In this document: positions 1-64,000 of the stretch, piece by piece
How positions within the stretch are numbered: position 1 is the stretch's first letter
How the letters are laid out: each line of letters opens with the position of its first letter
Source: Aurantimonas aggregata
GTDB lineage: Bacteria > Pseudomonadota > Alphaproteobacteria > Rhizobiales > Rhizobiaceae
Length of the DNA stretch: 64,000 nt
Direction of reading: 5' to 3'
Assembly (NCBI RefSeq): GCF_010500835.1
Contig: NZ_JAAAMJ010000002.1
Coordinates: 248,001-312,000, forward strand
Notes under the pieces: generated by a model
The model's input: only the letters and a program-made list of their open reading frames with translations
Databases searched by the model: none
What the model was told of the DNA's origin: nothing
Program-made: the position numbers and the translations under genes

Positions 1-1623
1 ATCGTCTTCCGACGTGTCGGCCAGCCGCCCGGTACCACTCTCAGCGGGTTCCTCGCCGTCGTTGGCCGGACGCTCCCGGCGCATGTCGCTCGCTGCCGCG
101 AGGACAGTCGGCCGGAAGTCGCTCGTCGCGTCCGGGAGCCGCAGGGTCGTCGGGATCGGGGCGGCCGGCGCCGCAGGGCGCGTTGCCGGCATGCTGCGGA
201 CGATCGTGATGATGGCCCAGAGGACGGCAAGCCCGATGCCGGCGAGAAGACCGAGAACGGCCCCGACCATGACCACCGCGCGGCGCGACACGCTGGAGGG
301 CTCCAGCGGCGGCGTCGCCGAGGAGATCACGCGGACATTGGCGGTGTTCAGCATCTCCTGCTCGCCGGTCTCGCGCGCCCGGAGCAGGAACGCCTCGTAG
401 ACCGCCCGCGAGGCTTCGACCTCGCGCTCAAGTTCGCGCAGCTTGACGAAGGATCCGCTGGTGGCGACCTGCTTGGTCTTGAGCTCGTCGATCTGCTCGT
501 TGAGATCGCGATTGGTCTGCTCGGCGCGTGACAATTCGGTCTGCGCCGCGGCGACGATGCGGCTGACCTCCTGGCTGATCGCACTCCGGGCTGAATCCAG
601 CGCCTGCTCGCTGGCGAGCAGCTGCGGGTGCCGTGGGCCGAGCGTCACGGCGAGACTCGCCGTCTGCTGCGCCAGCTCGGAATAGGTGTTGCGCAGCCGG
701 CTCAGCGCCTCGGAGGTCAGCTCCTCCGGGAAAGAGCCCTCGACGACGGCGTCGACGCTGGCATTGGCCATCTGCTCGGCGCGGACACGCAGCGCGGTGA
801 TGTCGCTGCGCGAACGGGCCAGCTGGTCGTTCATGCGCAGGATGTAGTCGTCGTCGACCAGGCGGCCGCCGACGCCCACCAGCCCGTTAGCCGACTTGTA
901 TTCCTCGACCGCACGTTCGGCCTCAACGACCGACCGGCGCAGTTCCGCCAGCCGCGAGGACAGCGCGTCGCTGGCACGCCGCGCCGTCGAGGATTGTACC
1001 CGCCCGAGCTGGTCGATGAAGGTCTCGGCAACGCGGTTGACGAGTTGCGCCGACTTGTCCGGGTCCCAGGTCTCGACGCTCAGATTGAGGACGAAGCTCT
1101 TCGGATCACGTGTGACAGTGGTGGCTTGGCGAAAATTGGCGAGCGTCTGCAGGCGGCGGCGCGTGTTGATCGCCTCGGCGTTGCCGAACAGGCCATTGAA
1201 CCACGCCGTCACAGAACCAAAGGTCGATTCCGCCGTGCCGTTGAATTCAGGGTCGGACACGAGATCCGCGTCGTCGACCACGCGACCCAGCACGTCGTTG
1301 GAGTAGATCACCGCCATCTGGCTCTCGATCAGCGCCAGCGTGGCATCCGACGGCAGGCCGTTCGGCGTGACCTCGTTGGCGACGACCTTGATGTCGCGCG
1401 GGTCGGCCAGGATCTCGGTCGTCGCGGTGTATTCTTTCGGCGTTGATAGAGCCACGGCGACCGCGACAAGGATCCCGACGAGGGTGGTGAAGGCGATCAG
1501 CCATTTCGACGCCCAGACCGAGCGGATGATGTAGACCGGGTCGAGAAGCGTCGTCGGCGCAGGCGCTCTGCGATCGTAACGCGGAGCGTCGAGGGTCCCG
1601 GGCGTATTGGAATTCGAGAACAT
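1..1623 (-). CDS. Wzz/GumC/ExoP-type polysaccharide co-polymerase (3' end beyond window)
   Basis: This inner-membrane protein should control chain length and export of a surface polysaccharide. The ATG at 1623 opens a frame of 541 codons that runs off the left edge without a stop. It has a short cytoplasmic N-terminus, a membrane segment at about residues 41-59, a long periplasmic part rich in Glu, Gln, Arg and Ala as expected for Wzz coiled coils, and a second membrane segment at about 450-475. A Pro-rich then acidic linker follows. ExoP-type proteins carry a tyrosine autokinase (BY-kinase) domain after such a linker, so that domain probably lies outside the window; this part is inference. 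The neighbouring flippase, ligase and glycosyltransferases fit a Wzy-dependent pathway. A small dyad (1633-1648) lies just upstream of the start. Confidence 0.85.
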   Translation of the reverse strand, partial: MFSNSNTPGTLDAPRYDRRAPAPTTLLDPVYIIRSVWASKWLIAFTTLVGILVAVAVALSTPKEYTATTEILADPRDIKVVANEVTPNGLPSDATLALIESQMAVIYSNDVLGRVVDDADLVSDPEFNGTAESTFGSVTAWFNGLFGNAEAINTRRRLQTLANFRQATTVTRDPKSFVLNLSVETWDPDKSAQLVNRVAETFIDQLGRVQSSTARRASDALSSRLAELRRSVVEAERAVEEYKSANGLVGVGGRLVDDDYILRMNDQLARSRSDITALRVRAEQMANASVDAVVEGSFPEELTSEALSRLRNTYSELAQQTASLAVTLGPRHPQLLASEQALDSARSAISQEVSRIVAAAQTELSRAEQTNRDLNEQIDELKTKQVATSGSFVKLRELEREVEASRAVYEAFLLRARETGEQEMLNTANVRVISSATPPLEPSSVSRRAVVMVGAVLGLLAGIGLAVLWAIITIVRSMPATRPAAPAAPIPTTLRLPDATSDFRPTVLAAASDMRRERPANDGEEPAESGTGRLADTSEDD

Positions 1624-1721
1624 GGACTGCCACCGCTTCGCCAAGCGGCGTTAAGACAGCACCGCTCCCGAGATGTCAAAATCGCGCATTATGCTCAATA
1701 AACGGTTAAGGCGCGCATTCC

Positions 1722-2894
1722 TCAGCTGCCGCGCCTGAGGCGCTCGTCGAGCAGGCGCATCCAGCCCTTCGGCTCCATGTCGCGATCGAGCGGCAGGGGG
1801 CGGTCGGGCGCTCCGTCCGGCCGCGGCAGCACTGCCGGTATCCAGCTGTAGCGGTCGCTTATGCCCCAGATGATCACCGACTCCGGCGGTTTCCAGGCGA
1901 AGATCGCGTCGAGCAGGTCCGAGACCAGCCGGTGGGCCGTCGCGTCCTGGGCCTGCGGGTCGGCGGGGCTGTGCCAGTCGATGACGTCGAGTTCGGTGAC
2001 CAGCAGGCCGACGCCAAGCGCGTCGAGGTCGCGGTGGAAGCGTTCGAGGCCCGGCCTGTCGATCTCCCGGTCGGCGTAGAGATGCCCCTGCATCCCGACG
2101 CCGTGCACTTCGACCCCGCCATCCTGCAACTGCCGGACGATGGAGAGCATGACGTCACGGCGCGCATCGAAGCGCGGGCCGACGAATTCGAGGTCGTAGT
2201 CGTTGATCACCAGCCGCGTATCGGGATCGGCCCGCGCGGCCGCGGCGAAGGCGATCGGGATGTGCCGCGGCCCGAGCTTGCGCAGCCAGCCGGTGCGGCG
2301 CAGCGGCCCCTCCTGCTGCGGGTCGTTGGCGATCACCTCGTTGACGACGTCCCAGCCGACGAGCTTGCCGCGATAGCGGTCGGTGACCCGCTCGACATGC
2401 TCGATCAGCACGGCCTCGGCCTCGCTCGCATCGTCGATCGCCTCGACCCAAGCCGGCATCGCGTTCCACCAGACATGGCAGGTGCCGCGCGACTGCCTCC
2501 CATTCGCCAGGGCAAACTCCACCAGCCGGTCGGCGGGCTCGAAATTCCAGGCGTCGCGCGTCGGCCGTATCTGATCGAACTTCAGCTCGTTCATCGGCAT
2601 GATCAGGTCGCAATGGTCGAGAAACGCCTGGCGATAGGCGGGATCGGCGTCGATATACTCGGCCTGCACGGCCCCGCCGAGCGGCACGCGGCGCGGCATC
2701 ACCGCCGTGCCCTGCCCCCGCGCATCGCGATCGGCCGTGCCGGCGAGGATGAGCCCGGCGCCCGCCACCATGAAGGAACGCCGCGTTAAGGGTGCGGCCT
2801 TACTGGTGGGATGGGCGGCCGGCGGATATTCCGGCACAATCGCCGCACCGGCTGCGGCCCAGCGACGCGCGGCAAGACGCCGATGCGTGATCAT
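1722..2894 (-). CDS. Exported GH10 family endo-1,4-beta-xylanase-like glycoside hydrolase
   Basis: GH10 enzymes hydrolyse internal beta-1,4 linkages, classically in xylan, by a retaining mechanism. The predicted acid/base is Glu186 in WDVVNEVI and the nucleophile is Glu301 in LLVTELDV. The substrate-cleft motif HVWWNAMPAW is present and corresponds to the HTLVWH motif of the family. The N-terminus carries a twin-arginine export signal (TRRSFMVAGAG, arginines 38-39), so the enzyme should act in the periplasm or outside the cell. The ATG at 2894 leaves only 27 bases to the divergent flippase start. An in-frame GTG at 2837 would leave room for a promoter and still keep the Tat signal, so the start is uncertain. 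Its position inside a polysaccharide locus suggests it may cut the polymer made here; that is inference. Confidence 0.88.
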   Translation of the reverse strand: MITHRRLAARRWAAAGAAIVPEYPPAAHPTSKAAPLTRRSFMVAGAGLILAGTADRDARGQGTAVMPRRVPLGGAVQAEYIDADPAYRQAFLDHCDLIMPMNELKFDQIRPTRDAWNFEPADRLVEFALANGRQSRGTCHVWWNAMPAWVEAIDDASEAEAVLIEHVERVTDRYRGKLVGWDVVNEVIANDPQQEGPLRRTGWLRKLGPRHIPIAFAAAARADPDTRLVINDYDLEFVGPRFDARRDVMLSIVRQLQDGGVEVHGVGMQGHLYADREIDRPGLERFHRDLDALGVGLLVTELDVIDWHSPADPQAQDATAHRLVSDLLDAIFAWKPPESVIIWGISDRYSWIPAVLPRPDGAPDRPLPLDRDMEPKGWMRLLDERLRRGS

Positions 2895-2921
2895 CGAAGT
2901 GCCCTACTCCAGGAATCGTGA

Positions 2922-4229
2922 ATGGCGCCGATCGCAGTCTGGACGGGAAGGCTTAAGGGCAACCTAAACCTCGTGCGCGACTACGCCTCGCTGTTGTCCG
3001 GTTCGGCCGGGCGGCTGGTCCTGTCGCTCGCCTATTTCGTCTGCGTCGCCAATGCGCTGTCGGTCGGCGATTTCGGCCTGTTCGCCACGGCGTCGGCGAC
3101 CGGCATCGTCCTGTCGCGGATCGCCGGCTTCGGCTTCGTCTCGCCGCTCTACCGCGTGGCGACGGGACGGTCGCGGCTGATCGGCGCCTACACGGCCGGG
3201 CTGCTCGCGGCGTTCACCCTGTCGCTGCCGCTGGTCGCCATCGCCGCTGCCGGCTTCTATCTCGCCTTCTTCCAAGGCGAGATGAGCGTCGGCGCGTTCG
3301 CCGCGATCGTCACGGCGGAGGTGCTGTTCTGGCGCAGTCTCGAGATCGTCATCATCGTCAACAACGGCCTCGGCCGCTTCGCCCGCGGCGCGATCATCGT
3401 CATCGCCGGCTCGGCGATCCGGGCCGCGGCGGCCGTCGGCTTCCTGTTTCTCGCCAGCGGGTCGCTGGCGACATGGTCGCTCGCCTATCTCGGCGCCAAC
3501 GCGGTGGCAGCGGTCCTCGCCGTGCTGATCTACTATCCGCGCCAGCGCCTGCGCTTCCGACCGGACCTCTATCTGGCGCGCTGGCGCGACAGCGTTTCGG
3601 TGGCCGGCGCCGAGGTGATCTTCTATCTGCAGTCGGAACTCGACAAGCTGCTGGTCCTGTCGCTGGGCGGTCCGCAGGCGGCCGGCATCTACGCCATCCT
3701 GATGCGCCTGATCGACCTGACGGCGCTTCCGATCCGCTCCTTCAACACGATGATCGTGCAGCGGATGATGCGCAATCCGGCGCTGCTGAGCCGCTGGCCG
3801 GTGCGCTGGGGCGTCGAGGCCGGCGTCGCGATCGTCTCGATCGCCGGGCTGGCCGCCCTCGGCGGCTTCCTGCACGTGTTCCCGACGGCGCTCGGCGACA
3901 ACGTCTCCGATGCCGCGCCGCTGGTCCTCGTCGCCCTGACGGTGCCGGCGTTCCGCAACCTCATCGAATATGAGAGCGAATTGCTCTATGCCCGAGGCAA
4001 GACCACGCTGCGTGCCCTGATCCTGGCGATCATCGGCCTGATCAAGGCGGGCTTCCTGGTGATGCTGCTGCGCACGATGCCGACGACGGAGAGCTGGGTG
4101 ATCGGCCTCAACGGCCTGTTCTTCGCGCTGTGGATCGTCTCGGCGGCAGCGACCTACGCAGCGCTGGACTGGTCGCGCTCGCCGCGCCCGAGGCGCGCGG
4201 TCATGCCAGCCCCGCAGCCCGGCGAATGA
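2922..4229 (+). CDS. Oligosaccharide flippase family protein (Wzx-like)
   Basis: This is a 435-residue polytopic membrane protein with about a dozen hydrophobic segments spread along its length, as in Wzx/RfbX and MurJ-related flippases. Such proteins move undecaprenyl-diphosphate-linked oligosaccharide units across the inner membrane. The sequence shows alternating hydrophobic stretches with short charged loops, for example the loop YYPRQRLRFRPDLYLARWRD near residue 205. Family assignment rests on topology, length and context, not on a signature residue. It is divergent from the GH10 gene, and its last 29 bases overlap the 3' end of the convergent DUF6492 gene. A GTG at 2973 is an alternative start. 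Confidence 0.75.
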   Translation: MAPIAVWTGRLKGNLNLVRDYASLLSGSAGRLVLSLAYFVCVANALSVGDFGLFATASATGIVLSRIAGFGFVSPLYRVATGRSRLIGAYTAGLLAAFTLSLPLVAIAAAGFYLAFFQGEMSVGAFAAIVTAEVLFWRSLEIVIIVNNGLGRFARGAIIVIAGSAIRAAAAVGFLFLASGSLATWSLAYLGANAVAAVLAVLIYYPRQRLRFRPDLYLARWRDSVSVAGAEVIFYLQSELDKLLVLSLGGPQAAGIYAILMRLIDLTALPIRSFNTMIVQRMMRNPALLSRWPVRWGVEAGVAIVSIAGLAALGGFLHVFPTALGDNVSDAAPLVLVALTVPAFRNLIEYESELLYARGKTTLRALILAIIGLIKAGFLVMLLRTMPTTESWVIGLNGLFFALWIVSAAATYAALDWSRSPRPRRAVMPAPQPGE

Positions 4230-5100
4230 GTGCGGGATCGGTGCCGGTAAAGGACTGGATGCCGGCCGCAACCTGATGCGGGGCGAGGTCGGCGGCAAAA
4301 TCCGTTAGCGCCTCCGCTCCCATCGCCGCGCCCGTCCAGTACATGTGGCAGAGATTGCCGTCGCCCGGCAGGTGCCGGTCCGGCCGCGCTTCCAGCTCGT
4401 CGACGAAACGGCCGTAGAGCGTGCATTCGGACAGGGCGCGGGTGCCGGCCAACGCCGACCCCCAGGAGCGGCCGGTCCGGCTCTCGATGCGGTCGAGCAT
4501 CTCGCGCACCGTGTCGCTGCGCCAGGCGATCAGCGTGGCGATGTAGGCGGTGTCGGTCTCCTGCGGATCCTCGATGCCGAGCAACTGACCGGCCTTGCGC
4601 GACCATTTGCGATGCTCCTCGCGGGCGCCCGGTTCGAGGCCGCCTAGAGCGCCGGGATGGCGATAGAACCGCACTTTCTCGCCCTCGTGGAACCAGGCGA
4701 CATCGAACTGGCGCAGGAACACCACGTCGGAATCGACCGACACCATCACCGTCTCGTCGAGCGCGGCGGCCATGGCGATGCGGCGCAGCTGCTGCACGTG
4801 CCATCCGCGCAAGGGTGGGCCCTTCGGCGAAAGCCAGAAGCGCCGTCGGCCGAGCGACAGCGGATCGGGAAAGGGGCGCAGCCAACCGGGCAGCAGGTCG
4901 CGCTCGTCGACGATCTCGCGACGCAGCCCGGCAAGGCTGCGGAACAGCGCCACATCACGCGATTCAACCAGGATGAGATGGCGCGTATGGCCCGTAACCC
5001 GGCGATCGATGCTCTCGCAGAGCAATCGACACCGCTCGAGGTCGCCGCGATAGCTCGAGGTTATGATCGCTGTCTGCAAGCTTCCTCCGACATCACCCAC
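4201..5100 (-). CDS. DUF6492 family protein (probable glycosyltransferase-like)
   Basis: This 299-residue soluble protein resembles the DUF6492 group found in polysaccharide loci of alphaproteobacteria. The N-terminal part (IITSSYRGDLERCRLL, about residues 12-27) and the VSVDSDVVFLRQFD stretch near residue 120 look like the nucleotide-sugar and DxD region of a GT-A glycosyltransferase. No function is established that I know of. The first codon is GTG at 5100. A TTG at 5079 follows a strong GGAGGA with rather short spacing and is an alternative. The gene follows the WecG-type gene by 9 bases, so the two are probably one transcript with the GT4 gene upstream. Its 3' end overlaps the convergent flippase gene. 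Confidence 0.65.
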   Translation of the reverse strand: MGDVGGSLQTAIITSSYRGDLERCRLLCESIDRRVTGHTRHLILVESRDVALFRSLAGLRREIVDERDLLPGWLRPFPDPLSLGRRRFWLSPKGPPLRGWHVQQLRRIAMAAALDETVMVSVDSDVVFLRQFDVAWFHEGEKVRFYRHPGALGGLEPGAREEHRKWSRKAGQLLGIEDPQETDTAYIATLIAWRSDTVREMLDRIESRTGRSWGSALAGTRALSECTLYGRFVDELEARPDRHLPGDGNLCHMYWTGAAMGAEALTDFAADLAPHQVAAGIQSFTGTDPALIRRAAGLA

Positions 5101-5109
5101 CGGCTGACG

Positions 5110-5901
5110 TCACGTCGCGGTTTTGTTGCGCCGCAACCTATCTTGCAGGATCTCCAGCAGAAAGAGCGGATTGCCGAGAATATAGCGGCGCCAGAGCCGA
5201 CCGGGCTCGAGCGCCAGCCGCCAGAGCCATTCGAGCCGCAGGGCGCGGACGGCGCGGGGCGCGCGCGCGACATCGCCGGCGAGGAAGTCGAACAGCGCGC
5301 CGACGCCGACGAAGAGCCGTCCGTGCCGGGCATCGAGATGGTCGGCGATGAACAGCTCCTGTGCCGGCACGCCCATCGCGACGAGCACGATATCGGCGCG
5401 CACGGCCGTCAGCTTCGCCAGCACCGGCGCGCGGTCCTCGCCGAAATAGCCGTCAACGACCGGGATGTAGACATGCGCCGGAATGCTGGCGGCCAGCCGC
5501 GCCGCCGCCGCTTCCGCGACGCCCGGGGCACCGCCGACCAGCGCCACGCGCAGGGGATCGCCGAGCCCGGCAAGAAGCCGCGGCACGAAATCCGTGCCGT
5601 TGAGGTTTTCGCGGAACGGTGCGCCGTGGAGAATCCGCCCGGCGATATCGACCCCGATCCCGTCGGGCAGGACCTGGAACTGCGCCAGCGCGTGCCGGTA
5701 GCGCGGGTCGCGGCGGACGAGATTGACACAATGGGCATTGAGGAAGGCGAGGCGCGTCGTCTGCCCGGCAGCGAGCGAGGCGCCGAGCGCCGCGATGACC
5801 GCGCCGGCCGTGACGTCGGCGACCGCGACGCCGGCGATCATTCGAACCGGCATCGCCTGCGGCAGCGGGACCGCCGAGCGCGGCGGGGTCATCGCGGTCA
5901 T
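5110..5901 (-). CDS. WecG/TagA/CpsF family glycosyltransferase
   Basis: Enzymes of this family (GT26) transfer an N-acetylmannosamine-type, N-acetylmannosaminuronic acid or glucose residue onto a lipid-linked acceptor during teichoic acid, enterobacterial common antigen or exopolysaccharide synthesis. The family pattern is clear: LNAHCVNL, then LPDGIGVDIAGR with the conserved Asp-Gly, a VALVGGAPGVAEAAA nucleotide-binding stretch, and the membrane-associating C-terminal appendage RLALEPGRLWRRYILGNPLFL read as RLxxEPxRLxRRYxxxNPxF. The ATG at 5901 overlaps the stop of the upstream GT4 gene as ATGA, implying translational coupling. This gives 263 residues, near the family norm. The donor sugar cannot be read from the sequence. 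Confidence 0.9.
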   Translation of the reverse strand: MTAMTPPRSAVPLPQAMPVRMIAGVAVADVTAGAVIAALGASLAAGQTTRLAFLNAHCVNLVRRDPRYRHALAQFQVLPDGIGVDIAGRILHGAPFRENLNGTDFVPRLLAGLGDPLRVALVGGAPGVAEAAAARLAASIPAHVYIPVVDGYFGEDRAPVLAKLTAVRADIVLVAMGVPAQELFIADHLDARHGRLFVGVGALFDFLAGDVARAPRAVRALRLEWLWRLALEPGRLWRRYILGNPLFLLEILQDRLRRNKTAT

Positions 5902-7133
5902 GGTTGGTGCCCGGCCAGGGCAGGCTCGTCCAGTGCCCCCATCTCGGGCATCCGGCGCCCGAGGGCGAGCTCGCGGGCAAACAGTTCGAGCCCGGCCGCG
6001 ATGCCGCAATCCAGTTCCGAACGCTGCGACGCGGCGAAGGCGCTGCCGTCGAGCCGGATATCGGCGCCTTGCCGCTCAGCTGCGACGCGGGCAGCGAGCA
6101 ATGCCGCAAATCTCGCCGGATCGTCGGCGACGTCGGCATTCTTGGGCAGCGTCGCGACGCCGCGCAGCGCCTGCGACGTCGCGACGGCCGGCATGCCCTC
6201 CTCGAACGCCTCGATGGTCTTCAACTGCACCCCGGTGCCGCCCCTGGTAGCCAGCGCCAGCACCCGCGAGCCGCGAACGAAGCGCTGCGCGTCGTCCACC
6301 CGGCCGAGAAATGCGACATTCGTCGGGGTCAGCGGCGGCGGCCCGTCGAGCCGGCCCGCGATGGCGACCGTGAGGTCCGGCGGCAGGCGCGGCACCACCT
6401 CGCCGAGAAACCAGTCGAGGCCGACGCGGTTCGGCGCCCAGCTCCAGGTGCCGATCAGCCCGATATCGTGATCGCGGTGGCCGTCATCGGCGGTCTGCCT
6501 GCGACCGACGGTCAGGGCCAGCGGCAGGCATTTCGGGTGGCCGGCAAGGCCGAGGCCGGCGCCGTCCTCGACGCTCAGCGTGTGCACGACGGCGGCTTCG
6601 CGGCAGAGCCGCTGCTCGGCGCGCTTCAGCAGGGCGGCCTCGCGGCGATAGAGCAGGTGCGTTGCCCGGCTGCCGGCGTTGGCGGCGTTCTCCTCCGCCG
6701 AGCGGTGCTCGACATTGTGGGCGATGAAGATCGCCGGAAACTGCGTCAGGAACGGATAGGCGGTCGGCATCTGCAACGAGTTGAGTATCAGCCCCTCTAC
6801 AGGCCCCGCCTCAACCAGCCGGACGAGCAGCGCGCGCCGCGACAGGCCCGCGAGCTTGGCGGCCGTCACCGGCAGTCCCCTCGCCAGGGCTCCGGCGAGC
6901 CACAGCGCCTTCTGCGCCCGGCCCGCGCCGGCATTTTCCAGCACGATGTCGCCGAGGCAGATCCCGTCGCCACGGGTGTCGGCCGGCCCCTCGGCGTCAC
7001 GCCGGCGGAACCCCGCAAAGCTCAGCCGGACGCCCTGGCGCGCATAGGCAGCGATGATCGCCTGGTTGGCGATCTCGAACCCGGTCGTCGGGTTCTCCGT
7101 CGGCAGCAGCGATGAAACGAACAGAAGATGCAC
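5898..7133 (-). CDS. GT4-type glycosyltransferase
   Basis: This is a retaining GT-B glycosyltransferase. The N-terminal half opens HLLFVSSLLPTENPTTGFE, typical of the acceptor domain. The C-terminal half has FLGRVDD and the EAFEEGMPAVAT donor-binding motif, equivalent to the E-x7-E motif of GT4 enzymes. No ATG lies close to the domain start. The reading frame extends upstream to 7604, but that stretch overlaps the divergent GT2 gene and has no glycosyltransferase sequence. I place the start at GTG 7133, just before HLLFV, giving 411 residues; this is a judgement. The stop overlaps the WecG-type start by ATGA. The product should extend the repeat unit of the local polysaccharide. Confidence 0.78.
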   Translation of the reverse strand: MHLLFVSSLLPTENPTTGFEIANQAIIAAYARQGVRLSFAGFRRRDAEGPADTRGDGICLGDIVLENAGAGRAQKALWLAGALARGLPVTAAKLAGLSRRALLVRLVEAGPVEGLILNSLQMPTAYPFLTQFPAIFIAHNVEHRSAEENAANAGSRATHLLYRREAALLKRAEQRLCREAAVVHTLSVEDGAGLGLAGHPKCLPLALTVGRRQTADDGHRDHDIGLIGTWSWAPNRVGLDWFLGEVVPRLPPDLTVAIAGRLDGPPPLTPTNVAFLGRVDDAQRFVRGSRVLALATRGGTGVQLKTIEAFEEGMPAVATSQALRGVATLPKNADVADDPARFAALLAARVAAERQGADIRLDGSAFAASQRSELDCGIAAGLELFARELALGRRMPEMGALDEPALAGHQP

Positions 7134-7239
7134 AGGTCCAGCCGCCCGGTTCGCCTCAGATGAGGTTACTATCGCAGCCCGAGATTGCCATCGCCCTAAT
7201 CCGGTCCCGCAAATACCGGCAAAGTGATTGTCAGGCCGT

Positions 7240-7267
7240 CCCCATCGTCGCAGCAGCGACGATGGGG
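7240..7267. repeat. Perfect 12-bp inverted repeat in a divergent promoter region
   Basis: Bases 7240-7251 (CCCCATCGTCGC) and 7256-7267 are exact reverse complements separated by the 4-base spacer AGCA. It lies between the minus-strand GT4 gene and the plus-strand GT2 gene. There is no T-run on either side, so an intrinsic terminator is unlikely. A regulator-binding dyad or a 5' untranslated hairpin fits better. If the GT2 gene started at ATG 7279 this hairpin would sit directly on its ribosome-binding site. Confidence 0.6.
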
Positions 7268-7338
7268 ACCTCGAGGCGATGGTTTCTTCACCTTCTTCTG
7301 TTGTTGATCGGGGACGATCGTCCACCAGCGGTGCCCGA

Positions 7339-8319
7339 ATGCCAGAAGCCGTCAGCATCGAACGCGTGTCCCCCGGCCTCGCCGGCGATGCCATTGACCT
7401 GGTGGTGACGCTGCCGACCTTCCGGCGGCCGGAGCATCTCCTGCGCACGCTCCAGTCGCTGCAGGCGCAGACCACGTCGCAGCGCTTCGCGGTCATCGTC
7501 ATCGAGAACGACGCCGAGGGCGGCGCCGGGCGGCTCGCCGCCGATCCGCTGTTCGCCGAAGGCGCGATCGCCGGACTGGTCATCACCGCCCATGCGCGCG
7601 GCAATTGCTCGGCCTACAATGCCGGCTGGTCGACCGCCCTCGAACGGTTCCCGTCGATGCGCTACCTCGCCGTCATCGACGACGACGAGATCGCCGGCCC
7701 GGACTGGCTGGAGCGGCTGGTCGAGACGGCAGAGGCGCTGCCGGCCGATATCGTCGGCGGCCCGCAAGTGCCGGTCTTCGAGACGGCGGCCGGCCGCGGG
7801 CTTCTCCGGCACCCGGTGTTCGTCCCGCATTATGCCGTGACCGGTCGGGTGCCGATCCTCTACTCGTCCGGCAACGTGCTGATCCGCCGCGAGGTGCTGG
7901 AAACGATGGGCGCGCCCTTCCTCGATACCGCCTTCAACTTCATCGGCGGCGGTGACAGCGACTTCTATTCGCGCTGCCGCGAGCGTGGCTTCAGCTTCGG
8001 CTGGTGCGCCGAGGCGCCGGTCCACGAAACGACGCCGCCGCGCCGGATGGAGTTTTCCTGGCTCAATGCCCGCGGCCTTCGCAACGGCGCATTGTCGTCG
8101 ATCATCGAGCGCCGCCGCCAAACTGGCCGCCGCGGCAGCCTGCGGCGCCTAGCCAAGAGCGCCGCGCTGCTGGCTGCCTCGCCCTTCCGCTCGGCGGCGC
8201 TTGCGGCGCGCACAGGTTCGGCCGTCGCCGGCCTCTATCCGATGCAGGTGGCGGTCGGCCGCCTGCTCGCCGAATTCGGGATCGTCAATGAGCAATATCG
8301 CCGTCCCGACCAGAACTGA
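7339..8319 (+). CDS. GT2 family glycosyltransferase
   Basis: This is an inverting GT-A fold glycosyltransferase. The sequence shows the opening DLVVTLPTFRRPEHLLRTLQ, the UDP-sugar-binding region VIVIENDAEG, the metal-binding VIDDDEIAGPDWL motif, and a later FIGGGDSDFYSR stretch corresponding to the catalytic ED region. Hydrophobic residues near the C-terminus may give membrane contact. I chose ATG 7339, 20 residues before the domain. ATG 7279 is possible and has a GAGG just upstream, but it lies close behind a strong dyad (7240-7267). The gene overlaps the ligase gene by 32 bases, so the two are almost certainly co-transcribed. Sugar donor and acceptor are unknown. Confidence 0.85.
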   Translation: MPEAVSIERVSPGLAGDAIDLVVTLPTFRRPEHLLRTLQSLQAQTTSQRFAVIVIENDAEGGAGRLAADPLFAEGAIAGLVITAHARGNCSAYNAGWSTALERFPSMRYLAVIDDDEIAGPDWLERLVETAEALPADIVGGPQVPVFETAAGRGLLRHPVFVPHYAVTGRVPILYSSGNVLIRREVLETMGAPFLDTAFNFIGGGDSDFYSRCRERGFSFGWCAEAPVHETTPPRRMEFSWLNARGLRNGALSSIIERRRQTGRRGSLRRLAKSAALLAASPFRSAALAARTGSAVAGLYPMQVAVGRLLAEFGIVNEQYRRPDQN

Positions 8320-9598
8320 TCCGGCCGGCCGCCGTACCGCCGGCGCCTGGCTGGTCGACGCCACGCGCCTCGCGCTGGGCGCCGGGCTGCTGACGCTGCT
8401 GCTGACGACATTCTCGCCCTTCGCGGTTTCGTTCGAGGGCAGCCGGGACGCCGGCGACATCGTCAACCAGGTCGGCTATTCCGCCCTGGCCGCCGCGGCG
8501 CTCGCCGGGCATTTGCTGTTCACCGACAAATCGGTCGCGCTGTCGCTGCTGCGGCCGGCCTGGCTGATGATGGCGGCGTGGCTGGTGGTCAGCGCGCTGT
8601 TCGCCTACAGCCCGCAGAACGCGCTGCGGACGGCCGCCTTCACGATCCTCGCGATGATCGCCGTCACCGGCGCGCTGTCGCTGCCGCGCGATGCCCGCGC
8701 CTTCCGGATCTGCCTGACCATCGCCGCCCTCGTGGTGCTCGGCCTCTCCTATGTCGGCATCATCGCCATGCCCGGCGTCGCTATCCATGACGGCGGCGGC
8801 ACGGAGCCGCAGCATGCGGGGCTCTGGCGCGGCATCTACAGTCACAAGAACGTCGCCGGCGCCGTCATGGGCGCATTGTTCTTCTGCGGGCTCTATCTCT
8901 TCCGTTCAGGCCAGCGGTGGTCGGGGCTGCTGATCGCCGGCCTGTCGGTGCTGTTCGTAATCAACACCGGCTCGAAGACCGCCACGGCGCTGCTGCCGGC
9001 GGTCGCCTGCCTGGTCATCGGCCTGCGGCTGTTCGGCGGAAGGCTGCTGCCGGCGATGGCGGTCGGCGCGGTGGTTACGGCGATGGCGCTGCTGACGCTG
9101 GGTACGGTGCTCTCGCCGACGCTCGATTCCATCCTTCAGGCGGTCCTGCCCGGCACCACCTTCACCGGCCGCACGGATATCTGGCGCTTCGCTCTCGAAC
9201 TGTTCGACGGCCACGGATGGACCGGCTTCGGCCTGAACTCCTTCTGGCAGACCAATGTCGTCTACGGCGCGGAGCGCAATTTTGAGCTGGCCTGGGATAC
9301 GCGCGCCAGCCCGAACGGTCACAACGGCTTCCTCGACATGGCGCTGTCCACGGGCTGGCCGGGCCTCTGCCTGGCGGTCCTCGTGCTCGTGCTGCTGCCG
9401 CTGCGCGACTACGTCAGGATCGGCAACCGGCCGGAGGACCAGCGCCTCGCCGACATGTTCCTGATGATCCTCGCCTTCCTGCTGCTCAACTCGTTCCTGG
9501 AGAGCTTCCTCTTCGAACGCGCCAACCCGATCTGGATGATCCTGTGGATGGCCGTCGCCGGGCTGCGGCTCCTGTCCTGCCACAGACTACAGCGATGA
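8288..9598 (+). CDS. O-antigen ligase/polymerase family membrane protein
   Basis: This protein of about 436 residues has roughly ten to twelve hydrophobic segments and the large periplasmic loop typical of the Wzy/WaaL/ExoQ superfamily. The conserved pattern is visible: GIYSHKNVAGAVMG, then TGSKTA, then FTGRTDIWRF, and GHNGFLDMALSTGW near the C-terminus, where the His is a family hallmark. Such proteins polymerise lipid-linked repeat units or ligate them to an acceptor. Within this locus a polymerase role like ExoQ is the simplest reading, but ligase cannot be excluded. The start ATG 8288 lies inside the 3' end of the upstream GT2 gene. Confidence 0.85.
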   Translation: MSNIAVPTRTDPAGRRTAGAWLVDATRLALGAGLLTLLLTTFSPFAVSFEGSRDAGDIVNQVGYSALAAAALAGHLLFTDKSVALSLLRPAWLMMAAWLVVSALFAYSPQNALRTAAFTILAMIAVTGALSLPRDARAFRICLTIAALVVLGLSYVGIIAMPGVAIHDGGGTEPQHAGLWRGIYSHKNVAGAVMGALFFCGLYLFRSGQRWSGLLIAGLSVLFVINTGSKTATALLPAVACLVIGLRLFGGRLLPAMAVGAVVTAMALLTLGTVLSPTLDSILQAVLPGTTFTGRTDIWRFALELFDGHGWTGFGLNSFWQTNVVYGAERNFELAWDTRASPNGHNGFLDMALSTGWPGLCLAVLVLVLLPLRDYVRIGNRPEDQRLADMFLMILAFLLLNSFLESFLFERANPIWMILWMAVAGLRLLSCHRLQR

Positions 9599-9603
9599 GG
9601 CGT

Positions 9604-10818
9604 TCAGTCGGCGGCTGACAGGCTTCCGCCGCCGGCCAGCGTCCGCCCTACCCGTGCCGTGCGGGCCTGCCGCTCGCGGAGACGGCGGCCGAGCGCCATG
9701 CCGGGCCGTTCGACGAAGCGCCACGTCAGCGCGCTGGCAACCAGCGTTCCCATGACGATCAGGCCGAGCGCCAGCAGGGCTTGCCCCTCCGTCGCGCCGA
9801 GCAGGCGCTTGCCGTCGATGCCGGTCGAGAAGATCGCCCAGCCGGTCTTGCCGGCGACGACGGTGGCGACGTTCTCCACCCGGGAGATGACGAAGGCGTG
9901 GGTGAGATAGACCGAGTAGGAAACGAGACCGAGATAGGTCGCGGGCTTCGAGCGCAGCAGACGGCTGACGAGCCCGCCTTCATGGGCGAAGACGTAGAGC
10001 GCGAAGGCGAACACGAAGGGCGCAGCCAGCGACAGGCTGGTGCCGCCGAGCGCCGTGACGAACACCGCCACCATCACGACGGCAGCAAGTTCCGCCAGCG
10101 TCCAGACGAGGCCCTGGTCCGTCGGCACCGCCGTATCGGTGCGCGGCCAGAGCACCAGCCGGACGATGACGCCGAGCGAGAAGCCCATCAGGCAGCGCAG
10201 CCAGCCATAGCCGACCGTCGTGTCGATCGTGCCTTCCGCGGCGCCGATGACGACGATACCGCTGACGATGCAGAGCACCATCAGCGGCAGCAGGGCGCGC
10301 GGCACCGTCACGACCACCAGCGCGAAGAACCCGTAGGCCAGGAGTTCGGCGGAAATGCTCCAGCTCGGATAGTTCCACCCCATCGTGTCGAGGACGCCGA
10401 AGGAATGCGTCATCAGGAGATTGTGGACGAGCGCCACGGGTCCGTTGCCGCCCTGGAAGGCTTCGCCGGGCCCGCGGGTGACATAGAGGAACAGCTCGAA
10501 GCCGACGAACAGCGCCAGCATGAAGAGATGCAGCGGATAGACCCGGAATAACCGGCCGCGCAGGAAATCGAACCCGTTCCGCTTCTGCGCGAGGCTGTCG
10601 TGGAAGGCGTGGGCGATGACGAAGCCGGACAGGACGAAGAAGAAATCGACGAACAGGAAGCCGTGCCGGAAGAAGCTCGATTCGTAGACTGCGCCCGAAA
10701 CCGGCGCGTGGAAGACCACGACCAGCAGGGCGCAGATCCCGCGCAACCCGTCGAGCGCCTGGAACCGCGACGCTGTCGGGCGGAGCTGACCTTCGAATCC
10801 ACCGCGTTCGTCCTGCAT
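9604..10818 (-). CDS. Acyltransferase 3 (OafA/YrhL-type) family protein
   Basis: This is a multi-pass inner-membrane acyltransferase that typically O-acetylates sugars of exported polysaccharide. The catalytic R-x10-H pattern is visible as LDGLRGICALLVVVFHAP, followed by FFVDFFFVLSGFVIA and a GRLFRVYPLHLF segment, all typical of family PF01757. About ten hydrophobic helices follow. The reading frame opens at a TTG (10890), but ATG 10818 gives the usual short N-terminus before the first motif. It is convergent with the ligase gene, with only a few bases between. It probably decorates the polysaccharide built by the adjoining genes. Confidence 0.88.
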   Translation of the reverse strand: MQDERGGFEGQLRPTASRFQALDGLRGICALLVVVFHAPVSGAVYESSFFRHGFLFVDFFFVLSGFVIAHAFHDSLAQKRNGFDFLRGRLFRVYPLHLFMLALFVGFELFLYVTRGPGEAFQGGNGPVALVHNLLMTHSFGVLDTMGWNYPSWSISAELLAYGFFALVVVTVPRALLPLMVLCIVSGIVVIGAAEGTIDTTVGYGWLRCLMGFSLGVIVRLVLWPRTDTAVPTDQGLVWTLAELAAVVMVAVFVTALGGTSLSLAAPFVFAFALYVFAHEGGLVSRLLRSKPATYLGLVSYSVYLTHAFVISRVENVATVVAGKTGWAIFSTGIDGKRLLGATEGQALLALGLIVMGTLVASALTWRFVERPGMALGRRLRERQARTARVGRTLAGGGSLSAAD

Positions 10819-11023
10819 CTGAACTCGCCCCGCTTTGGCCTCGTGATCGTCGCCGCGCGACGGTAGCGGGAAAGGGTTAACGCCTGGCAATCAGCTCTCT
10901 GCAGGAGGCAGATAACCGCGCGCATCCGTTGGGATGCGTTGTTATCGGCGACTGTCGCGCTATGTGCGGCGCGTCATGCTGACACGGGCGGGTTTCGCCC
11001 CCAGGAACGGATTGCCGCGCGAC

Positions 11024-11491
11024 ATGGACCAATTGCGCCTTCTCGCCGTCGACGCCGACGACCTCGCGATCGTCTCGGCGCACTGCCAGGACGCCGTCGT
11101 CAAGCTGAAGGACTGTCACTTCCGCTCGCAGGCGGGGCAGTTCGTCATGGAGATGAACCGCTTCGTCTGGGAGTCGGCCAAGGACCGCGGCCGTTTCCGG
11201 CTCTTCGGCAAGGGCAGCTACGAGCGGCGCCGCTCGGTGCTGCATTTCGACCGGGTGCGTTCGGTGAAGCGCCTCGGCGTCGACATGGGGGCGGCCGAAC
11301 AGGTGCTGGTGCTGCTGGCGATCCGGTTCACCGAGACCACCTCGCCCTCCGGAACCGTCGAGCTTGTCTTTGCCGGCGGCTCCGCGATAAGGCTGGAGGT
11401 CGAGGTGATCGAGGCGCAGCTCGCCGATATCGGCGGCGCCTGGAGCACCGACGCCCGTCCGGATCACGATCGTTCCGACCCTAACGCATAA
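11024..11491 (+). CDS. DUF2948 family protein
   Basis: This soluble protein of about 155 residues belongs to DUF2948, a family of unknown function found next to hisD in many alphaproteobacteria. The characteristic opening LRLLAVDADDLAIVSAHCQD and the central FVWE region are present. An upstream in-frame start at 10934 would add 30 Arg-rich residues that do not look like family sequence, so ATG 11024 is preferred. hisD follows after 60 bases. The usual murA neighbour is absent here. Confidence 0.8.
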   Translation: MDQLRLLAVDADDLAIVSAHCQDAVVKLKDCHFRSQAGQFVMEMNRFVWESAKDRGRFRLFGKGSYERRRSVLHFDRVRSVKRLGVDMGAAEQVLVLLAIRFTETTSPSGTVELVFAGGSAIRLEVEVIEAQLADIGGAWSTDARPDHDRSDPNA

Positions 11492-11551
11492 GTGCAGGGG
11501 CGGCGGGACATTGAGGTCCCGGCGGGAGACCGGGAGAGAGGGATTGCCGCA

Positions 11552-12844
11552 GTGCCATCGAGATTGAACAGCACGGACGCCGGATTCGAGGCGGATTTCC
11601 GGGCGCTGCTCGGTGCCAAGCGCGAGGCATCCACCGACGTCGACGACGCCGTCCGCGACATCATCGCCAAAGTGCGCGCCGAGGGCGACGCCGCACTGAT
11701 CGAACTCACGTCGCGCTTCGACGGGCTCGAACTGACGGCGGCGACGCTGCGGGTCGGCGCGGACGAGATCGAGGCGGCCCATGCGGCCACCGCGCCCGAG
11801 ACGCTGGCGGCCCTCGAACTTGCCTACGAGCGGATCAAGAGCCACCACGAGCGCCAGCGTCCGTCCGACGATCGCTATATAGACGCGATCGGCGTCGAGC
11901 TCGGCAGCCGCTGGACCGCGGTGGAATCGGTCGGGCTCTATGTGCCGGGCGGCACGGCGAGCTACCCGTCCTCGGTCCTGATGAACGCCATTCCGGCCAA
12001 GGTCGCCGGCGTCGAGCGCATCGCCATGGCGGTGCCGGCGATGCGCGGCGCGCTCAATCCGCTGGTGCTGGCGGCCGCACGGCTTTGCGGAGTCGACGAG
12101 ATCTACAGGATCGGCGGCGCCCAGGCGATTGCGGCCTTCGCCTACGGCACGGAGACGATCGCGCCGGTCGCCAAGATCGTCGGCCCGGGCAACGCCTATG
12201 TCGCGGCAGCCAAGCGTCGGGTGTTCGGCACGGTCGGCATCGATATGGTGGCAGGACCCTCGGAGATCCTGGTGATCGCCGACGGCGAAAACGATCCGGA
12301 CTGGATCGCCGCCGACCTGCTCAGCCAGGCCGAGCACGACGTCGCGGCGCAATCCATCATGATCACCGACGACGCCGCCTTTGCCGATGCCGTCGCCGGG
12401 GCCGTCGAGCGGCAGCTCGGCCAGTTGTCGCGCGGCGAGACCGCGCGGGCGAGCTGGAACGATCACGGTGCGATCATCCTCGTGCCGAGTCTCGATGCCG
12501 CCCCTGCCCTGTCCGACCGGATCGCGCCGGAGCATCTGGAACTCGCCGTCGAGGATCCCGAGACGCTGTTCGCCCGGCTGCGCAATGCCGGCGCGGTTTT
12601 TCTCGGCCGGCACACGCCGGAAGTCATCGGCGACTATGTCGGCGGCTCCAACCACGTGTTGCCGACCGCCCGCTCGGCGCGGTTCTCGTCGGGCCTGTCG
12701 GTGCTCGACTTCGTCAAGCGCACCTCGATCCTCAAGCTCGGGCCGGAGCAGCTGCGGGCGCTCGGACCGGCGGCGATGGAGCTTGCCCGGGTCGAGGGTC
12801 TCGACGCGCACGGGCGCTCCGTCTCCATCCGCCTGAATCTCTGA
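11552..12844 (+). CDS. hisD: Histidinol dehydrogenase
   Basis: HisD catalyses the last two steps of histidine synthesis, oxidising L-histidinol to L-histidine with two NAD+ and a catalytic zinc. The sequence has the NAD-binding and family signature regions: [27 protein letters not shown], and LLSQAEHD with the zinc-binding Gln and His. EHLEL and GGSNHVLPT follow further on. GTG 11552 has a good GAGAGGG about nine bases upstream and gives 430 residues, the normal length. An earlier GTG at 11492 would add 20 residues without resemblance. It lies between the DUF2948 and UPF0262 genes, the conserved alphaproteobacterial arrangement. Confidence 0.96.
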
Positions 12845-12851
12845 GCCGGCG

Positions 12852-13340
12852 ATGGCACACCCCGAAACCCAGCCTGGTGGCCGCCTGATCGACGTCGAAC
12901 TCGACGAGACGATCGGCCGCGCCACGCCCGACGTCGAGCACGAGCGGGCCGTGGCAATCTTCGACCTCATCGAGGAGAACTTCTTCGTGCCGGCCGGTGC
13001 TTCGGCAGACGGTCGCTTCAAGCTGAAGCTGTCGCTCGCCGACAAGCGGCTGGTGTTCGACGTCAGGGACGAAGCCGGAGAGGCCGTCGCGACGCATATC
13101 CTGTCGCTCACGCCGTTCCGCCGGGTGATCAAGGACTATTTCCTGATCTGCGACAGCTATTACGAGGCGATCCGCAGCGCCACGCCGCAGCAGATCGAGG
13201 CGATCGACATGGGCCGGCGGGGCATCCACAATGACGGCTCGCAGACGCTGATGGAGCGGCTGAAGGGGAAGATCGAGGTCGATCTCGACACCGCCCGCCG
13301 TCTGTTCACGCTGATCTGCGTCCTGCACTGGCGGAGCTGA
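12852..13340 (+). CDS. UPF0262 family protein
   Basis: This 162-residue protein is a member of UPF0262, a conserved alphaproteobacterial family without known function. The match is visible in [20 protein letters not shown], the [19 protein letters not shown] core, and the [10 protein letters not shown] motif. The gene starts seven bases after hisD ends and is followed by the low-molecular-weight phosphatase gene, the order seen widely in Hyphomicrobiales. No signal peptide or membrane segment is present. Confidence 0.9.
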
Positions 13341-13416
13341 GCGCCGTGGCGCGGTCGAGCGGGACCACAATGATCTACGGCCTCCCTGCGGCCGCGGCCA
13401 AGTCCGGTCCTCGGCG

Positions 13417-13869
13417 ATGAGCGAGCCGGCCGACTCCAAACCGCTGCCGAGTTCGGTACTCTTCGTCTGCGGCATGAACGCCATCCGCTCGCCGATGGCC
13501 GAGGCGCTCGCGCGTTCGATCCTGCCGGCTTCGGTCTACATCGCCTCGGCGGGCGTCCGCAGCGGCCAGCGCGACCCGTTCGTCGACATCGTCCTGTCCG
13601 AACAGGGGCTCGATCTCGGGGAGCGGCGGCCGCAGCGCTTCGAGGATCTCGAGGACAGCTATTTCGACCTGATCGTGACCATGGCGCCGGAGGCCCACCA
13701 CGTCGCCCTCGACGCCACCGGCACGTCCTCGGTCGATGTCGAGTTCTGGCCGATGCCCGATCCCTCCGCCGCCACGGGCAGCCGGGAACAGATCCTCGAT
13801 GCCTATCGCGACGTGCGCCGGCGCATCGAGGAGCGGATCCGCCAGCGCCTGCTGCCGCCCGGCGCCTGA
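13417..13869 (+). CDS. Low-molecular-weight protein tyrosine phosphatase family protein
   Basis: This cytoplasmic phosphatase has the CX5R P-loop near its N-terminus (CGMNAIRSP, Cys18 and Arg24) and the general-acid Asp115 in MPDPSAAT. In classical family members the P-loop reads CxGNxCRSP. Here the second Cys is Ile, so the extra thiol used by thiol-linked arsenate reductases is missing, which favours a phosphatase role. It follows UPF0262 after 76 bases. In related genomes infA and maf usually come next; here engB follows convergently. Substrate unknown. Confidence 0.85.
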   Translation: MSEPADSKPLPSSVLFVCGMNAIRSPMAEALARSILPASVYIASAGVRSGQRDPFVDIVLSEQGLDLGERRPQRFEDLEDSYFDLIVTMAPEAHHVALDATGTSSVDVEFWPMPDPSAATGSREQILDAYRDVRRRIEERIRQRLLPPGA

Positions 13870-13876
13870 CGGCGCG

Positions 13877-14560
13877 TCAGTCCGCCAGCGAGGCGATTTC
13901 GGCCTTGAGCTCGTCGAGGCCGACGGTCTTTTCCGACGAGGTGGCGAGGATTCGCGGGAAGGCCGCGGGATGGCGGGCGATCCCGAGGGCCGTCGCCTCG
14001 AGCAGCTTCTCGACGGCGGGCGGCTTGATCTTGTCGATCTTGGTCAGGACGATCTGGTAGGAGACCGCCGCCTTGTCGAGCAGGTCCATGACGTCGCCGT
14101 CGTTCTTCTTGATGCCGTGCCGCGCGTCGATCAGCAGGAAGACGCGCTTCAGGCTCGCGCGGCCGCGCAGATAGGAGAAGACGAGGCGTGTCCAGGCGTC
14201 GACATTGTCCTTCGGCGCCTTGGCGTAGCCGTAGCCCGGCATGTCGACGAGCGCGATCGGCGGCAGCTCCAGCGTCTCGCCGCCATAGCCGTCCGGCACG
14301 AAGAAGTTCAGCTCCTGCGTCCGGCCCGGCGTGTTCGACGTCCGCGCCAGGCCCTTCTGGCCGAGCAGCGCGTTGATCAGCGAGGACTTGCCGACATTGG
14401 AGCGCCCGGCGAAGGCGATCTCGGGCGGGCCTTCCGGCGGCAGGAACTTCATCGCCGGCACGCCCCGCACGAACACCCACGGGCGGGCGAAGAAGCGGTG
14501 ATCGGCGGGCGGCGGCGCTTCGATGGCCGGCCCCTCGGCGTTCTCGTTCGTGACGCTCAT
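13877..14560 (-). CDS. engB: Ribosome biogenesis GTP-binding protein EngB/YihA
   Basis: EngB is an essential TRAFAC-class GTPase needed for assembly of the 50S ribosomal subunit. The G motifs are complete: GRSNVGKS (residues 52-59), the switch NTPGRTQ, DMPGYG and TKID, with a late SSEK giving G5. ATG 14560 follows a GGAG and overlaps the upstream acetyltransferase stop as ATGA. The product is 227 residues, including a variable N-terminal tail typical of alphaproteobacteria. In many Hyphomicrobiales yidC-engB-argB are consecutive. Here an acetyltransferase is inserted before it, and argB lies almost 49 kb away. Confidence 0.96.
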
Positions 14561-15195
14561 CGGGCGGTCTCCAGTGCTTCGACGTCGCCGCCCCGGATCA
14601 GGTCGAGGTTGCGCGTAATCTTCTCGGCGGACCAGTTCCACCATGCCACGGCCCTGAGACGCTCGACCGTCCCTTGGTCGAAGCGCCGGCGCATTTCGCG
14701 TGCAGGGTTGCCGGCAACGACAGTATAGGGCTCGACGTCACGCGACACGACCGCAAGGCTCGACACGATGGCGCCGTCGCCGATCGACACGCCCGGCAGG
14801 ATGGTCGCCCGCTCGCCGAGCCACACATCGTTGCCGATCGTCGTATCGCCCCGGACTCCGGCGACGATCGTGGCGACGTCGAAGCCACTTTCCCAGCCAT
14901 TCCCGAAGATGTTGAAGGGATAGGTCGAGAGCCCGGTCATCGCGTGGTTGGCGCCGTTCATCATGAACCGCACGCCCGAAGCGATTGCGCAGAACCGCCC
15001 GATCACAAGACGATCGCCCAGTTCGGGATAGAGATGACCGACGCAGGCCTCGACGAACCGTTCCGGACCGGCCGGGTCGTCGTAGTAGCTGTACTCGCCG
15101 ATCTCGATCTGCGGGTGAATCACCAGCGGCTTGAGAAAGCCGACCCGCCTGTGGCCCGGCAACGGATAGTGATCAGCCGGATCAGGACCATGCAT
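14557..15195 (-). CDS. CatB-related (XAT) hexapeptide O-acetyltransferase
   Basis: This is a trimeric left-handed beta-helix acetyltransferase of the xenobiotic (Vat/CatB) type, using acetyl-CoA. The N-terminal IGEYSYYDD motif, the active-site His84 in MMNGANHAM, the hexapeptide region [22 protein letters not shown], and [14 protein letters not shown] at the end of the helix are characteristic. Such enzymes can inactivate chloramphenicol or streptogramins, but many chromosomal members act on unknown sugars or metabolites, so a resistance role should not be assumed. It ends in an ATGA overlap with engB and starts after yidC with a hairpin between. Confidence 0.88.
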
Positions 15196-15218
15196 CGAAG
15201 CTCACTCCGCTCGGTGGC

Positions 15219-15238
15219 CGGCAGGCCGTCGCCTGCCG
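15219..15238 (-). terminator. Short GC-rich hairpin after yidC
   Basis: The arms CGGCAGGC (15219-15226) and GCCTGCCG (15231-15238) pair perfectly around a 4-base loop. They lie between the yidC stop and the acetyltransferase start on the minus strand. There is no T-run, so it may be an attenuator or partial terminator limiting readthrough from rpmH-rnpA-yidC into the acetyltransferase-engB pair. Confidence 0.4.
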
Positions 15239-15252
15239 CCCGGTCGCGGCAA

Positions 15253-17073
15253 TCAGTTCTCCGGCGCCTTCTTGCGGAACATGCCGCGCAGATTGTCCCA
15301 CAGCTCAATCTTGGTGCCGTTGCGCTTCATGATCACGCCCTGCTGCAGGATCGACAGGAAGTTGTTCCATGTCCAGTAGATCACCAGGCCGGCCGGGAAC
15401 GAGGCCAGCATGAAGGTGAAGATCACCGGCATCCAGGTGAAGATCATCTGCTGCGTCGGGTCCGGCGGCGTCGGGTTGAGCCGCATCTGCACGAACATCG
15501 TGATGCCCATCAGGATCGGCCAGACGCCGACCATCAGGAAGGTCGGAACGTCGATCGGGATCAGCCCGAACAGATTGAACAGGCTGGTCGGGTCCGGCGC
15601 GGCCAGATCCTGGATCCAGCCAAAGAACGGCGCGTGACGCATCTCGATCGTCACGTACAGGACCTTGTAGAGGGCGAAGAAAACCGGGATCTGGATCAGG
15701 ATCGGCCAGCAGCCGGCCGCCGGATTGATCTTCTCCTCCTTGTAGATCCGCATCATCTCCGTCTGCTGCTTCTGCCGATCGTCCTTGTAGCGCTCGCGCA
15801 GCTCCATGATCTTCGGCTGCATGTTCTTCATACGCGCCATCGACTTGTAGGATTTGTTGGCGAGCGGGAAGAAGATCAGCTTCAGGACGACGGTGACCGC
15901 CAGGATCGCCAGGCCGAAATTGCCGAACAGGGCATAGAACCAGTCGATGGCGAAGAACATCGGCCGGGTGATGAAATAGAACCAGCCCCAGTCGATCAGC
16001 TGGCCGAACTGCTGGATGCCGAGCGTTTCTTCGTAGGCGTCGATGTCGCCGACGACCTTGGCGCCGGCAAAGGTCCGCGTCGTGGTGGTCGCGGAAGCGC
16101 CCGGTGCCAGCGTCAGCGGGTCGGAGACGTATTCCGTCTGATAGTGCGGGCGCTGTCCGTCAAGATAGAGGAAGCGTGACTGGAACGGCCGACCGGCCTC
16201 CGGGACCAGCGTCGTCGCCCAGTATTTGTCGGTGATGCCCATCCAGCCGCTGGAGGCCGCCGGCGGCGAGTAGCGGCCGTCATCCTCGATGGAGCCGAAG
16301 GTGACCTCCGACAGGCCGTCCTCGCCGAACACGCCGATGAGCCCCTCGAAAAGCACGAAGATCGATGCCGATTCGGGCTTGGCGTAACGGGCGATCCGGC
16401 CATAGGGCGACAGGGTGACCGGCGCCTCGCCGGCGTTCTCGACGGTGTCTTCCACCGTGAACATGAACTTGTCGTCGACGGAGATCAGCCGCGTGAAGGT
16501 GACGCCGGCGCCGTTGTCGGCCGTCAGCGTGATCGGCGTCGACGGGGTGAGCGTCGCGCCGGCCTCGGCTTCCCAGACGGTCGCGGGACCCGGCAGCGTG
16601 CCGGCGGCCTGGCCGAGATAGCCGAACTCGGCGAAATACCCCGTCGCGAGTTGCTCGGGCGACAGGAGGACGATCGTCGGCGAGGAGTCGTCGACCGTCT
16701 CGTGATAATTCTTGAGGCGCAGATCGTCGAGACGGGCCCCGGTCAGATTGATCGAGCCGGACACGGCAGGCGTGTCGATCGCGATCCGCTGCGTCGCGGC
16801 CAGAGCCTGCTCGCGACCGAGCGATTCGGGCGCAGCGACGTCGCCGCTGGGCACGACACTCTCGCGACCGGCGGGCGAGGCGACCGGATCCTGCGGCGTG
16901 CCGGCGGGCGTTTGGGGGGTCTGCAGGGAACCCGGGTTCTGGGGCGCGGCGCTCTCGCTGGTCTCGATCTGGCGCTGCGCTTCCATGCGCGGCGCCATCA
17001 CCAGGAATTGCCAGCCCACCAGCACGGCGATGGACAGCGCCATGGCGATCAGGAAGTTGCGATTGTTCTGCAT
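15253..17073 (-). CDS. yidC: Membrane protein insertase YidC
   Basis: YidC inserts and folds inner-membrane proteins, alone or with SecYEG. The N-terminus MQNNRNFLIAMALSIAVLVG is the typical first transmembrane segment. A large periplasmic beta-supersandwich domain (about residues 100-370) follows. The C-terminal five-helix core starts near GWFYFITRPMFFAIDWFY and contains the coiled cytoplasmic hairpin RMKNMQPKIMELRERYKDD. At 606 residues the length is normal for alphaproteobacteria. The gene overlaps the rnpA stop by one base (TGATG), continuing the rpmH-rnpA-yidC transcript. Confidence 0.97.
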   Translation of the reverse strand: MQNNRNFLIAMALSIAVLVGWQFLVMAPRMEAQRQIETSESAAPQNPGSLQTPQTPAGTPQDPVASPAGRESVVPSGDVAAPESLGREQALAATQRIAIDTPAVSGSINLTGARLDDLRLKNYHETVDDSSPTIVLLSPEQLATGYFAEFGYLGQAAGTLPGPATVWEAEAGATLTPSTPITLTADNGAGVTFTRLISVDDKFMFTVEDTVENAGEAPVTLSPYGRIARYAKPESASIFVLFEGLIGVFGEDGLSEVTFGSIEDDGRYSPPAASSGWMGITDKYWATTLVPEAGRPFQSRFLYLDGQRPHYQTEYVSDPLTLAPGASATTTTRTFAGAKVVGDIDAYEETLGIQQFGQLIDWGWFYFITRPMFFAIDWFYALFGNFGLAILAVTVVLKLIFFPLANKSYKSMARMKNMQPKIMELRERYKDDRQKQQTEMMRIYKEEKINPAAGCWPILIQIPVFFALYKVLYVTIEMRHAPFFGWIQDLAAPDPTSLFNLFGLIPIDVPTFLMVGVWPILMGITMFVQMRLNPTPPDPTQQMIFTWMPVIFTFMLASFPAGLVIYWTWNNFLSILQQGVIMKRNGTKIELWDNLRGMFRKKAPEN

Positions 17074-17462
17074 CAGTCAGACCCCGATCGACGCTCCGGA
17101 TCGCGCCGTTTGGCCGTCGCCGGCCCGCCTTGCGGCTGTTTCGTCCGGGCGAGCCGCCGGGACAGCTCGTCCTTCAACGCGGCGAAGGGCATGTCGCGGA
17201 CCTCGCGCCGGGCGACGATCACATAGTCGAAGCCGGGAACCATGTCAGCCTCGGCGCCGAGCCGCACCGCCTCGCGCAGGCGACGGCGGATACGATTGCG
17301 CACGACGGCATTGCCGACCTTCTTGGTGACGGTCAGTCCGACGCGTGGATCGGTTCCGTCACCCCGGTCACGTGCCTCTATGAAGAAGCAGGGGCCGTTC
17401 AGGCGTCGGCCCTTGCGCGCGGCCAGAAACTCGGCGCGCTTGCGCATCCTGCCGATGGCCAT
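17073..17462 (-). CDS. rnpA: Ribonuclease P protein component
   Basis: RnpA is the basic protein cofactor of RNase P, which removes the 5' leader of pre-tRNA. The family pattern is present: KRAEFLAARKGRR, then RVGLTVTKKVGNAVVRNRIRRRLREAVRL, quoted here only as the hallmark RNRIRRRLRE. ATG 17462 has a GGACGAG a few bases upstream and gives 129 residues. A TTG at 17477 would add five. The C-terminal tail is Arg-, Lys- and Pro-rich and variable. It lies between rpmH and yidC in the conserved order. Confidence 0.93.
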   Translation of the reverse strand: MAIGRMRKRAEFLAARKGRRLNGPCFFIEARDRGDGTDPRVGLTVTKKVGNAVVRNRIRRRLREAVRLGAEADMVPGFDYVIVARREVRDMPFAALKDELSRRLARTKQPQGGPATAKRRDPERRSGSD

Positions 17463-17491
17463 CGGACGCTCGTCCAACAGCCAGCGTCAGG

Positions 17492-17626
17492 TCAGGCCGA
17501 AAGCCGCTTGCGACCGCGAGCGCGGCGCGCTGCGATCACCTTGCGGCCACCGGTGGTGGCCATGCGGGAGCGAAATCCGTGGCGGCGCTTACGGACAAGG
17601 CGGGACGGCTGATAAGTACGTTTCAT
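17492..17626 (-). CDS. rpmH: 50S ribosomal protein L34
   Basis: This small gene encodes the 44-residue basic ribosomal protein L34. Translating the minus strand from ATG 17626 gives [18 protein letters not shown] at the N-terminus, then [19 protein letters not shown], ending KRLSA and TGA at 17492-17494. This matches L34 along its whole length. It is the first gene of the rpmH-rnpA-yidC cluster. The 262 bases upstream to the divergent TVP38 gene should hold its promoter. Confidence 0.98.
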
Positions 17627-17888
17627 CGTGGCGATTCCGCGCCCGATTGCGCGGCCCTTCGTCGTTTCCGAGTATGGATGTCAGGGCGAAAAGCGAGCGC
17701 GCATTCGTTGTCGCGCGGACGCTGCCCGCTCGTATGGAGGCTTATTGGAAGAGCCGGCCGGAAAAGTCAATCGCCGGTCCGTCGACATCGACCGGTTCAA
17801 TCCGACGTGATCCTTGCGACTATCGCGTCATCGCTCTTGCCGACGGGCCATTCATGCGCAACCTGCCAGCCTGAAAACTGGACCGAGC

Positions 17889-18692
17889 ATGTCATCACGA
17901 GACCCCCTCGCACAGCCGGAGACGACGGATCCCGCGGACGGTGCCCGGCCCCGGGCGGCCATCTGGCGCTTCGCGCCGCTGGCGATCATCGTCGCCGCGC
18001 TGCTCGTCGCCTATGCCGCCGGACTGCATCGGCAGATTTCGCTGCACGCATTTCTCGACAGCCGCGAATCGTTGCGCAGTCTCGTCATGGACCACCTGTT
18101 CGTCGCCTCGGCCGGATTCGTCGCCGGATACGCGATCCTCGTCGCCGTCGCCTTTCCGGCAGCGGCAATCTTCACGGTGGCGGGCGGGTTCCTGTTCGGC
18201 TGGCTTCTCGGCGGCACCCTCACCGTCATCGGCGCGACGATCGGCGCCACCGCGCTGTTCCTTGCCGCCCGGCATGCGTTCGGCGACGTGCTGCGTCGGC
18301 GCGCCGGCGGTTCGCTCGCCCGCTTCGCCGAAGGCTTCCGCGACGACGCCTTCGCCTATCTGCTCGTCCTGCGGCTGACCCCCGTCCTGCCCTTCGTCGC
18401 GGTCAATCTCGCGCCAGCCTTCTTCGACGTGAAGCTGCGGACCTACGTCGCCAGCACCTTTCTCGGCATCATCCCGGGCTCGATGGTCTATGCTTTCCTC
18501 GGCAGCGGCATCAACCAGGCGCTGGCCAAGGCCGGCAAGGGCGAGATCACGCTCGCCAAGCTGGTGACGATGGACATGACCTACGCGCTGATCGGCCTCT
18601 GCGCCCTCGCCGTTCTCGGCCTGGTGCTGAAGAAGACCTATCTCAGGAACCGGCGACCCGGCACCGAGCCGATCGAGACGCAAGGAGACTGA
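17889..18692 (+). CDS. TVP38/TMEM64 (DedA superfamily) membrane protein
   Basis: This polytopic membrane protein has the VTT domain of the TVP38/TMEM64 family. The characteristic VAFPAAAIFTVAGGFLFGW and RLTPVLPFVAVNLAPAFFDV segments are clear, along with the TFLGIIPGSMVYAFLGSG re-entrant motif. ATG 17889 gives 267 residues. Family members are linked to membrane lipid scrambling or envelope stress, without a settled substrate. The downstream flavoprotein reductase begins six bases after the stop. This pairing is recurrent in bacteria and the two domains are sometimes fused, so they probably work together. Confidence 0.88.
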   Translation: MSSRDPLAQPETTDPADGARPRAAIWRFAPLAIIVAALLVAYAAGLHRQISLHAFLDSRESLRSLVMDHLFVASAGFVAGYAILVAVAFPAAAIFTVAGGFLFGWLLGGTLTVIGATIGATALFLAARHAFGDVLRRRAGGSLARFAEGFRDDAFAYLLVLRLTPVLPFVAVNLAPAFFDVKLRTYVASTFLGIIPGSMVYAFLGSGINQALAKAGKGEITLAKLVTMDMTYALIGLCALAVLGLVLKKTYLRNRRPGTEPIETQGD

Positions 18693-18698
18693 CCGCTC

Positions 18699-20126
18699 AT
18701 GGCGGAGATCCTGACCCCTGATATCTGCGTCATCGGCGCCGGCTCCGGCGGCCTGACCACGGCCGCCGCCTCGGCCGCCTTCGGTGTCCCCGTCGTCCTG
18801 ATCGAGCGCGGCCGCATGGGCGGCGACTGCCTGAACTATGGCTGCGTTCCCTCGAAGGCGCTGCTTGCCGCCGCCCATCACGCAGCGGCCATTCGCGAGG
18901 CACCGCGCTTCGGCGTCTCGGCCGGCGAGCCGCAGATCGACTTCGCCGCGGTTCAGCGCCACGTCGCGGACGTCATCGCGACGATCGCGCCGAACGATTC
19001 GGTCGAGCGCTTCGAGGGGTTGGGCGTCACCGTGCTGAAGGCCAGTGCCGCGTTCGTCGATGCGCGGACGGTCTCGGCCGGCGGCCGCTTGGTGCGCCCG
19101 CGCCGCTTCGTCATCGCGGCGGGCTCCTCGCCGCTGGTACCGCCGATCGAGGGACTGGCGGAGACGCCGCATCTCACCAACGAGACGATCTTCGGCCTGA
19201 CCACCTGCCCGGAACATCTGGTGATCATCGGCGGCGGACCGATCGGCATGGAAATGGCGCAGGCGCATCGCCGCCTGGGCGCAAAGGTCACGCTCCTCGA
19301 CGGCGAAACCGCGCTCGGCCGCGAGGATGCCGACCTCGCCGCCGTGGTCCTCGACCGGCTGCGGGCGGAGGGCGTCACCATCGAGGAGCGCACGAGGGTG
19401 GTGCGTGTCGCAGGCGAGGCCGGGCGGATCCAGGTCGACGTCGAGCGCCGCGACGGATCGACGGCGACCATCGAAGGCTCGCATCTCCTCGTCGCCGTCG
19501 GCCGGTCACCGAATGTCGAGGGGCTGAACCTGGAAGCCGCTGGCATCGACTACGACAAGCGCGGCATCACGGTCGGCAGGGACCTGCGCACCAGCAACCG
19601 CCGGGCCTATGCCATCGGCGACATCGCCGGCGGGCCGCAATTCACCCATCTGGCCAATCTGCATGCCGGGCTGGTGGTGCGCGCGATCCTGTTCCGGCTG
19701 CCGATCCGCACCCCGCGCGACACGCTGCCGCGCGTCACCTACACCGATCCGCCGCTCGGCCAGGTGGGCCTCACCGCGGTCGAGGCGGATGCCCAGGGCA
19801 TCACCGCGGAGGTGCTGACATGGCCCTATGGCGAGAACGACAGGGCGCAGACCGAGCGCCGGACCGAGGGGCTGATCAAGCTCGTCGTCGGGCGGCGCGG
19901 GCGGCTGGTCGGAGCGGGCATCGTCGGCCACGCCGCGGACGAGATCACCAATCTCCTGTCGCTCGCCATCGGCAAGGGGCTGACGGTCGGCGATCTAAGG
20001 GATTTCGTCTCGCCCTACCCGACACTCTCGGAAATTGGCAAACGCGCCGCGACTTCCTACTATGTTCCGTATACGCGGCGCCCCTTCGTGCGCCGCGCGA
20101 TCGCCTTCCTGCGGCGGTTCGGCTGA
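18699..20126 (+). CDS. FAD-dependent pyridine nucleotide-disulfide oxidoreductase
   Basis: This 475-residue enzyme has the dihydrolipoamide dehydrogenase/mercuric reductase fold. An N-terminal FAD-binding GAGSGG is followed by the redox-active disulfide motif GGDCLNYGCVPSKALL (Cys44 and Cys49). The NAD(P)-binding GGGPIGMEMAQ lies near residue 180, and AIGDIAGG precedes the C-terminal dimer domain. In lipoamide dehydrogenase the C-terminal domain supplies a catalytic His in HxHPTLSE. Here the segment reads SPYPTLSEIGKR, with Tyr in its place, so the physiological acceptor is probably not lipoamide. It is co-transcribed with the TVP38 gene. There is no MerA-type heavy-metal domain. Confidence 0.9.
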   Translation: MAEILTPDICVIGAGSGGLTTAAASAAFGVPVVLIERGRMGGDCLNYGCVPSKALLAAAHHAAAIREAPRFGVSAGEPQIDFAAVQRHVADVIATIAPNDSVERFEGLGVTVLKASAAFVDARTVSAGGRLVRPRRFVIAAGSSPLVPPIEGLAETPHLTNETIFGLTTCPEHLVIIGGGPIGMEMAQAHRRLGAKVTLLDGETALGREDADLAAVVLDRLRAEGVTIEERTRVVRVAGEAGRIQVDVERRDGSTATIEGSHLLVAVGRSPNVEGLNLEAAGIDYDKRGITVGRDLRTSNRRAYAIGDIAGGPQFTHLANLHAGLVVRAILFRLPIRTPRDTLPRVTYTDPPLGQVGLTAVEADAQGITAEVLTWPYGENDRAQTERRTEGLIKLVVGRRGRLVGAGIVGHAADEITNLLSLAIGKGLTVGDLRDFVSPYPTLSEIGKRAATSYYVPYTRRPFVRRAIAFLRRFG

Positions 20127-20194
20127 AGGCGCCCCGGCGAGGAAGCGGGGCGTTTCCCGGCGCGCAACGAAGGGCGTAGGGGAACGGTGCGGCC

Positions 20195-21691
20195 TTGCAG
20201 CAATCGATGAACGGCCCCGGCGGCGACCAGGCGTCGGTGCAGGCCCCTCCCCGCACCGGGCGCCGACGGCTGTCCCGGCGGCTTCTCGTGATCACCATGC
20301 TCGCGGTGATGCTCGCCGAAGTGCTGATCTTCGTTCCCTCGATCGCCAATTTCCGCGAAAACTGGCTGGAGGCGAAGCTGGAGACGGCAGCCGTCGCAGG
20401 CGTCGCCTCGGAGGGCAGCGAAGCGCAAATCGGCGCAGCACTCGATGCAGACCAGGGCGCCAGCCTGCTCGTCGCCCTCGACGCCATGCTGGTCGCGATC
20501 GTCGAGGGCGGCGCCTCGCGGCTGATCGCCCGCGCCGACATGATCGATGTCGCCGAACTGCAGATCGACCTTGCCGACCGCAACCCGGTACCGATGATCC
20601 TCGGCGCCTTCGACACGCTGCTGTTCGGCGGCGACCGTACGATGCGGATCTACGGCCCCGTCGGCGAGAGTGCGCTGGTGGCAGAAGTGGTGATGTCCGA
20701 GCGCCCGCTGCGGCGCGACATGCTGATCTACTCGCGCAACATCCTGTTCCTGTCGCTGGCCATCGCCTCCTTCGCCGCGCTGCTCGTCTATGTCGCCATC
20801 AGCTATTACCTGGTGCGGCCGATCCAGGCGATCACCGGCGCGATGATCCGCTTCGGCGAGAACCCCGCCGATCCCAGCCGGATCATCCGGCCGAGCGGGC
20901 GCGGCGACGAGATCGGCACCGCCGAAGCGCAACTCGCCGACATGCAGGCGCGGCTTGCCGGCACGCTGCGCGAACAGCGCCACCTCGCCGATCTCGGCCT
21001 CGCCGTCGCCAAGATCAACCACGACCTGCGCAACATCCTCGCCTCGGCGCAGATGGTCTCCGACCGGTTGGCGGACGTGCCCGACCCGCGCGTCCAGCGG
21101 GTCGTGCCGCCGCTGGTGCGCAGTCTCGACAGGGCGCTGAGCTACACGCAGTCGGTGCTGTCCTATGGACGGGCGATCGAAAGCCCGCCGGAAAAACGCG
21201 CCGTGCGGCTGGCGCGGCTGGTGGACGACGTCTTCGAGGTCGTGGCGCCGCCGGAGGGCACGCCCATCGAGTTCGTCAACGCCGTCCCGAAGACCCTGGA
21301 GATCGCCGTCGACCCTGGCCAGTTCCACCGGGTGCTCGTCAATCTCTGCCGCAACGCCGTCCAGGCGCTGGAGGGCGACGCGGCGGACCTGCCCTCGCTG
21401 GTGCGCCGCATCACTGTCGTCGCCCGGCCCGAGCCGGGCGACGAGGTGCTGGTCAGCATCGAGGACACCGGGCCGGGCCTGCCGGCGCGGGCGCGGGACA
21501 ATCTCTTCAAGGCCTTCCAGGGCTCGGCCCGCACCGGCGGAACCGGGCTCGGCCTCGCCATCGTCGCCGAGATCGTCCAGGCGCATGGCGGCCGGATCGC
21601 GCTGGCCGAGCGGCGCCTGCCGGGCACCCGCTTCGAGATCCACCTGCCGGCGCGGGCGGACGGCCTGGCTGGCGAATCACGCTCTGGCTGA
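20195..21691 (+). CDS. Orphan sensor histidine kinase
   Basis: This is a membrane-bound two-component kinase. It has a transmembrane helix near residues 30-50, a periplasmic sensor region of about 130 residues, a second helix near 185-206, a HAMP-like linker, and a dimerisation helix with phospho-acceptor His276 in KINHDLRN. The ATPase domain has NLCRNAVQA (N box), DTGPGLP (G1) and GGTGLGLAI (G2). No response regulator gene is nearby. The start is uncertain: TTG 20195 follows AGGGGAA, while ATG 20207 lacks a clear ribosome-binding site. It sits 68 bases after the reductase gene. Confidence 0.9.
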   Translation: MQQSMNGPGGDQASVQAPPRTGRRRLSRRLLVITMLAVMLAEVLIFVPSIANFRENWLEAKLETAAVAGVASEGSEAQIGAALDADQGASLLVALDAMLVAIVEGGASRLIARADMIDVAELQIDLADRNPVPMILGAFDTLLFGGDRTMRIYGPVGESALVAEVVMSERPLRRDMLIYSRNILFLSLAIASFAALLVYVAISYYLVRPIQAITGAMIRFGENPADPSRIIRPSGRGDEIGTAEAQLADMQARLAGTLREQRHLADLGLAVAKINHDLRNILASAQMVSDRLADVPDPRVQRVVPPLVRSLDRALSYTQSVLSYGRAIESPPEKRAVRLARLVDDVFEVVAPPEGTPIEFVNAVPKTLEIAVDPGQFHRVLVNLCRNAVQALEGDAADLPSLVRRITVVARPEPGDEVLVSIEDTGPGLPARARDNLFKAFQGSARTGGTGLGLAIVAEIVQAHGGRIALAERRLPGTRFEIHLPARADGLAGESRSG

Positions 21692-21809
21692 AGCATCTGG
21701 CGCCCGCGTCCCTGTCGGTCGGCCGGGCTTGATCACGCCTCGGGGCGACGCGTCCCAGCCGCCTCGACGCGTTTCGGCGACGCGGCTTCGGAATTTGCCG
21801 CGCTTCTGC

Positions 21810-21838
21810 TTGCAATCACCCGCCCGAGCGGCTAGTTA
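21810..21838 (+). promoter_or_regulatory. Likely promoter of tRNA-Arg
   Basis: A TTGCAA at 21810-21815 and TAGTTA at 21833-21838 are separated by 17 bases, a plausible vegetative -35/-10 pair. They sit about 46 bases before the mature tRNA. The fit to consensus is moderate. Confidence 0.4.
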
Positions 21839-21883
21839 GCCCGGCACCGGCACAAGACGCTTTGCTTCAAGCGTGTGCCGAGC

Positions 21884-21960
21884 GCGCCCGTAGCTCAGCT
21901 GGATAGAGCACCAGACTACGAATCTGGGGGTCAGAGGTTCGAATCCTTTCGGGCGCACCA
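21884..21960 (+). tRNA. tRNA-Arg(ACG)
   Basis: A complete cloverleaf can be folded. The acceptor stem GCGCCCG (21884-21890) pairs with CGGGCGC (21950-21956). The D arm contains AGCTCAGCTGGATAGAGC. The anticodon stem CCAGA/TCTGG encloses ACG at 21918-21920, and the T arm has GGTTCGAATCC. The 3' CCA is encoded. Wobble A34 should be converted to inosine to read CGU, CGC and CGA. A stable bulged hairpin (21848-21880) lies in the 5' leader. Confidence 0.98.
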
Positions 21961-22083
21961 TTTCACTTCTGCCTCGTCAGACGAGATCGACGTTTCGCCA
22001 GAGACGTGCGGTAGCGACGATCACCGATTGCCGAACCTCACGATGTTATTGTGAGCGGTCATGCGTGGCGCTTCGCGTGCTGC

Positions 22084-23139
22084 CTACGTACTGGTCCAGA
22101 CCTGACCGGGACGCGCGGCAATGAATCGGCCGGGTGCGATTCTCCGCGCCTGCAGTGCCGCCGCCAGATCCCGCGCCGGATCCTCGACGCCCTCGTCGGT
22201 CAGCTGGAACGTGCCCCAGTGGCATCCAAGCGCCTGTCTTGCGCCGAGAAGCTCGAATGCGCGGACGGCTTCCTCTGGGTTGATGTGCTGGTCTTGCATG
22301 AACCAGCGCGGCGCATAGGCGCCGATGGGCAGCAGCGCCAGGTCGATTCGGTCGGCGTTGGCTGCGGCTTGGCGGAACTGCTCGCCGTCGCCGAAGCCCG
22401 TGTCGCCGGCATAGTAGACCGTTCGGCCGCCCAATCTCAGCGTGAACGCACACCACAGCGCGCGATTGCGGCTGCCGGGACCGCGCGTCGACCAGTGCCG
22501 GGCGGGCTCCAGCCGGACACTCGCACCCTGCTCCAGCTCGACCCCATCGCCCCAGCCCGCCGTGACGATCCGCATGTCGCGTTCGCGGCCGCGAATGACG
22601 CGGTCGTTGCCGAGCGGCGCGACGAAGAGCGGCGCGTCGCGTTCGAAGATGCGGACGAGGGTCGCGCGGTCGAGATGGTCGTAGTGATTGTGGCTGACCA
22701 GCACGACATCGATCGCCGGCAGGTCGTCGAAGGCTATCCCCGGCACGTTCTTGCGGCGCGGCCCGGCGAAGGACACCGGGCTGGCGCGCTCCGACCAGAC
22801 CGGATCGACGAGGATGTTCAGGCCGCCGCCCTGGATCAGGAAGCTGGAATGGCCAACCAGGACGACGCGCAGCCCGGCATCGACCCGCGCCGGCGGCCGG
22901 TCGCGGGGAAACGGGCTCGGAAAGCCCTCCGGCCACTCGGTCTTCTCGCCGCTCAGCTGCCAGCGCAGCAGGTCGGCGAAGCCCTTTGCCGGCGCATTGT
23001 CCGGGTTGTGGAAGCGTTCGCCGTCGAAATGGTCGCTCACGGGAAGCGGACCCGACGCAGTGCCTCGGGCGCTGGCCGGCGTCGTTGCCAGAAGCGGCAG
23101 AGCTCCGACCAGTTTGACCATGTCCCGGCGATTGAGCAT
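22084..23139 (-). CDS. MBL-fold metal-dependent hydrolase (NAPE-PLD/UlaG-like)
   Basis: This is a metallo-beta-lactamase-fold hydrolase with the metal-binding motif SHNHYDHLD (His150, His152, Asp154, His155), a GHSSFLIQGGG strand before it, and later YYAGDTGFGDG and GCHWGTFQL supplying further ligands. The overall pattern is that of the NAPE-PLD/L-ascorbate-6-phosphate lactonase group, phosphodiesterase-like enzymes. The N-terminus (NRRDMVKLVGALPLLATTPASA) looks like a Tat or Sec signal, so it is probably periplasmic. Substrate unknown. The GMC dehydrogenase gene ends 28 bases upstream in the same direction. Confidence 0.85.
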   Translation of the reverse strand: MLNRRDMVKLVGALPLLATTPASARGTASGPLPVSDHFDGERFHNPDNAPAKGFADLLRWQLSGEKTEWPEGFPSPFPRDRPPARVDAGLRVVLVGHSSFLIQGGGLNILVDPVWSERASPVSFAGPRRKNVPGIAFDDLPAIDVVLVSHNHYDHLDRATLVRIFERDAPLFVAPLGNDRVIRGRERDMRIVTAGWGDGVELEQGASVRLEPARHWSTRGPGSRNRALWCAFTLRLGGRTVYYAGDTGFGDGEQFRQAAANADRIDLALLPIGAYAPRWFMQDQHINPEEAVRAFELLGARQALGCHWGTFQLTDEGVEDPARDLAAALQARRIAPGRFIAARPGQVWTST

Positions 23140-23167
23140 GCATCGTCCCGTTCAGTTGTGCGTGGTT

Positions 23168-24793
23168 TCATCCGGCTTTGCCGTCCGCCAGAATCATCCG
23201 CGCCGCCTTTTCCGCGATCATGATCGTCGGCGAATTGGTGTTGCCGGAGGTGATGGTCGGCATCACTGAAGCGTCCGCGACGCGCAGGCCGGCGATGCCC
23301 CGCACCCGCAGCCGCTCGTCGAGTACCGCCATGCGGTCGCCCTCGGGTCCCATCTTGGCCGTCCCGACCGGATGGAAGATCGTCGTGCCGAGGTCGCCGG
23401 CGGCCACCAGCATGTCCTCCCTCGAGGCGACATGGGCACCGGGCTTGTATTCCTCCGGCCGGTAGCGCGCGAGCGGCGACTGGGCGACGATGCGGCGCGC
23501 CCATTCGAGACTTTCGACCGCCACCTCGCGATCCTCGTCGGTGGCGAGATAATTCGGATCGATCTCCGGCGGATGGTCGAAATCCGGTCCCGACAGGTGG
23601 ATGCGGCCGCGGCTGGTAGGGCGCAAATTGCAGACGCTCGCCGTGAAGGCCGAAAAGGTGTGCAGGCCGGCGCCCCAGTCGTCGAGCGACAGCGGCTGGA
23701 AGTGGAACTCCAGATTGGCGGTGGCATAGCGGGGAGAGGATTTCACGAACGCGCCCACCTGGCTCGGCGCCATCGTCAGCGGCCCGCGGCGGCGCAGCGC
23801 GTAGTCGACGCCCATCATCGCGCGCCGGAAGAGATTGGCGTATTCGGAGTTGAGCGTCTTGATGCCGTGGACCTTGTAGATCGGCCGGATCTGCAGATGG
23901 TCCTGCAGATTCTCGCCGACGCCCGGCAGATGGTGCCGGCATTCCAGCCCATGGGTGCGCAGGCGTTCGCCATCGCCGATGCCGGAGCGCTCCAGGATCA
24001 GCGGCGAGCCGGCAGCCCCGGCGGACAGGACGATCTCGGCCCGCGCCCGCGCCTCGATCGCTTCGCCGTCCTTGCGGTAATGAACCGCAACGGCGCGGCC
24101 CGCCTCGATCGCCACCTTCTCGATGAGCACGCCGGTGGCGACCGTCAGGTTCGGGCGATGCAGGACCGGCTTCAGGAAGCCGCGCGCCGCGCTCCAGCGA
24201 CGGCCGCCCTTCTGGTTGACCTGGAAATAGGCCGAACCCTCGTTGTCGCCGGTGTTGAAGTCGGTGATCTTGGGCACGCCCGCGGCCTCCGCCGCGTCGC
24301 GCACCCGGTCGAGGATCTCCCAGCTTATGCGCGGATGCTCGACCCGCCATTCGCCGCCGGCGCCGTGGAAGGCGCTCTCCCCGTCGACATGGTCCTCGAT
24401 GTCCTTGAACACCGGCAGGACGTCATCCCAGCCCCAGCCGGTCAGCCCCAGCTGGCGCCAGTGATCGTAGTCGGCGGCCTGGCCACGCATGTAGATCATC
24501 GCGTTGATCGCCGAGGAGCCGCCCAGCGTCTTGCCGCGCGGATAGGCCAGTGCCCGCCCGTTCAGTCCCGCCTGCGGCACCGTGCGAAACATCCAGTCGG
24601 AACGCGGATTGCCGATGGCGAAGAGATAGCCGACCGGGATGTGGAACCAGATCCAATTGTCCTTGCCACCGCCCTCCAGCAGCAGCACGCGGTTGCGCGG
24701 ATCGGCCGACAGGCGGTTGGCGAGCACGCAACCCGCCGAGCCGGCCCCCGCGACGATGTAGTCGAATTCCTCGATCGTCCGATCGTCGGCCAT
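23168..24793 (-). CDS. GMC family FAD-dependent oxidoreductase (choline dehydrogenase-like)
   Basis: This 541-residue flavoprotein of the glucose-methanol-choline family oxidises an alcohol using FAD. An N-terminal ADP-binding motif DYIVAGAGSAGCVLANRL, the PRGKTLGGSSAIN signature near residue 85, and the catalytic His and Asn in IFHPVGTAKMG and SGNTNSPT are all present. ATG 24793 has GGAGGGG upstream. It resembles choline and polyethylene-glycol dehydrogenases, but GMC substrates cannot be read from sequence. The partner betaine aldehyde dehydrogenase is absent, so betaine synthesis should not be inferred. It is transcribed in the same direction as the MBL-fold gene. Confidence 0.9.
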   Translation of the reverse strand: MADDRTIEEFDYIVAGAGSAGCVLANRLSADPRNRVLLLEGGGKDNWIWFHIPVGYLFAIGNPRSDWMFRTVPQAGLNGRALAYPRGKTLGGSSAINAMIYMRGQAADYDHWRQLGLTGWGWDDVLPVFKDIEDHVDGESAFHGAGGEWRVEHPRISWEILDRVRDAAEAAGVPKITDFNTGDNEGSAYFQVNQKGGRRWSAARGFLKPVLHRPNLTVATGVLIEKVAIEAGRAVAVHYRKDGEAIEARARAEIVLSAGAAGSPLILERSGIGDGERLRTHGLECRHHLPGVGENLQDHLQIRPIYKVHGIKTLNSEYANLFRRAMMGVDYALRRRGPLTMAPSQVGAFVKSSPRYATANLEFHFQPLSLDDWGAGLHTFSAFTASVCNLRPTSRGRIHLSGPDFDHPPEIDPNYLATDEDREVAVESLEWARRIVAQSPLARYRPEEYKPGAHVASREDMLVAAGDLGTTIFHPVGTAKMGPEGDRMAVLDERLRVRGIAGLRVADASVMPTITSGNTNSPTIMIAEKAARMILADGKAG

Positions 24794-24911
24794 GGCGTTC
24801 CCCTCCCTGCCCCCCACCGGTCGGACACGGCGCGGGATCGCTGGGCGCCAGGACCGATCGACAGGGTCCATCGGACTTAGCGCGAGGGGGTGTGAAGGCT
24901 CAATGGCCTAT

Positions 24912-24949
24912 CCGTTGCCGGCACGGATCTGTGACCGTGCCGGCAACGG
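24912..24949 (-). terminator. Perfect 15-bp hairpin downstream of znuA
   Basis: The arms 24912-24926 (CCGTTGCCGGCACGG) and 24935-24949 are exact reverse complements around an 8-base loop. They lie 28 bases past the znuA stop and before the GMC gene. No T-run follows in the direction of transcription, so it may act as a terminator-like barrier or an mRNA 3' stabiliser. Confidence 0.55.
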
Positions 24950-24976
24950 GACGGCGAAACGCCACTCGGCAGCGTG

Positions 24977-26095
24977 TCAGCTCGGATCGGCGAGGCAATC
25001 GCGCATCGATGCCGCCATGGTCTCGATCAGCTCGAAGTAGAGTTCCGGCCCGTCGGCGATGTCGGCGCCGAGCGGGTCGAGCCGGCCGGTGCGGGCGTCG
25101 GTGCCTTCGGTCACCACCGAGATGATGCGCGGCTCGAATTGCGGCTCGGCGAAGACGCAGGTCGCGCCGAGTTCGCGCACCCGTGCCTGGATTTCCGTGA
25201 CACGCTCGGCGCCGGGCGGCGTCTCCGGGTTGATGGTGATCGAGCCGGCCGCCTCGAGCCCGAAGCGATGCTCGAAATAATGATAGCCGTCGTGGAAGAC
25301 GATGAAGCCGCGTCCCTTCACCGGCTCGAGCTCTGCCGCGACCTGTGTCGTCAGCTCGTCGAGCCGCTGGTCGAGTGCCGCAGCGTTGGCGGCATAGCGC
25401 TCGGCGTTCTCCGGATCGGCGGTCGCGAGCGCCGATCCGATGGCCGCGGCGAGCGCCTTGGCGTTCTGCGGATCGAGCCAGACATGCGGGTCGGACTCGC
25501 CATGGTCGTGGTGCTCCCCGCCTTCCGAGGCTTCGTGTGCATGATCGTGCGATGCCTCCGCAGCAGCCGCTTCGTCCGCGTGATCGTGAGGCTCGCCCGC
25601 CGCTTCCTCGTGGTCGTGCTCCGCACCGGCAGCCGCTTCCTCGTGCGGCTCCTCCGCTGCTGCCTCGGGGGCATGGTCATGACCGCCCGCAGCCTCGGCC
25701 CCGTGGTCGTGGCCCTCATGCGCATGGTCGTGCGCCTCGAAGGCGCCACCCTCGCGGAAGGGCAGAAGCTCGAGGCCGGGCGCATCGATCAGCGACACGG
25801 ACGTGGCGCCGGCGCCGATCGTCTCGATCGGACGCTCGAGGAAAGTCTCCAGCTCATGGCCCATCCAGAAGATCAGGTCGGCCTGTTCCAGATCCGCGGC
25901 CTGCGACGGCTTCAGCGCGTAATTGTGTGGCGAGCCGGCGCCGGCGACGATCAGCGACGGCTCGCCGACACCTTGCATGACCGCCGAGACCAGCGAATGC
26001 AGCGGCTTGATCGACACGACCACATTCGGGGCGGCAGAAGCGATCCCCGCCGTAGCGAACATCAGCGAGGCGGAAAGGGCGAGCAGGCGGACCAT
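24977..26095 (-). CDS. znuA: High-affinity zinc ABC transporter, periplasmic binding protein
   Basis: ZnuA captures periplasmic Zn2+ for ZnuBC. From ATG 26095 (GGAG upstream) a Sec signal ends near IASAAP. The conserved opening VVVSIKPLHSLVSAVM with a zinc-ligand His, SPHNYALKPSQ with the second, and FHDGYHYFEHRFGLE with the third are visible. A low-complexity loop of about 85 residues, dense in His, Glu, Ala and Asp, lies between GGAFEAHDHAH and ESDPHVWLDP. It is much longer than in E. coli ZnuA and probably buffers or hands over zinc. The gene diverges from znuC across a probable Zur box. Confidence 0.95.
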   Translation of the reverse strand: MVRLLALSASLMFATAGIASAAPNVVVSIKPLHSLVSAVMQGVGEPSLIVAGAGSPHNYALKPSQAADLEQADLIFWMGHELETFLERPIETIGAGATSVSLIDAPGLELLPFREGGAFEAHDHAHEGHDHGAEAAGGHDHAPEAAAEEPHEEAAAGAEHDHEEAAGEPHDHADEAAAAEASHDHAHEASEGGEHHDHGESDPHVWLDPQNAKALAAAIGSALATADPENAERYAANAAALDQRLDELTTQVAAELEPVKGRGFIVFHDGYHYFEHRFGLEAAGSITINPETPPGAERVTEIQARVRELGATCVFAEPQFEPRIISVVTEGTDARTGRLDPLGADIADGPELYFELIETMAASMRDCLADPS

Positions 26096-26117
26096 GGACA
26101 CTCCAAGCGTTTGTTTT

Positions 26118-26151
26118 GTTATCACGTTACAATGTTGCGTAACGCTATAAC
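26118..26151. promoter_or_regulatory. Probable Zur operator in the znuA/znuC divergent promoter
   Basis: GTTATCACGTTAC (26118-26130) and GTAACGCTATAAC (26139-26151) form an inverted repeat matching at 11 of 13 positions around an 8-base spacer. It is an AT-rich island between two divergent zinc-uptake arms whose operon encodes Zur. Fur-family repressors bind dyads of this kind. The assignment comes from position and symmetry. Confidence 0.75.
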
Positions 26152-26205
26152 GTATGGGATAGGGAAGCTCAAGCACCCATTCGCATTCCGCCAGGCTCCA
26201 TCCTG

Positions 26206-27096
26206 ATGATTTCCTCGTCGTCCCTCGTATCCCTCGCCGGCGCCGGCATGCAGCGCGCCGGCCGCTGGCTGGTGCGCGGCGTCGATCTCGACGTGCGGCC
26301 GCGCGAGATCGTCACGCTGATCGGACCGAACGGCTCGGGCAAGTCGACCACGGCGAAGCTGGCGCTCGGCATCTGGACGCCGTCGGAGGGCACGGCACAG
26401 CGGGCGGCCGATCTGCGCGTCGGCTACGTGCCGCAGAAGGTCTCGGTCGACTGGACGATGCCCCTGACGGTGCAGCGCTTCATGCAGCTGACCAATCGCC
26501 TGACGCCGGACGAGATCAGCGCCGCCATCGAGAGCACCGGCATTTCGCATCTGCGCCACGCGGAAGTTCGCGAATTGTCGGGCGGCGAGTTCCAGCGCGC
26601 CATGCTGGCGCGGGCGATCGCGCGCAAGCCGCAGCTGCTGGTCCTCGACGAGCCGGTGCAGGGCGTCGATTTCTCCGGCGAGATCGCGCTCTACGAGCTG
26701 ATCGTGACGATCCGCGACCGGCTCGGCTGCGGCATCCTCTTGATCTCGCACGATCTGCACGTGGTGATGGCGGCGACCGACCGGGTGATCTGCCTCAACG
26801 GCCATATCTGCTGCCAGGGCGCGCCGAGCGTCGTGGCGGCCAGTGACGAGTATCGCCGGCTGTTCGGCGAGCGCACGGCCGACGCGTTGGCGCTCTATCG
26901 TCACCACCACGACCATACGCACCTGCCGGACGGGCGGGTGCGCCAGGCCGACGGCAGCGTGACGGCCAGTTGCGATGGCGGGGATTCGACCCGCGACCAT
27001 GCAGGCCACGGGCACCGGGGTCACGACCACGCGGATCACGGAGATGCGGCCGAGCCACACGTGACTGCGCCGCGTCCGGAGAAGACCCATGCTTGA
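26206..27096 (+). CDS. znuC: Zinc ABC transporter ATP-binding protein with His-rich tail
   Basis: ZnuC powers zinc import. The Walker A motif GPNGSGKST (residues 40-48), the signature LSGGEFQRA, the Walker B LLVLDEP, and the switch His in LLISHDLH are intact. Beyond the normal domain (about 235 residues) there is a tail of roughly 60 residues rich in His and Asp, including HHHDHTH and HAGHGHRGHDHADHGD. The core ATPase does not need it and it probably binds zinc at the cytoplasmic exit. The gene overlaps znuB by eight bases. Confidence 0.95.
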   Translation: MISSSSLVSLAGAGMQRAGRWLVRGVDLDVRPREIVTLIGPNGSGKSTTAKLALGIWTPSEGTAQRAADLRVGYVPQKVSVDWTMPLTVQRFMQLTNRLTPDEISAAIESTGISHLRHAEVRELSGGEFQRAMLARAIARKPQLLVLDEPVQGVDFSGEIALYELIVTIRDRLGCGILLISHDLHVVMAATDRVICLNGHICCQGAPSVVAASDEYRRLFGERTADALALYRHHHDHTHLPDGRVRQADGSVTASCDGGDSTRDHAGHGHRGHDHADHGDAAEPHVTAPRPEKTHA

Positions 27097-27919
27097 CGGC
27101 TTCCTCGCCCGGGCCTTCGTCGCGGCGATCGGCGTCGCCCTCGTCGCGGGACCGCTCGGCTGCTTCATCGTCTGGCGGCGGCTCGCCTATTTCGGCGACA
27201 CGCTGTCCCACGCCGCGCTGCTCGGCGTCGCGCTGGCGTTTCTGCTCGAGGTCAACGTGACGCTCGCCGTCTTCGCCGTGGCGGCCTTCGTGTCGCTGGC
27301 GCTTCTGTGGCTGCAGCGCCGTGCCTCGCTCTCCTCGGATTCGCTGCTCGGCCTCCTGTCGCATTCGGCGCTCGCCATCGGGCTGGTGGTGATTGCCTTC
27401 ATGCCCTGGGTGCGGGTCGACCTGATGGGCCTCCTCTTCGGCGACATCCTCGCCGTCTCGCGCACCGACATCGCGCTGATCTATGGCGGCGGCGCCCTCG
27501 TCCTGGCGGTGCTGGCAACGATCTGGCGCCCGCTCTTCGCCGCGACGGTGAATGCCGACCTCGCCGCCGCGGAAGGCATGCGCCCCGAACTCGCCAATCT
27601 GATCTTCATGGTGCTGATGGCGGTGGTCATCGCCATCGCCATGAAGATCGTCGGTGTCCTCCTGATCACCGCGCTGCTGATCATCCCGGCTGCGGCGGCA
27701 CGGCGTTTCTCGGTGAGCCCCGAAGGCATGGCGGCACTGGCCGCGATCATTGGCGTTCTCGCCGCCATCGGCGGCCTGCTCGGCTCGCTTCAGTGGGACA
27801 CGCCGTCGGGGCCCAGCATCGTCGTCGCTGCGCTGCTCCTGTTCCTGATCAGCCTGTCGCCGCTGGCCGGCTGGGCCATGGCGCTGCGAAACAGAACCCT
27901 CGGCGGAGCCCGTTCATGA
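27089..27919 (+). CDS. znuB: Zinc ABC transporter permease
   Basis: ZnuB is the membrane channel of the zinc importer. The 276 residues form about eight hydrophobic helices, with the ABC-3 family pattern FIVWRRLAYFGDTLSHAALLG near the start and the loop MKIVGVLLITALLIIPAAAA late in the protein (quoted parts only). It begins inside the 3' end of znuC and ends in an ATGA overlap with zur, so znuC, znuB and zur are translationally coupled. Confidence 0.94.
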   Translation: MLDGFLARAFVAAIGVALVAGPLGCFIVWRRLAYFGDTLSHAALLGVALAFLLEVNVTLAVFAVAAFVSLALLWLQRRASLSSDSLLGLLSHSALAIGLVVIAFMPWVRVDLMGLLFGDILAVSRTDIALIYGGGALVLAVLATIWRPLFAATVNADLAAAEGMRPELANLIFMVLMAVVIAIAMKIVGVLLITALLIIPAAAARRFSVSPEGMAALAAIIGVLAAIGGLLGSLQWDTPSGPSIVVAALLLFLISLSPLAGWAMALRNRTLGGARS

Positions 27920-28317
27920 ATTCGACGCATCCCGACCTGACGCGCAACCAGTCGCTGGTCTACACGGCGCTGACCCGAGCCCCCGGCCCGCTCAGCGCCT
28001 ACACGATCCTCGACAATCTGCGCGAGGACGGGCTTCGCGCGCCGCTGCAGGTTTATCGCGCGCTGGACAAGCTGGTGGAGATCGGTCTCGTCCACCGGCT
28101 GGAAAGCCTCAACGCCTTCGTCGCCTGCCATCACGGCCATGGCGAACACGATGCGGCAGTGTTCGCCATCTGCGAGCAGTGCGGCAAGGTGCTCGAGCTG
28201 TCCGATGACGCGACGATCCACCGGCTGGAGACGCTGGCGAAGAAGGTCGACTTCGCCGTCGCCAAGACGACGATAGAGCTGCGTGGCCGCTGCGCCGCCT
28301 GCGCCAAGGCGGCCTGA
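27916..28317 (+). CDS. zur: Zinc uptake regulator, Fur family
   Basis: Zur represses zinc uptake genes when zinc is plentiful. The 133-residue protein has an N-terminal winged-helix domain (LTRNQSLVYTALTRAPGPLS then LQVYRALDKLVEIGLVHRLE), the regulatory zinc site HHGHGEHD, and the structural zinc cysteines CEQCGK and CAAC near the C-terminus. The ATG at 27916 overlaps the znuB stop. Co-transcription with znuCB would make it autoregulated through the dyad at 26118-26151. Confidence 0.95.
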   Translation: MNSTHPDLTRNQSLVYTALTRAPGPLSAYTILDNLREDGLRAPLQVYRALDKLVEIGLVHRLESLNAFVACHHGHGEHDAAVFAICEQCGKVLELSDDATIHRLETLAKKVDFAVAKTTIELRGRCAACAKAA

Positions 28318-28397
28318 GCGGCGCGCAGAACCGTCGAGGCTTTCGCTGTCGGGGCCAGCGCGCTAGCTTGCCCGACCACGACAAGCGGACAGGCCTG

Positions 28398-28880
28398 ATG
28401 ACCGATCCCCATCCCGACGAGCCCCGCTGGAAGCATGACGGCGTGCGCGTCATCAAGGGCGACCAGCTCGATCCCAACACCGCGCAGACACCCGGCATGT
28501 TCCGCCAGGCGGCGATCAACCACGCCCGCGTCGGCGCCCAGAAGATCTGGGCCGGCACGGTGACCATCGAGCCGGACGCCAAAACCGGCGTCCACCATCA
28601 CGGCGCGCTGGAGAGCGTCATCTTCGTGCTGCGCGGCAAGGCCCGCATGCGCTGGGGCGAGCGGCTGGAATTCGTCGCCGAGGCCGGGCCGGGCGACTTC
28701 ATCTTCGTGCCACCCTACGTACCGCATCAGGAGATCAACGCCGACCCCGGCGCGCCGCTCGAATGCGTGCTGGTGCGCTCCGACAACGAGGCCGTCGTCG
28801 TCAACATCCCCGACATCGAGCCGGTCGAAAAGCCCGAGACCGTCCTTTGGATCGACCCGATCCATCGCCATCCGGCATGA
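28398..28880 (+). CDS. Cupin domain-containing protein
   Basis: This 160-residue single-domain cupin has motif 1 at THHHG-like VHHHGALESVIFVLRG and motif 2 at GDFIFVPPYVPHQEIN, with His and Glu residues placed to bind a metal. Cupins of this size range from isomerases to dioxygenases and binding proteins, and no specific reaction can be assigned. ATG 28398 is preferred over an upstream in-frame start at 28368. It follows zur by 80 bases and precedes ribokinase by seven, and could share transcription with either. Confidence 0.8.
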   Translation: MTDPHPDEPRWKHDGVRVIKGDQLDPNTAQTPGMFRQAAINHARVGAQKIWAGTVTIEPDAKTGVHHHGALESVIFVLRGKARMRWGERLEFVAEAGPGDFIFVPPYVPHQEINADPGAPLECVLVRSDNEAVVVNIPDIEPVEKPETVLWIDPIHRHPA

Positions 28881-28887
28881 TCCGGTG

Positions 28888-29829
28888 ATGAGCGGGCAAG
28901 GAAATACGCCGCTGGTCGTGGTTTTCGGCTCCCTGAATGTCGACCTCGTCTGCCGGGTCGAGACGATCGCGCGGCCGGGCGAGACGGTGCTCGCGCCCGG
29001 CTACGACCAGCTCTTCGGCGGCAAGGGCGCGAACCAGGCGGTCGCCGCCGCGCGGGCGCTCGGCGGCCGCGTCGCCATGGTCGGCGCCGTCGGCGACGAT
29101 GCGCTGGGCCGGGCGGTGACCGCGAATCTCGCTCGGGAAGGCATCGACGTCGCTGCCATCCAGACAGTGCCGGGCCGCACCGGCTGCGCGTTCATCAGCA
29201 TCGACGCCGCCGGTGAAAACGCCATCACCGTCGCCAGCGGCGCCAATGGCCGTTTCACCGCGAAAGCCCTGGACGACGAGAGGCTGGATGCGCGGAGCGT
29301 CCTCGTCCTCCAGATGGAAACACCGCTCGCCGAAAACCTCGCGGCGGCGGCCAAGGCCCGTGCTCGTGGCGCGCGCGTCGTCGTGAACCTGGCGCCGGTG
29401 CCGCGCCAGCTCGATGCGGCCGCGCTGGAGCAACTGCTGGCGCTCACCGACTGGCTGGTAGTCAACGAGACGGAACTCGCGGCCGCCGCTCATCTGGCGG
29501 GCCTCGCGGCAGGCAGTTCCGCCGAGCAGGCCGGCGCGCTGGCGGAGCGACATGGCATCGTGGTGATCGCGACGCTAGGAGCCGAGGGCGCGGTCGTCGC
29601 AGACCCCGTCGCGTCGCTCCAGAGGATCGCCGCACACAAGGTGAGCGTGGTCGACACCACCGGCGCCGGCGACACCTTCGTCGGCGTGCTCGCCGCCGGG
29701 CTCGCGACCGGTCTCGCCGTCCCGCAGGCGGCAAGCAGGGCGGTCATCGCCGGCTCGCTCGCCTGCCGCAAGATCGGCGCCCAGTCCGCCATGCCGACGG
29801 GCGCCGAGATCGACGCGACAGAGCGATGA
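28888..29829 (+). CDS. rbsK: Ribokinase-like PfkB family carbohydrate kinase
   Basis: Ribokinase phosphorylates D-ribose at O5 with ATP. The N-terminal signature FGSLNVDLVCRVETIARPGE, the FGGKGANQAVAAARLGG-like stretch (GGKGANQAVAAA) and the catalytic DTTGAGDTFVG with the anion hole and base Asp match ribokinases closely. A length of 313 residues fits. The first in-frame codons are GTG 28885 and ATG 28888; the ATG is used here. No ribose ABC genes adjoin it, though RbsA/C/B-like genes lie near 50-53 kb. Confidence 0.85.
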   Translation: MSGQGNTPLVVVFGSLNVDLVCRVETIARPGETVLAPGYDQLFGGKGANQAVAAARALGGRVAMVGAVGDDALGRAVTANLAREGIDVAAIQTVPGRTGCAFISIDAAGENAITVASGANGRFTAKALDDERLDARSVLVLQMETPLAENLAAAAKARARGARVVVNLAPVPRQLDAAALEQLLALTDWLVVNETELAAAAHLAGLAAGSSAEQAGALAERHGIVVIATLGAEGAVVADPVASLQRIAAHKVSVVDTTGAGDTFVGVLAAGLATGLAVPQAASRAVIAGSLACRKIGAQSAMPTGAEIDATER

Positions 29830-29908
29830 TCGGCCGCTGCAATCCGGCATTTCGCAAGGCGACGATCTGCGGTTAAGCTCGTCTGCCGTCCCGCCACGGA
29901 GCCTGCCG

Positions 29909-30448
29909 ATGACGCCGATCGATGCCTATCTGCCCGAGGACCGGCGCTACCCGGTTCCCTCCCGCATCCTGCACTGGCTGGTCGCGATCCTGGTCATCGT
30001 CGTCTGGCCGCTTGGCATGGTGATCAAGTTCATCAACGAGGACGCCAAGCTCAGCTTCTACATGCTGCACGAATCGTTCGGCTTCCTCATCCTCTGGCTG
30101 ATGCTGGCCCGGCTCGCCGTGCGGCTGCTGCGCCCGCCCCCACCTGGCCCGCCGCTGCCGGTCCTGCAGGAACGCGCCGCGGCGACGGTGCATGCCCTCC
30201 TCTATGTCGCGCTGATCGCCCAGCCGGTCATCGGCTTCCTGACGACCAACGCCTTCGGCTTTCCGCTCGACTGGTTCGGCCTCTTCACCGTCTGGAGCCC
30301 GATCGGCAAGTCGGACGCAGCGGAAACCCTGAAGACCATCCACGTCTTCCTCGGCTGGAGCATCCTCGTCCTGTTCGCGCTGCATATCGGCGGGGTGCTG
30401 CACCACCATGTGCTGCGCCGCGATCCGACCCTGCAGCGCATGCTCTAG
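29909..30448 (+). CDS. Cytochrome b561 family protein
   Basis: This 179-residue inner-membrane dihaem cytochrome b has four hydrophobic helices. The expected axial His residues lie in RILHWLVA, LHESFG, TVHALLY and ALHIGGVLHH. Members of the YodB/CybB group pass electrons from quinol to periplasmic or membrane acceptors, for example superoxide. It stands alone, 79 bases after ribokinase and convergent with the methyltransferase gene only three bases away. Confidence 0.88.
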   Translation: MTPIDAYLPEDRRYPVPSRILHWLVAILVIVVWPLGMVIKFINEDAKLSFYMLHESFGFLILWLMLARLAVRLLRPPPPGPPLPVLQERAAATVHALLYVALIAQPVIGFLTTNAFGFPLDWFGLFTVWSPIGKSDAAETLKTIHVFLGWSILVLFALHIGGVLHHHVLRRDPTLQRML

Positions 30449-30451
30449 CGG

Positions 30452-31237
30452 CTATCGCGGCAAGGCCAGCACGTCGAGATGGCCGACACGGCAGCCACTC
30501 GACTCCACCACCGCAAGCCGCGCATCAAGCCAGGCGGCGATCGCGGCCTCGGCAAGTTCGCCGGTCTCGCGCACGGCCGTGGCCATGCCCTCGACGAACT
30601 TCGTCTGCAGCCCCGACATTCCCCCGTCGAGCCGCCAGGGGCTGGACGCTGTGCGGACATCGAGGCCCTGACCGGCGAGCTCGTCCGCCAGAGCCGCGCC
30701 GGCGTCGGGGCCAAGTGCCGGGCCAAGGCCCTTGTCGCTGCGCTGATGCGCATTGAACAGCGCCACCATGGCCGCGTCCTCGGCATGCGGCACGTCGAAG
30801 ACGATCGTCCCGTCATAGCTCAGCGCCGCATAGAGGCCGATACCCTCGCGCGCCAGGCGCCCGGCGAGGCGCGCGACGAAATCCCGCGAGGCAAGATCGA
30901 ACAGGGCCGAGGCGGTAGCGAGCCGCGCCGGCCTCAGTTCGAGCGCATCAAGATCGCCGAGATCGGCGAGCAGGGTCTCGACCGAGCTGCCCGGCGGCCG
31001 GCGCCGCTCGGCCTCGGCCAGAAGGGCGGGATCGTTGTCGACCAGCCGCCAGTTGAGGCCCGGGACCAGCGGCCCGAGCGTGCGCAGCGTCGAGCCGGTG
31101 CCGCAGCCGAGATCGACGGCGAGCGCGTTCGGCCTGGCGGACAGATATGCCGCCGCCGCTTCCAGAAGCTCGGGATCCCTGGCGGCCATATCGGCCGGCT
31201 CCCGGAGATCCAGCCAGCGTGCCTCGAAGCCGCTCAT
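30452..31237 (-). CDS. Class I SAM-dependent methyltransferase
   Basis: The SAM-binding motif I is visible as ALAVDLGCGTGSTLRTLG near residue 50, followed by an acidic RLVDNDPALLAEAE strand-loop. This is a Rossmann-fold methyltransferase of 261 residues. The ATG at 31237 overlaps the stop of the GT4 gene as ATGA, making it the last gene of a four-gene cluster with the PTPS-like and dehydrogenase genes. The acceptor is unknown. The context suggests a small pterin-like or glycosylated metabolite, which is inference. No signal peptide is present. Confidence 0.82.
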   Translation of the reverse strand: MSGFEARWLDLREPADMAARDPELLEAAAAYLSARPNALAVDLGCGTGSTLRTLGPLVPGLNWRLVDNDPALLAEAERRRPPGSSVETLLADLGDLDALELRPARLATASALFDLASRDFVARLAGRLAREGIGLYAALSYDGTIVFDVPHAEDAAMVALFNAHQRSDKGLGPALGPDAGAALADELAGQGLDVRTASSPWRLDGGMSGLQTKFVEGMATAVRETGELAEAAIAAWLDARLAVVESSGCRVGHLDVLALPR

Positions 31238-32280
31238 CGTGCCACTCCTTCCAGGGCGGCGGCGAGGGTCGCCGCGGATTGGCGCCACGAGGGCAGCTTC
31301 CGCCCGGCGGCATGGGAGGAGGCGGCCATCTCCGCCCGCAGTGCCGGGTCGGCAATCAGCCGTCCGAGCGCGTCGGCAAAGGCCGCGACGTCGCCCGGCG
31401 CGACAAGGATGCCGGCGGATTCCGGGACGACGTCGCCGACGGCCCCGGCCCTGCAGGCGACGATGGGCAGGCCGTTGGCCATCGCCTCCGCGAAGACCAT
31501 GCCGTAGCCTTCGTAGCGGCTGGCGAGGGCGAAGATGTCGGCGCGCCGGTATGCCGGCGCTACGTCCGGCAGGGCGCCGGCGAGTTCGATGCGGTCGGCA
31601 AGGCCGCTGCCGGCGATCTGGTCGCGTAGCGCCGCGGTCGTTGCCGGATCGGCGTCCAAGCCGCCGACGATGCGGCAGCGCCAGTCGTGGTCGGCCAGAA
31701 GGGTGAGTGCCGCGACCAGCGTCGCATGATCCTTGCGCGGGATCAGCGTGCCGATGGCGAGGATCAACGGCGCGCCGCCGCTGCCCTTGGCGCGCGGCGC
31801 CGGATCGGTGCCGGGCAGCGCGACGGTGAGGCGTTCGGCCGGAACGCCCCAGTTGGCGACGAGTTCACTTGCGGTGGCCGGGCTGGTCACCACCACCGCT
31901 TCGGCAAAGCCGAGCGCCGCCCGTTCCGAGCGCTCGAGGCCCTCGCGCTGCGCGGCCGAGAGCCCGGCCTCCAGCGCCAGCGGATGGTGCACCAGCGCCA
32001 CCAGCCTGAGCCGGCCTGCCTCGGCCCGAGCAATGTCGGGCATCGCTCCGAAGGCAAGCCCGTCGATCAGAACCGGCGTCCGGTCCGGGATCGCGGCCAG
32101 GGCGGCGGCCGTCGCGTTCAGGTCGGCGGCGCCCGGCGCCGGAAAGCTGCCGGGCAGATGCAGACGCGTCACGTCCCAGCCGAGGCCGGAAAGTTCCGCC
32201 AGCATCCGCCGGTCATAGCCATAGCCGCCGCTTCGGGTCTCGATATCGCCGGGGATGGCGAAGACCAGCGGTCGCGTCAA
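31234..32280 (-). CDS. GT4 family glycosyltransferase of the PTPS-like cluster
   Basis: This is a 348-residue GT-B glycosyltransferase. The donor-binding motif SRYEGYGMVFAEAMANGLPI contains the E-x7-E pattern, the GTLIPRKDHATLVAAL stretch opens the C-terminal domain, and the N-terminal loop is SGGYGYDRRML. It begins with TTG at 32280, overlapping the PTPS-like stop (TTGA), and ends overlapping the methyltransferase start, so it is embedded in a tightly coupled operon. It is separate from the polysaccharide locus. A role in glycosylating a soluble metabolite is plausible. Confidence 0.85.
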   Translation of the reverse strand: MTRPLVFAIPGDIETRSGGYGYDRRMLAELSGLGWDVTRLHLPGSFPAPGAADLNATAAALAAIPDRTPVLIDGLAFGAMPDIARAEAGRLRLVALVHHPLALEAGLSAAQREGLERSERAALGFAEAVVVTSPATASELVANWGVPAERLTVALPGTDPAPRAKGSGGAPLILAIGTLIPRKDHATLVAALTLLADHDWRCRIVGGLDADPATTAALRDQIAGSGLADRIELAGALPDVAPAYRRADIFALASRYEGYGMVFAEAMANGLPIVACRAGAVGDVVPESAGILVAPGDVAAFADALGRLIADPALRAEMAASSHAAGRKLPSWRQSAATLAAALEGVAR

Positions 32281-32675
32281 AGATCGGCCTCGTACCAGGC
32301 CCGCGCGACATGGGATTCGTGCAGCTGGATCTTCAGGCGGACGACCTTCTGCCCGCCGGTGCCGAGAGCGCCCGCCGCAATCCGTCCGGCGATTTCGCGG
32401 AAGATGTGCCGGGCCAGGAACTCCGTCGTCGTCACCTTGCCGTCGAATATCTCCAGCGCGTCGAGGTTCTGGTAGTTGAGCGGCTTCAGCGTCTCGGACA
32501 GGATCTGGGTCGCGAGGCCGATATCGATGGCCAGGCCGTCATCGTCGATGTCCTCGGTGAAGAAGGCGGCGTCGACCACGAAGGTCGCGCCGTGCATGCC
32601 CTGCGCCGGGCCGAACACCTGGCGTGGCAGGCTGTGGGCGATCATCATGTGGTCGCGAACTTCGACGGCGAACAT
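32277..32675 (-). CDS. Divergent 6-pyruvoyl-tetrahydropterin synthase (QueD/PTPS)-like protein
   Basis: This protein of 132 residues has the PTPS/QueD T-fold. ATG 32675 follows AAAGGA; ATG 32699 is an alternative. Aligned by eye with E. coli QueD, the first zinc-ligand His is kept (MMIAHSL), but the segment equivalent to CGRLHGHS reads AQGMHGAT, losing the catalytic Cys and one zinc His. LDHHYLN becomes LNYQNLD, losing the Asp-His pair. The Glu near the end (LHESHVA) is kept. It is therefore unlikely to be an ordinary 6-carboxy- or 6-pyruvoyl-tetrahydropterin synthase despite such annotations. It lies between the dehydrogenase and GT4 genes. Confidence 0.8.
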   Translation of the reverse strand: MFAVEVRDHMMIAHSLPRQVFGPAQGMHGATFVVDAAFFTEDIDDDGLAIDIGLATQILSETLKPLNYQNLDALEIFDGKVTTTEFLARHIFREIAGRIAAGALGTGGQKVVRLKIQLHESHVARAWYEADL

Positions 32676-32691
32676 GGGCAGTCCTTTCGGG

Positions 32692-33663
32692 TCAGTCATA
32701 GCGGATGCGATGGCAGAGCGTTGCCGGGTTGGAAAGGATCCCGGCGTAGGCGGCGGCGAGATGGGAGAAACGTGTCTCGCCGGAAATCAGGATGTCGAGG
32801 CGGGGATCGGCGAGGAGGTCGAGCGCTGCCGTCAGACGCCGGCGATAGTCCCAGCGCGCCCGCCGCTCCGGCGGCAGCTGGCCGACCTGCGAGGCGACGA
32901 TCGAGAGCCGCCGGCTGTGGAAGGCGCCGCCGAGCGGCACCGCGACGCTTCGGTCGCCATACCAGCTCGCCTCGACAAGCCGCGCCTCGAAGCCGGCGCA
33001 ATCGAGCGCCGTGGCAAGACCCGCCTCGCTGGCCGAAGCGTGGATCACCACGTCGCATTCGGTCGGTGCGTCGCCTGGCGCGGCAAAGCTGCAGCTGAGC
33101 GCGGCGGCGGTCTCGGCCCGACCGCCATCGCGGTCGACGATGGTGACCCCACAGGCGGGGATGCGGGCCGCGAGGCTACCGACCAGCATGCCGACCAGAC
33201 CGCCGCCGACCACCGCCACCCGGTCGCCGGGCCCGATCTTCGCGTCCCAGACGATGTTGAGCGCGGTTTCCATGTTGGCGGCCAGCACCGCACGTTCGGC
33301 AGGCACCGCGGCGGGGATGGGGACGGCGGCCTCCGCGGGAACCGAGAAGCGGTCCTGGTGCGGATAGAGGCAGAAGACGGTCTCGCCGATCCTTTCCGCC
33401 GGTCCTTCGACGATTTCGCCGACGACCGCATAGCCGTATTTAACCGGGAAGGGGAAATCGCCCTCCTGGAACGGCGCCCGCATTCGCTCGTATTCGCTCT
33501 CCGGCACGCGTCCGGCCGCGACCAGCGCCTCGGTACCGCGGCTGATCGCGCCGAAGCGGCTCTCGATGCGCAGGTCGCCGTCGGCAACGGCCGGCAGCGG
33601 ACTGTCCCTGAGCGCTGCATCATTCTCGCCTTCCAGCCACAGAGCGCGACAAAGTGTCGTCAT
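32692..33663 (-). CDS. Medium-chain dehydrogenase/reductase (BchC-like, no catalytic zinc site)
   Basis: This 323-residue MDR-family oxidoreductase has the nucleotide-binding GPGDRVAVVGGGLVGMLVG near residue 165. The N-terminal domain reads AISRGTEALV where zinc alcohol dehydrogenases have the first zinc Cys, and VKYGYAVVGEI where they have GHE. The catalytic zinc ligands thus appear absent, as in BchC-type dehydrogenases. Four-cysteine structural zinc binding is also missing. ATG 33663 is the first good start. The gene begins the four-gene cluster and diverges from the GTP cyclohydrolase II gene across about 300 bases. Confidence 0.8.
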   Translation of the reverse strand: MTTLCRALWLEGENDAALRDSPLPAVADGDLRIESRFGAISRGTEALVAAGRVPESEYERMRAPFQEGDFPFPVKYGYAVVGEIVEGPAERIGETVFCLYPHQDRFSVPAEAAVPIPAAVPAERAVLAANMETALNIVWDAKIGPGDRVAVVGGGLVGMLVGSLAARIPACGVTIVDRDGGRAETAAALSCSFAAPGDAPTECDVVIHASASEAGLATALDCAGFEARLVEASWYGDRSVAVPLGGAFHSRRLSIVASQVGQLPPERRARWDYRRRLTAALDLLADPRLDILISGETRFSHLAAAYAGILSNPATLCHRIRYD

Positions 33664-33967
33664 CGGGCCTCGCAGAGCGTCACGAGGGCCCGAACGTCGG
33701 CGCACGAGCGCCCGCTGCGGGTCGCCAGTCTCGGACAGCGTGTCGTCATCGGGGATGGTAGGCGATTGTATTGCAACGGCTAATCCGGCGGGAGGGCGCA
33801 AGGCGCGCGGGGGGTTCGGCGATGAAACTGTGGCTTTGCACATCTGCGTCAACGCGGCGCTTCGCCTCTCGCCGTTTTCGGATCGAAGACGATGTTTCTT
33901 CCTCAGGCTGCTGGCATGCGCGTCGGCGGACCCAACATGCATGCGTGAGTACGGGCGAGGACGGGCC
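33664..33967. other. 304-bp divergent intergenic region between the MDR gene and ribA
   Basis: This stretch must hold the promoters of both the dehydrogenase-led cluster and ribA. I looked for an FMN riboswitch before ribA and could not recognise the conserved RFN helices. A slightly AT-richer stretch around 33760-33785 (GATTGTATTGCAACGGCTAAT) could contain promoter elements. Nothing else can be supported. Confidence 0.4.
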
Positions 33968-35101
33968 ATGGGCAACATGATGATCAACGCGAAGACCGCC
34001 GCAACGCCGGCGCTGCTGCCGGCTGGCGGGTCGACGGCAGCCATCCGCTGCGAGCGGGCAGCAGCGGAGCTGCGTTATGGCCGGCCGGTGCTGATCCGCG
34101 GGAACGACGGCGCGACGCTGGCCGCGCTCGCCCTCGATGCCGCCGATCGAGCCGCCTACGAGGCGTTCGGGGCGGCGCTCGGCGACCGTCACGACCTGTT
34201 TCTGACGCCGACGCGCGCGGCCGTCCTTGGCCTGACCGCGCCGACCGGTGCGTTGTTGCCGCTCGGCGGCATCGGTTTTGCAGAGGCCTGCCATCTGGGC
34301 TATTTGCGCGGCGCCTTCCGGCTGCGCGACTGGCGGGAGGGTGGCCCGCTGGAGTCCGAAGCCGCTTTGGCCGCCCGGCTGGCGCTGCTGCTCCCGGCCG
34401 TCGTCTGCGGCCGGGTCACGGCGGACAACCCGGCTTTCGCCGACGCCGTCTCGCTCGAGCTCGGCGATCTCGACGCCGCCAATCTTGCAAATCTCGGGCG
34501 GTTCGAGGTCGTGGCGCGAACCGAGGTGCCGTTGAAGGGCATCGAGTCGGCGGAGTTCGTGATCTTCCGCGGCGGCCTGGCGCAGCGCGACCAGGTGGCG
34601 ATCGTCGTCGGCGATCCCGATCGCAGCCGGCCGGTACCGGTACGGGTCCACTCGTCCTGCATCACCGGCGATCTCTTCGGTTCGCTCAAATGCGACTGCG
34701 GCGACCAGCTGCGCGGCGGCCTGAAGACGCTCGAGGAACGCGGCGGCGGCGTGCTGATCTATCTCGACCAGGAAGGCCGCGGCACCGGGATCGCTGCGAA
34801 GATGCGCGCCTACGGGATGCAGGGCGAAGGGCTGGACACGATCGACGCCGACGCGCAGCTGGGTTTCGGCGCCGATGAACGGCGCTATGAGGCGGCCGCG
34901 GCCATGCTGTCCGGCCTCGACATCAACCGCGTCGACCTGTTGACCAACAATCCGCTGAAGGTCGCGTATCTGCGAGCCTGCGGCATCGACGTCGTCTCGC
35001 GCACGCCGGTGCTCGGGCCGCTGACGGCCCAGAACACCGGCTATCTGCGGACCAAGTCGCGCCGCGGCGGCCACATGCTCGACCAGTTGTTCGAGGGATG
35101 A
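33968..35101 (+). CDS. ribA: GTP cyclohydrolase II with an N-terminal extension
   Basis: GTP cyclohydrolase II opens and deformylates GTP to the diaminopyrimidine that starts riboflavin synthesis. The C-terminal 200 residues are typical: VRVHSSCITGDLFGSLKCDCG with the three zinc cysteines (quoted as HSSCITGDLFGSLKCDCG), DQEGRGTGIAAK with catalytic residues, and the GTP-binding LTNNPLKV. The first 170 or so residues match no motif I recognise; they could be a degenerate RibB-like or lineage-specific domain. From ATG 33968 the product is 377 residues, against about 200 for E. coli RibA. It is divergent from the PTPS-like cluster and may feed it. Confidence 0.9.
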   Translation: MGNMMINAKTAATPALLPAGGSTAAIRCERAAAELRYGRPVLIRGNDGATLAALALDAADRAAYEAFGAALGDRHDLFLTPTRAAVLGLTAPTGALLPLGGIGFAEACHLGYLRGAFRLRDWREGGPLESEAALAARLALLLPAVVCGRVTADNPAFADAVSLELGDLDAANLANLGRFEVVARTEVPLKGIESAEFVIFRGGLAQRDQVAIVVGDPDRSRPVPVRVHSSCITGDLFGSLKCDCGDQLRGGLKTLEERGGGVLIYLDQEGRGTGIAAKMRAYGMQGEGLDTIDADAQLGFGADERRYEAAAAMLSGLDINRVDLLTNNPLKVAYLRACGIDVVSRTPVLGPLTAQNTGYLRTKSRRGGHMLDQLFEG

Positions 35102-35114
35102 ACCGCCGCCGGGC

Positions 35115-35876
35115 TCACGCCCCGTTGTCGCGGAAGCAGTAGACGTCGCCGGAATTCGCGGCGTCGGGTAGGTCGCGCAGCTTGTCGCGGATTGCTTCCC
35201 ACGAACACGGCTCGTCGAAGACCATTTCGTGGGTCTCGCCGAGCGAGATGTTGAAACGCCGATAGCCAAGGTCGCCGGCGCGCGCGAGACTGCGCAGCGC
35301 CACGTCCCGCTGCAGCGTGGTGAACTCGAAGGACAGAACCCTCACCGGCCGGCTGAGCCCGGCCAGCACGCGATCCTCCAGCCCCTCGACGTCGATCTTG
35401 ATGAAGGCCGGCTCGCCATGGGCGACGATCAGGCGATCGATGGTCGTCGCCTCGACCCTGACGGTCTCGTTCCAGACTTCGCTGCCCCAGCTTTCGTGTC
35501 CCGCCGCCGCCGTGACCATCTGGGTCGAGGCCGTCGACACGGTCGGGTTGGCCCCGTTGATGCGCAGTTCGAGGATGCCAGGCGCGGCATCCACCGCGGC
35601 CTGAAGGATTGTCACCGACGAATCGCGGCCGAACAGCGCCCGCAAGAGGCGCGCCGGCCGCGGCTGCGGCTCGATCGCGACGACACGGGCGCCGAGCTGC
35701 CGCATGACCCTGATCCGGTCGCCGACATGGGCGCCGATATCGAAGGCAAGGTCGCCGGGCGAGAGAAACGGCTGGTAAAGCCGCGTCAGCCCATCGTGAT
35801 GGCTGCGATCACCGTGATAGACGCGCAGGCTCCTCAGGATCCCGAGCCAGCCACGAAACTCCGTACCGAAGCGCAT
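35115..35876 (-). CDS. FkbM family methyltransferase
   Basis: This is a 253-residue SAM-dependent methyltransferase of the FkbM group, which generally O-methylates sugars or polyketides. SAM motif I is DLAFDIGAHVGDRIRVM and the FkbM hallmark is PAFIKIDVEGLEDRVLAGL. Its ATG overlaps the opgH stop by one base (TGATG), so its synthesis is coupled to OpgH. That pairing suggests methylation of the glucan backbone or its precursor, but the active site would have to be cytoplasmic because no signal peptide is present. Confidence 0.88.
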   Translation of the reverse strand: MRFGTEFRGWLGILRSLRVYHGDRSHHDGLTRLYQPFLSPGDLAFDIGAHVGDRIRVMRQLGARVVAIEPQPRPARLLRALFGRDSSVTILQAAVDAAPGILELRINGANPTVSTASTQMVTAAAGHESWGSEVWNETVRVEATTIDRLIVAHGEPAFIKIDVEGLEDRVLAGLSRPVRVLSFEFTTLQRDVALRSLARAGDLGYRRFNISLGETHEMVFDEPCSWEAIRDKLRDLPDAANSGDVYCFRDNGA

Positions 35877-37783
35877 CAGCGACGACCGGCTTCAGCTTCG
35901 GCGGCGAGCGGTACGGCTGCCGGCAGCAGCGGCGAGGTGCGTCCCTCGACCCCGCGCCACGGCCGCGCCTCGATCGGGATCAGCCCGCGCAGCAGCCGCG
36001 GCAGAATGGATTCCTCCGGCGTCGCGAAGAGACCTGCCCGCGCGACGATCCGCCCGAAGCCCGGCGAGGCGGTGATGACGGTGAACGGTACGGCGAGGCA
36101 GAGACCGGCGACGAACGGCGCGCCCCAGAGCAGCGCCACCGGGCTGGCCGCAAAGAGCACCGCCGCCATGGCGAAGCCGAGCAGCGTCTGCGGCCACATG
36201 GCCTTGAACGCCGACGTCCAGCCGACACCGAGCTTGTCGCGATTCTGGCCGCTCCACGTCACCGAGCGTCCGAACGGCAGGCCGACGAGGAAGAGCGAGA
36301 CATAGACGGCGACGATCGGCGCCATCAGCATCGACACCGGGATCTCGATCAGCGCCGAGGCGAGGAAGCGGATCGGCCCGCCATAGGCTCGAACGGCGCC
36401 GCGCGTCGCCAGCACGTCGATAACGCCCGCAATCTTCGGCGCGATCGACAGGACGAAGATGGTCAGGAACAGGCCGAGGCCGAGCTGGAGATAGGCCGGA
36501 TCGAACGTGCCGGTCACGCCCTTGACGGTCGCGGCGATGGTCATCGCGATCCAGGCGGGCGGGGCCATGTACATCAGGATCGCCTGCAGGATCTGGAAAC
36601 GGCTGATGGCCATCAGCCCCGATGCACGCAGGAAGCGCCAGTACTGCATGTTGCCCTGGCACCAGCGAAGGTCCCGCTTGGCGAACTCCGGCAGCGTCGG
36701 CGGGCTGGTCTCGTAGCTCTGCGTCTCGACCGGCACGATCCGGACTTCGTAGCCGGCGCGCCGCATCAGCACCGCCTCGAGCTGGTCATGGCTGAGCACG
36801 TGGCCGCCGAGCGGCGCCCGTCCCGGCAGGATCGGCAACTCGCAATGGTCGCGGAAGGCCCGCGTGCGGATGACCGCGTTGTGGCCCCAGTAGGAGCCGC
36901 AATCGGCGGTCCACCAACTGGCGCCCATGGTGAAGGAGCGCATGCCGTGGCGCATGCCGAACTGGAAGATGCGCGCAAAGCCGCTGGTCGCGGGCGTGCC
37001 GACGACAAGGCTCTGCAGGATGCCGAAGCGCGGGTTGGCCTCCATCGTCGCGACCAGCCGGGACATGACGTCGCCGGACATCACGCTGTCTGAGTCCAGC
37101 GGCAGGTAGAAGTCGAAAGCGTCGCCGTGGTGCTCGAGGAAATCGCGGACGTTGCCGGCCTTGAAGCCGACATTCTTGGCGCGGCGGCGATAGACCGGGC
37201 GCATCGGATCGTCGTCTGCAAACACCGTTGCGAAGCGCCTGAACTCGGCCTCCTCCGCCAGGGCGATCTTTGGCTCGCTGGTGTCGCTGAGAACGAAGAA
37301 GCGGAAATGCTCGCGGAGCCCGGTGCGCTCGAGGCTGATGCGCATTGCCTCGATCCGCTCGAAGATCGGGCGCGGGTCCTCGTTGCGGAGGAACACCGTC
37401 AGCGCAGTGCGGCTATGAAGGTGGCGAACGCGGCCGACCGGCCCGGCCGAGAAATACGGATAGACGCTGCGTGCCGGATCGGCCGGCCCGTGCATCAGGA
37501 CGAGGCCGATGACGGCATTCCAGAAACCCAGCACCGTCCACGGCGTCGCCAGCATGAAGCCGACCAGCATGACCCATTCGGCACCGTCGATGACGCCATC
37601 GGCGCTGAGCAGCGTCACCACGCCGGCAGCCAGCGCTACGAGCGTCACGAGATTGAGGACGAGCACGATCAGCCGACGCACGGCGACAGGCAGCCCTGCG
37701 GGCTCCGGCGGACGGGCAGCACGTTCCAGGTCTTTCGTCATGGGCAATGACAGTTCGTCGTCTGCCGACGGGACTCGCAACAC
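35876..37783 (-). CDS. opgH: Glucans biosynthesis glucosyltransferase MdoH/OpgH
   Basis: OpgH polymerises and exports the linear beta-1,2-glucan backbone of osmoregulated periplasmic glucans from UDP-glucose. It has two N-terminal membrane helices and a GT2 domain with LPLDSDSVMSGD (DxD region) and RDLRWCQGNMQYWRFL (the Q/RxxRW acceptor motif), followed by further helices. It is 635 residues, shorter than the 847 of E. coli. GTG 37783 has an AAGGAAG at proper spacing and is preferred to ATG 37741. The usual partner opgG is not adjacent; an FkbM methyltransferase follows instead. Confidence 0.88.
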   Translation of the reverse strand: MLRVPSADDELSLPMTKDLERAARPPEPAGLPVAVRRLIVLVLNLVTLVALAAGVVTLLSADGVIDGAEWVMLVGFMLATPWTVLGFWNAVIGLVLMHGPADPARSVYPYFSAGPVGRVRHLHSRTALTVFLRNEDPRPIFERIEAMRISLERTGLREHFRFFVLSDTSEPKIALAEEAEFRRFATVFADDDPMRPVYRRRAKNVGFKAGNVRDFLEHHGDAFDFYLPLDSDSVMSGDVMSRLVATMEANPRFGILQSLVVGTPATSGFARIFQFGMRHGMRSFTMGASWWTADCGSYWGHNAVIRTRAFRDHCELPILPGRAPLGGHVLSHDQLEAVLMRRAGYEVRIVPVETQSYETSPPTLPEFAKRDLRWCQGNMQYWRFLRASGLMAISRFQILQAILMYMAPPAWIAMTIAATVKGVTGTFDPAYLQLGLGLFLTIFVLSIAPKIAGVIDVLATRGAVRAYGGPIRFLASALIEIPVSMLMAPIVAVYVSLFLVGLPFGRSVTWSGQNRDKLGVGWTSAFKAMWPQTLLGFAMAAVLFAASPVALLWGAPFVAGLCLAVPFTVITASPGFGRIVARAGLFATPEESILPRLLRGLIPIEARPWRGVEGRTSPLLPAAVPLAAEAEAGRR

Positions 37784-37994
37784 GGATACTTCCTTTTCGA
37801 TGATGGCCTTGGGGACGGCGCCGACGCGGACCGCCCGACGCCGAACAGCGCCCGGGACAACTAGCTAGAGACCCAAAGTCCTGCGGAGAGGGTCGGTTGC
37901 CTCGCCGCAGTCCTCACTTTTCCGTAAGGACCGCAGAAATGCGGGCATTGAGCAAGACACCGCGGCAGATTGACCCGCCCCGGCTGGGAGCGAC

Positions 37995-39755
37995 TCAGCG
38001 TGCTGCTGCCTCGTTGCTTCCGAAAGCGGGGCGTTCGGCATCCGGGTACCAGTAGCGGGCGGCCGGCGCGTCGCGCTCGATCAGCACGAAGCTGTCGGCG
38101 AAGACCCGGTAGGGGTGGCTCCACGCCCCGTCCGGCCATTGCACCCGAATTTCGGCGCGCTCGGCCGTGCCGAGGCCGAGATGCACGAATCCGGAACGAC
38201 CGGAAGCATGGCCGCCGCCGACCTGGATCGTGCGGTAGAGCGTCCTGGTGCCGATCTTCACCGCCAGCTTGGCCCCGAGTGCTGTGCGGTTGGCGCCCTT
38301 CTGCGAGAGCGAGACTTCGAGGAAGTTGCCGAGCGGCCGCGTCCCGAAAGCGGACGCGGCGCCGCGGTTGCGCAAGAGGCTCGCCTTCTGGCCGCGATTG
38401 ACCACGAGCAGGTCGAGCGCGCCGTCGAGATTGTAGTCGGCGACCAGCGCGCCGCGCCCCTTGGTGTCGAGCGCCAGGCCGGCCGCCTCGCCGCGTTCGG
38501 TGAAGTGGCCGTCGAAACCGCCCATCAGGAGGTTGTCGGGGTCGAAGGCGGCGAAATCCGGCATCGCCTCGACATTGCCCTTGGCGATGAACAGGTCGAG
38601 CGCGGTGTCGTTGTTGAAATCGGCGAACTCGGCGTGCCAGCCGGTGGAGGGCTTGCCCTGATCCTCGACATAGGGGCGGTGGGCCGTCGCACCGCGGTCG
38701 AAGGCCTCGTCGCGATAGGTCGGCGCGTCCTCGAACTCGCGGTCGAGGAACTGCAGCTTGGTATCGCCCATCGAGGTCAGCGCGTATTCGGGCGTGCCGT
38801 CGCCGTCCACGTCGCCCTCGGCGATGCCCATGCCCCAGATCGACAGGTGCTGCCAGCCGTCCGCCTTGCGGTAGGGGCGCGGCGCGCGGTCCGGCTCCAG
38901 CCGCCAGAGCTGCTCGGCGCCGCCGCGATAATATTGCCGGTCGTTGGTGATGCGCAGCGCCGGCTCACCGGAGCGGTTCCAGTCGGTGAACAGCATCGAC
39001 AGGGCGCAGTAGCCGGGCGACAGCGCCAGAGGCTCGGAATAATCGGGAGCGTCCGTCGCGCCCGCTCGCGGGCGGATCAGCACATTGTCGGCGCAGGTGC
39101 CCCAGGGCGAGCCCGGCGCGGCGCGATCGACGTAGTTGCCGAAGGCGAGCGTCGGGAAGGATGCGCCGGGCTCGAAGATCGCCGAGAACGCCGTCGTCCA
39201 GGCTCGGCCGCCCTCGAAGCCCCAGGCAAAGTTCGCCTTCTCGAAGCGGCAGTCGGGGCCACCCTTGAGGAGGATGTTCGCCCCGACCCGGAGCAGAACG
39301 AGGTCTTCGAACCCGTCCTGGTCGATGTCCAGCGGATAGGCGCCGGTGACGTTCGCGAGGTCCTTCGGGTCGATCGGCTGCGGCAGTTTCTCGAAGGCGA
39401 GCGCGCCGCCGGCCTGTGACCGGTTCGCGTAGAAGCCGCTTTCCCCCTCGCCGCCGGCGAGGAACAGGTCGGGGAAGCGGTCGCCGTTGCAGTCGAAGAC
39501 AGCCCCACCCCCGCCGACGAAGAACTCCCACGGCCCGCCATAGACATGCTCGATGCCGGCCGCCTTCGCCTCTTCGTGGAAGAGCGGCGTGTCGGCGGCG
39601 AAGCCGGGTGCGGTTTCGGCCTGGGCTGTGGCTTGGGGCGCGATGGCGGTCAGGGCGAATAGTGTTGCTAGGACCAGGCGCGGGAGGAGTTGCGCGGCGA
39701 ACCCAATCGGTCCGAAAGGCGGGTTCGACCTACCCCCCTCTGCCCTGCCGGGCAT
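37995..39755 (-). CDS. Secreted CRTAC1/ASPIC-UnbV family VCBS-repeat protein
   Basis: This exported protein has at least five FG-GAP/VCBS calcium-binding repeats of the DxDxDGxxDL type (DCNGDRFPDLFLAGG, DIDQDGFEDLVLL, DVDGDGTPEYAL, DFNNDTALDLFIA, DYNLDGALDLLVV), predicting a beta-propeller. A C-terminal ASPIC/UnbV domain contains FVHLGLGTAERAEIRVQWP. A hydrophobic segment ending in ATAQA is the signal peptide. No ATG, GTG or TTG lies close to it. The nearest in-frame ATG, 39755, falls inside an intergenic palindromic repeat and adds a Pro/Gly/Arg-rich lead. Function unknown. It is transcribed in the same direction as the di-haem oxidoreductase gene, 263 bases downstream of it. Confidence 0.75.
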   Translation of the reverse strand: MPGRAEGGRSNPPFGPIGFAAQLLPRLVLATLFALTAIAPQATAQAETAPGFAADTPLFHEEAKAAGIEHVYGGPWEFFVGGGGAVFDCNGDRFPDLFLAGGEGESGFYANRSQAGGALAFEKLPQPIDPKDLANVTGAYPLDIDQDGFEDLVLLRVGANILLKGGPDCRFEKANFAWGFEGGRAWTTAFSAIFEPGASFPTLAFGNYVDRAAPGSPWGTCADNVLIRPRAGATDAPDYSEPLALSPGYCALSMLFTDWNRSGEPALRITNDRQYYRGGAEQLWRLEPDRAPRPYRKADGWQHLSIWGMGIAEGDVDGDGTPEYALTSMGDTKLQFLDREFEDAPTYRDEAFDRGATAHRPYVEDQGKPSTGWHAEFADFNNDTALDLFIAKGNVEAMPDFAAFDPDNLLMGGFDGHFTERGEAAGLALDTKGRGALVADYNLDGALDLLVVNRGQKASLLRNRGAASAFGTRPLGNFLEVSLSQKGANRTALGAKLAVKIGTRTLYRTIQVGGGHASGRSGFVHLGLGTAERAEIRVQWPDGAWSHPYRVFADSFVLIERDAPAARYWYPDAERPAFGSNEAAAR

Positions 39756-39776
39756 CTCCCCCACAAGGGGGGAGAT
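39732..39776 (+). repeat. Palindromic intergenic repeat, left copy
   Basis: This 45-base unit starts ACCCCCCTCTG and ends with a hairpin core of TCTCCCCC, ACAA, GGGGGGAGA. A second copy lies in inverted orientation at 39930-39974 and differs at only two positions. Units of this kind are widespread between genes in Hyphomicrobiales. It contains the apparent start codon (39753-39755) of the CRTAC1 gene. Confidence 0.85.
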
Positions 39777-39929
39777 CAGCCTGCCGCCAAGGCCGCGCTT
39801 CTTTCTCGTTCGTGGATCCTTGGCACTCTCCGCAGCAGGATTTTGGCGGCCCCTCAAAGCCGTTTCGCTTTCTACGGCACCGGGAGCGCCGGGGCGTTTG
39901 CAGAAGAGGGCGAGGCGACGAAGCTGCCA

Positions 39930-39974
39930 ATCTCCCCCCTTGTGGGGGAGATGTCCGGCAGGACAGAGGGGGGT
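39930..39974 (-). repeat. Palindromic intergenic repeat, right (inverted) copy
   Basis: This is the reverse complement of the unit at 39732-39776 with two differences in 45 bases. The two copies bracket about 150 bases without a recognisable gene. The pair could form a long stem in RNA or DNA, or reflect a small mobile cassette. Nothing else was recognised between 39756 and 40018. Confidence 0.85.
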
Positions 39975-40018
39975 GCTAATGCGCAAAACTGAGCTGCGTT
40001 TCGTCGCAACCATCCCGC

Positions 40019-41428
40019 TCACTCCCCCACCGACAGCGTCTTCAGCCATGCGATCAGCGCCGAGCGGTCGGCCTCCGGCAGGTCGCGATAGCCGGAAGCA
40101 CTCTTGTCCGCCGCGCCGCCGTGGGCGCGGATCACCTCGTCGAGCGTCGTGACGTCGCCGCGATGGCCGTAGGGTGCGGTGTCGGCAAGGCCCCAGAGCT
40201 CGGCGGTCATGAACACGTCGCGCTCGACGAAGCGCTGGGCGAGCGTTTCGTTTCCGAGGGCGGCGGTGCGCGTATCGGCGATGCGATGGCGCTTGAGGTC
40301 GCCGAACAGCGGCACCAGCACCTCGCCCGCGGCGTTGCGCGGTAGCCGCGCCGCCCATTCGAGCGTCGCCAGATCGTAGACGGCCGGCGTCTCGACGTCG
40401 CCCTGGCGCAGCGTGCCGGCGAGATCGACCGGGCCCGGATCCTGGAAAGCAAGGCTCTTCAAGGGGAGCGCCGGACGGTGGCAGGTCTCGCAGCCGAGAT
40501 CGGCGAAGACGACGCGACCCCGCTTCGCAGCTTCCCGCCAGGCCGGATCGTCGGGCGCAGCCTCAATCGGCGGCGGCAGCGTCGCCTGGAACGCCACCAT
40601 CGCCGACACCTCGCCGGCGCCGATCTCGTCACTGTAGCCGTCGCCGTCGAAATCGGCGGTGCCGGTCCAGCGCGTGCCCCATCGCTCGTCGGGCTGGATG
40701 CCGTGATGCTGGTTCAGCGCGTTGACGGTGAACTGGCGCAGCGAGGTCATCACGCCCTTCTGAGTGAACGGGCGGATGACGAGGTCCGCATCCACCCCAT
40801 CGAGTTCGGCAAGGTCCACCGAGCCGTCCGGCTGCGCGGTGATGCGCCCGAAATCGACGCCCTTGGCGACAAGTTCGACCCGCACCGGTTCGCCAGAAGC
40901 GCGGGCGCGGCGCAGGGCGTCCGCCCGTCCGGCACGAAGCTCGACGGTCATCTCGCGCGCCAGCAGCTCGACCAAGCCGGCGCCGAACAGGTGGTTGGTG
41001 CCGCGCTCGTTTGAAAATTGCGGGTCAAGCGTGTCGAACTCGGCGCTCTCAAAGCCTTCCGAGACGAAGGCATTGGCGACGAAGCCGCCGGCGCCGCCGG
41101 TCACCGGCTCGTTGTGGCAGGAGGAGCAGGCATTGGCGTCGGGGCCGGCGAGCCGCTGGAAGGCATGCTCGGCGGGACGCCGCGTCGCGGTCGGCACGAT
41201 CGCCTGCGTCGCGTTCGGCCGCCCGGCGCCGTCCAGCACGGTGAAGCGCGCCTCGAACAGGTCCTTGCCCTTCAGCGCCAGGTCCTCGAGCGCTTCGCCC
41301 TTGATCGGCCCGGCGATGGCCGCCTGGTCCAGACGCTCGCGGATCGTCTTTTCGCTCCAGGCGGGCTCCTCCGCCAGAGCGGGCAGCACCAGACCGGCAG
41401 CAAGCAACAGGGCGACAGCGCGCAGCAT
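40019..41428 (-). CDS. Di-haem oxidoreductase family protein (periplasmic c-type cytochrome)
   Basis: This secreted protein has a Sec signal (MLRAVALLLAAGLVLPALAE) and two haem c sites, CSSCH at residues 101-105 and CETCH at 313-317. The general pattern is that of the DHOR/thiol oxidoreductase family, distantly related to di-haem peroxidases. A DFDGDGYSDE stretch may bind calcium. The start overlaps the ROK regulator stop by one base (TGATG), and the CRTAC1 gene lies downstream. The electron donor and substrate are unknown. The coupling with a sugar regulator hints at a periplasmic redox step in sugar use, which is speculative. Confidence 0.82.
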   Translation of the reverse strand: MLRAVALLLAAGLVLPALAEEPAWSEKTIRERLDQAAIAGPIKGEALEDLALKGKDLFEARFTVLDGAGRPNATQAIVPTATRRPAEHAFQRLAGPDANACSSCHNEPVTGGAGGFVANAFVSEGFESAEFDTLDPQFSNERGTNHLFGAGLVELLAREMTVELRAGRADALRRARASGEPVRVELVAKGVDFGRITAQPDGSVDLAELDGVDADLVIRPFTQKGVMTSLRQFTVNALNQHHGIQPDERWGTRWTGTADFDGDGYSDEIGAGEVSAMVAFQATLPPPIEAAPDDPAWREAAKRGRVVFADLGCETCHRPALPLKSLAFQDPGPVDLAGTLRQGDVETPAVYDLATLEWAARLPRNAAGEVLVPLFGDLKRHRIADTRTAALGNETLAQRFVERDVFMTAELWGLADTAPYGHRGDVTTLDEVIRAHGGAADKSASGYRDLPEADRSALIAWLKTLSVGE

Positions 41429-42645
41429 CAGGCGGCCTCCTCGATCTCGGTTCCGGCGAAACGGGCGAAGCGATCGTCGAGCGCGGCCAGGGCATGCGCC
41501 GTCGCGGCCGAGAAGATCAGCTGATCGACATCCTCGGCGATCGAGAAGGCCGTGTCCGCACCCAGGCCGTCAATGGCGCTCTCGCGGATGCCGCGGCGGA
41601 TCGCCGGCTCCAGCAGGTCCATGGCGTGGGCGCCGGAGCCGGTGAAGACGATCGGCAGCGGATCGATCAGCGTGAAGACGCGGCCTAGCCCGTAGCCGAT
41701 CGCGAGCCCCGCCTCCTCGAACGCGGTCGCCGCCGCGCCCTGCCCGTCCCGGGCCAGCGCCGCGAGCCCATGCATGTCGGCGTCGCTGATGCGGCGGGTC
41801 GGCACCGCGTCCGCCTGGCCATGGGCGCGCCGCCAGATGGCGTAGTCGCCGGCATAGGCCTCGACGCAGCCGTGATTGCCGCAGCGGCAGAGGGCGCCGC
41901 CCGGCATGTGGTTGATGTGGCCGAACTCGACCGCCGAGGAGCGCTGGCCCTGGAAGGTCGAGCCGCCGAGCCGCAGCCCCATGCCGACGCCGAAACCGAT
42001 GAACAGCGTGGCGAAGTCGCGGCCGCTGAAATCCGGCGTCCAGCGGAACGCCTCGGGCATCAGCGAGCAGTCGTTGAAGACCTGGACATCGGCGCCGGTG
42101 GCAGCGGCAAGCGGCGCCGCGATGTCGAGATTGCGCGCCTTCAGCGCTGGCGACCAGAGAATGCGCGACAGACCGCTGTCGGTCTTGCCCTGCACGGCGA
42201 CGATCAGCTTGCCGAAGGCCGGCCGGGGGGTGTCACCGGCTGCCTCGCGCAGGAGCGCCAGCAAGACCGCGACGATCTCGTCCCGCCCGAAATCGGAGAG
42301 GTCGCATTCGCGCCGCGCCTCGCCGCGGACAGCGCCGGCATAGTTGGCGAATCGCACCGAGACCTCGCCGACGGCGACCTTGCCGATCGCCACGTTGGCG
42401 GCGGAAGCGGCCAGGGTCAGCGCCTTGCCGGGCCGGCCACGCCGTGCTTCCCGGCCATCGTCGTCGACCTCTTCGAGGATGCCGGCGCGCAGCAGCGCCG
42501 TGGCGATCGCCGAGGCGGCGGAAACCGAAAGCCCGGTCGCTTCGCTCACCGCCTTGCGGGTCGAGATGGGGGTGCGTCTCAGGTGGTCGATGACGGCGTG
42601 GCGATTATGGGCGCGCACGTCGTCGGCATCGGTCTTGGCCAGCAT
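41428..42645 (-). CDS. ROK family transcriptional regulator, probable xylose repressor
   Basis: This 405-residue protein joins an N-terminal winged helix (RRTPISTRKAVSEATGLSVS, about residues 24-43) to a ROK sugar-kinase-like domain with the zinc motif CRCGNHGCVEAYA and the phosphate-binding IGFGVGMGLRLGG. Repressors of this layout (NagC/XylR type) bind sugars through the kinase-like domain. It is divergent from xylFHG, and a dyad at 42741-42761 sits at the xylF promoter, so it is likely the XylR-type regulator. ATG 42645 follows GGAGGAAA. The downstream di-haem gene is translationally coupled. Confidence 0.88.
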   Translation of the reverse strand: MLAKTDADDVRAHNRHAVIDHLRRTPISTRKAVSEATGLSVSAASAIATALLRAGILEEVDDDGREARRGRPGKALTLAASAANVAIGKVAVGEVSVRFANYAGAVRGEARRECDLSDFGRDEIVAVLLALLREAAGDTPRPAFGKLIVAVQGKTDSGLSRILWSPALKARNLDIAAPLAAATGADVQVFNDCSLMPEAFRWTPDFSGRDFATLFIGFGVGMGLRLGGSTFQGQRSSAVEFGHINHMPGGALCRCGNHGCVEAYAGDYAIWRRAHGQADAVPTRRISDADMHGLAALARDGQGAAATAFEEAGLAIGYGLGRVFTLIDPLPIVFTGSGAHAMDLLEPAIRRGIRESAIDGLGADTAFSIAEDVDQLIFSAATAHALAALDDRFARFAGTEIEEAA

Positions 42646-42711
42646 TGGCGGCGTTTCCTCCCACCCTGGGCCCGCTCTCCCGGCGGGTAACCAAGGCCTG
42701 TGATCGCCACG

Positions 42712-42761
42712 TTGACACGGATGAGATTTGCTGTCACCATTTTTTCCGAGGCTTGGAAAAA
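42712..42761 (+). promoter_or_regulatory. xylF promoter with a probable ROK (XylR) operator
   Basis: TTGACA (42712-42717) lies 17 bases before a weak -10, CACCAT (42735-42740). Directly after it the inverted repeat TTTTTCC (42741-42747) and GGAAAAA (42755-42761) straddles the likely transcription start, with a 7-base centre. AT-rich arms like these are typical of ROK regulators, and binding here would block xylF transcription. Function is inferred from position. Confidence 0.65.
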
Positions 42762-42829
42762 GTCTCGATCGGCCGGGAGAACGGGCCGTCGTCGAACGAT
42801 CGGGCGCTTGAGCGCCGGGAGGAAAATCC

Positions 42830-43873
42830 ATGAAGAATCTGAAGCTCGCGCTTGCCAGCGCGGTGTTCTCGCTGGCTGTCGTCGGATCCGCGTCCGCCCA
42901 AGACGGCAAGACGGTCGGCGTATCCTGGTCGAACTTCCAGGAAGAGCGTTGGAAGACCGACGAGGCTGCCATCAAGGAAGCACTCGAGGCCGCCGGCGCC
43001 ACCTACATCTCGGCCGACGCCCAGTCCTCGGCTGCCAAGCAGCTCACCGACGTCGAATCGCTGATCAGCCAGGGCGCCGACGCGCTGATCATCCTGGCGC
43101 AGGATTCCGACGCCATCGGACCGGCCGTCGAGGCTGCGGCCAACAACGGCATCCCGGTGGTCGGCTACGACCGGCTGATCGAGAACCCGGAAGCCTTCTA
43201 CATCACCTTCGACAACAAGGAAGTCGGGCGCATCCAGGCGCAAGAGGTGCTGAAGGTCGCGCCGGAAGGCAACTACGCCTTCATCAAGGGCTCCGCCGCC
43301 GATCCCAACGCCGATTTCCTGTTCTCGGGCCAGATGGAAGTCCTCAAGGACGCCATCGATTCCGGCAAGATCAAGAATGTCGGCGAGAGCTACACGGACG
43401 GCTGGCTCCCGGCCAACGCCCAGCAGAACATGGAACAGATCCTGACCGCCAACAACAACGAGGTCGACGCGGTCGTCGCCTCGAATGACGGCACGGCCGG
43501 CGGCGCCATCGCGGCGCTCGAAGCTCAGGGTCTTGCCGGTTCGGTACCGGTCTCCGGCCAGGACGCCGACTTCGCCGCGCTGAACCGCATCGCCCGCGGC
43601 ACCCAGACCGTGTCGGTCTGGAAGGATTCCCGCGAGCTCGGCAAGCGCGCCGCGGAAATCGCCATCGAGCTCGCCGACGGCGCCGAAATGAGCGAGATCG
43701 AGGGCGTCGAAACCTTCAGCGACGGGCCGAACGGCGTCGAGATGCAGTCGATCTTCCTGACGCCGATGGCCATCACGCAGGAAAACCTCGGCACCATCAT
43801 CGACGCCGGCTGGGTGTCGAAGGACGTGGTCTGCCAGGGTGCCGACGCCGCGTCGGTCCCGGCCTGCGGCTGA
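42830..43873 (+). CDS. xylF: D-xylose ABC transporter substrate-binding protein
   Basis: XylF binds D-xylose in the periplasm. A signal peptide ends at GSASAQ. The mature protein opens [19 protein letters not shown], with the xylose-binding Trp/Arg pattern typical of XylF, and continues [10 protein letters not shown] and [15 protein letters not shown], characteristic of this family. It is 347 residues, and GGAGG precedes the start. It is the first gene of xylF-xylH-xylG. A GC-rich hairpin after its stop may keep XylF in excess of the membrane components. Confidence 0.95.
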
Positions 43874-43893
43874 TCGAACGATAAATGCTGAAA

Positions 43894-43917
43894 GGCGGCC
43901 GCTTCCGGGCGGCCGCC
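43894..43917 (+). terminator. Intercistronic hairpin between xylF and xylH
   Basis: GGCGGCCGC (43894-43902) pairs perfectly with GCGGCCGCC (43909-43917) around a 6-base loop. No T-run follows. It lies just past the binding-protein gene, where partial terminators or mRNA-stabilising stems are common in sugar ABC operons. The rest of the 186-base gap shows nothing else I recognise apart from the xylH ribosome-binding site. Confidence 0.5.
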
Positions 43918-44059
43918 GTCTGCGTGTCGGAAACCTGCGGTCCGGACGTGACGGGCGGCATCGATCCCGATAGCGTCGCACCAACAACAAACGAGCCGAG
44001 CATGCGGCATCCCACGGTGGAAGCCGGAAATGCCGCGTAGCTCCGCCAGGGAGGCGGTC

Positions 44060-45373
44060 ATGAGCCAAGCGACAACCGGACCCGCGGCCACCGCCGGCGG
44101 CGCCAAGAGCGACGGCGGCCTCGGCGGCTTCATCCGCGCCACGGAAATCGATACCCGCATGCTGGGCATGGTCGGGGCGCTGCTGGTCATCTGGGTGGTC
44201 TTCCACATCCTGTCCGGCGGCATCTTCCTGACGCCGCGCAATCTCTGGAACCTGACCGTCCAGACCGCCTCGATTGCGGTGATGGCAACCGGCATGGTGC
44301 TGGTCATCGTCACCCGCAACATCGACCTTTCGGTCGGCTCCATCCTCGGCTTCACCGGCATGGCCATGGCCGCGCTGCAGGTCGATATCCTGCCCGGCCT
44401 GCTCGGATTCAACAGCCCGTTCAGCTGGATCATCACGCTCGCCGTCGGCGTCGCCATCGGCATCGTGATCGGCGGCCTGCAGGGCTATGTCATCGCCTTT
44501 CTCGGCGTACCGGCCTTCATCGTGACGCTGGGCGGACTGCTGGTGTGGCGCGGCGGCGCCTGGTGGCTAACCTCGGGTCGCACCGTCGCACCGCTCGACG
44601 ACACGTTCCGGCTGATGGGTGGCGGCGCGACCGGCTCGCTCGGCGAGACCTGGACGTGGATCCTGGCGATCGTCGCCTGCGTCGCCGTTGCGGTGTCGCT
44701 GGTCATGGCCCGCCGCCGCCGGCATGGCTACGGCTTCCCGCTCCGGCCGGTCTGGGCCGAGGCCGCCATGGCGATCATCGCCTTCGCCGCGATCCTCGGC
44801 GCCGCCTGGATCCTCAACAGCTATCACTGGCCGTCGGCGATCGCCCGCCGCTATGCCGAGGCGCAGGGCATCGAAGCGCCCGAAGGCGGCCTGCAGATCG
44901 GCTACGGCGTCGCCGTGCCGGTGCTGATCGCCATCGTCGTCGGCATCGTCATGACCTTCGTCGCCCGCCGCACGCGCTTTGGGCGCTACGTCTTCGCCAT
45001 CGGCGGCAACCCGGAAGCCGCCGAACTCGCCGGCATCAACACCCGCTGGGTGCTGATGAAGGTGTTCATGCTGATGGGCGCCCTCGCCGCCCTCGGCGCG
45101 GCGATCTCCACCGCCCGCCTCAACGCCGCCACCAACGCGCTCGGCACGCTGGACGAGCTCTACGTCATTGCCGCCGCGGTCATCGGCGGCACCTCGCTTG
45201 CCGGCGGCGCCGGCACGATCATCGGCGCCATGCTCGGCGCGCTGGTGATGCAGTCGCTGCAGTCGGGCATGGTGCTGCTCGGCGTCGACTCGCCGCTGCA
45301 GTCGATCGTCGTCGGCGTCGTCCTCGTCGTCGCGGTGTGGATCGATACCGTCTATCGCAGGAGGGCCGCATGA
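44060..45373 (+). CDS. xylH: D-xylose ABC transporter permease
   Basis: XylH is the membrane channel. At 437 residues it is longer than ribose-type permeases, as expected for XylH, with about ten to twelve helices and the family motifs [20 protein letters not shown] and [21 protein letters not shown] precedes ATG 44060. Another ATG at 44030 lacks a ribosome-binding site. It ends in an ATGA overlap with xylG. Confidence 0.94.
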
Positions 45374-46206
45374 GCACGACGATGGAGGCCATCACCGATC
45401 ACGGTCCCGGCCATGTCGATACGGTCGATCGCAGCGGCGCGCCGCTGGTCGAACTGAAGGACATCTCGATCTCGTTCGGCGGCATCCATGCCGTCGAGAA
45501 CGCCTCGCTCGATCTCTATCCGGGCGAGGTCGTCGCCCTGCTCGGCCACAACGGCGCCGGCAAGTCGACACTGATCAAGATCCTGTCGGGCGCCTACAAG
45601 CGCGACAGCGGCGAGATCTTCGTGCGCGGCGAGGCCGCCGCGATCGGCAATCCGCGCGACGCCAAGGCCTACGGCATCGAGACGATCTACCAGACGCTGG
45701 CGCTGGCCGACAATGTCGACGCGGCGGCGAATCTCTTCCTCGGCCGCGAGATCCTCACTCCCTGGGGCACGCTCGACGACGGCGCGATGGAGGCCGAGGC
45801 CCGCAAGGTGATGGGCCGGCTGAACCCGAACTTCCGCCGCTTCAAGGAGCCGGTGAAGGCGCTGTCCGGCGGCCAGCGCCAGTCGGTCGCAATTGCCCGC
45901 GCGATCCTGTTCAACGCCAAGATCCTGATCATGGACGAGCCGACCGCCGCGCTCGGACCGCAGGAGACCGCGCAGGTCGGCGAGCTGATCAAGGAGCTGA
46001 AGAAGGAAGACATCGGCATCTTCCTGATCAGTCACGACATCCACGACGTCTTCGACCTCGCGGACCGCGTCGTGGTGATGAAGAACGGCCAGGTTGTCGG
46101 CGGCGCCAAGACCGGCGACGTCACCAAGGACGAGGTCCTCGGCATGATCATCCTCGGCAAGTGCCCGCCCGGCGCAACGCCCGGCCCCGGCGCGATGACG
46201 GACTGA
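45370..46206 (+). CDS. xylG: D-xylose ABC transporter ATP-binding protein (single domain)
   Basis: This is the ATPase of the xylose importer. Walker [13 protein letters not shown], signature [15 protein letters not shown], Walker [13 protein letters not shown] and the switch [10 protein letters not shown] are intact. The protein is 278 residues with only one nucleotide-binding domain, unlike the 513-residue two-domain XylG of E. coli. A homodimer should form, as seen in many rhizobial and actinobacterial xylose systems. The start overlaps the xylH stop as ATGA. A strong terminator begins at its stop codon. Confidence 0.93.
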
Positions 46207-46242
46207 AGCAAAAGGGGCGCCGAGAGGGCGCCCCTTTTGCTT
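46206..46242. terminator. Bidirectional rho-independent terminator between xylG and xylB
   Basis: The 16-base arms 46206-46221 (AAGCAAAAGGGGCGCC) and 46227-46242 are exact complements around a 5-base loop, with A-rich and T-rich outer ends on both strands. It serves the convergent xylFHG and xylB transcripts. This is the clearest intrinsic terminator in the window. Confidence 0.92.
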
Positions 46243-46273
46243 ACGGGCCTGGGGTTGCCGGGTGCCGGGACGA

Positions 46274-47728
46274 TCAGCCGGCCATGGCCGCCTTCACCGC
46301 CGGATAGAGCCGGCGATAGCGCTCGTAGGCTTCCGAATAGGCATCGACCTTGTCGCGCTCGGGCGTGAAACGCCGCGCGATCGGCGGCTCGGTCATTACG
46401 CTCTTCGGATCCTCGCCCGTCGCGGCGCACAGGCCGAGGCGGGCGGCACCGAAGGCGGCGCCGAAATCGCCGGCCTTGGGGAGCGCGATCTCGGTGTCGA
46501 GCACCGTCGCCATCAGCTTCAGCCAATAGGCCGACCGCGAGCCGGCGCCGACGGCGATCAGCCGCTGCGGCGAGGTTCCACCGCCGGCCGTGACGCTGTC
46601 GCGCATCGAGAAGGCGACGCCCTCGAGGACGGCCTGCGTCATCGCCGCCCGGTCGCTGCCGGCGTCGAGACCGGCGAAGACGCCGCGAATGTCGGCGTCG
46701 TTGTGCGGCGTCCGCTCGCCCGAAAGATACGGCAGGAAGACCAGCCGCCCCGGCTCGCCGAGTTCCTCGCCGAGCGCCCCGGTCAGCGCCGAGGGCTCTT
46801 CCTTCAGCAGCTGCGACAGCCATTCGACCGAGCCGGCGGCCGAAAGCGTCACGCCCATCTGGTGCCAGAGGCCGGGAATGGCGTGGCAGAACGTATGGAG
46901 AGCCGTCTCCGGCACCGGGTGATAGCCGGCGACCGCGGTGAACAGGACGCCCGACGTGCCGAGCGACAGGAAACCGGTGCCGGGTTCCGCGACGCCGACG
47001 CCGCAGGCCGACGCGGCATTGTCGCCGCCGCCGCCGGCGACCGCGATGCCCGGCGTCAGGCCGAAGCGCGTGGCAAGTTCGGGTCGGAGATGGCCGGAGA
47101 CGTCCGTCCCCTCGACCAGCCGCGGCATGTGATCGGCCGACAGGCCGGTCTTCTCCAGCATCCGTCTGGACCATTCGCGCCGGCCGGTATCGAGCCAGGC
47201 CGTGCCGGCGGCGTCCGACATTTCCGACACCGCCTCGCCGGTCAGCCAAAGCCGCAGATAATCCTTCGGCAGCAGGACGCGCCGGACCTTCTCGAATGTC
47301 TCCGGCTCGTTGCGCGCGACCCAGACGAGCTTCGGCGCGGTGAAGCCGGGGAAGACGATGTTGCCGGTGATGGCGCGGGACTCGGCGTCGTCGAGCTCGG
47401 CCGCCTCCTGGTGGCTGCGGGTGTCGTTCCACAGGATGCAGGGCCGCAGCACCGTCTCGTCCGCACCGAGCAGCGTCGCGCCGTGCATGTGGCCGGAAAG
47501 GCCGATGCCGGCAACAGTGGCGAGTGCCGCGCCATGCTCGGCCTTCAGTCTCTCCAGCGCCGTCTCGCAGGCGGCGATCCAGGCGGCCGGGTCCTGCTCC
47601 GACCAGCCGAAATGCGGCCGCTCGACGGTGAGCGGCACGGACACCGAGGCGACCGGACGCTGGTCCTCGCCAATGATCAGCGCCTTCAGCGACGACGTGC
47701 CGAGGTCGAGCCCGAGATAGTTGGTCAT
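46274..47728 (-). CDS. xylB: Xylulokinase
   Basis: XylB phosphorylates D-xylulose to xylulose 5-phosphate. The FGGY-kinase features are present: the N-terminal phosphate-binding [28 protein letters not shown], the metal-binding [12 protein letters not shown], the catalytic [14 protein letters not shown], and [18 protein letters not shown] late in the protein. It is 484 residues, normal for the family. xylA lies upstream on the same strand but is separated from xylB by the hicAB module, so the usual xylA-xylB pair is interrupted. Confidence 0.95.
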
Positions 47729-47752
47729 GAATATCCTTTGTCTGCCGCCTGC

Positions 47753-48151
47753 TCAGGCGGGTTCGTCGAGCTTCCGCCGGGCCGCCGCGGCGAGGAAGCC
47801 CGACCGCGTCAAACCGTGCCGCGCCGCATAGGCATCGATTTCCGCCAGTTCATCGGCGGCGATGGTCACGTTGACCCTCACCGCTCGTGGTGCACGTCGC
47901 GGTGACGCCACCAGGATCGCCACACCGTCGCGGTAATTGCGGTCCGTCATCACCGTTTCCAGCGAGGATGGCGCCGGCAGCGTCACCTTCTCTTCCAGCA
48001 AGCCGTCGACGTGCAGCGCGAGCGCTTCCTCGGCCATCGTGCGGGCTTCGTCGAGCGTCCGTCCGGCGGTGACGCACCCCGGAAAATCGGGAAACGAGAC
48101 GCCGAAATCGCTTTCGCCGTCCTGGTGGATGATCGCGATATAGTCGTTCAT
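47753..48151 (-). CDS. hicB: HicB family antitoxin
   Basis: HicB neutralises HicA and represses the operon. The N-terminal degenerate RNase-H-like fold is evident in [21 protein letters not shown], and the C-terminal part from about residue 90 ([20 protein letters not shown]) is a ribbon-helix-helix DNA-binding domain. It is 132 residues. Its ATG overlaps the hicA stop as ATGA, so the toxin gene comes first as in most hicAB modules. The DNA target is probably the dyad at 48344-48361. Confidence 0.93.
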
Positions 48152-48345
48152 CTGGATTTCCTCAGTGAGAGCCCGGCCTGCTTTTCAATGCTCCGCAAGG
48201 TCCCGAGCGGCAGATCCCGCTTGGGGTGGGGCAACGTCACGAGGCCGGACTTCGTCGGATGCTTCAGCTGGACGTGACTCCCTCGCCGACGGATTTCGCG
48301 CCATCCATCGGCAAGCAGGACGGAGAGGATGGCACGACTATCCAT
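48148..48345 (-). CDS. hicA: HicA family mRNA interferase toxin
   Basis: HicA is a small double-stranded-RNA-binding-fold toxin that cleaves mRNA. The 65 residues have the catalytic His24 in RRRGSHVQLKHP and the typical opening SRAILSVLLADGWREI. Its start codon lies inside an AT-rich dyad that also looks like its -10 region, and no Shine-Dalgarno sequence precedes it. The mRNA may therefore be leaderless or nearly so. The module sits between xylA and xylB. Confidence 0.93.
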   Translation of the reverse strand: MDSRAILSVLLADGWREIRRRGSHVQLKHPTKSGLVTLPHPKRDLPLGTLRSIEKQAGLSLRKSR

Positions 48346-48361
48346 GTGTATAAATACACAT
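48344..48361. promoter_or_regulatory. Probable hicAB operator overlapping the hicA start codon
   Basis: ATGTGTAT (48344-48351) and ATACACAT (48354-48361) form a perfect 8-bp inverted repeat with a 2-base centre. It overlaps the hicA ATG (48343-48345) by two bases and resembles a -10 element on the minus strand. The AT content stands out against its surroundings. HicB's ribbon-helix-helix domain is the obvious candidate to bind it. Confidence 0.75.
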
Positions 48362-48383
48362 CGTCACCCATCCCCTTCAAGCC

Positions 48384-49694
48384 TCAAACGTAGCGGTTGA
48401 CCACGCCTTCCAGATATTCCTGCCGGCCGGAGCGGGGCTGCGGGTCGAGGCCGAGCGCGCGGTCGGCGATCGTCTCGAGCGTGCGGTCGCCGGCGAGCAT
48501 CGCCTTTGCCTCGCCATCCTGCCAGCCGGCGTAGCGGTCCGCCAGCGGCTGGCTCAGCGCGCCGTCCGCCAGCATCTGTTCGGCGGCCAGCAGCCCGCGG
48601 GCGCAGACGTCCATCGAGGCGACATGGGCGATCAGCAGATCATCCGGGTCGATGGACTGGCGGCGGATCTTGGCGTCGAAATTGAGCCCGCCAGTGGTGA
48701 AGCCGCCATGCTGCAGCATCTCGTGGAAGACCAGGGTGATCTCCTTGACGTCCATGGCGAACTGGTCGGTGTCCCAGCCGAGCAGGTCGTCGCCGCGGTT
48801 GATGTCGAGCGAGCCGAATAGATCGCGGGCATAGGCGAGCTTGACCTCGTGGTCGAAGCTATGGCCGGCGAGGATGGCGTGGTTCTGCTCGATGTTCATC
48901 TTCACGTCGGCGAGGAGGTCGTATTTCTGCAGGAAGCCGAACACCGTCGCGACGTCGAAATCGTACTGGTGCTTGGTCGGCTCCTTTGGCTTCGGCTCGA
49001 TCAGGATCGGGCCGGCAAAGCCGATCTTGTGCTTGTAGTCGACGAGCATCGACAGGAAGCGGCCAAGCTGGTCCATCTCCTGCTTCATGTCGGTGTTGAG
49101 CAGCGTCTCGTAGCCCTCGCGGCCGCCCCAGCAGACATAGTTCTCGCCGTTGAGGCGGTGCGTCGCGTCGAGCGCCGCCTTCACCTGCCCGCAGGCATAG
49201 GCGAAGACGTCCGGGTCGGGATTGGTCGCGGCGCCGGCCATGTAGCGCCGGTGCGAGAAGAGGTTGGCGGTGCCCCAGAGCAGGCGCACGCGGTCGTTCG
49301 CCATCTTCTCCTCGAAGATGTCGGTGATCGCCTTCAGATTGTCGATCGACTGCTGCAGCGTCTCGCCTTCCGGCGCGACGTCGACGTCGTGGAAGGCGAA
49401 GAACGGCACGTCGAGGAGGCGGAACATGTCGAAGGCGACTTCGGCCTTCTGCTTGGCGAGGCCCAGCGCATCGCCGCCGTGCATCCACGGCCGGTTGAAG
49501 GTCTCGCCGCCGAACGGATCGCCGCCCGGCCAGGTGAAGGAATGCCAGTACGCGACGGAGAACCGCAGATGATCCTCCATCCGCTTGCCCATGACCATGC
49601 GGTCCTTGTCATAGTACCGGAAGGCGAGCGGATCGCGGCTGTCGGTGCCGGCGAAGGCGATCGGCCGGCTCTGGCTGAAGAAGTTTGCGGTCAT
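48384..49694 (-). CDS. xylA: Xylose isomerase
   Basis: XylA interconverts D-xylose and D-xylulose with two divalent metals. The family residues are present: [13 protein letters not shown] with the catalytic His-Asp, the [11 protein letters not shown] motif, [18 protein letters not shown] with a metal-binding Glu and the Lys, and the metal ligands in [17 protein letters not shown] and [10 protein letters not shown] 49694 follows AGGAATT and gives 436 residues, the class II length. It lies downstream of the second sugar ABC transporter and upstream of hicAB-xylB. Confidence 0.96.
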
Positions 49695-49780
49695 GGCGGC
49701 AATTCCTGGAGGGGGCGCGTCGCGCCCGTTCGATGCAGCACGTTGTGGCGAGCGCCGCATGGCGCGCGCCGGTGATGAAG

Positions 49781-49834
49781 CCCGTCCGCCGGTGCCCTGG
49801 CGGACGGGCCGTAGCCCGCTGGGATATCGCGGGC
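49781..49834 (-). terminator. Two stem-loops after the sugar-binding-protein gene
   Basis: CCCGTCCGCC (49781-49790) pairs with GGCGGACGGG (49799-49808), and GCCCGC (49814-49819) pairs with GCGGGC (49829-49834). Both lie in the 159-base gap between the sugar-binding protein stop and xylA. Without T-runs they may be weak terminators or spacers limiting readthrough into xylA. Confidence 0.45.
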
Positions 49835-49853
49835 CTTTAGCCGGATATCTCGA

Positions 49854-50816
49854 TCAGAACGGCGAGTCCGGGTAGAGATACTGGTCGGCGTTCTCCGGGG
49901 TCACCAGCACCGAGCCGATGATGAAGCGGCCTTCCATCGGCGCTTGCGACACGAAGCGGTCGGCGGTCAGCCGGATCGCCGTGGCGATCATCGCCGGCGG
50001 ATAGGTGACGTCGGCCGGAACCATGGCGTCCCCGGCCTTCACCCGCTCGATCATCTGCTTCATGCCGGCACCGCCGAGCACCCACATGTCGCCCTCGCGG
50101 CCGGCCTGCTTGACCGCCTCGATGACGCCGAGCGCCATGTCGTCGTCGGAGGCCCAGACCGCATCGATCTCGGGAAAGCGCGACAGGAAGTCCTGCATCA
50201 CCTCGAACGCCTTGTCGCGGTTCCAGTTGCCGTGCTCCATGCCGACGATCTCGATGTTCGAGCCTTCGAGGGCCGCCTCGAAGGCCTCGACCCGCTCGTT
50301 GTCGATAGTCGTCGGAATGCCGCGCAGCGCCACGATCTTGCCGCCGTCGGGGAGCTTCTCCTTGAAGTACTCGCCGGCGACGCGGCCGAAGGCGGTGTTG
50401 TCGCCCGCGACGTAGAGATCCTCGATGCCCTCCTGGGCGAGGCCGCGATCTACCACCGTCACCCATTTGCCGGCATCGGCGACACGCTTGACCGGGCCTG
50501 TCAGCGGGTCGGATTCGAACGGCAGGATGACCAGCGCATCGATGTCGCGCGTCGCCATCATGTCTTCGACGTCGGAAACCTGCTTGCCCGGGTCGCCCGC
50601 TGTGGCGAGCACGAACTCCAGCTGCGGATAGGTCTCCGTCAGGCTGTCGATCGCCTGCTGGGCATGGAAGTTCACGCCGCCCGTCCAGCCATGCGTGGCC
50701 GCCGGGATGGAGACGCCGATCGTCACCTTCTCCGCATCCTGCGCGATGGCGAGGCTCGGCAGTGCCAGCGCAGTGGCGACCAAGCCCGCCCCTGCCAGTT
50801 TCATCAAATTCTTCAT
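49854..50816 (-). CDS. Sugar ABC transporter substrate-binding protein (ribose type)
   Basis: This periplasmic type I sugar-binding protein has a signal peptide ending SLAIAQ and the periplasmic-binding-protein fold VTIGVSIPAATHGWTGG, VILPFESDPLTGPVKRV, and VWASDDDMALGVIEAVKQAG. It is 320 residues. GGAGGAA precedes the start. It is the third gene of the ATPase-permease-binding protein set, an RbsACB-like layout. The ligand is unknown; a rare sugar, polyol or inositol is suggested by the upstream oxidoreductase and isomerase. Confidence 0.9.
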   Translation of the reverse strand: MKNLMKLAGAGLVATALALPSLAIAQDAEKVTIGVSIPAATHGWTGGVNFHAQQAIDSLTETYPQLEFVLATAGDPGKQVSDVEDMMATRDIDALVILPFESDPLTGPVKRVADAGKWVTVVDRGLAQEGIEDLYVAGDNTAFGRVAGEYFKEKLPDGGKIVALRGIPTTIDNERVEAFEAALEGSNIEIVGMEHGNWNRDKAFEVMQDFLSRFPEIDAVWASDDDMALGVIEAVKQAGREGDMWVLGGAGMKQMIERVKAGDAMVPADVTYPPAMIATAIRLTADRFVSQAPMEGRFIIGSVLVTPENADQYLYPDSPF

Positions 50817-50843
50817 GTCATTCCTCCCTGTTGCGACGCGAAT

Positions 50844-51842
50844 TCAAGCCGCGCCTTTTCGACCGCGCTGCAAGACGACGGCCAGAATGATGATGACGCC
50901 CTGGATCGCCCCGTTGAGATAGGGGCTGACGAGGTCCGTCAGATTGAGAATGTTGTCGATCAGGCTGAGGATCACCACGCCGACGACCGTGCCCCAGACG
51001 CGGCCGAAGCCGCCCTTCAGGACGGTGCCGCCGATGATCACCGCGGCGATCGCCTCTAGCTCCCACAGGATGCCGGTGGTCGAGGAGGCCGAGCCGAGGC
51101 GCGGCACGTACATGATCGTCGCGATGCCGACGAGCATGCCCTGCAGCATGTAGGTGGCAAGCCGCACCCGATCGACGTGGATCGCCGAATAGCGCGCCAC
51201 CTGTGCATTGGAGCCGACCGCCGCCGCATGCCGCCCATAGGCGGTCTTGCGCATGACGATCTCGCCGGCGATGGCGACGAGGGCGAAGACGATGATCGGC
51301 CAGGCGATGCCGGCGACGCCGCCGTAATAGACCGGCCGGTAGACCTCCCGCAGCTCGAAGTTCAGCGACAGCGTGCCGCCGTCGGCGAGCCAGACGACCA
51401 GCGAGCGGAAGATGCCGAGCGTGCCGAGCGTCACGATGAAGGCCTCGATCCGCCCGACGGTGATCAGGATGCCATTGAGGAAACCGGCGGCGAGGCCCAG
51501 CAGCAGGCAGGCTGCCATGCCGACGATGATCGTGTTCCAGCCGATGCCGAGCACCGGCACCAGGGCGTTGAGGATGATGATCGTGACGCCGGCGAGGAAG
51601 GCCGCCATCGAGCCCACCGACAGGTCGAGCCCGCCGATCGTGATGACGAAGGTCGCGCCCACCGCGATGATGCCGATGAAGGCCGAGCGGGCGAGGACGT
51701 TGGTGACGTTGCCGGAAGACAGGAACTGGTCGTTCAGCGACATGCCGAGGATGACCAGCGCCACCAGCGCGACCAGCGGCCCCAGCACGTGGAAGTCCAC
51801 GCCCTTCCGGGGCTTTGCGACGGAGCTCGCTTCAGCCGACAT
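50844..51842 (-). CDS. Sugar ABC transporter permease (RbsC-like)
   Basis: This is an inner-membrane permease of the CUT2 class with about eight to ten helices. The conserved AFIGIIAVGATFVITIGGLDLS and RHAAAVGSNAQVARYSAI segments and the late AIAAVIIGGTVLKGGFG region are typical. ATG 51842 lies inside the 3' end of the ATPase gene (11-base overlap) with GGAAG upstream; a GTG at 51851 is less well placed. The product is 332 residues. Confidence 0.92.
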   Translation of the reverse strand: MSAEASSVAKPRKGVDFHVLGPLVALVALVILGMSLNDQFLSSGNVTNVLARSAFIGIIAVGATFVITIGGLDLSVGSMAAFLAGVTIIILNALVPVLGIGWNTIIVGMAACLLLGLAAGFLNGILITVGRIEAFIVTLGTLGIFRSLVVWLADGGTLSLNFELREVYRPVYYGGVAGIAWPIIVFALVAIAGEIVMRKTAYGRHAAAVGSNAQVARYSAIHVDRVRLATYMLQGMLVGIATIMYVPRLGSASSTTGILWELEAIAAVIIGGTVLKGGFGRVWGTVVGVVILSLIDNILNLTDLVSPYLNGAIQGVIIILAVVLQRGRKGAA

Positions 51843-53346
51843 GCGATGCACTTCCTTCCAGTCCCATGGCCCGTCGCACGATGGCCTCCTCCGTCACGTC
51901 GTCTCCCGCCACCTCGCCGTTGAGCCGGCCGGAACGCATGACGATGACGCGGTGGCAGAGCCCGATGACCTCCGACATCTCGGAGGAGATGACGATCACG
52001 GCCCGGCCTTCGGCGGCCAGCTGGTGGATGAAATTGTAGATCTGCTGCTTGGTGCCGATGTCGATGCCGCGCGTCGGTTCGTCGAGGATGACGATCTGCG
52101 GCTCGACCAGCATGGTCTTGGCCAGCAGCAGCTTCTGCTGGTTGCCGCCGGAGAGGTTGCCGACCGGGATCGTCCGCGAGCCGGTGCGGATATCGAAGCG
52201 CTTGATCGCCGCGTCGAGCGCCCGGTCCTCGGCCTTCTCGTCGACGAAGACGCCGGTGAACCGGTCGAGCCCGAGCAGCGTCAGGTTCTCGCGCATGCCG
52301 TAGCCGAGCAGCAGGCCGCAGCCCTTGCGGTCCTCGGTGAGGTAGCCGATGCCGTGTCCCGTCGCGTCCTTCGGGTTGCGGATCCGCACGGTCGCGCCGT
52401 TCCGCTGGACCGTGCCGGTGGCGGGGCGCAGTCCCATGATGCCTTCCATCAGCTCGGTGCGGCCGGCGCCGACGAGGCCAGCAAAGCCGAGGATCTCTCC
52501 GCGCCTAAGATCGAAGCTCGCCGTCTCGACATGACCGGGGACACTGAAGTCGCGCACCGACAGGACGATCTCGGCCGCAGCGTCGGCGTCCTTCTGCGGG
52601 AAGAGGTCGCTCAGCTGGCGGCCGACCATCAGCTCGGCCATGCGGTCGGGCGACATCTCGGCGACCGGCGCATCGGCGACGAAGCTGCCGTCGCGCAGCA
52701 CCGTCACCTCGTCGGCGACCCGGGCAATCTCGTCGAGCTTGTGCGAGGTGTAGAGGATGGCGACGCCGTCCGCCTTCAGCCGCTCGATCTGCGTGAACAG
52801 CACCTCCGCCTCGCGCAGCGTCAGCACCGCCGTCGGCTCGTCCATGATCAGGACGCGGGCGTTGCGGGCGAGCGCCTTGGCGATCTCGACCATCTGCTTC
52901 TGCGACACCGACAGCTGCGACACCGGCAGCCGCGTGTCGATCGGCGTGCCGAGCTCGCGCAGGAGCTGCCCGGCTTTCTCGCGCATCGCCTTCCAGTCGA
53001 GGAAAAAGCCCTTCCTGATCTCCCGGCCGAGGAAGATGTTGGCCTCCGCGGAGAGCTGTTCGGCGAGATTGAACTCCTGGTGGATGAGAACGATACCGGC
53101 GTGCTCGGCGGCCTCGCTGTCGGCGAAGTCCACCTTCTGGCCGTTGAGCAGGATCTGACCACCGGTCGGCTTCTGGTAGCCCGCCAGGCACTTCATCAGC
53201 GTCGACTTGCCGGCACCGTTCTCGCCGACCAGCGCATGCACCTCGCCCGGCCGCAGCGCGAAGTCGATGCCATGCAGCACCTCGACCGGGCCGAACGACT
53301 TGCGCACACCGCGCGCCGCGAGGATCGGGGCGGGACGGTCGCTCAT
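51832..53346 (-). CDS. Sugar ABC transporter ATP-binding protein (RbsA-like, two domains)
   Basis: This 504-residue protein contains two fused ABC domains. The first has [12 protein letters not shown], signature LSVSQKQMVEIAKAL and [11 protein letters not shown]. The second has the degenerate Walker A GLVGAGRTELMEG, signature LSGGNQQKLLLAK and VILDEPTRGIDIG, the normal asymmetry of RbsA-type proteins. It energises import of an unidentified sugar with the following permease and binding protein. A mosaic of palindromes (53390-53606) separates it from the upstream oxidoreductase gene. Confidence 0.93.
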   Translation of the reverse strand: MSDRPAPILAARGVRKSFGPVEVLHGIDFALRPGEVHALVGENGAGKSTLMKCLAGYQKPTGGQILLNGQKVDFADSEAAEHAGIVLIHQEFNLAEQLSAEANIFLGREIRKGFFLDWKAMREKAGQLLRELGTPIDTRLPVSQLSVSQKQMVEIAKALARNARVLIMDEPTAVLTLREAEVLFTQIERLKADGVAILYTSHKLDEIARVADEVTVLRDGSFVADAPVAEMSPDRMAELMVGRQLSDLFPQKDADAAAEIVLSVRDFSVPGHVETASFDLRRGEILGFAGLVGAGRTELMEGIMGLRPATGTVQRNGATVRIRNPKDATGHGIGYLTEDRKGCGLLLGYGMRENLTLLGLDRFTGVFVDEKAEDRALDAAIKRFDIRTGSRTIPVGNLSGGNQQKLLLAKTMLVEPQIVILDEPTRGIDIGTKQQIYNFIHQLAAEGRAVIVISSEMSEVIGLCHRVIVMRSGRLNGEVAGDDVTEEAIVRRAMGLEGSASHVG

Positions 53347-53389
53347 TGCTGGAGCACCCCGGGGACGACGGCGCAGGACGAAGCGCCCT

Positions 53390-53606
53390 CTCTCCCCTTG
53401 AGGGAGAGAACGTCTTTTCGCGGAATTGGACCAAGCGCAGCGCGGTCCAAACCGCTGAAAAGACAAGAGAGGGGTTGAGCCCCTACGTCGCCGCTCTCAC
53501 ACTCGAAAGAAGGCGCAGTTGCCCCTCTCTTGCGATTTCTATCGCTTGGGGCCTGCGGCCCCAAGACGATGAAATCGCTTTCTCCCCCGCAAGGGGGGAG
53601 AGGGGC
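53390..53606. repeat. Mosaic of palindromic intergenic elements
   Basis: Several stems lie in tandem: CTCTCCC/GGGAGAG (53390-53408); a large imperfect stem with GTCTTTTC/GAAAAGAC ends and TTGGACC/GGTCCAA inside (53412-53464); AGGGG/CCCCT (53470-53484); a long stem with GCGATTTC/GAAATCGC ends and a perfect CTTGGGGCC/GGCCCCAAG core (53532-53578); and TCTCCCCC against GGGGGAGA near 53581-53601. No gene is visible. This looks like the composite REP-type elements of Hyphomicrobiales. Confidence 0.75.
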
Positions 53607-53617
53607 GGCCGCGGGTT

Positions 53618-54799
53618 TCACAGCGCCACCCATGCGCCGTCCTGTTTCGAGGAGGCGACGCAGGCCTCGATGAAGGCGAGGCCGTCGATCCCGTCCTCGA
53701 TCGTCGGCAAGGCGAGGCCCTCCGGCGGCGCGCGGCCCTCGTCGGCGGCGCGGATCAGTTCGGCGGCGTCGGCGTAGATCGTCGCGAAGCCTTCCAGATA
53801 GCCTTCCGGGTGGCCGGCCGGCAGGCGCGAGACCGCAGTCGAGGCGGCGTTGGCGCCGGCGCCGTTGCGGGTCAGCAGGCGCTTCGGCTCGCCGAGCGGG
53901 GTGAACCAGAGCTTGTTCGGCTCCTCCTGGCACCATTCGAGCCCGCCTTTGTCGCCATAGACGCGCAGCGTCAGCCCGTTCTCGTTGCCCACGGCGACCT
54001 GGCTCGCCCAGAGCATGCCCTTGGCGGCCTTTCCGTTCCTGGCGGCAAAACGCAGCAGCATCGAGGCATTGTCGTCGAGCCGGCGGCCCTCGACGAAGGA
54101 AGAGAGATCGGCCGACAGCCGCTCGACCTTCAGGCCGGTGACGAAGCAGGCGAGGTTGTGGGCATGCGTACCGATATCGCCAATCGCGCCGCCAGCGCCG
54201 GCCTTTTCCGGGTCGACGCGCCAGCCGGCCTGCTTGGAGCCGGTATCCTCGGCGCGGCCGGCGAGCCAGTCCTGCGCATATTCGGCAACGACGACGCGGA
54301 TGTCGCCCAGGTCGCCCGCCGCGACCATCGCCCGCGCCTGGCGGATCATCGGGTAGCCGGTGTAATTGTGCGTCAGCACGAAGACCTTGCCGGACTCCTT
54401 CGCGATGCCGGCCAGCTCGCGCGCCTCGGCCAGGGTCGTCGTCATCGGCTTGTCGCAGATGACGTGGAAGCCGGCTTCGAGGAAGGTCTTCGCCACCGGG
54501 AAATGCATGTGGTTGGGCGTGACGATCGCCACCGCTTCGATGCCGTCTTCTCGGGCCTTCTCGGCAATCGCCATCGCCTCGTAGGAGCCGTAGCTGCGCT
54601 CGGGATCAAGACCGATCTCGGCCGCCGAAGCCTTGGCCTTTTCCGGCGTCGATGACAGCGCCCCGGCGACCAGCACGAACCGGTCGTCGATGCGGGCGGC
54701 GATGCGGTGCACGCCGCCGATGAAGGCGCCCTGTCCGCCGCCGACCATGCCGTAGCGGATCCGCCGGGCGTGGGTCTCGTCGCGTCCTTCGATCGCCAT
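53618..54799 (-). CDS. Gfo/Idh/MocA family NAD(P)-dependent oxidoreductase
   Basis: This 393-residue dehydrogenase acts on a sugar, sugar acid or inositol. The N-terminal Rossmann motif is GMVGGGQGAFIGGVHR, followed by VTPNHMHFPVAKTFLEAG and the catalytic-loop signature CDKPMTTTLAEA with the conserved Lys. The C-terminal domain has GGAIGDIGTHAHNLA, whose His serves as proton donor in the family. It is coupled with the sugar isomerase gene 11 bases upstream and precedes an ABC transporter. Levoglucosan-, inositol- and 3-keto-sugar pathways all use such pairs, so the substrate remains open. Confidence 0.9.
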   Translation of the reverse strand: MAIEGRDETHARRIRYGMVGGGQGAFIGGVHRIAARIDDRFVLVAGALSSTPEKAKASAAEIGLDPERSYGSYEAMAIAEKAREDGIEAVAIVTPNHMHFPVAKTFLEAGFHVICDKPMTTTLAEARELAGIAKESGKVFVLTHNYTGYPMIRQARAMVAAGDLGDIRVVVAEYAQDWLAGRAEDTGSKQAGWRVDPEKAGAGGAIGDIGTHAHNLACFVTGLKVERLSADLSSFVEGRRLDDNASMLLRFAARNGKAAKGMLWASQVAVGNENGLTLRVYGDKGGLEWCQEEPNKLWFTPLGEPKRLLTRNGAGANAASTAVSRLPAGHPEGYLEGFATIYADAAELIRAADEGRAPPEGLALPTIEDGIDGLAFIEACVASSKQDGAWVAL

Positions 54800-54810
54800 G
54801 CCGCCCTCCC

Positions 54811-55869
54811 TCAGCCGCCGATGCCGAGCATGCGGCGGTTGGCCGCCTCGTCGGTGCCGCCGGAGGCGAAATCATCGAAGGCCTTGTCGGTGACCTCGAT
54901 GATGTGCGCCGCGATGAACGGCGCGCCCTCGGCCGCGCCCTGCTCGGGCGACTTCAGGCAGCACTCCCACTCCAGCACCGCCCAGGAATCGTAGTCGTGC
55001 TCGGCGAGCTTGGAGAAGATGCCGGCGAAATCGACCTGGCCGTCGCCGAGCGAACGGAAGCGTGCCGCCCGCTTCACCCAGGGCTGGTAGCCGGAATAGA
55101 CGCCCTGGCGGCCGGTCGGGTTGAACTCGGCGTCCTTGACGTGGAAGGCGCAGATCCGCTCGTGATAGATGTCGATGAATTCGAGGTAATCGAGCTGCTG
55201 CAGCACGAAATGCGACGGATCGTAGTTGATCTGGCAGCGCGGATGATCGCCGCAGGCTTCGAGGAACATCTCGAAGGTGGCGCCGTCGAAGACGTCCTCG
55301 CCCGGATGGATCTCGTAGCCGACGTCGCAGCCCGCCGCGTCGAACGCGTCGAGGATCGGCACCCAGCGCTTGGCCAGCTCCTCGAAGGCGGTGTCGATCA
55401 GCCCGGCCGGCCGCTGCGGCCAGGGATAGAGGAACGGCCAGGCGAGCGCGCCGGGGAACGTCACGTGGCTGGTGAAGCCGAAATTCGCCGAGGCCCTGGC
55501 CGCGAGCTTCAGCTGGTCGACCGCCCATTCCTGCCGGGCTTTCGGGTTGCCGCGCACTTCCGGCGCGGCAAAGCCGTCGAAGGCCTCGTCGAAGGCCGGA
55601 TGCACGGCGACGAGTTGGCCCTGGAGATGGGTCGACAGGTCGGTGATCTCGACGCCGGCCTCGCGGCAGATGCCGGTGATCTCGTCGCAATAGTCCTTGG
55701 ACTCGGCCGCCTTCTTCAGGTCGATCAGCCGCGCGTCCCAGGTGGGGATCTGCACGCCCTTGTAGCCATGACCGGCGGCCCAGCCGGCAATCGACGCGAG
55801 ATCGTTGAACGGCGCGGTGTCGCCGGCGAACTGGGCGAGGAAGATCCCCGGCCCCTTCATCGTCTTCAT
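54811..55869 (-). CDS. Sugar phosphate isomerase/epimerase family TIM-barrel protein
   Basis: This is an AP-endonuclease-2/xylose-isomerase-like TIM-barrel protein of 352 residues. Likely metal ligands are seen in VGYEIHPGEDVFDG, INYDPSHFVLQQ, CAFHVKDAEF and WAVLEWECCL, a pattern shared with IolE and related isomerases, epimerases and dehydratases. ATG 55869 follows AGGG. It is the first gene of the operon after the LacI-type regulator, and an 18-bp dyad (55964-55981) lies 95 bases upstream. It pairs functionally with the Gfo/Idh oxidoreductase. Confidence 0.88.
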   Translation of the reverse strand: MKTMKGPGIFLAQFAGDTAPFNDLASIAGWAAGHGYKGVQIPTWDARLIDLKKAAESKDYCDEITGICREAGVEITDLSTHLQGQLVAVHPAFDEAFDGFAAPEVRGNPKARQEWAVDQLKLAARASANFGFTSHVTFPGALAWPFLYPWPQRPAGLIDTAFEELAKRWVPILDAFDAAGCDVGYEIHPGEDVFDGATFEMFLEACGDHPRCQINYDPSHFVLQQLDYLEFIDIYHERICAFHVKDAEFNPTGRQGVYSGYQPWVKRAARFRSLGDGQVDFAGIFSKLAEHDYDSWAVLEWECCLKSPEQGAAEGAPFIAAHIIEVTDKAFDDFASGGTDEAANRRMLGIGG

Positions 55870-55963
55870 GATTGCCCTCCCAGGCGTCTGCCCATCAGTC
55901 GCGCGACCGGTCTCCTCCCGCCGCGCCAAACGTGCCCGGACCCTTGCATAGGCCTTGAGCGTT

Positions 55964-55981
55964 TTGAAGTGCGTAGCTCAA
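55964..55981. promoter_or_regulatory. Probable LacI-family operator before the isomerase operon
   Basis: The 18-base TTGAAGTGCGTAGCTCAA is an imperfect dyad. Its reverse complement matches 15 of 18 bases of the dyad at 57060-57077 in front of the LacI-type gene. The position, 95 bases before the isomerase start, suits a promoter operator. Confidence 0.75.
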
Positions 55982-56000
55982 AAAATTCCGTGACCGGCAC

Positions 56001-57035
56001 TCAGGGCAGGTTCTCGCGCAGGAAGATGTCGATGCGGATCCGCTCCTGCTCGGCGATGATCGCCTCGTCGAGGCCGCGCGACAGGAGCAGTCGGGCGGCG
56101 GAGCGCGCCTCGTGGCCGGGGTTCTGCGCGATCACCGCATCGGCGACGCCGGCGAGCAGCAATTCGCGCGACAGCGCGGTCAATTCATGCGCCACGAAGA
56201 CCAGGCGCGGCGTCTTGCGGGCCGCCTTCAGCGCCGCGGCGACACCCTGGTTGCCGGCGCCGGCATTGTAGAGCGCAACGAGATCCGAATGGGCCTTCAG
56301 CAGATCGCGGACGGCGGTCTCGGCGAGATCGCGATCGTCGCGCATCTCGACGACCGGCAGGATGCGCAGGCCGGGGAACTCACGGCCGAGCAGCTGCGAG
56401 AAGCCGAAGCAGCGCTCCATGTGGTCGCGTAGCGACAGCGATCCGACCAGCACGCCGACGGCGCCCTTCTGCCCCGCCAGGAAGCGACCGAGCAGCATCG
56501 CGGCGGTGCGGCCGGCGGCGCTGTTGTCGATACCGACGAAGCGCAGGCGTCGCGAGGCCGGCACGTCGGAGATCAGCGTCACCACCGGCACGTCGTCGGC
56601 GACCAGCCGGTCGATGGAAGCCCGCACCAGCGGATCGTCCAGCGCGACGACGGCCACGCCGTCATAGGCGCGCGGCAGTTCGTCGAGCGCGGTTGCCAGC
56701 GCCTGCGGATCGAAGACGTCGACCTCGACCCGGTCAACGAAGGCGCGGTTGCGCGCCAGCCAGTCGCCCATGGTGGCGATCTGGGTGGCAAGATCCTGCA
56801 TGAAGGCGTTGGTGCCGGTCGGCAGGACGAAGCAGAAGCGGTGGCGCGAGCGCCGTGCGAGACCGGCGGCCAGCGGGTCCGGCCGGTAATGCAGCCGGGC
56901 CATCGCGTCGCGGACCTTCGCGACGGTCTTGGCCTTGACGTTGGGGCGGCCGTTGATGACGCGATCGACCGTGGCACGCGACACGCCGGCCTCGCGGGCG
57001 ACGTCGACCAGGGTGCTCTGCGGGTGGTCCTCCAT
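56001..57035 (-). CDS. LacI family transcriptional regulator
   Basis: This 344-residue repressor has the LacI helix-turn-helix TLVDVAREAGVSRATVDRVI at its N-terminus, the hinge region MARLHYRPDPLAAGLARR, and a periplasmic-binding-protein-like effector domain with VALDDPLVRASIDRLVADDV. The Asp-Arg at DRVING instead of the usual SRVLN marks a known subgroup of inositol/ribose-type regulators. ATG 57035 gives the standard length. A dyad 25 bases upstream and a match before the isomerase gene predict autoregulation and control of the sugar operon. Confidence 0.92.
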   Translation of the reverse strand: MEDHPQSTLVDVAREAGVSRATVDRVINGRPNVKAKTVAKVRDAMARLHYRPDPLAAGLARRSRHRFCFVLPTGTNAFMQDLATQIATMGDWLARNRAFVDRVEVDVFDPQALATALDELPRAYDGVAVVALDDPLVRASIDRLVADDVPVVTLISDVPASRRLRFVGIDNSAAGRTAAMLLGRFLAGQKGAVGVLVGSLSLRDHMERCFGFSQLLGREFPGLRILPVVEMRDDRDLAETAVRDLLKAHSDLVALYNAGAGNQGVAAALKAARKTPRLVFVAHELTALSRELLLAGVADAVIAQNPGHEARSAARLLLSRGLDEAIIAEQERIRIDIFLRENLP

Positions 57036-57059
57036 GGCGCGGACGCTAGCCGGAATTGG

Positions 57060-57077
57060 TTGAGTTACGCAACTCAA
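57060..57077. promoter_or_regulatory. Probable LacI-family autoregulatory operator
   Basis: TTGAGTT (57060-57066) and AACTCAA (57071-57077) form a perfect 7-bp inverted repeat around ACGC, centred about 33 bases upstream of the regulator's start codon. The related copy is at 55964-55981. LacI-family operators are dyads of this length with a CG-containing centre. Confidence 0.8.
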
Positions 57078-57221
57078 AATCCAGCCCGTCAGGGCGCTGC
57101 CCGGCTCGGGCGGCCGCTTCCACTCAAGTGCTGTTGATCAGTGGAAGCCCGCAACAGCTGCAACCTGCAGGGCCGGAGGCGGTTGGACCTTCGACGAGCC
57201 GGCTAGCTGCAGGGGAAGACG

Positions 57222-58151
57222 ATGGCGATGATCACTATGAACCGACGACGCTTCATCGGCGGTGCCGCAGCCGGCGCGGCGACGCTGGCTGCTTGGCCGC
57301 GCGCCGCCAAGGCGCAAGTCGAGCCGCCTTTCGCCAAGCGAATCCCGTCTTCCGGACAGGCACTCCCCGTCATCGGCCTCGGCACGTGGATTACCTTCAA
57401 TGTCGGCAACGATCCGGCCACCCTGGCCCAGCGGACCGACGTCATGCGCGCCTTCTTCGAGATGGGCGGCGGGATGATCGACTCCTCCCCGATGTATGGC
57501 TCGGCGCAGGCGACAGTCGGCCACGGCCTGCGCGAGATCGGCATCCCGGAAACGCTGTTCGCCGCCGACAAGGTCTGGACCTCCGACGCCGACGACGGGC
57601 CGTCGCAGATCGCGGAGACGCAGGCGCTCTGGGGCGTGCCGCGCTTCGGCGTCCTGCAGGTCCACAATCTGCTCGGCTGGGAAGGCCATCTCGATACGCT
57701 CGAGGCGATGAAGGCGGAAGGACGCATCGGCCATGTCGGCATCACCACCTCGCACGGACGCCGGCACGACGAGGTCGAGGCGATCATGCGCGAGCGGCCG
57801 ATCGACTTCGTCCAGCTGACCTACAACATGGCCGACCGGGAGGCCGAAGCGCGGCTCTTGCCGCTCGCCGCCGAGCGCGGCATCGCGGTGATCGCCAACC
57901 GGCCGTTCCGCCAAGGTGCCCTCGTCGACGCTGTGCAGGGCGCGCCACTGCCGGCGGTCGCGGCCGAGATCGGCGCGGCGAACTGGCCGCAATTCCTGCT
58001 GAAGTTCATCGTTTCGCATCCGTCCGTCACCGTCGCCATCCCGGCGACGCGGCGCGTCGAGCATCTGCGCGAGAACATGGGTGCCGCGCAGGGCCCGATG
58101 CCGGACGCGGCGCTGCGGGCGGCGATGGCGCGCGCCTTCGAGAGCCTGTAA
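57222..58151 (+). CDS. Aldo/keto reductase with a twin-arginine signal
   Basis: This 309-residue TIM-barrel aldo/keto reductase has the catalytic tetrad in place: Asp87 and Tyr92 in MIDSSPMYG, Lys117 in ADKVW and His148 in QVHN. It is preceded by a Tat signal, NRRRFIGGAAAGAATLAAWP, ending AAKAQ. An exported AKR is unusual because NAD(P)H is cytoplasmic, although Tat substrates can carry a bound cofactor. ATG 57222 is the first of three close ATGs. It diverges from the LacI-type gene and is followed after nine bases by a membrane-protein gene. Confidence 0.88.
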   Translation: MAMITMNRRRFIGGAAAGAATLAAWPRAAKAQVEPPFAKRIPSSGQALPVIGLGTWITFNVGNDPATLAQRTDVMRAFFEMGGGMIDSSPMYGSAQATVGHGLREIGIPETLFAADKVWTSDADDGPSQIAETQALWGVPRFGVLQVHNLLGWEGHLDTLEAMKAEGRIGHVGITTSHGRRHDEVEAIMRERPIDFVQLTYNMADREAEARLLPLAAERGIAVIANRPFRQGALVDAVQGAPLPAVAAEIGAANWPQFLLKFIVSHPSVTVAIPATRRVEHLRENMGAAQGPMPDAALRAAMARAFESL

Positions 58152-58160
58152 AGCCGAACC

Positions 58161-58991
58161 ATGCTCGATGATCTGACGACCTACCGGCTCCAGGACTTTC
58201 TGCTGTTCGACGCCGCCACCTATGAGGGGCTGTTCGCCCAGATGAACGGCTCGCTGTGGCTGCTGCCGGCGGCGACCGTGCTGGCAGGGCTCGCAACCCT
58301 CGTGGCCATCCGGATGAAGGCCCGGGCCGCCATGCGCATCGCCGCGGCGGTAATGGCCGCCGCCTTCGCGCTCTCGGCCACGCTGTTCTTCCTCGGCGTC
58401 TACGCGACGATCAACTGGGCGGCGGTCTATCCGGCATGGCTGTTCTTCGGCCAGGCCGGACTGCTCGTCGTGGTCGGGACGCTCGCGGGCCGACTCGATC
58501 CGCTGGTCGACCGGAATTCGCCGCGCGCACTGGTCGCCACGATCGTCACGATGCACACGCTGCTCGTCCATCCGCTGGTGGCGTTCGCCACCGGCCGCGA
58601 ATTCGCCGGCCTCGAATGGTTCGGGCTGGCGCCCGATCCGACCGCCATGGCGGCGCTGGGGCTGCTCGCCTTCAGTCGCTCGCGCTGGCGCTTCCTGCTG
58701 GCGCTGGCGCCGGTGCTGTGGCTGTCGGTGAGCGTCCTGACGCTGTGGACGCTAGAACTCGACGGTCAGGCGGCCGTGCTGGCGGCCGGCTCGGTTTTGG
58801 GTATCGTGGCGCTGTTCCTGCCGGCATCGGCGAAAAGAGCGCGGGTGTCTCCGGCGGCGCAGCCCGGCGCGGCGCAGGAGAGCCGCCCAGCGGCGGCCGA
58901 AACGCAGCGTTCTGCTCGCCAGCCGAAGCAAGCGGCAACAGCGACGCTGGTGCCGAGTGCCCCGGTCAGAAGCGATACCAGACGGCGCTGA
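58161..58991 (+). CDS. Membrane protein, DUF6064-like, unknown function
   Basis: This 276-residue protein has about seven hydrophobic helices and a polar, Ala- and Arg-rich C-terminal tail of about 50 residues. The opening LTTYRLQDFLLFDAATYEGL and WLFFGQAGLLV resemble the DUF6064 family, a group of uncharacterised inner-membrane proteins. Its gene follows the exported aldo/keto reductase by nine bases and probably shares its transcript. The last 26 bases overlap the convergent outer-membrane-like gene. Confidence 0.65.
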   Translation: MLDDLTTYRLQDFLLFDAATYEGLFAQMNGSLWLLPAATVLAGLATLVAIRMKARAAMRIAAAVMAAAFALSATLFFLGVYATINWAAVYPAWLFFGQAGLLVVVGTLAGRLDPLVDRNSPRALVATIVTMHTLLVHPLVAFATGREFAGLEWFGLAPDPTAMAALGLLAFSRSRWRFLLALAPVLWLSVSVLTLWTLELDGQAAVLAAGSVLGIVALFLPASAKRARVSPAAQPGAAQESRPAAAETQRSARQPKQAATATLVPSAPVRSDTRRR

Positions 58992-59772
58992 TCAGCCCCC
59001 GCTCCCGCAAGGCGTTGTGGCCCGCGACGGTGGCGAAGGCGCCGGCCTGGAGCGACCAGCGGTCGTTGAGGTCGTAGACGAGCGAGCCCTGGGCCTTGTG
59101 ATAGGCGTAGGAAGCGCCGTCGCCGCCGGCGGAGATCGTCGAGAAGCCCTGTGCCAGCAGCAGGATGTCGTCCCACGGCCTGATCCCGAAGTTGACATCG
59201 AGCCGGACCTCGTCGGGACCGTCGCCGAGTGCCAGGCGATAGCCGGCCTGGGTGTCGACGAAGGCAGGATAGTCGCCCAGCGAGAAGCCGTAGCCTGCCA
59301 GAAGCCGCGGCTCGATCTGCGGCGCGGTCCAGTCGAGGCCGGCAAATCCCTCGTCGCCGCCGACCGCCTGGGCCCGCTCCAGCCGGCCCGAGAGCTGGCC
59401 GGAGACGACGACCCCGCTGTCCTCGAACAGAGCCAGGCGGGCGCCGAGCGAGGCGTCGAAGAGTGCGGGGCGAGCCGCCGGCGGGTCGCCGTCGCGCTCA
59501 CCGCCGAACTCCCCGGTGCCGACGAGTGTCAGGCGGTCGGTCAGCCCGTATTCCAGCAGCAGGCTGACCGTGCCCTTCTCGAAATCCGGACGCTCAGTGA
59601 CGTTGGACTGCGCATCGAAGATGCTGTCGGCCGTCGCATAGAGGCCGGTGACGATCGCCTGGCCGGTTCCTTCGGCCAAGGTCCAGGCGCCAGCCAGCGC
59701 CCCGGTCGGCCGAATCGCGGCCACGAGGATCAAGGCCAGCAAGGCAGAACGTCTTCCCGTCCGTCGCGACAT
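58966..59772 (-). CDS. Probable outer-membrane beta-barrel protein
   Basis: The product is 268 residues with a signal peptide (SALLALILVAAIRPTGALAG) and many alternating amphipathic strands, for example GTVSLLLEYGLTDRLTLVGTGE and GSLVYDLNDRWSLQAGAFATV (quoted in part). It ends ISAVWYRF, with the terminal Phe typical of outer-membrane proteins. I do not recognise a specific family. The gene is convergent with the DUF6064-like gene and divergent from the propionyl-CoA synthetase gene across 260 bases. Confidence 0.65.
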   Translation of the reverse strand: MSRRTGRRSALLALILVAAIRPTGALAGAWTLAEGTGQAIVTGLYATADSIFDAQSNVTERPDFEKGTVSLLLEYGLTDRLTLVGTGEFGGERDGDPPAARPALFDASLGARLALFEDSGVVVSGQLSGRLERAQAVGGDEGFAGLDWTAPQIEPRLLAGYGFSLGDYPAFVDTQAGYRLALGDGPDEVRLDVNFGIRPWDDILLLAQGFSTISAGGDGASYAYHKAQGSLVYDLNDRWSLQAGAFATVAGHNALRERGLISAVWYRF

Positions 59773-60032
59773 TTGCCGGCCCGCCCACAACCCGAACGGG
59801 GATTCATGCTGCAGCGGTTGCCGGGTTCTGGCAACGGCAAAGAAGGCAGTGAGCTGCAGAATATTCCCTAAAGGAAGAAACTGTCGCTTCCATGTGACTC
59901 CGCCGGCGTCGCGGCAGGCTCCCGGCACAGCGACCGAGGCGAAAGCAGCAGTTCCGTTCCGCCCGACGGCCCGGTAGATTGCGGACGACACGAAGACCGG
60001 CGGCAAGCCGGCAGCGCGTCGGGGAGGATCAT

Positions 60033-61934
60033 ATGACCAGCCGCTATCACGAGACTTATGCCGCCTGGCGCCGCGACCCGGAGGGCTTCTGGCTCGCCGC
60101 TGCCGCCGACATCGCCTGGACGAAGCTGCCCACAAAGGCTTTCGACCCGGCCGCCGGCGTCTACGGCCGCTGGTTCCCGGACGGCGAATGCAACACCTGC
60201 TTCAACGCCCTCGACCGGCATGTCGAGGCGGGACGCGGCGACGCCATCGCGGTGATCCACGATTCCGCCATCACCGGCCGGCAGCGGCACGTCAGCTACG
60301 GCGAATTGCTGCGCGAGGTGCAGGCACTGGCCGGCTCGCTGGCCGACCTCGGCGTCGGCAAGGGCGACCGGGTGCTGATCTACATGCCGATGGTACCCGA
60401 GGCGGTGGTCAGCATGCTGGCCTGTGCCCGCATCGGGGCGATCCATTCGGTGGTGTTCGGCGGCTTCGCCGCGCCGGAACTGGCGACGCGCATCGACGAC
60501 GCGACGCCGACGGTGATCCTGTCAGCCTCCTGCGGCCTCGAGCCGACCCGCAAGGTCGAATACAAGCCGCTGCTCGACCGGGCGATCGACCTCGCCGCCC
60601 ACAAGGTGTCGGCGACGATCGTCCTGCAGCGGCCGGAGCTGGCGTGCAGCATGGTCGCGGGCCGCGATCACGACTGGGCGGCGTTGCGGGAGGCGGGGCT
60701 GGCCTCGCTCGACGCCGGCCGGGTCGTCCCCTGCGTGCCGGTGCAGGCCACCGACCCGCTCTACGTCCTCTACACCTCCGGCACGACCGGCCGGCCGAAG
60801 GGCGTGGTGCGGGACAATGGCGGCTATATGGTCGCGCTCTCCTGGTCGATGCGGGCGATCTTCGACACCGGCGAGGGCGAGACCTTCTTCTGCGTCTCCG
60901 ACGTCGGCTGGGTCGTTGGCCATTCCTACATCGTCTATGGGCCATTGCTGCGCGGCGCGACCACGATCCTCTTCGAAGGCAAGCCGGTGGGCACGCCGGA
61001 TGCCGGGACGTTCTGGCGCGTCGCCGCCGAGCACGGCGCCAAGGCGATGTTCACCGCGCCGACGGCGATTCGCGGCATCCGCAAGGAAGACCCGGAGGGT
61101 GAACTGCCTGGCCGCTACGACCTGTCGAAATTCGAGGCGCTGTTCCTCGCCGGCGAGCGCGCCGATCCCGAGACGCTGATCTGGGCGGAAGAGGCGCTCG
61201 ATCGCCCGGTGATCGACCATTGGTGGCAGACCGAATCCGGCTGGCCGATCGCCGCCAACCCGAAAGGGCTTGGCCTGCTGCCGGTCAAGCGCGGCAGTCC
61301 GGGCGTCGCCATGCCGGGCTTCGACATCCGGATCCTCGACGCGTCGGGCCAGGAGGTCGAGGCCAACGAGATGGGCGCCATCGCGCTGAAGCTACCGCTG
61401 CCGCCGGGCGCCCTGCCGAGCCTCTGGAACGCCGACGACCGGTTCCGCGAGAGCTATCTCGAGGCCTATCCCGGCTATTACTCGACCTCCGATGCCGGCT
61501 TCGTCGACGACGAGGGCTATGTCTACGTGATGGGCCGGACCGACGACGTGATCAACGTCGCCGGCCACCGGCTCTCGACCGGCGAGATGGAGGAGGCGGT
61601 CGCGGGTCATCCGGCCGTTGCCGAATGCGCGGTGATCGGCATGCGCGACGAATTGAAGGGGGAACTGCCCTGCGGCTTCGTCGTGCTGAAGAACGCCAAC
61701 CGCCAGGATCGCTCGGAGATCGAGCGCGAGCTGGTCGCGCTGGTGCGCGACCGCATCGGGCCGGTGGCGGCGTTCAAGCGCGTCGTCGTCGTCGATCGCC
61801 TGCCGAAGACCCGCTCGGGCAAGATCCTGCGGCGGACGATGAAGGCGATCGTCGACCGCGACGAATTCGACATGCCGGCGACGATCGAGGACCCCGGCGC
61901 GATCGACGACCTCAAGCGGGCGGTGGAAGGCTGA
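60033..61934 (+). CDS. prpE: Propionyl-CoA synthetase (acyl-CoA synthetase)
   Basis: This 633-residue adenylate-forming enzyme makes propionyl-CoA or acetyl-CoA from the acid, ATP and CoA. The ATP-binding LYTSGTTGRPKGVVRDNGG, the DVGWVVGHSYIVYGPL segment with the Trp-Val-Val-Gly characteristic of short-chain enzymes, HWWQTESGWPI, and the catalytic Lys near the C-terminus in TRSGKILRRTMK are clear. The GECNTCFNALDRH opening is typical of PrpE. ATG 60033 has a strong GGGGAGG. No prpBCD or methylmalonyl genes adjoin it. Confidence 0.92.
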   Translation: MTSRYHETYAAWRRDPEGFWLAAAADIAWTKLPTKAFDPAAGVYGRWFPDGECNTCFNALDRHVEAGRGDAIAVIHDSAITGRQRHVSYGELLREVQALAGSLADLGVGKGDRVLIYMPMVPEAVVSMLACARIGAIHSVVFGGFAAPELATRIDDATPTVILSASCGLEPTRKVEYKPLLDRAIDLAAHKVSATIVLQRPELACSMVAGRDHDWAALREAGLASLDAGRVVPCVPVQATDPLYVLYTSGTTGRPKGVVRDNGGYMVALSWSMRAIFDTGEGETFFCVSDVGWVVGHSYIVYGPLLRGATTILFEGKPVGTPDAGTFWRVAAEHGAKAMFTAPTAIRGIRKEDPEGELPGRYDLSKFEALFLAGERADPETLIWAEEALDRPVIDHWWQTESGWPIAANPKGLGLLPVKRGSPGVAMPGFDIRILDASGQEVEANEMGAIALKLPLPPGALPSLWNADDRFRESYLEAYPGYYSTSDAGFVDDEGYVYVMGRTDDVINVAGHRLSTGEMEEAVAGHPAVAECAVIGMRDELKGELPCGFVVLKNANRQDRSEIERELVALVRDRIGPVAAFKRVVVVDRLPKTRSGKILRRTMKAIVDRDEFDMPATIEDPGAIDDLKRAVEG

Positions 61935-61938
61935 GCTT

Positions 61939-62505
61939 CTATTCCGGGCGGATGCGGCCCGCGACACGAACCTGCCCGTCAGGGCCGAGGCGGATCAGCA
62001 CGATCTCACCGGAAGCCGGGAAGATGTCGGTGAGCGCGGTGATATTCACCTGATGGGTGACAAGCACGGCCTTCTGCCCGGCCGAGTCGAGCGCGGCGAG
62101 CCGCGCCGTCAGCGCGGCGGTCTGGTCGGCGGCCGTCTGTCGATTCTGGAAGAACGAGTCGAGGGCGGGCTCGGGGGTCACCGGGCCTACGGAGAGCAGG
62201 TCGGCGGTCTCGACGGACCGGCACCAGCGGCTGGTCAACACGGTGTCGACGGCGACGTTATTGGCCCGCAGGCGCTCGCCAATCCGCCGCGCCTGCTGGC
62301 GCCCCGTCTCGGACAGGATGCGCTGGGTGGCGCAGTCGCCGAGGACGAAATTCGCCGGATCGCCGGTGCCCGGCGCCAGCGCATGGCGCATCAGGAGATG
62401 CGTCCCCGGCGCCCGGGCCTGCTCCCAAGCATCCTGCGCGAGCGCAGGCAAGGCGGCGAAAAGCATCGAAGCCAGCAGGACGAGGCGGGTGATGAAGGCG
62501 GGCAT
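61939..62505 (-). CDS. Exported histidine phosphatase superfamily protein
   Basis: This small periplasmic phosphatase has a signal peptide ending ALAQ and 188 residues. The phospho-acceptor motif is LLMRHALAPG (Arg40-His41), followed by SRWCRSVETADLL with the second Arg and VLVTHQVNITAL with the second catalytic His. The RHG motif has Ala in place of Gly, a common variation. Substrate unknown. It ends four bases after the convergent prpE gene. Confidence 0.87.
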   Translation of the reverse strand: MPAFITRLVLLASMLFAALPALAQDAWEQARAPGTHLLMRHALAPGTGDPANFVLGDCATQRILSETGRQQARRIGERLRANNVAVDTVLTSRWCRSVETADLLSVGPVTPEPALDSFFQNRQTAADQTAALTARLAALDSAGQKAVLVTHQVNITALTDIFPASGEIVLIRLGPDGQVRVAGRIRPE

Positions 62506-62702
62506 GAATTCTCCGTCGGTGGCGCCTGTTGCTATCTCGGCGGCAAATCCCGTTCCGCCAGCCTTCGCCCTCGACACGAGCGCGTGAGCGACAATCGGGC
62601 GCAGACCGACGTCTGCGACCTCGCCCGTCCCCATCGACAGTTTCGCTTCCCGCCGTTTCCAGCTAGAAGCCGCCGGCACGCCATTAGCAGGGCAGACCCT
62701 TG

Positions 62703-63599
62703 ATGACCCAAGCCTCCACCGACAACGGCGAAAACCGCGCCCATGTGCTCGCCGAGGCCCTGCCCTTCATGCAGGCCTACGAGAACAAGACCGTCGTGGT
62801 GAAATATGGCGGCCATGCCATGGGCGATCCCGAGCTCGGCAAGGCCTTCGCCCGCGACATCGCCCTGCTGAAACAGTCCGGCATCAACCCGATTGTCGTG
62901 CACGGTGGTGGACCGCAGATCGGCCGCATGCTCACCCAGCTCGGCATCGAGTCGCGCTTCGAGGGCGGCCTGCGGGTCACCGACGAGGAGACGGTGAAGA
63001 TCGTCGAGATGGTCCTCGCCGGCTCAATCAACAAGGAAATCGTCGCGCTGATCAATGCCGAGGGCGAGTGGGCGATCGGGCTCTGCGGCAAGGACGGCAA
63101 CATGGTCTTCGCCGAGAAGGCCCGCAAGACTGTCGTCGATCCGGATTCCAACATCGAACGGGTGGTGGATCTCGGCTTCGTCGGCGAGCCCGTCGAGGTC
63201 GACCGGACGCTGCTCGACCTTCTGGCGCGCTCCGAGATGATCCCGGTGATCGCGCCGGTCGCACCCGGCCGCGACGGTGCCACCTACAACATCAACGCCG
63301 ACACGTTCGCCGGCGCCATTGCCGGCGCGCTGCAGGCTTCGCGCCTCCTGTTCCTCACCGACGTACCGGGCGTCCTCGACCGCAACGGCCAGCTGATCAA
63401 GGAATTGTCGGTCGCCGAGGCGCGCAGCCTGATCCGCGAGGGCACGATCTCCGGCGGCATGATCCCCAAGGTGGAGACCTGTATCGAGGCGATCGAGCGC
63501 GGCGTCGACGGCGTGGTCATCCTCAACGGCAAGACCCGCCACGCGGTGCTGCTGGAGCTGCTGACCGAGCACGGGGCGGGCACGCTGATCGTCCGCTGA
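62703..63599 (+). CDS. argB: Acetylglutamate kinase
   Basis: ArgB phosphorylates N-acetyl-L-glutamate in arginine synthesis. The amino-acid-kinase features are complete: [26 protein letters not shown], the NAG-binding [30 protein letters not shown] and the nucleotide-binding [13 protein letters not shown]. It is 298 residues from ATG 62703 (a TTG at 62700 is also in frame). The N-terminal extension of about 25 residues fits arginine-sensitive hexameric enzymes. It is not next to engB, its usual partner in this order. Confidence 0.96.
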
Positions 63600-63603
63600 C
63601 CCG

Positions 63604-64000
63604 TCAGGTCGCCGCGCCGAGCAGCGTCAGGATCGAGGCGGCGATGATCAGGCAGCCGACCAGCTCGAGCGGCGCAATCTTCTCGCGGAACCAGAACACC
63701 GACGAGGCGAAGGTGAAGACCAGCTCGATCTGGCCCAGCGCCCGGACATAGGCGACCTTCTCCAGCGTCATCGCGGTGAACCAGCCGGCCGAGCCGGTCA
63801 CCCCGACGAGGCCGACGAGCAGCGCCGGCCGCCAGGCCCGCGCGACGGCGGCAAGTTCCGCCCGGTCGCGCAGCAGCATCCAGGCCAGCATCACCAGGGT
63901 CTGGATGCCGGTCGCGAAGACCAGCGTCGTCGCGGCCCGGATCAGCACCCCGCCGTCCTCCAGCGACAGCGACGCGCCGCGGAAGCAGACGGCCGAGACG
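63604..64000 (-). CDS. EamA/DMT family transporter (5' end beyond window)
   Basis: The visible 132 residues are the C-terminal half of a drug/metabolite transporter. Hydrophobic helices alternate with short loops, and the characteristic late segments AYVRALGQIELVFTFASSVF and REKIAPLELVGCLIIAASIL are present. The frame continues through the right edge (SAVCFRGASLSL), so the GTG at 63948 is not the start. Substrate unknown. It is convergent with argB, four bases apart. Confidence 0.8.
   Translation of the reverse strand, partial: VSAVCFRGASLSLEDGGVLIRAATTLVFATGIQTLVMLAWMLLRDRAELAAVARAWRPALLVGLVGVTGSAGWFTAMTLEKVAYVRALGQIELVFTFASSVFWFREKIAPLELVGCLIIAASILTLLGAAT

Follow-up and report, generated by a model that had tools for sequence, protein, structure and literature searches.

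A conserved PTPS-IV gene unit in Aurantimonas aggregata with a probable link to GTP cyclohydrolase II

Gene layout and conservation of the locus

The window analysed here is a stretch of 64,000 nucleotides from Aurantimonas aggregata (order Rhizobiales; RefSeq assembly GCF_010500835.1, contig NZ_JAAAMJ010000002.1, forward-strand positions 248,001 to 312,000), and all coordinates count from its first letter. The locus holds the following features:

29909-30448, plus strand: cytochrome b561, a probable associate (PF01292, 103.7 bits)
30452-31237, minus strand: class I SAM-dependent methyltransferase (PF13649, Methyltransf_25, 26.7 bits, just below the cut-off of 27)
31234-32280, minus strand: GT4 glycosyltransferase (PF13692, 110 bits; TTG start over the PTPS stop)
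32277-32699, minus strand: T-fold protein of 140 aa, assigned by its signature to the PTPS-IV subfamily (PF01242, 68.1 bits, cut-off 22.4)
32692-33663, minus strand: MDR-fold dehydrogenase, distant from BchC (BchC model, 51.8 bits)
33664-33967, no strand: intergenic region of 304 bp from which the MDR gene and ribA diverge (from gene coordinates)
33968-35101, plus strand: ribA, predicted N-terminally extended GTP cyclohydrolase II (PF00925, 171 bits, cut-off 23.3)
35115-35876, minus strand: FkbM-family methyltransferase (PF05050, 51 bits)
35876-37783, minus strand: OpgH-like membrane glycosyltransferase, GT2 (NCBIfam MdoH models)

An earlier sequence-only reading had placed five genes between 30452 and 35101 and described those on the minus strand as overlapping or nearly touching. 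Coordinates and family matches bear this out, with overlaps of 8 bp between the MDR and PTPS genes, 4 bp between the PTPS and GT4 genes and 4 bp (ATGA) between the GT4 and methyltransferase genes. The likeliest start of ribA is 33968, position 33566 of the ORF list marking merely the longest ORF. Because of their conservation elsewhere, the FkbM gene and the OpgH-like GT2 gene are counted as members of the unit, which runs past 35101, and the cytochrome b561 gene probably belongs to it as well. The sequence-only reading had missed this membrane part (OpgH-like GT2 and FkbM). No FMN riboswitch reached the Rfam gathering score before ribA in the window or in seven relatives, and a tRNA-Gly called by ARAGORN inside the GT4 gene was rejected as being without Rfam support.

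To assess conservation, 203 loci of Proteobacteria (Alphaproteobacteria and others) and Actinobacteria (actinobacterial neighbourhoods being reached through plasmids only) were compared, counting neighbours within 8.5 kb of the PTPS-like gene. The dehydrogenase, the GT4 and the methyltransferase, whose co-occurrence the sequence-only reading had singled out for checking, recur strongly, in 197, 196 and 185 loci respectively, with the methyltransferase fused to the GT4 in another six and not recognised in 12. All four core genes are present in 187 loci, the six fusions included. The order MDR-PTPS-GT4-MT is kept in 80 of 80 named relatives and the exact arrangement MDR+ PTPS+ GT4+ MT+ within 3.5 kb in 172 of 190 loci, and is therefore not due to chance. 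The same core is found in Streptomyces, Microbacterium, Thiodictyon and Rhizobium, and Methylosinus trichosporium OB3b carries its cluster on plasmid pOB3b1. Across 297 genomes of the order, 89 (about 30%) carry PTPS-IV at E <= 1e-18 and nine more have weak matches only. Some PTPS-IV genes stand alone (loci L118, L126, L240 and L168), thus the protein can serve elsewhere. The literature searched yielded no paper on this MDR-PTPS-GT4-MT cluster and, in its available parts, names no product, in agreement with the earlier statement that none had been assigned. We know of no product, enzyme activity or mutant for it.

The PTPS-IV protein and its core partners

The PTPS-like protein of the window carries the motif FGPAQ..HGA. 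FGPAQ is found in 201 of the 203 loci and HGA in all of them; HGH occurs in none, and a cysteine within the eight residues before HGA is absent throughout. According to the available excerpts of the literature, CxxxHGH characterizes PTPS-I, CxxxxxHGH PTPS-II and ExxHGH PTPS-III (PMC5041015), and FGPAQ is the signature of PTPS-IV (AGeNNT 2017, PMC5445326), by which the protein is assigned to this subfamily. An identity with PTPS-I or QueD (queuosine) was rejected, as the protein has no CxxxHGH and scores 30 bits with the QueD model (cut-off 89.25), and the motifs of PTPS-II (biopterin) and PTPS-III (folate) are likewise missing, the HGH of the latter in 203 of 203 loci. The sequence-only reading, which had set the protein beside PTPS-fold enzymes acting on GTP-derived pterins, has to be corrected in that this is not a standard pterin-forming PTPS.

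The predicted model of the protein (pLDDT 90.6) has a T-fold and resembles SCO6650 from the actinobacterial host Streptomyces coelicolor (3d7j; 53% identity, TM 0.92), which has the same fold. QueD shares it too (4ntk, TM 0.73), and the His of its HG pair is kept in PTPS-IV. Glu128 is invariant in PTPS-IV, and we take it to be the equivalent of the ring-binding Glu of QueD. The structure study of SCO6650 reportedly found no zinc, no catalytic triad and no PTPS activity. The family itself is already known by sequence and structure: as far as the available excerpts go, PTPS-IV has been named as a subfamily of COG0720 (Zallot 2016, PMC5041015; AGeNNT 2017, PMC5445326), and the neighbours PF00925 and PF01872 were reported for AGeNNT cluster 62 with its 561 sequences (PMC5445326), where PF00925 stands for GTP cyclohydrolase I/FolE2 but for GTP cyclohydrolase II according to Pfam. 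In the window RibA lies beside PTPS-IV, with no dedicated RibD_C gene. Apart from a remark that names PTPS-IV as an F420 enzyme on unpublished work cited in PMC5041015, the excerpts of both papers (PMC5041015, PMC5445326) contain no MDR-GT4-MT core, membrane part or product.

In Pfam, nothing matches the MDR protein at E <= 0.001; in NCBIfam there is a weak match to BchC, whose 51.8 bits against a cut-off of 291.25 led us to reject a BchC identity. A classical zinc alcohol dehydrogenase, which would have a conserved catalytic-zinc cysteine, was rejected as well: no Cys is invariant, and the best Cys column reaches 129 of 187 rows. Gene fusions at six loci suggest that the GT4 and the SAM methyltransferase act as a functional pair, presumably on the same target molecule. 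Crude motif patterns matched 156 of 185 methyltransferase and 146 of 196 GT4 sequences, from which we draw no inference.

GTP cyclohydrolase II and the probable precursor

RibA scores 481 bits with PRK08815 (cut-off 464) and 209.6 bits with PRK00393 (cut-off 148); the TIGR00505 ribA domain, at 179.2 bits, stays below its 205.85. The set of three zinc cysteines is complete in 93 of 93 RibA rows besides E. coli, the window included, and the position of Tyr105 in E. coli is kept in the window. Judged by model cut-off and zinc cysteines, the protein is a GTP cyclohydrolase II. A RibBA homologue, which is the genome's second PF00925 match, appears by eye to be without zinc cysteines, and the ribA of the window is the sole GTP cyclohydrolase II in the genome that looks intact; therefore, it may also serve riboflavin.

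RibA lies near PTPS-IV in 92 of the 203 loci, leaving 111 that have none inside 8.5 kb; a dedicated RibD-type reductase is near in 137 and absent in 66, and a FolE-like protein is near the core in one (one protein query, for FolE rather than FolE2). Genome-wide, the dedicated RibD was found in 67 of the 297 genomes of the order (E <= 1e-25), 66 of which have PTPS-IV (Fisher p 6e-45, relatedness ignored), and long-form RibA in 53, 46 with PTPS-IV and seven without. No dedicated RibD was found in the genome of the window, where canonical RibD is the only PF01872 match. Among solved relatives of the dedicated reductase, a reductase of DARPP (2,5-diamino-6-ribosylamino-4(3H)-pyrimidinone 5'-phosphate), 6p8c, ranks first, followed by phosphoribosylaminouracil reductases and RibD. 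The enzyme keeps the segments DDPRL..R and PVRVV.D, and unlike RibD those tested have a RibD_C match only, with no deaminase domain. RibA plus a RibD-type reductase is shared with the riboflavin pathway, but here the reductase is coupled to GT4, methyltransferase and membrane enzymes.

The recurrence of RibA and RibD, the near-absence of FolE and the tracking of PTPS-IV by the reductase make the pyrimidine of GTP cyclohydrolase II, DARPP, the probable precursor, and RibA is probably no bystander to the cluster. The suspicion of the sequence-only reading that ribA might be only a neighbour is thereby largely answered, although ribA is the only intact-looking gene of its kind in the genome. Bacterial pterin glycosides are known, and RibA might be a nearby housekeeping riboflavin gene, with MDR, PTPS-IV, GT4 and methyltransferase making a soluble pterin glycoside from the product of GTP cyclohydrolase I. 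This would suit the status of ribA as the only intact-looking GTP cyclohydrolase II gene (the RibBA homologue having lost its zinc cysteines), the location of FolE elsewhere in the genome, the 111 loci without RibA near the core and the seven genomes with long RibA and no PTPS-IV. However, we consider it unlikely given one FolE near the core against 92 RibA and 137 RibD, the dedicated RibD that tracks PTPS-IV in 66 of 67 genomes, and a PTPS-IV without the motifs of the pterin-making classes.

Creatininase-family proteins occur beside the core at 14 of 203 loci, 11 of them also with RibA. Six of six relatives tested match PF02633 (Creatininase), the family that includes the formamidase BrbF according to excerpts of PMC9478397. 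Three relatives fall under every NCBIfam cut-off and are closer to MftE than to ArfB, whose model (cut-off 180) gave 37 bits, 27.8 bits and no match. Work on SCO6655 reportedly showed that a GTP cyclohydrolase II in which Met takes the place of Tyr105 yields a formyl product. Creatininase partners as compensation for such enzymes were rejected, as Met occurs in one of 93 rows (locus L119, with creatininase) and Tyr is kept in seven creatininase-bearing RibA rows; thus there is no general correlation. A literature search on a RibA-TrpF bypass gave no paper.

GTP cyclohydrolase II, RibD-type reductase and creatininase-family protein together resemble the archaeal route to 5-amino-6-ribitylaminouracil, the common precursor of F420 and riboflavin. 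Along with the printed remark on F420, this might suggest a role of the unit in the synthesis of coenzyme F420 or of riboflavin itself, which we regard as very improbable. CofH has no match in the genome at E <= 0.001, no deaminase, lumazine synthase or FO synthase is among the annotated recurrent neighbours (ten representative loci, neighbours partly annotated), and we know of no place for glycosylation, methylation or membrane steps in either pathway.

The membrane part and a proposed route

The OpgH-like protein reaches 520 bits with two NCBIfam MdoH models (cut-offs 328 and 419), and the best-scoring one, at 728.9 bits, remains below its own 884. The locus differs from that of OpgGH glucan synthesis: OpgG is not adjacent, the five MdoG matches of the genome are all on other contigs, and a separate OpgG-OpgH pair exists there, its OpgH being 39.5% identical over 339 aa. 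The membrane part consists of OpgH-like GT2 and FkbM in the window and of a CDP-alcohol phosphotransferase (CDPOH) and a flippase-like protein elsewhere, the latter version also at two Streptomyces loci related to SCO6650. OpgH-like GT2 was found in 75 of the 203 loci and CDPOH in 94 (fused in two), the two never together (0/203); they alternate with only five changes on the tree, and the phylogenetic pair test is weak (median p 0.5). FkbM is near PTPS-IV in 86 loci and fused to CDPOH in two, and 91 of 92 CDPOH sequences have an intact catalytic motif. Of the 75 OpgH sequences, 63 matched a crude pattern and 16 a DSDS pattern, and again no inference was drawn. Cytochrome b561 occurs in 98 of 203 loci in varying positions, and sulfatase-family proteins also recur near the core.

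The recurrence of GT4, OpgH-like GT2, FkbM, sulfatase-family, CDPOH and flippase-like proteins, together with the FkbM-CDPOH fusion, could also indicate an envelope polysaccharide or glycolipid locus in which PTPS-IV and MDR act on a sugar or lipid, with no pterin or pyrimidine involved. Such a locus would leave unexplained why RibA and a dedicated RibD-type reductase lie within the same loci and why residues of the T-fold protein are invariant, and we find it quite unlikely. The best explanation, which we hold at even confidence, is that the conserved unit draws on the GTP cyclohydrolase II branch to make a small molecule that is glycosylated, methylated and associated with the envelope, i.e. 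a DARPP-derived conjugate. The earlier proposal of a cluster for the assembly and decoration of a small molecule derived from GTP probably stands in this form, minus a standard pterin-forming PTPS.

Judging from intact active-site residues, RibA would open GTP to DARPP. The next step, on DARPP or its product, would in most relatives fall to a dedicated reductase of the RibD_C type; here canonical RibD, the only one found in the genome, would have to stand in. PTPS-IV might bind, via Glu128, the 2-amino-4-oxo-pyrimidine edge common to DARPP and pterins and, without the usual Cys/His chemistry, perhaps perform a sugar-chain rearrangement, ring closure or mere binding. The BchC-like MDR enzyme may oxidize or reduce the side chain, GT4 would attach a sugar, and the SAM enzyme would methylate. 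Finally, either version of the alternating membrane part, OpgH-like GT2 with FkbM here or CDPOH, flippase-like protein and FkbM elsewhere, would complete the molecule or put it into the envelope. The identity of the product, the PTPS-IV reaction and a lipid attachment are conjectural parts of this DARPP-based route. Once RibD had reduced the ribosyl chain, an Amadori-type closure to a pterin would be blocked, so that the reductase and PTPS-IV steps may exclude each other; alternatively, they may use different substrates. A more specific version appears doubtful as a whole: a new membrane molecule, i.e. a glycosylated and methylated DARPP-derived pyrimidine or pterin, joined to a lipid by CDPOH or finished by the OpgH-like enzyme, carried over the membrane by the flippase-like protein and possibly redox-coupled to cytochrome b561, with PTPS-IV as the T-fold enzyme for the GTP cyclohydrolase II product. 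If true, PTPS-IV would be the counterpart of what PTPS is for the product of GTP cyclohydrolase I.

The probable link to GTP cyclohydrolase II and the swappable membrane part offer a testable route to a metabolite of many rhizobial, marine and other bacteria. In public records these PTPS-IV genes bear the name '6-carboxytetrahydropterin synthase' and a queuosine tag, and their gene context differs from that label, in about 30% of the sampled genomes of the order and across two phyla.

Gene order and conservation of the core

The sequence-only reading of four overlapping minus-strand genes facing a ribA agrees with the gene coordinates in the window:

29909-30448, convergent to the core methyltransferase: cytochrome b561, a neighbour
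30452-31237, minus: class I SAM methyltransferase (MT), last of the four overlapping genes
31234-32280, minus: glycosyltransferase (GT4), overlapping MT by 4 bp
32277-32699, minus: PTPS-like gene, overlapping GT4 by 4 bp
32692-33663, minus: MDR-fold dehydrogenase (MDR), overlapping the PTPS-like gene by 8 bp
33968-35101, divergent from MDR, 304 bp between: ribA, GTP cyclohydrolase II (GCH II)
35115-35876, minus, as the four core genes: FkbM methyltransferase, beyond ribA
35876-37783, minus: OpgH-like GT2, overlapping the FkbM gene by 1 bp

An ARAGORN tRNA-Gly call within the GT4 gene (window 31747-31824) was without Rfam support and was rejected. Judged by their translations only, the genes at window 24977-28317 form a zinc-uptake-like set: ZnuA, ZnuC and ZnuB, with a Fur-like regulator.

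A genome scan covering 84,980 species found 499 stretches encoding a PTPS relative, and the best 80 of these were used. Since that set is biased to the closest relatives, it was widened. Of the 89 genomes of the order that matched strongly, 63 contributed 64 loci. A further 36 loci came from the 44 class-level matches (the window's genome not counted), nine from the phylum sample (the others of its 22 matches were already included or had no long stretch fetched) and 13 from among 20 plasmid records. Together with the window this gives 203 loci, in which the same species may be represented more than once. HMM score limits were chosen after the score lists had been seen, and the limit for the flippase-like LPG_synthase_TM family, at first 180 bits, was 150 bits for the final counts. 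The closest named relative was Aurantimonas endophytica (PTPS 96% identical), in a search that may omit records very near the window's genome.

The conserved unit is real and widespread. The order MDR-PTPS-GT4-MT recurs in 80/80 of the best 80 of 499 stretches, and the proposed grouping of dehydrogenase, GT4 and methyltransferase is borne out within 8.5 kb of PTPS, where 197, 196 and 185 of the 203 loci carry them, with MT fused to GT4 in six further loci. Cytochrome b561 (98 loci), sulfatase-family (72) and creatininase-family (14) genes are found within the same distance. Among the 203 loci, the core is absent beside PTPS-IV in L118, L126, L240 and L168, GT4 was not found nearby in L125, L239 and L222, MDR was not found in L165 and L216 (the latter at a contig end), and MT was not recognised in 12. 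The Streptomyces plasmids L118, L126 and L240 show a second context of the family, in which the genes around PTPS-IV encode MBL-fold, cupin, MEKHLA or YbaB-family proteins. A Neorhizobium conjugative plasmid carries the uninterrupted five-gene run mdoH-MDR-PTPS-GT4-MT, whose fifth gene is annotated as hypothetical and matches the MT profile. Locus L077, titled MAG: Arenimonas sp., has the rhizobial gene order and 71% PTPS identity; its title points to a gammaproteobacterium, and the contig may therefore be misbinned. In Shinella, GT4 is broken into two overlapping ORFs (L103:10378-11462), by frameshift or sequencing error.

PTPS-IV and its link to GTP cyclohydrolase II

CxxxHGH, CxxxxxHGH and ExxHGH are the motifs of PTPS-I, II and III (PMC5041015); FGPAQ is carried preferentially by PTPS-IV (PMC5445326). 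The window protein reads FGPAQGMHGA. HGA is invariant in all 203 PTPS-like sequences, as are His22, His36, Asp59, Asp80, Glu93 and Glu128; HGH occurs in none of them, nor does a Cys within eight residues before HGA. On sequence grounds, the window protein is thus a PTPS-IV that has lost the canonical PTPS motifs. Its predicted model (pLDDT 90.6) matches 3d7j, SCO6650 of Streptomyces coelicolor, with 53% identity and a TM-score of 0.92. The authors of 3d7j reportedly found zinc, the catalytic triad and PTPS activity all absent, and the pocket pterin-like. With the PTPS-IV label and this structure, the cluster is partly known already.

AGeNNT lists PF00925 and PF01872 as neighbours of PTPS-IV and calls PF00925 GTP cyclohydrolase I/FolE2 (PMC5445326); in Pfam, unlike that label, PF00925 is GTP cyclohydrolase II. 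The suspicion that ribA is only a neighbour is weakened by our counts within 8.5 kb of PTPS, with a dedicated RibD-type reductase in 137/203 loci and RibA in 92/203, against one FolE-like gene in the fetched stretches (L221:11250-11978; BLAST with the FolE of the window's genome, FolE2 left out). Among 297 sampled genomes of the order, PTPS-IV is present in 66 of the 67 with the dedicated reductase and in 46 of the 53 with a long RibA; conversely, 23 of the 89 PTPS-IV genomes are without the reductase and 43 without a long RibA. In at least nine genomes (G065, G070, G106, G167, G207, G211, G230, G232, G294) the reductase lies away from PTPS-IV but beside RibA.

Part of the suspicion stands, as the dedicated reductase was not found in the window's own genome, which counts against a tight link. 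Moreover, the other GCH II homologue of this genome, a RibBA (entry G000:C3:20871-21296, locus L229), lacks the three zinc cysteines by eye, and the window ribA may therefore also feed riboflavin. Riboflavin would then be supplied either by the window ribA or by another, unknown enzyme, as proposed for Sinorhizobium meliloti (PMC9478397). The GCH II residues of the window RibA are intact.

Membrane-related neighbours

Within 8.5 kb of PTPS, CDP-alcohol phosphotransferase genes occur in 94 of the 203 loci (92 separate, two fused to FkbM), FkbM in 86, OpgH in 75 and the flippase-like gene in 70. The catalytic motif of the phosphotransferase is intact in 91/92. The phosphotransferase and OpgH are together in 0/203 loci, even over the whole fetched stretches. 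The tree has five changes between the two, and the independent-pair test does not confirm the exclusion (median p 0.5); the flippase-like gene tracks the phosphotransferase (same test, median p 0.03). Of two OpgG loci inspected in this genome, one carries an OpgG-OpgH pair of its own, which makes it unlikely that the OpgH-like protein of the window is the housekeeping enzyme for glucans. Four full-length OpgG (MdoG) copies lie on the genome's contigs C1, C6, C28 and C30, by impression a high count.

A possible product

In the literature searched on the cluster and PTPS-IV, no product was found named, in line with the sequence-only reading. The GCH II pyrimidine product, DARPP, would be the precursor, and PTPS-IV and MDR would contribute chemistry to the pathway; glycosylation and methylation would fall on one molecule, which may be placed in the envelope. 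In a bypass on which our literature search found no paper, TrpF converts the GCH II product to dihydroneopterin phosphate. By analogy, this suggests that comparable chemistry on the GCH II product is possible.
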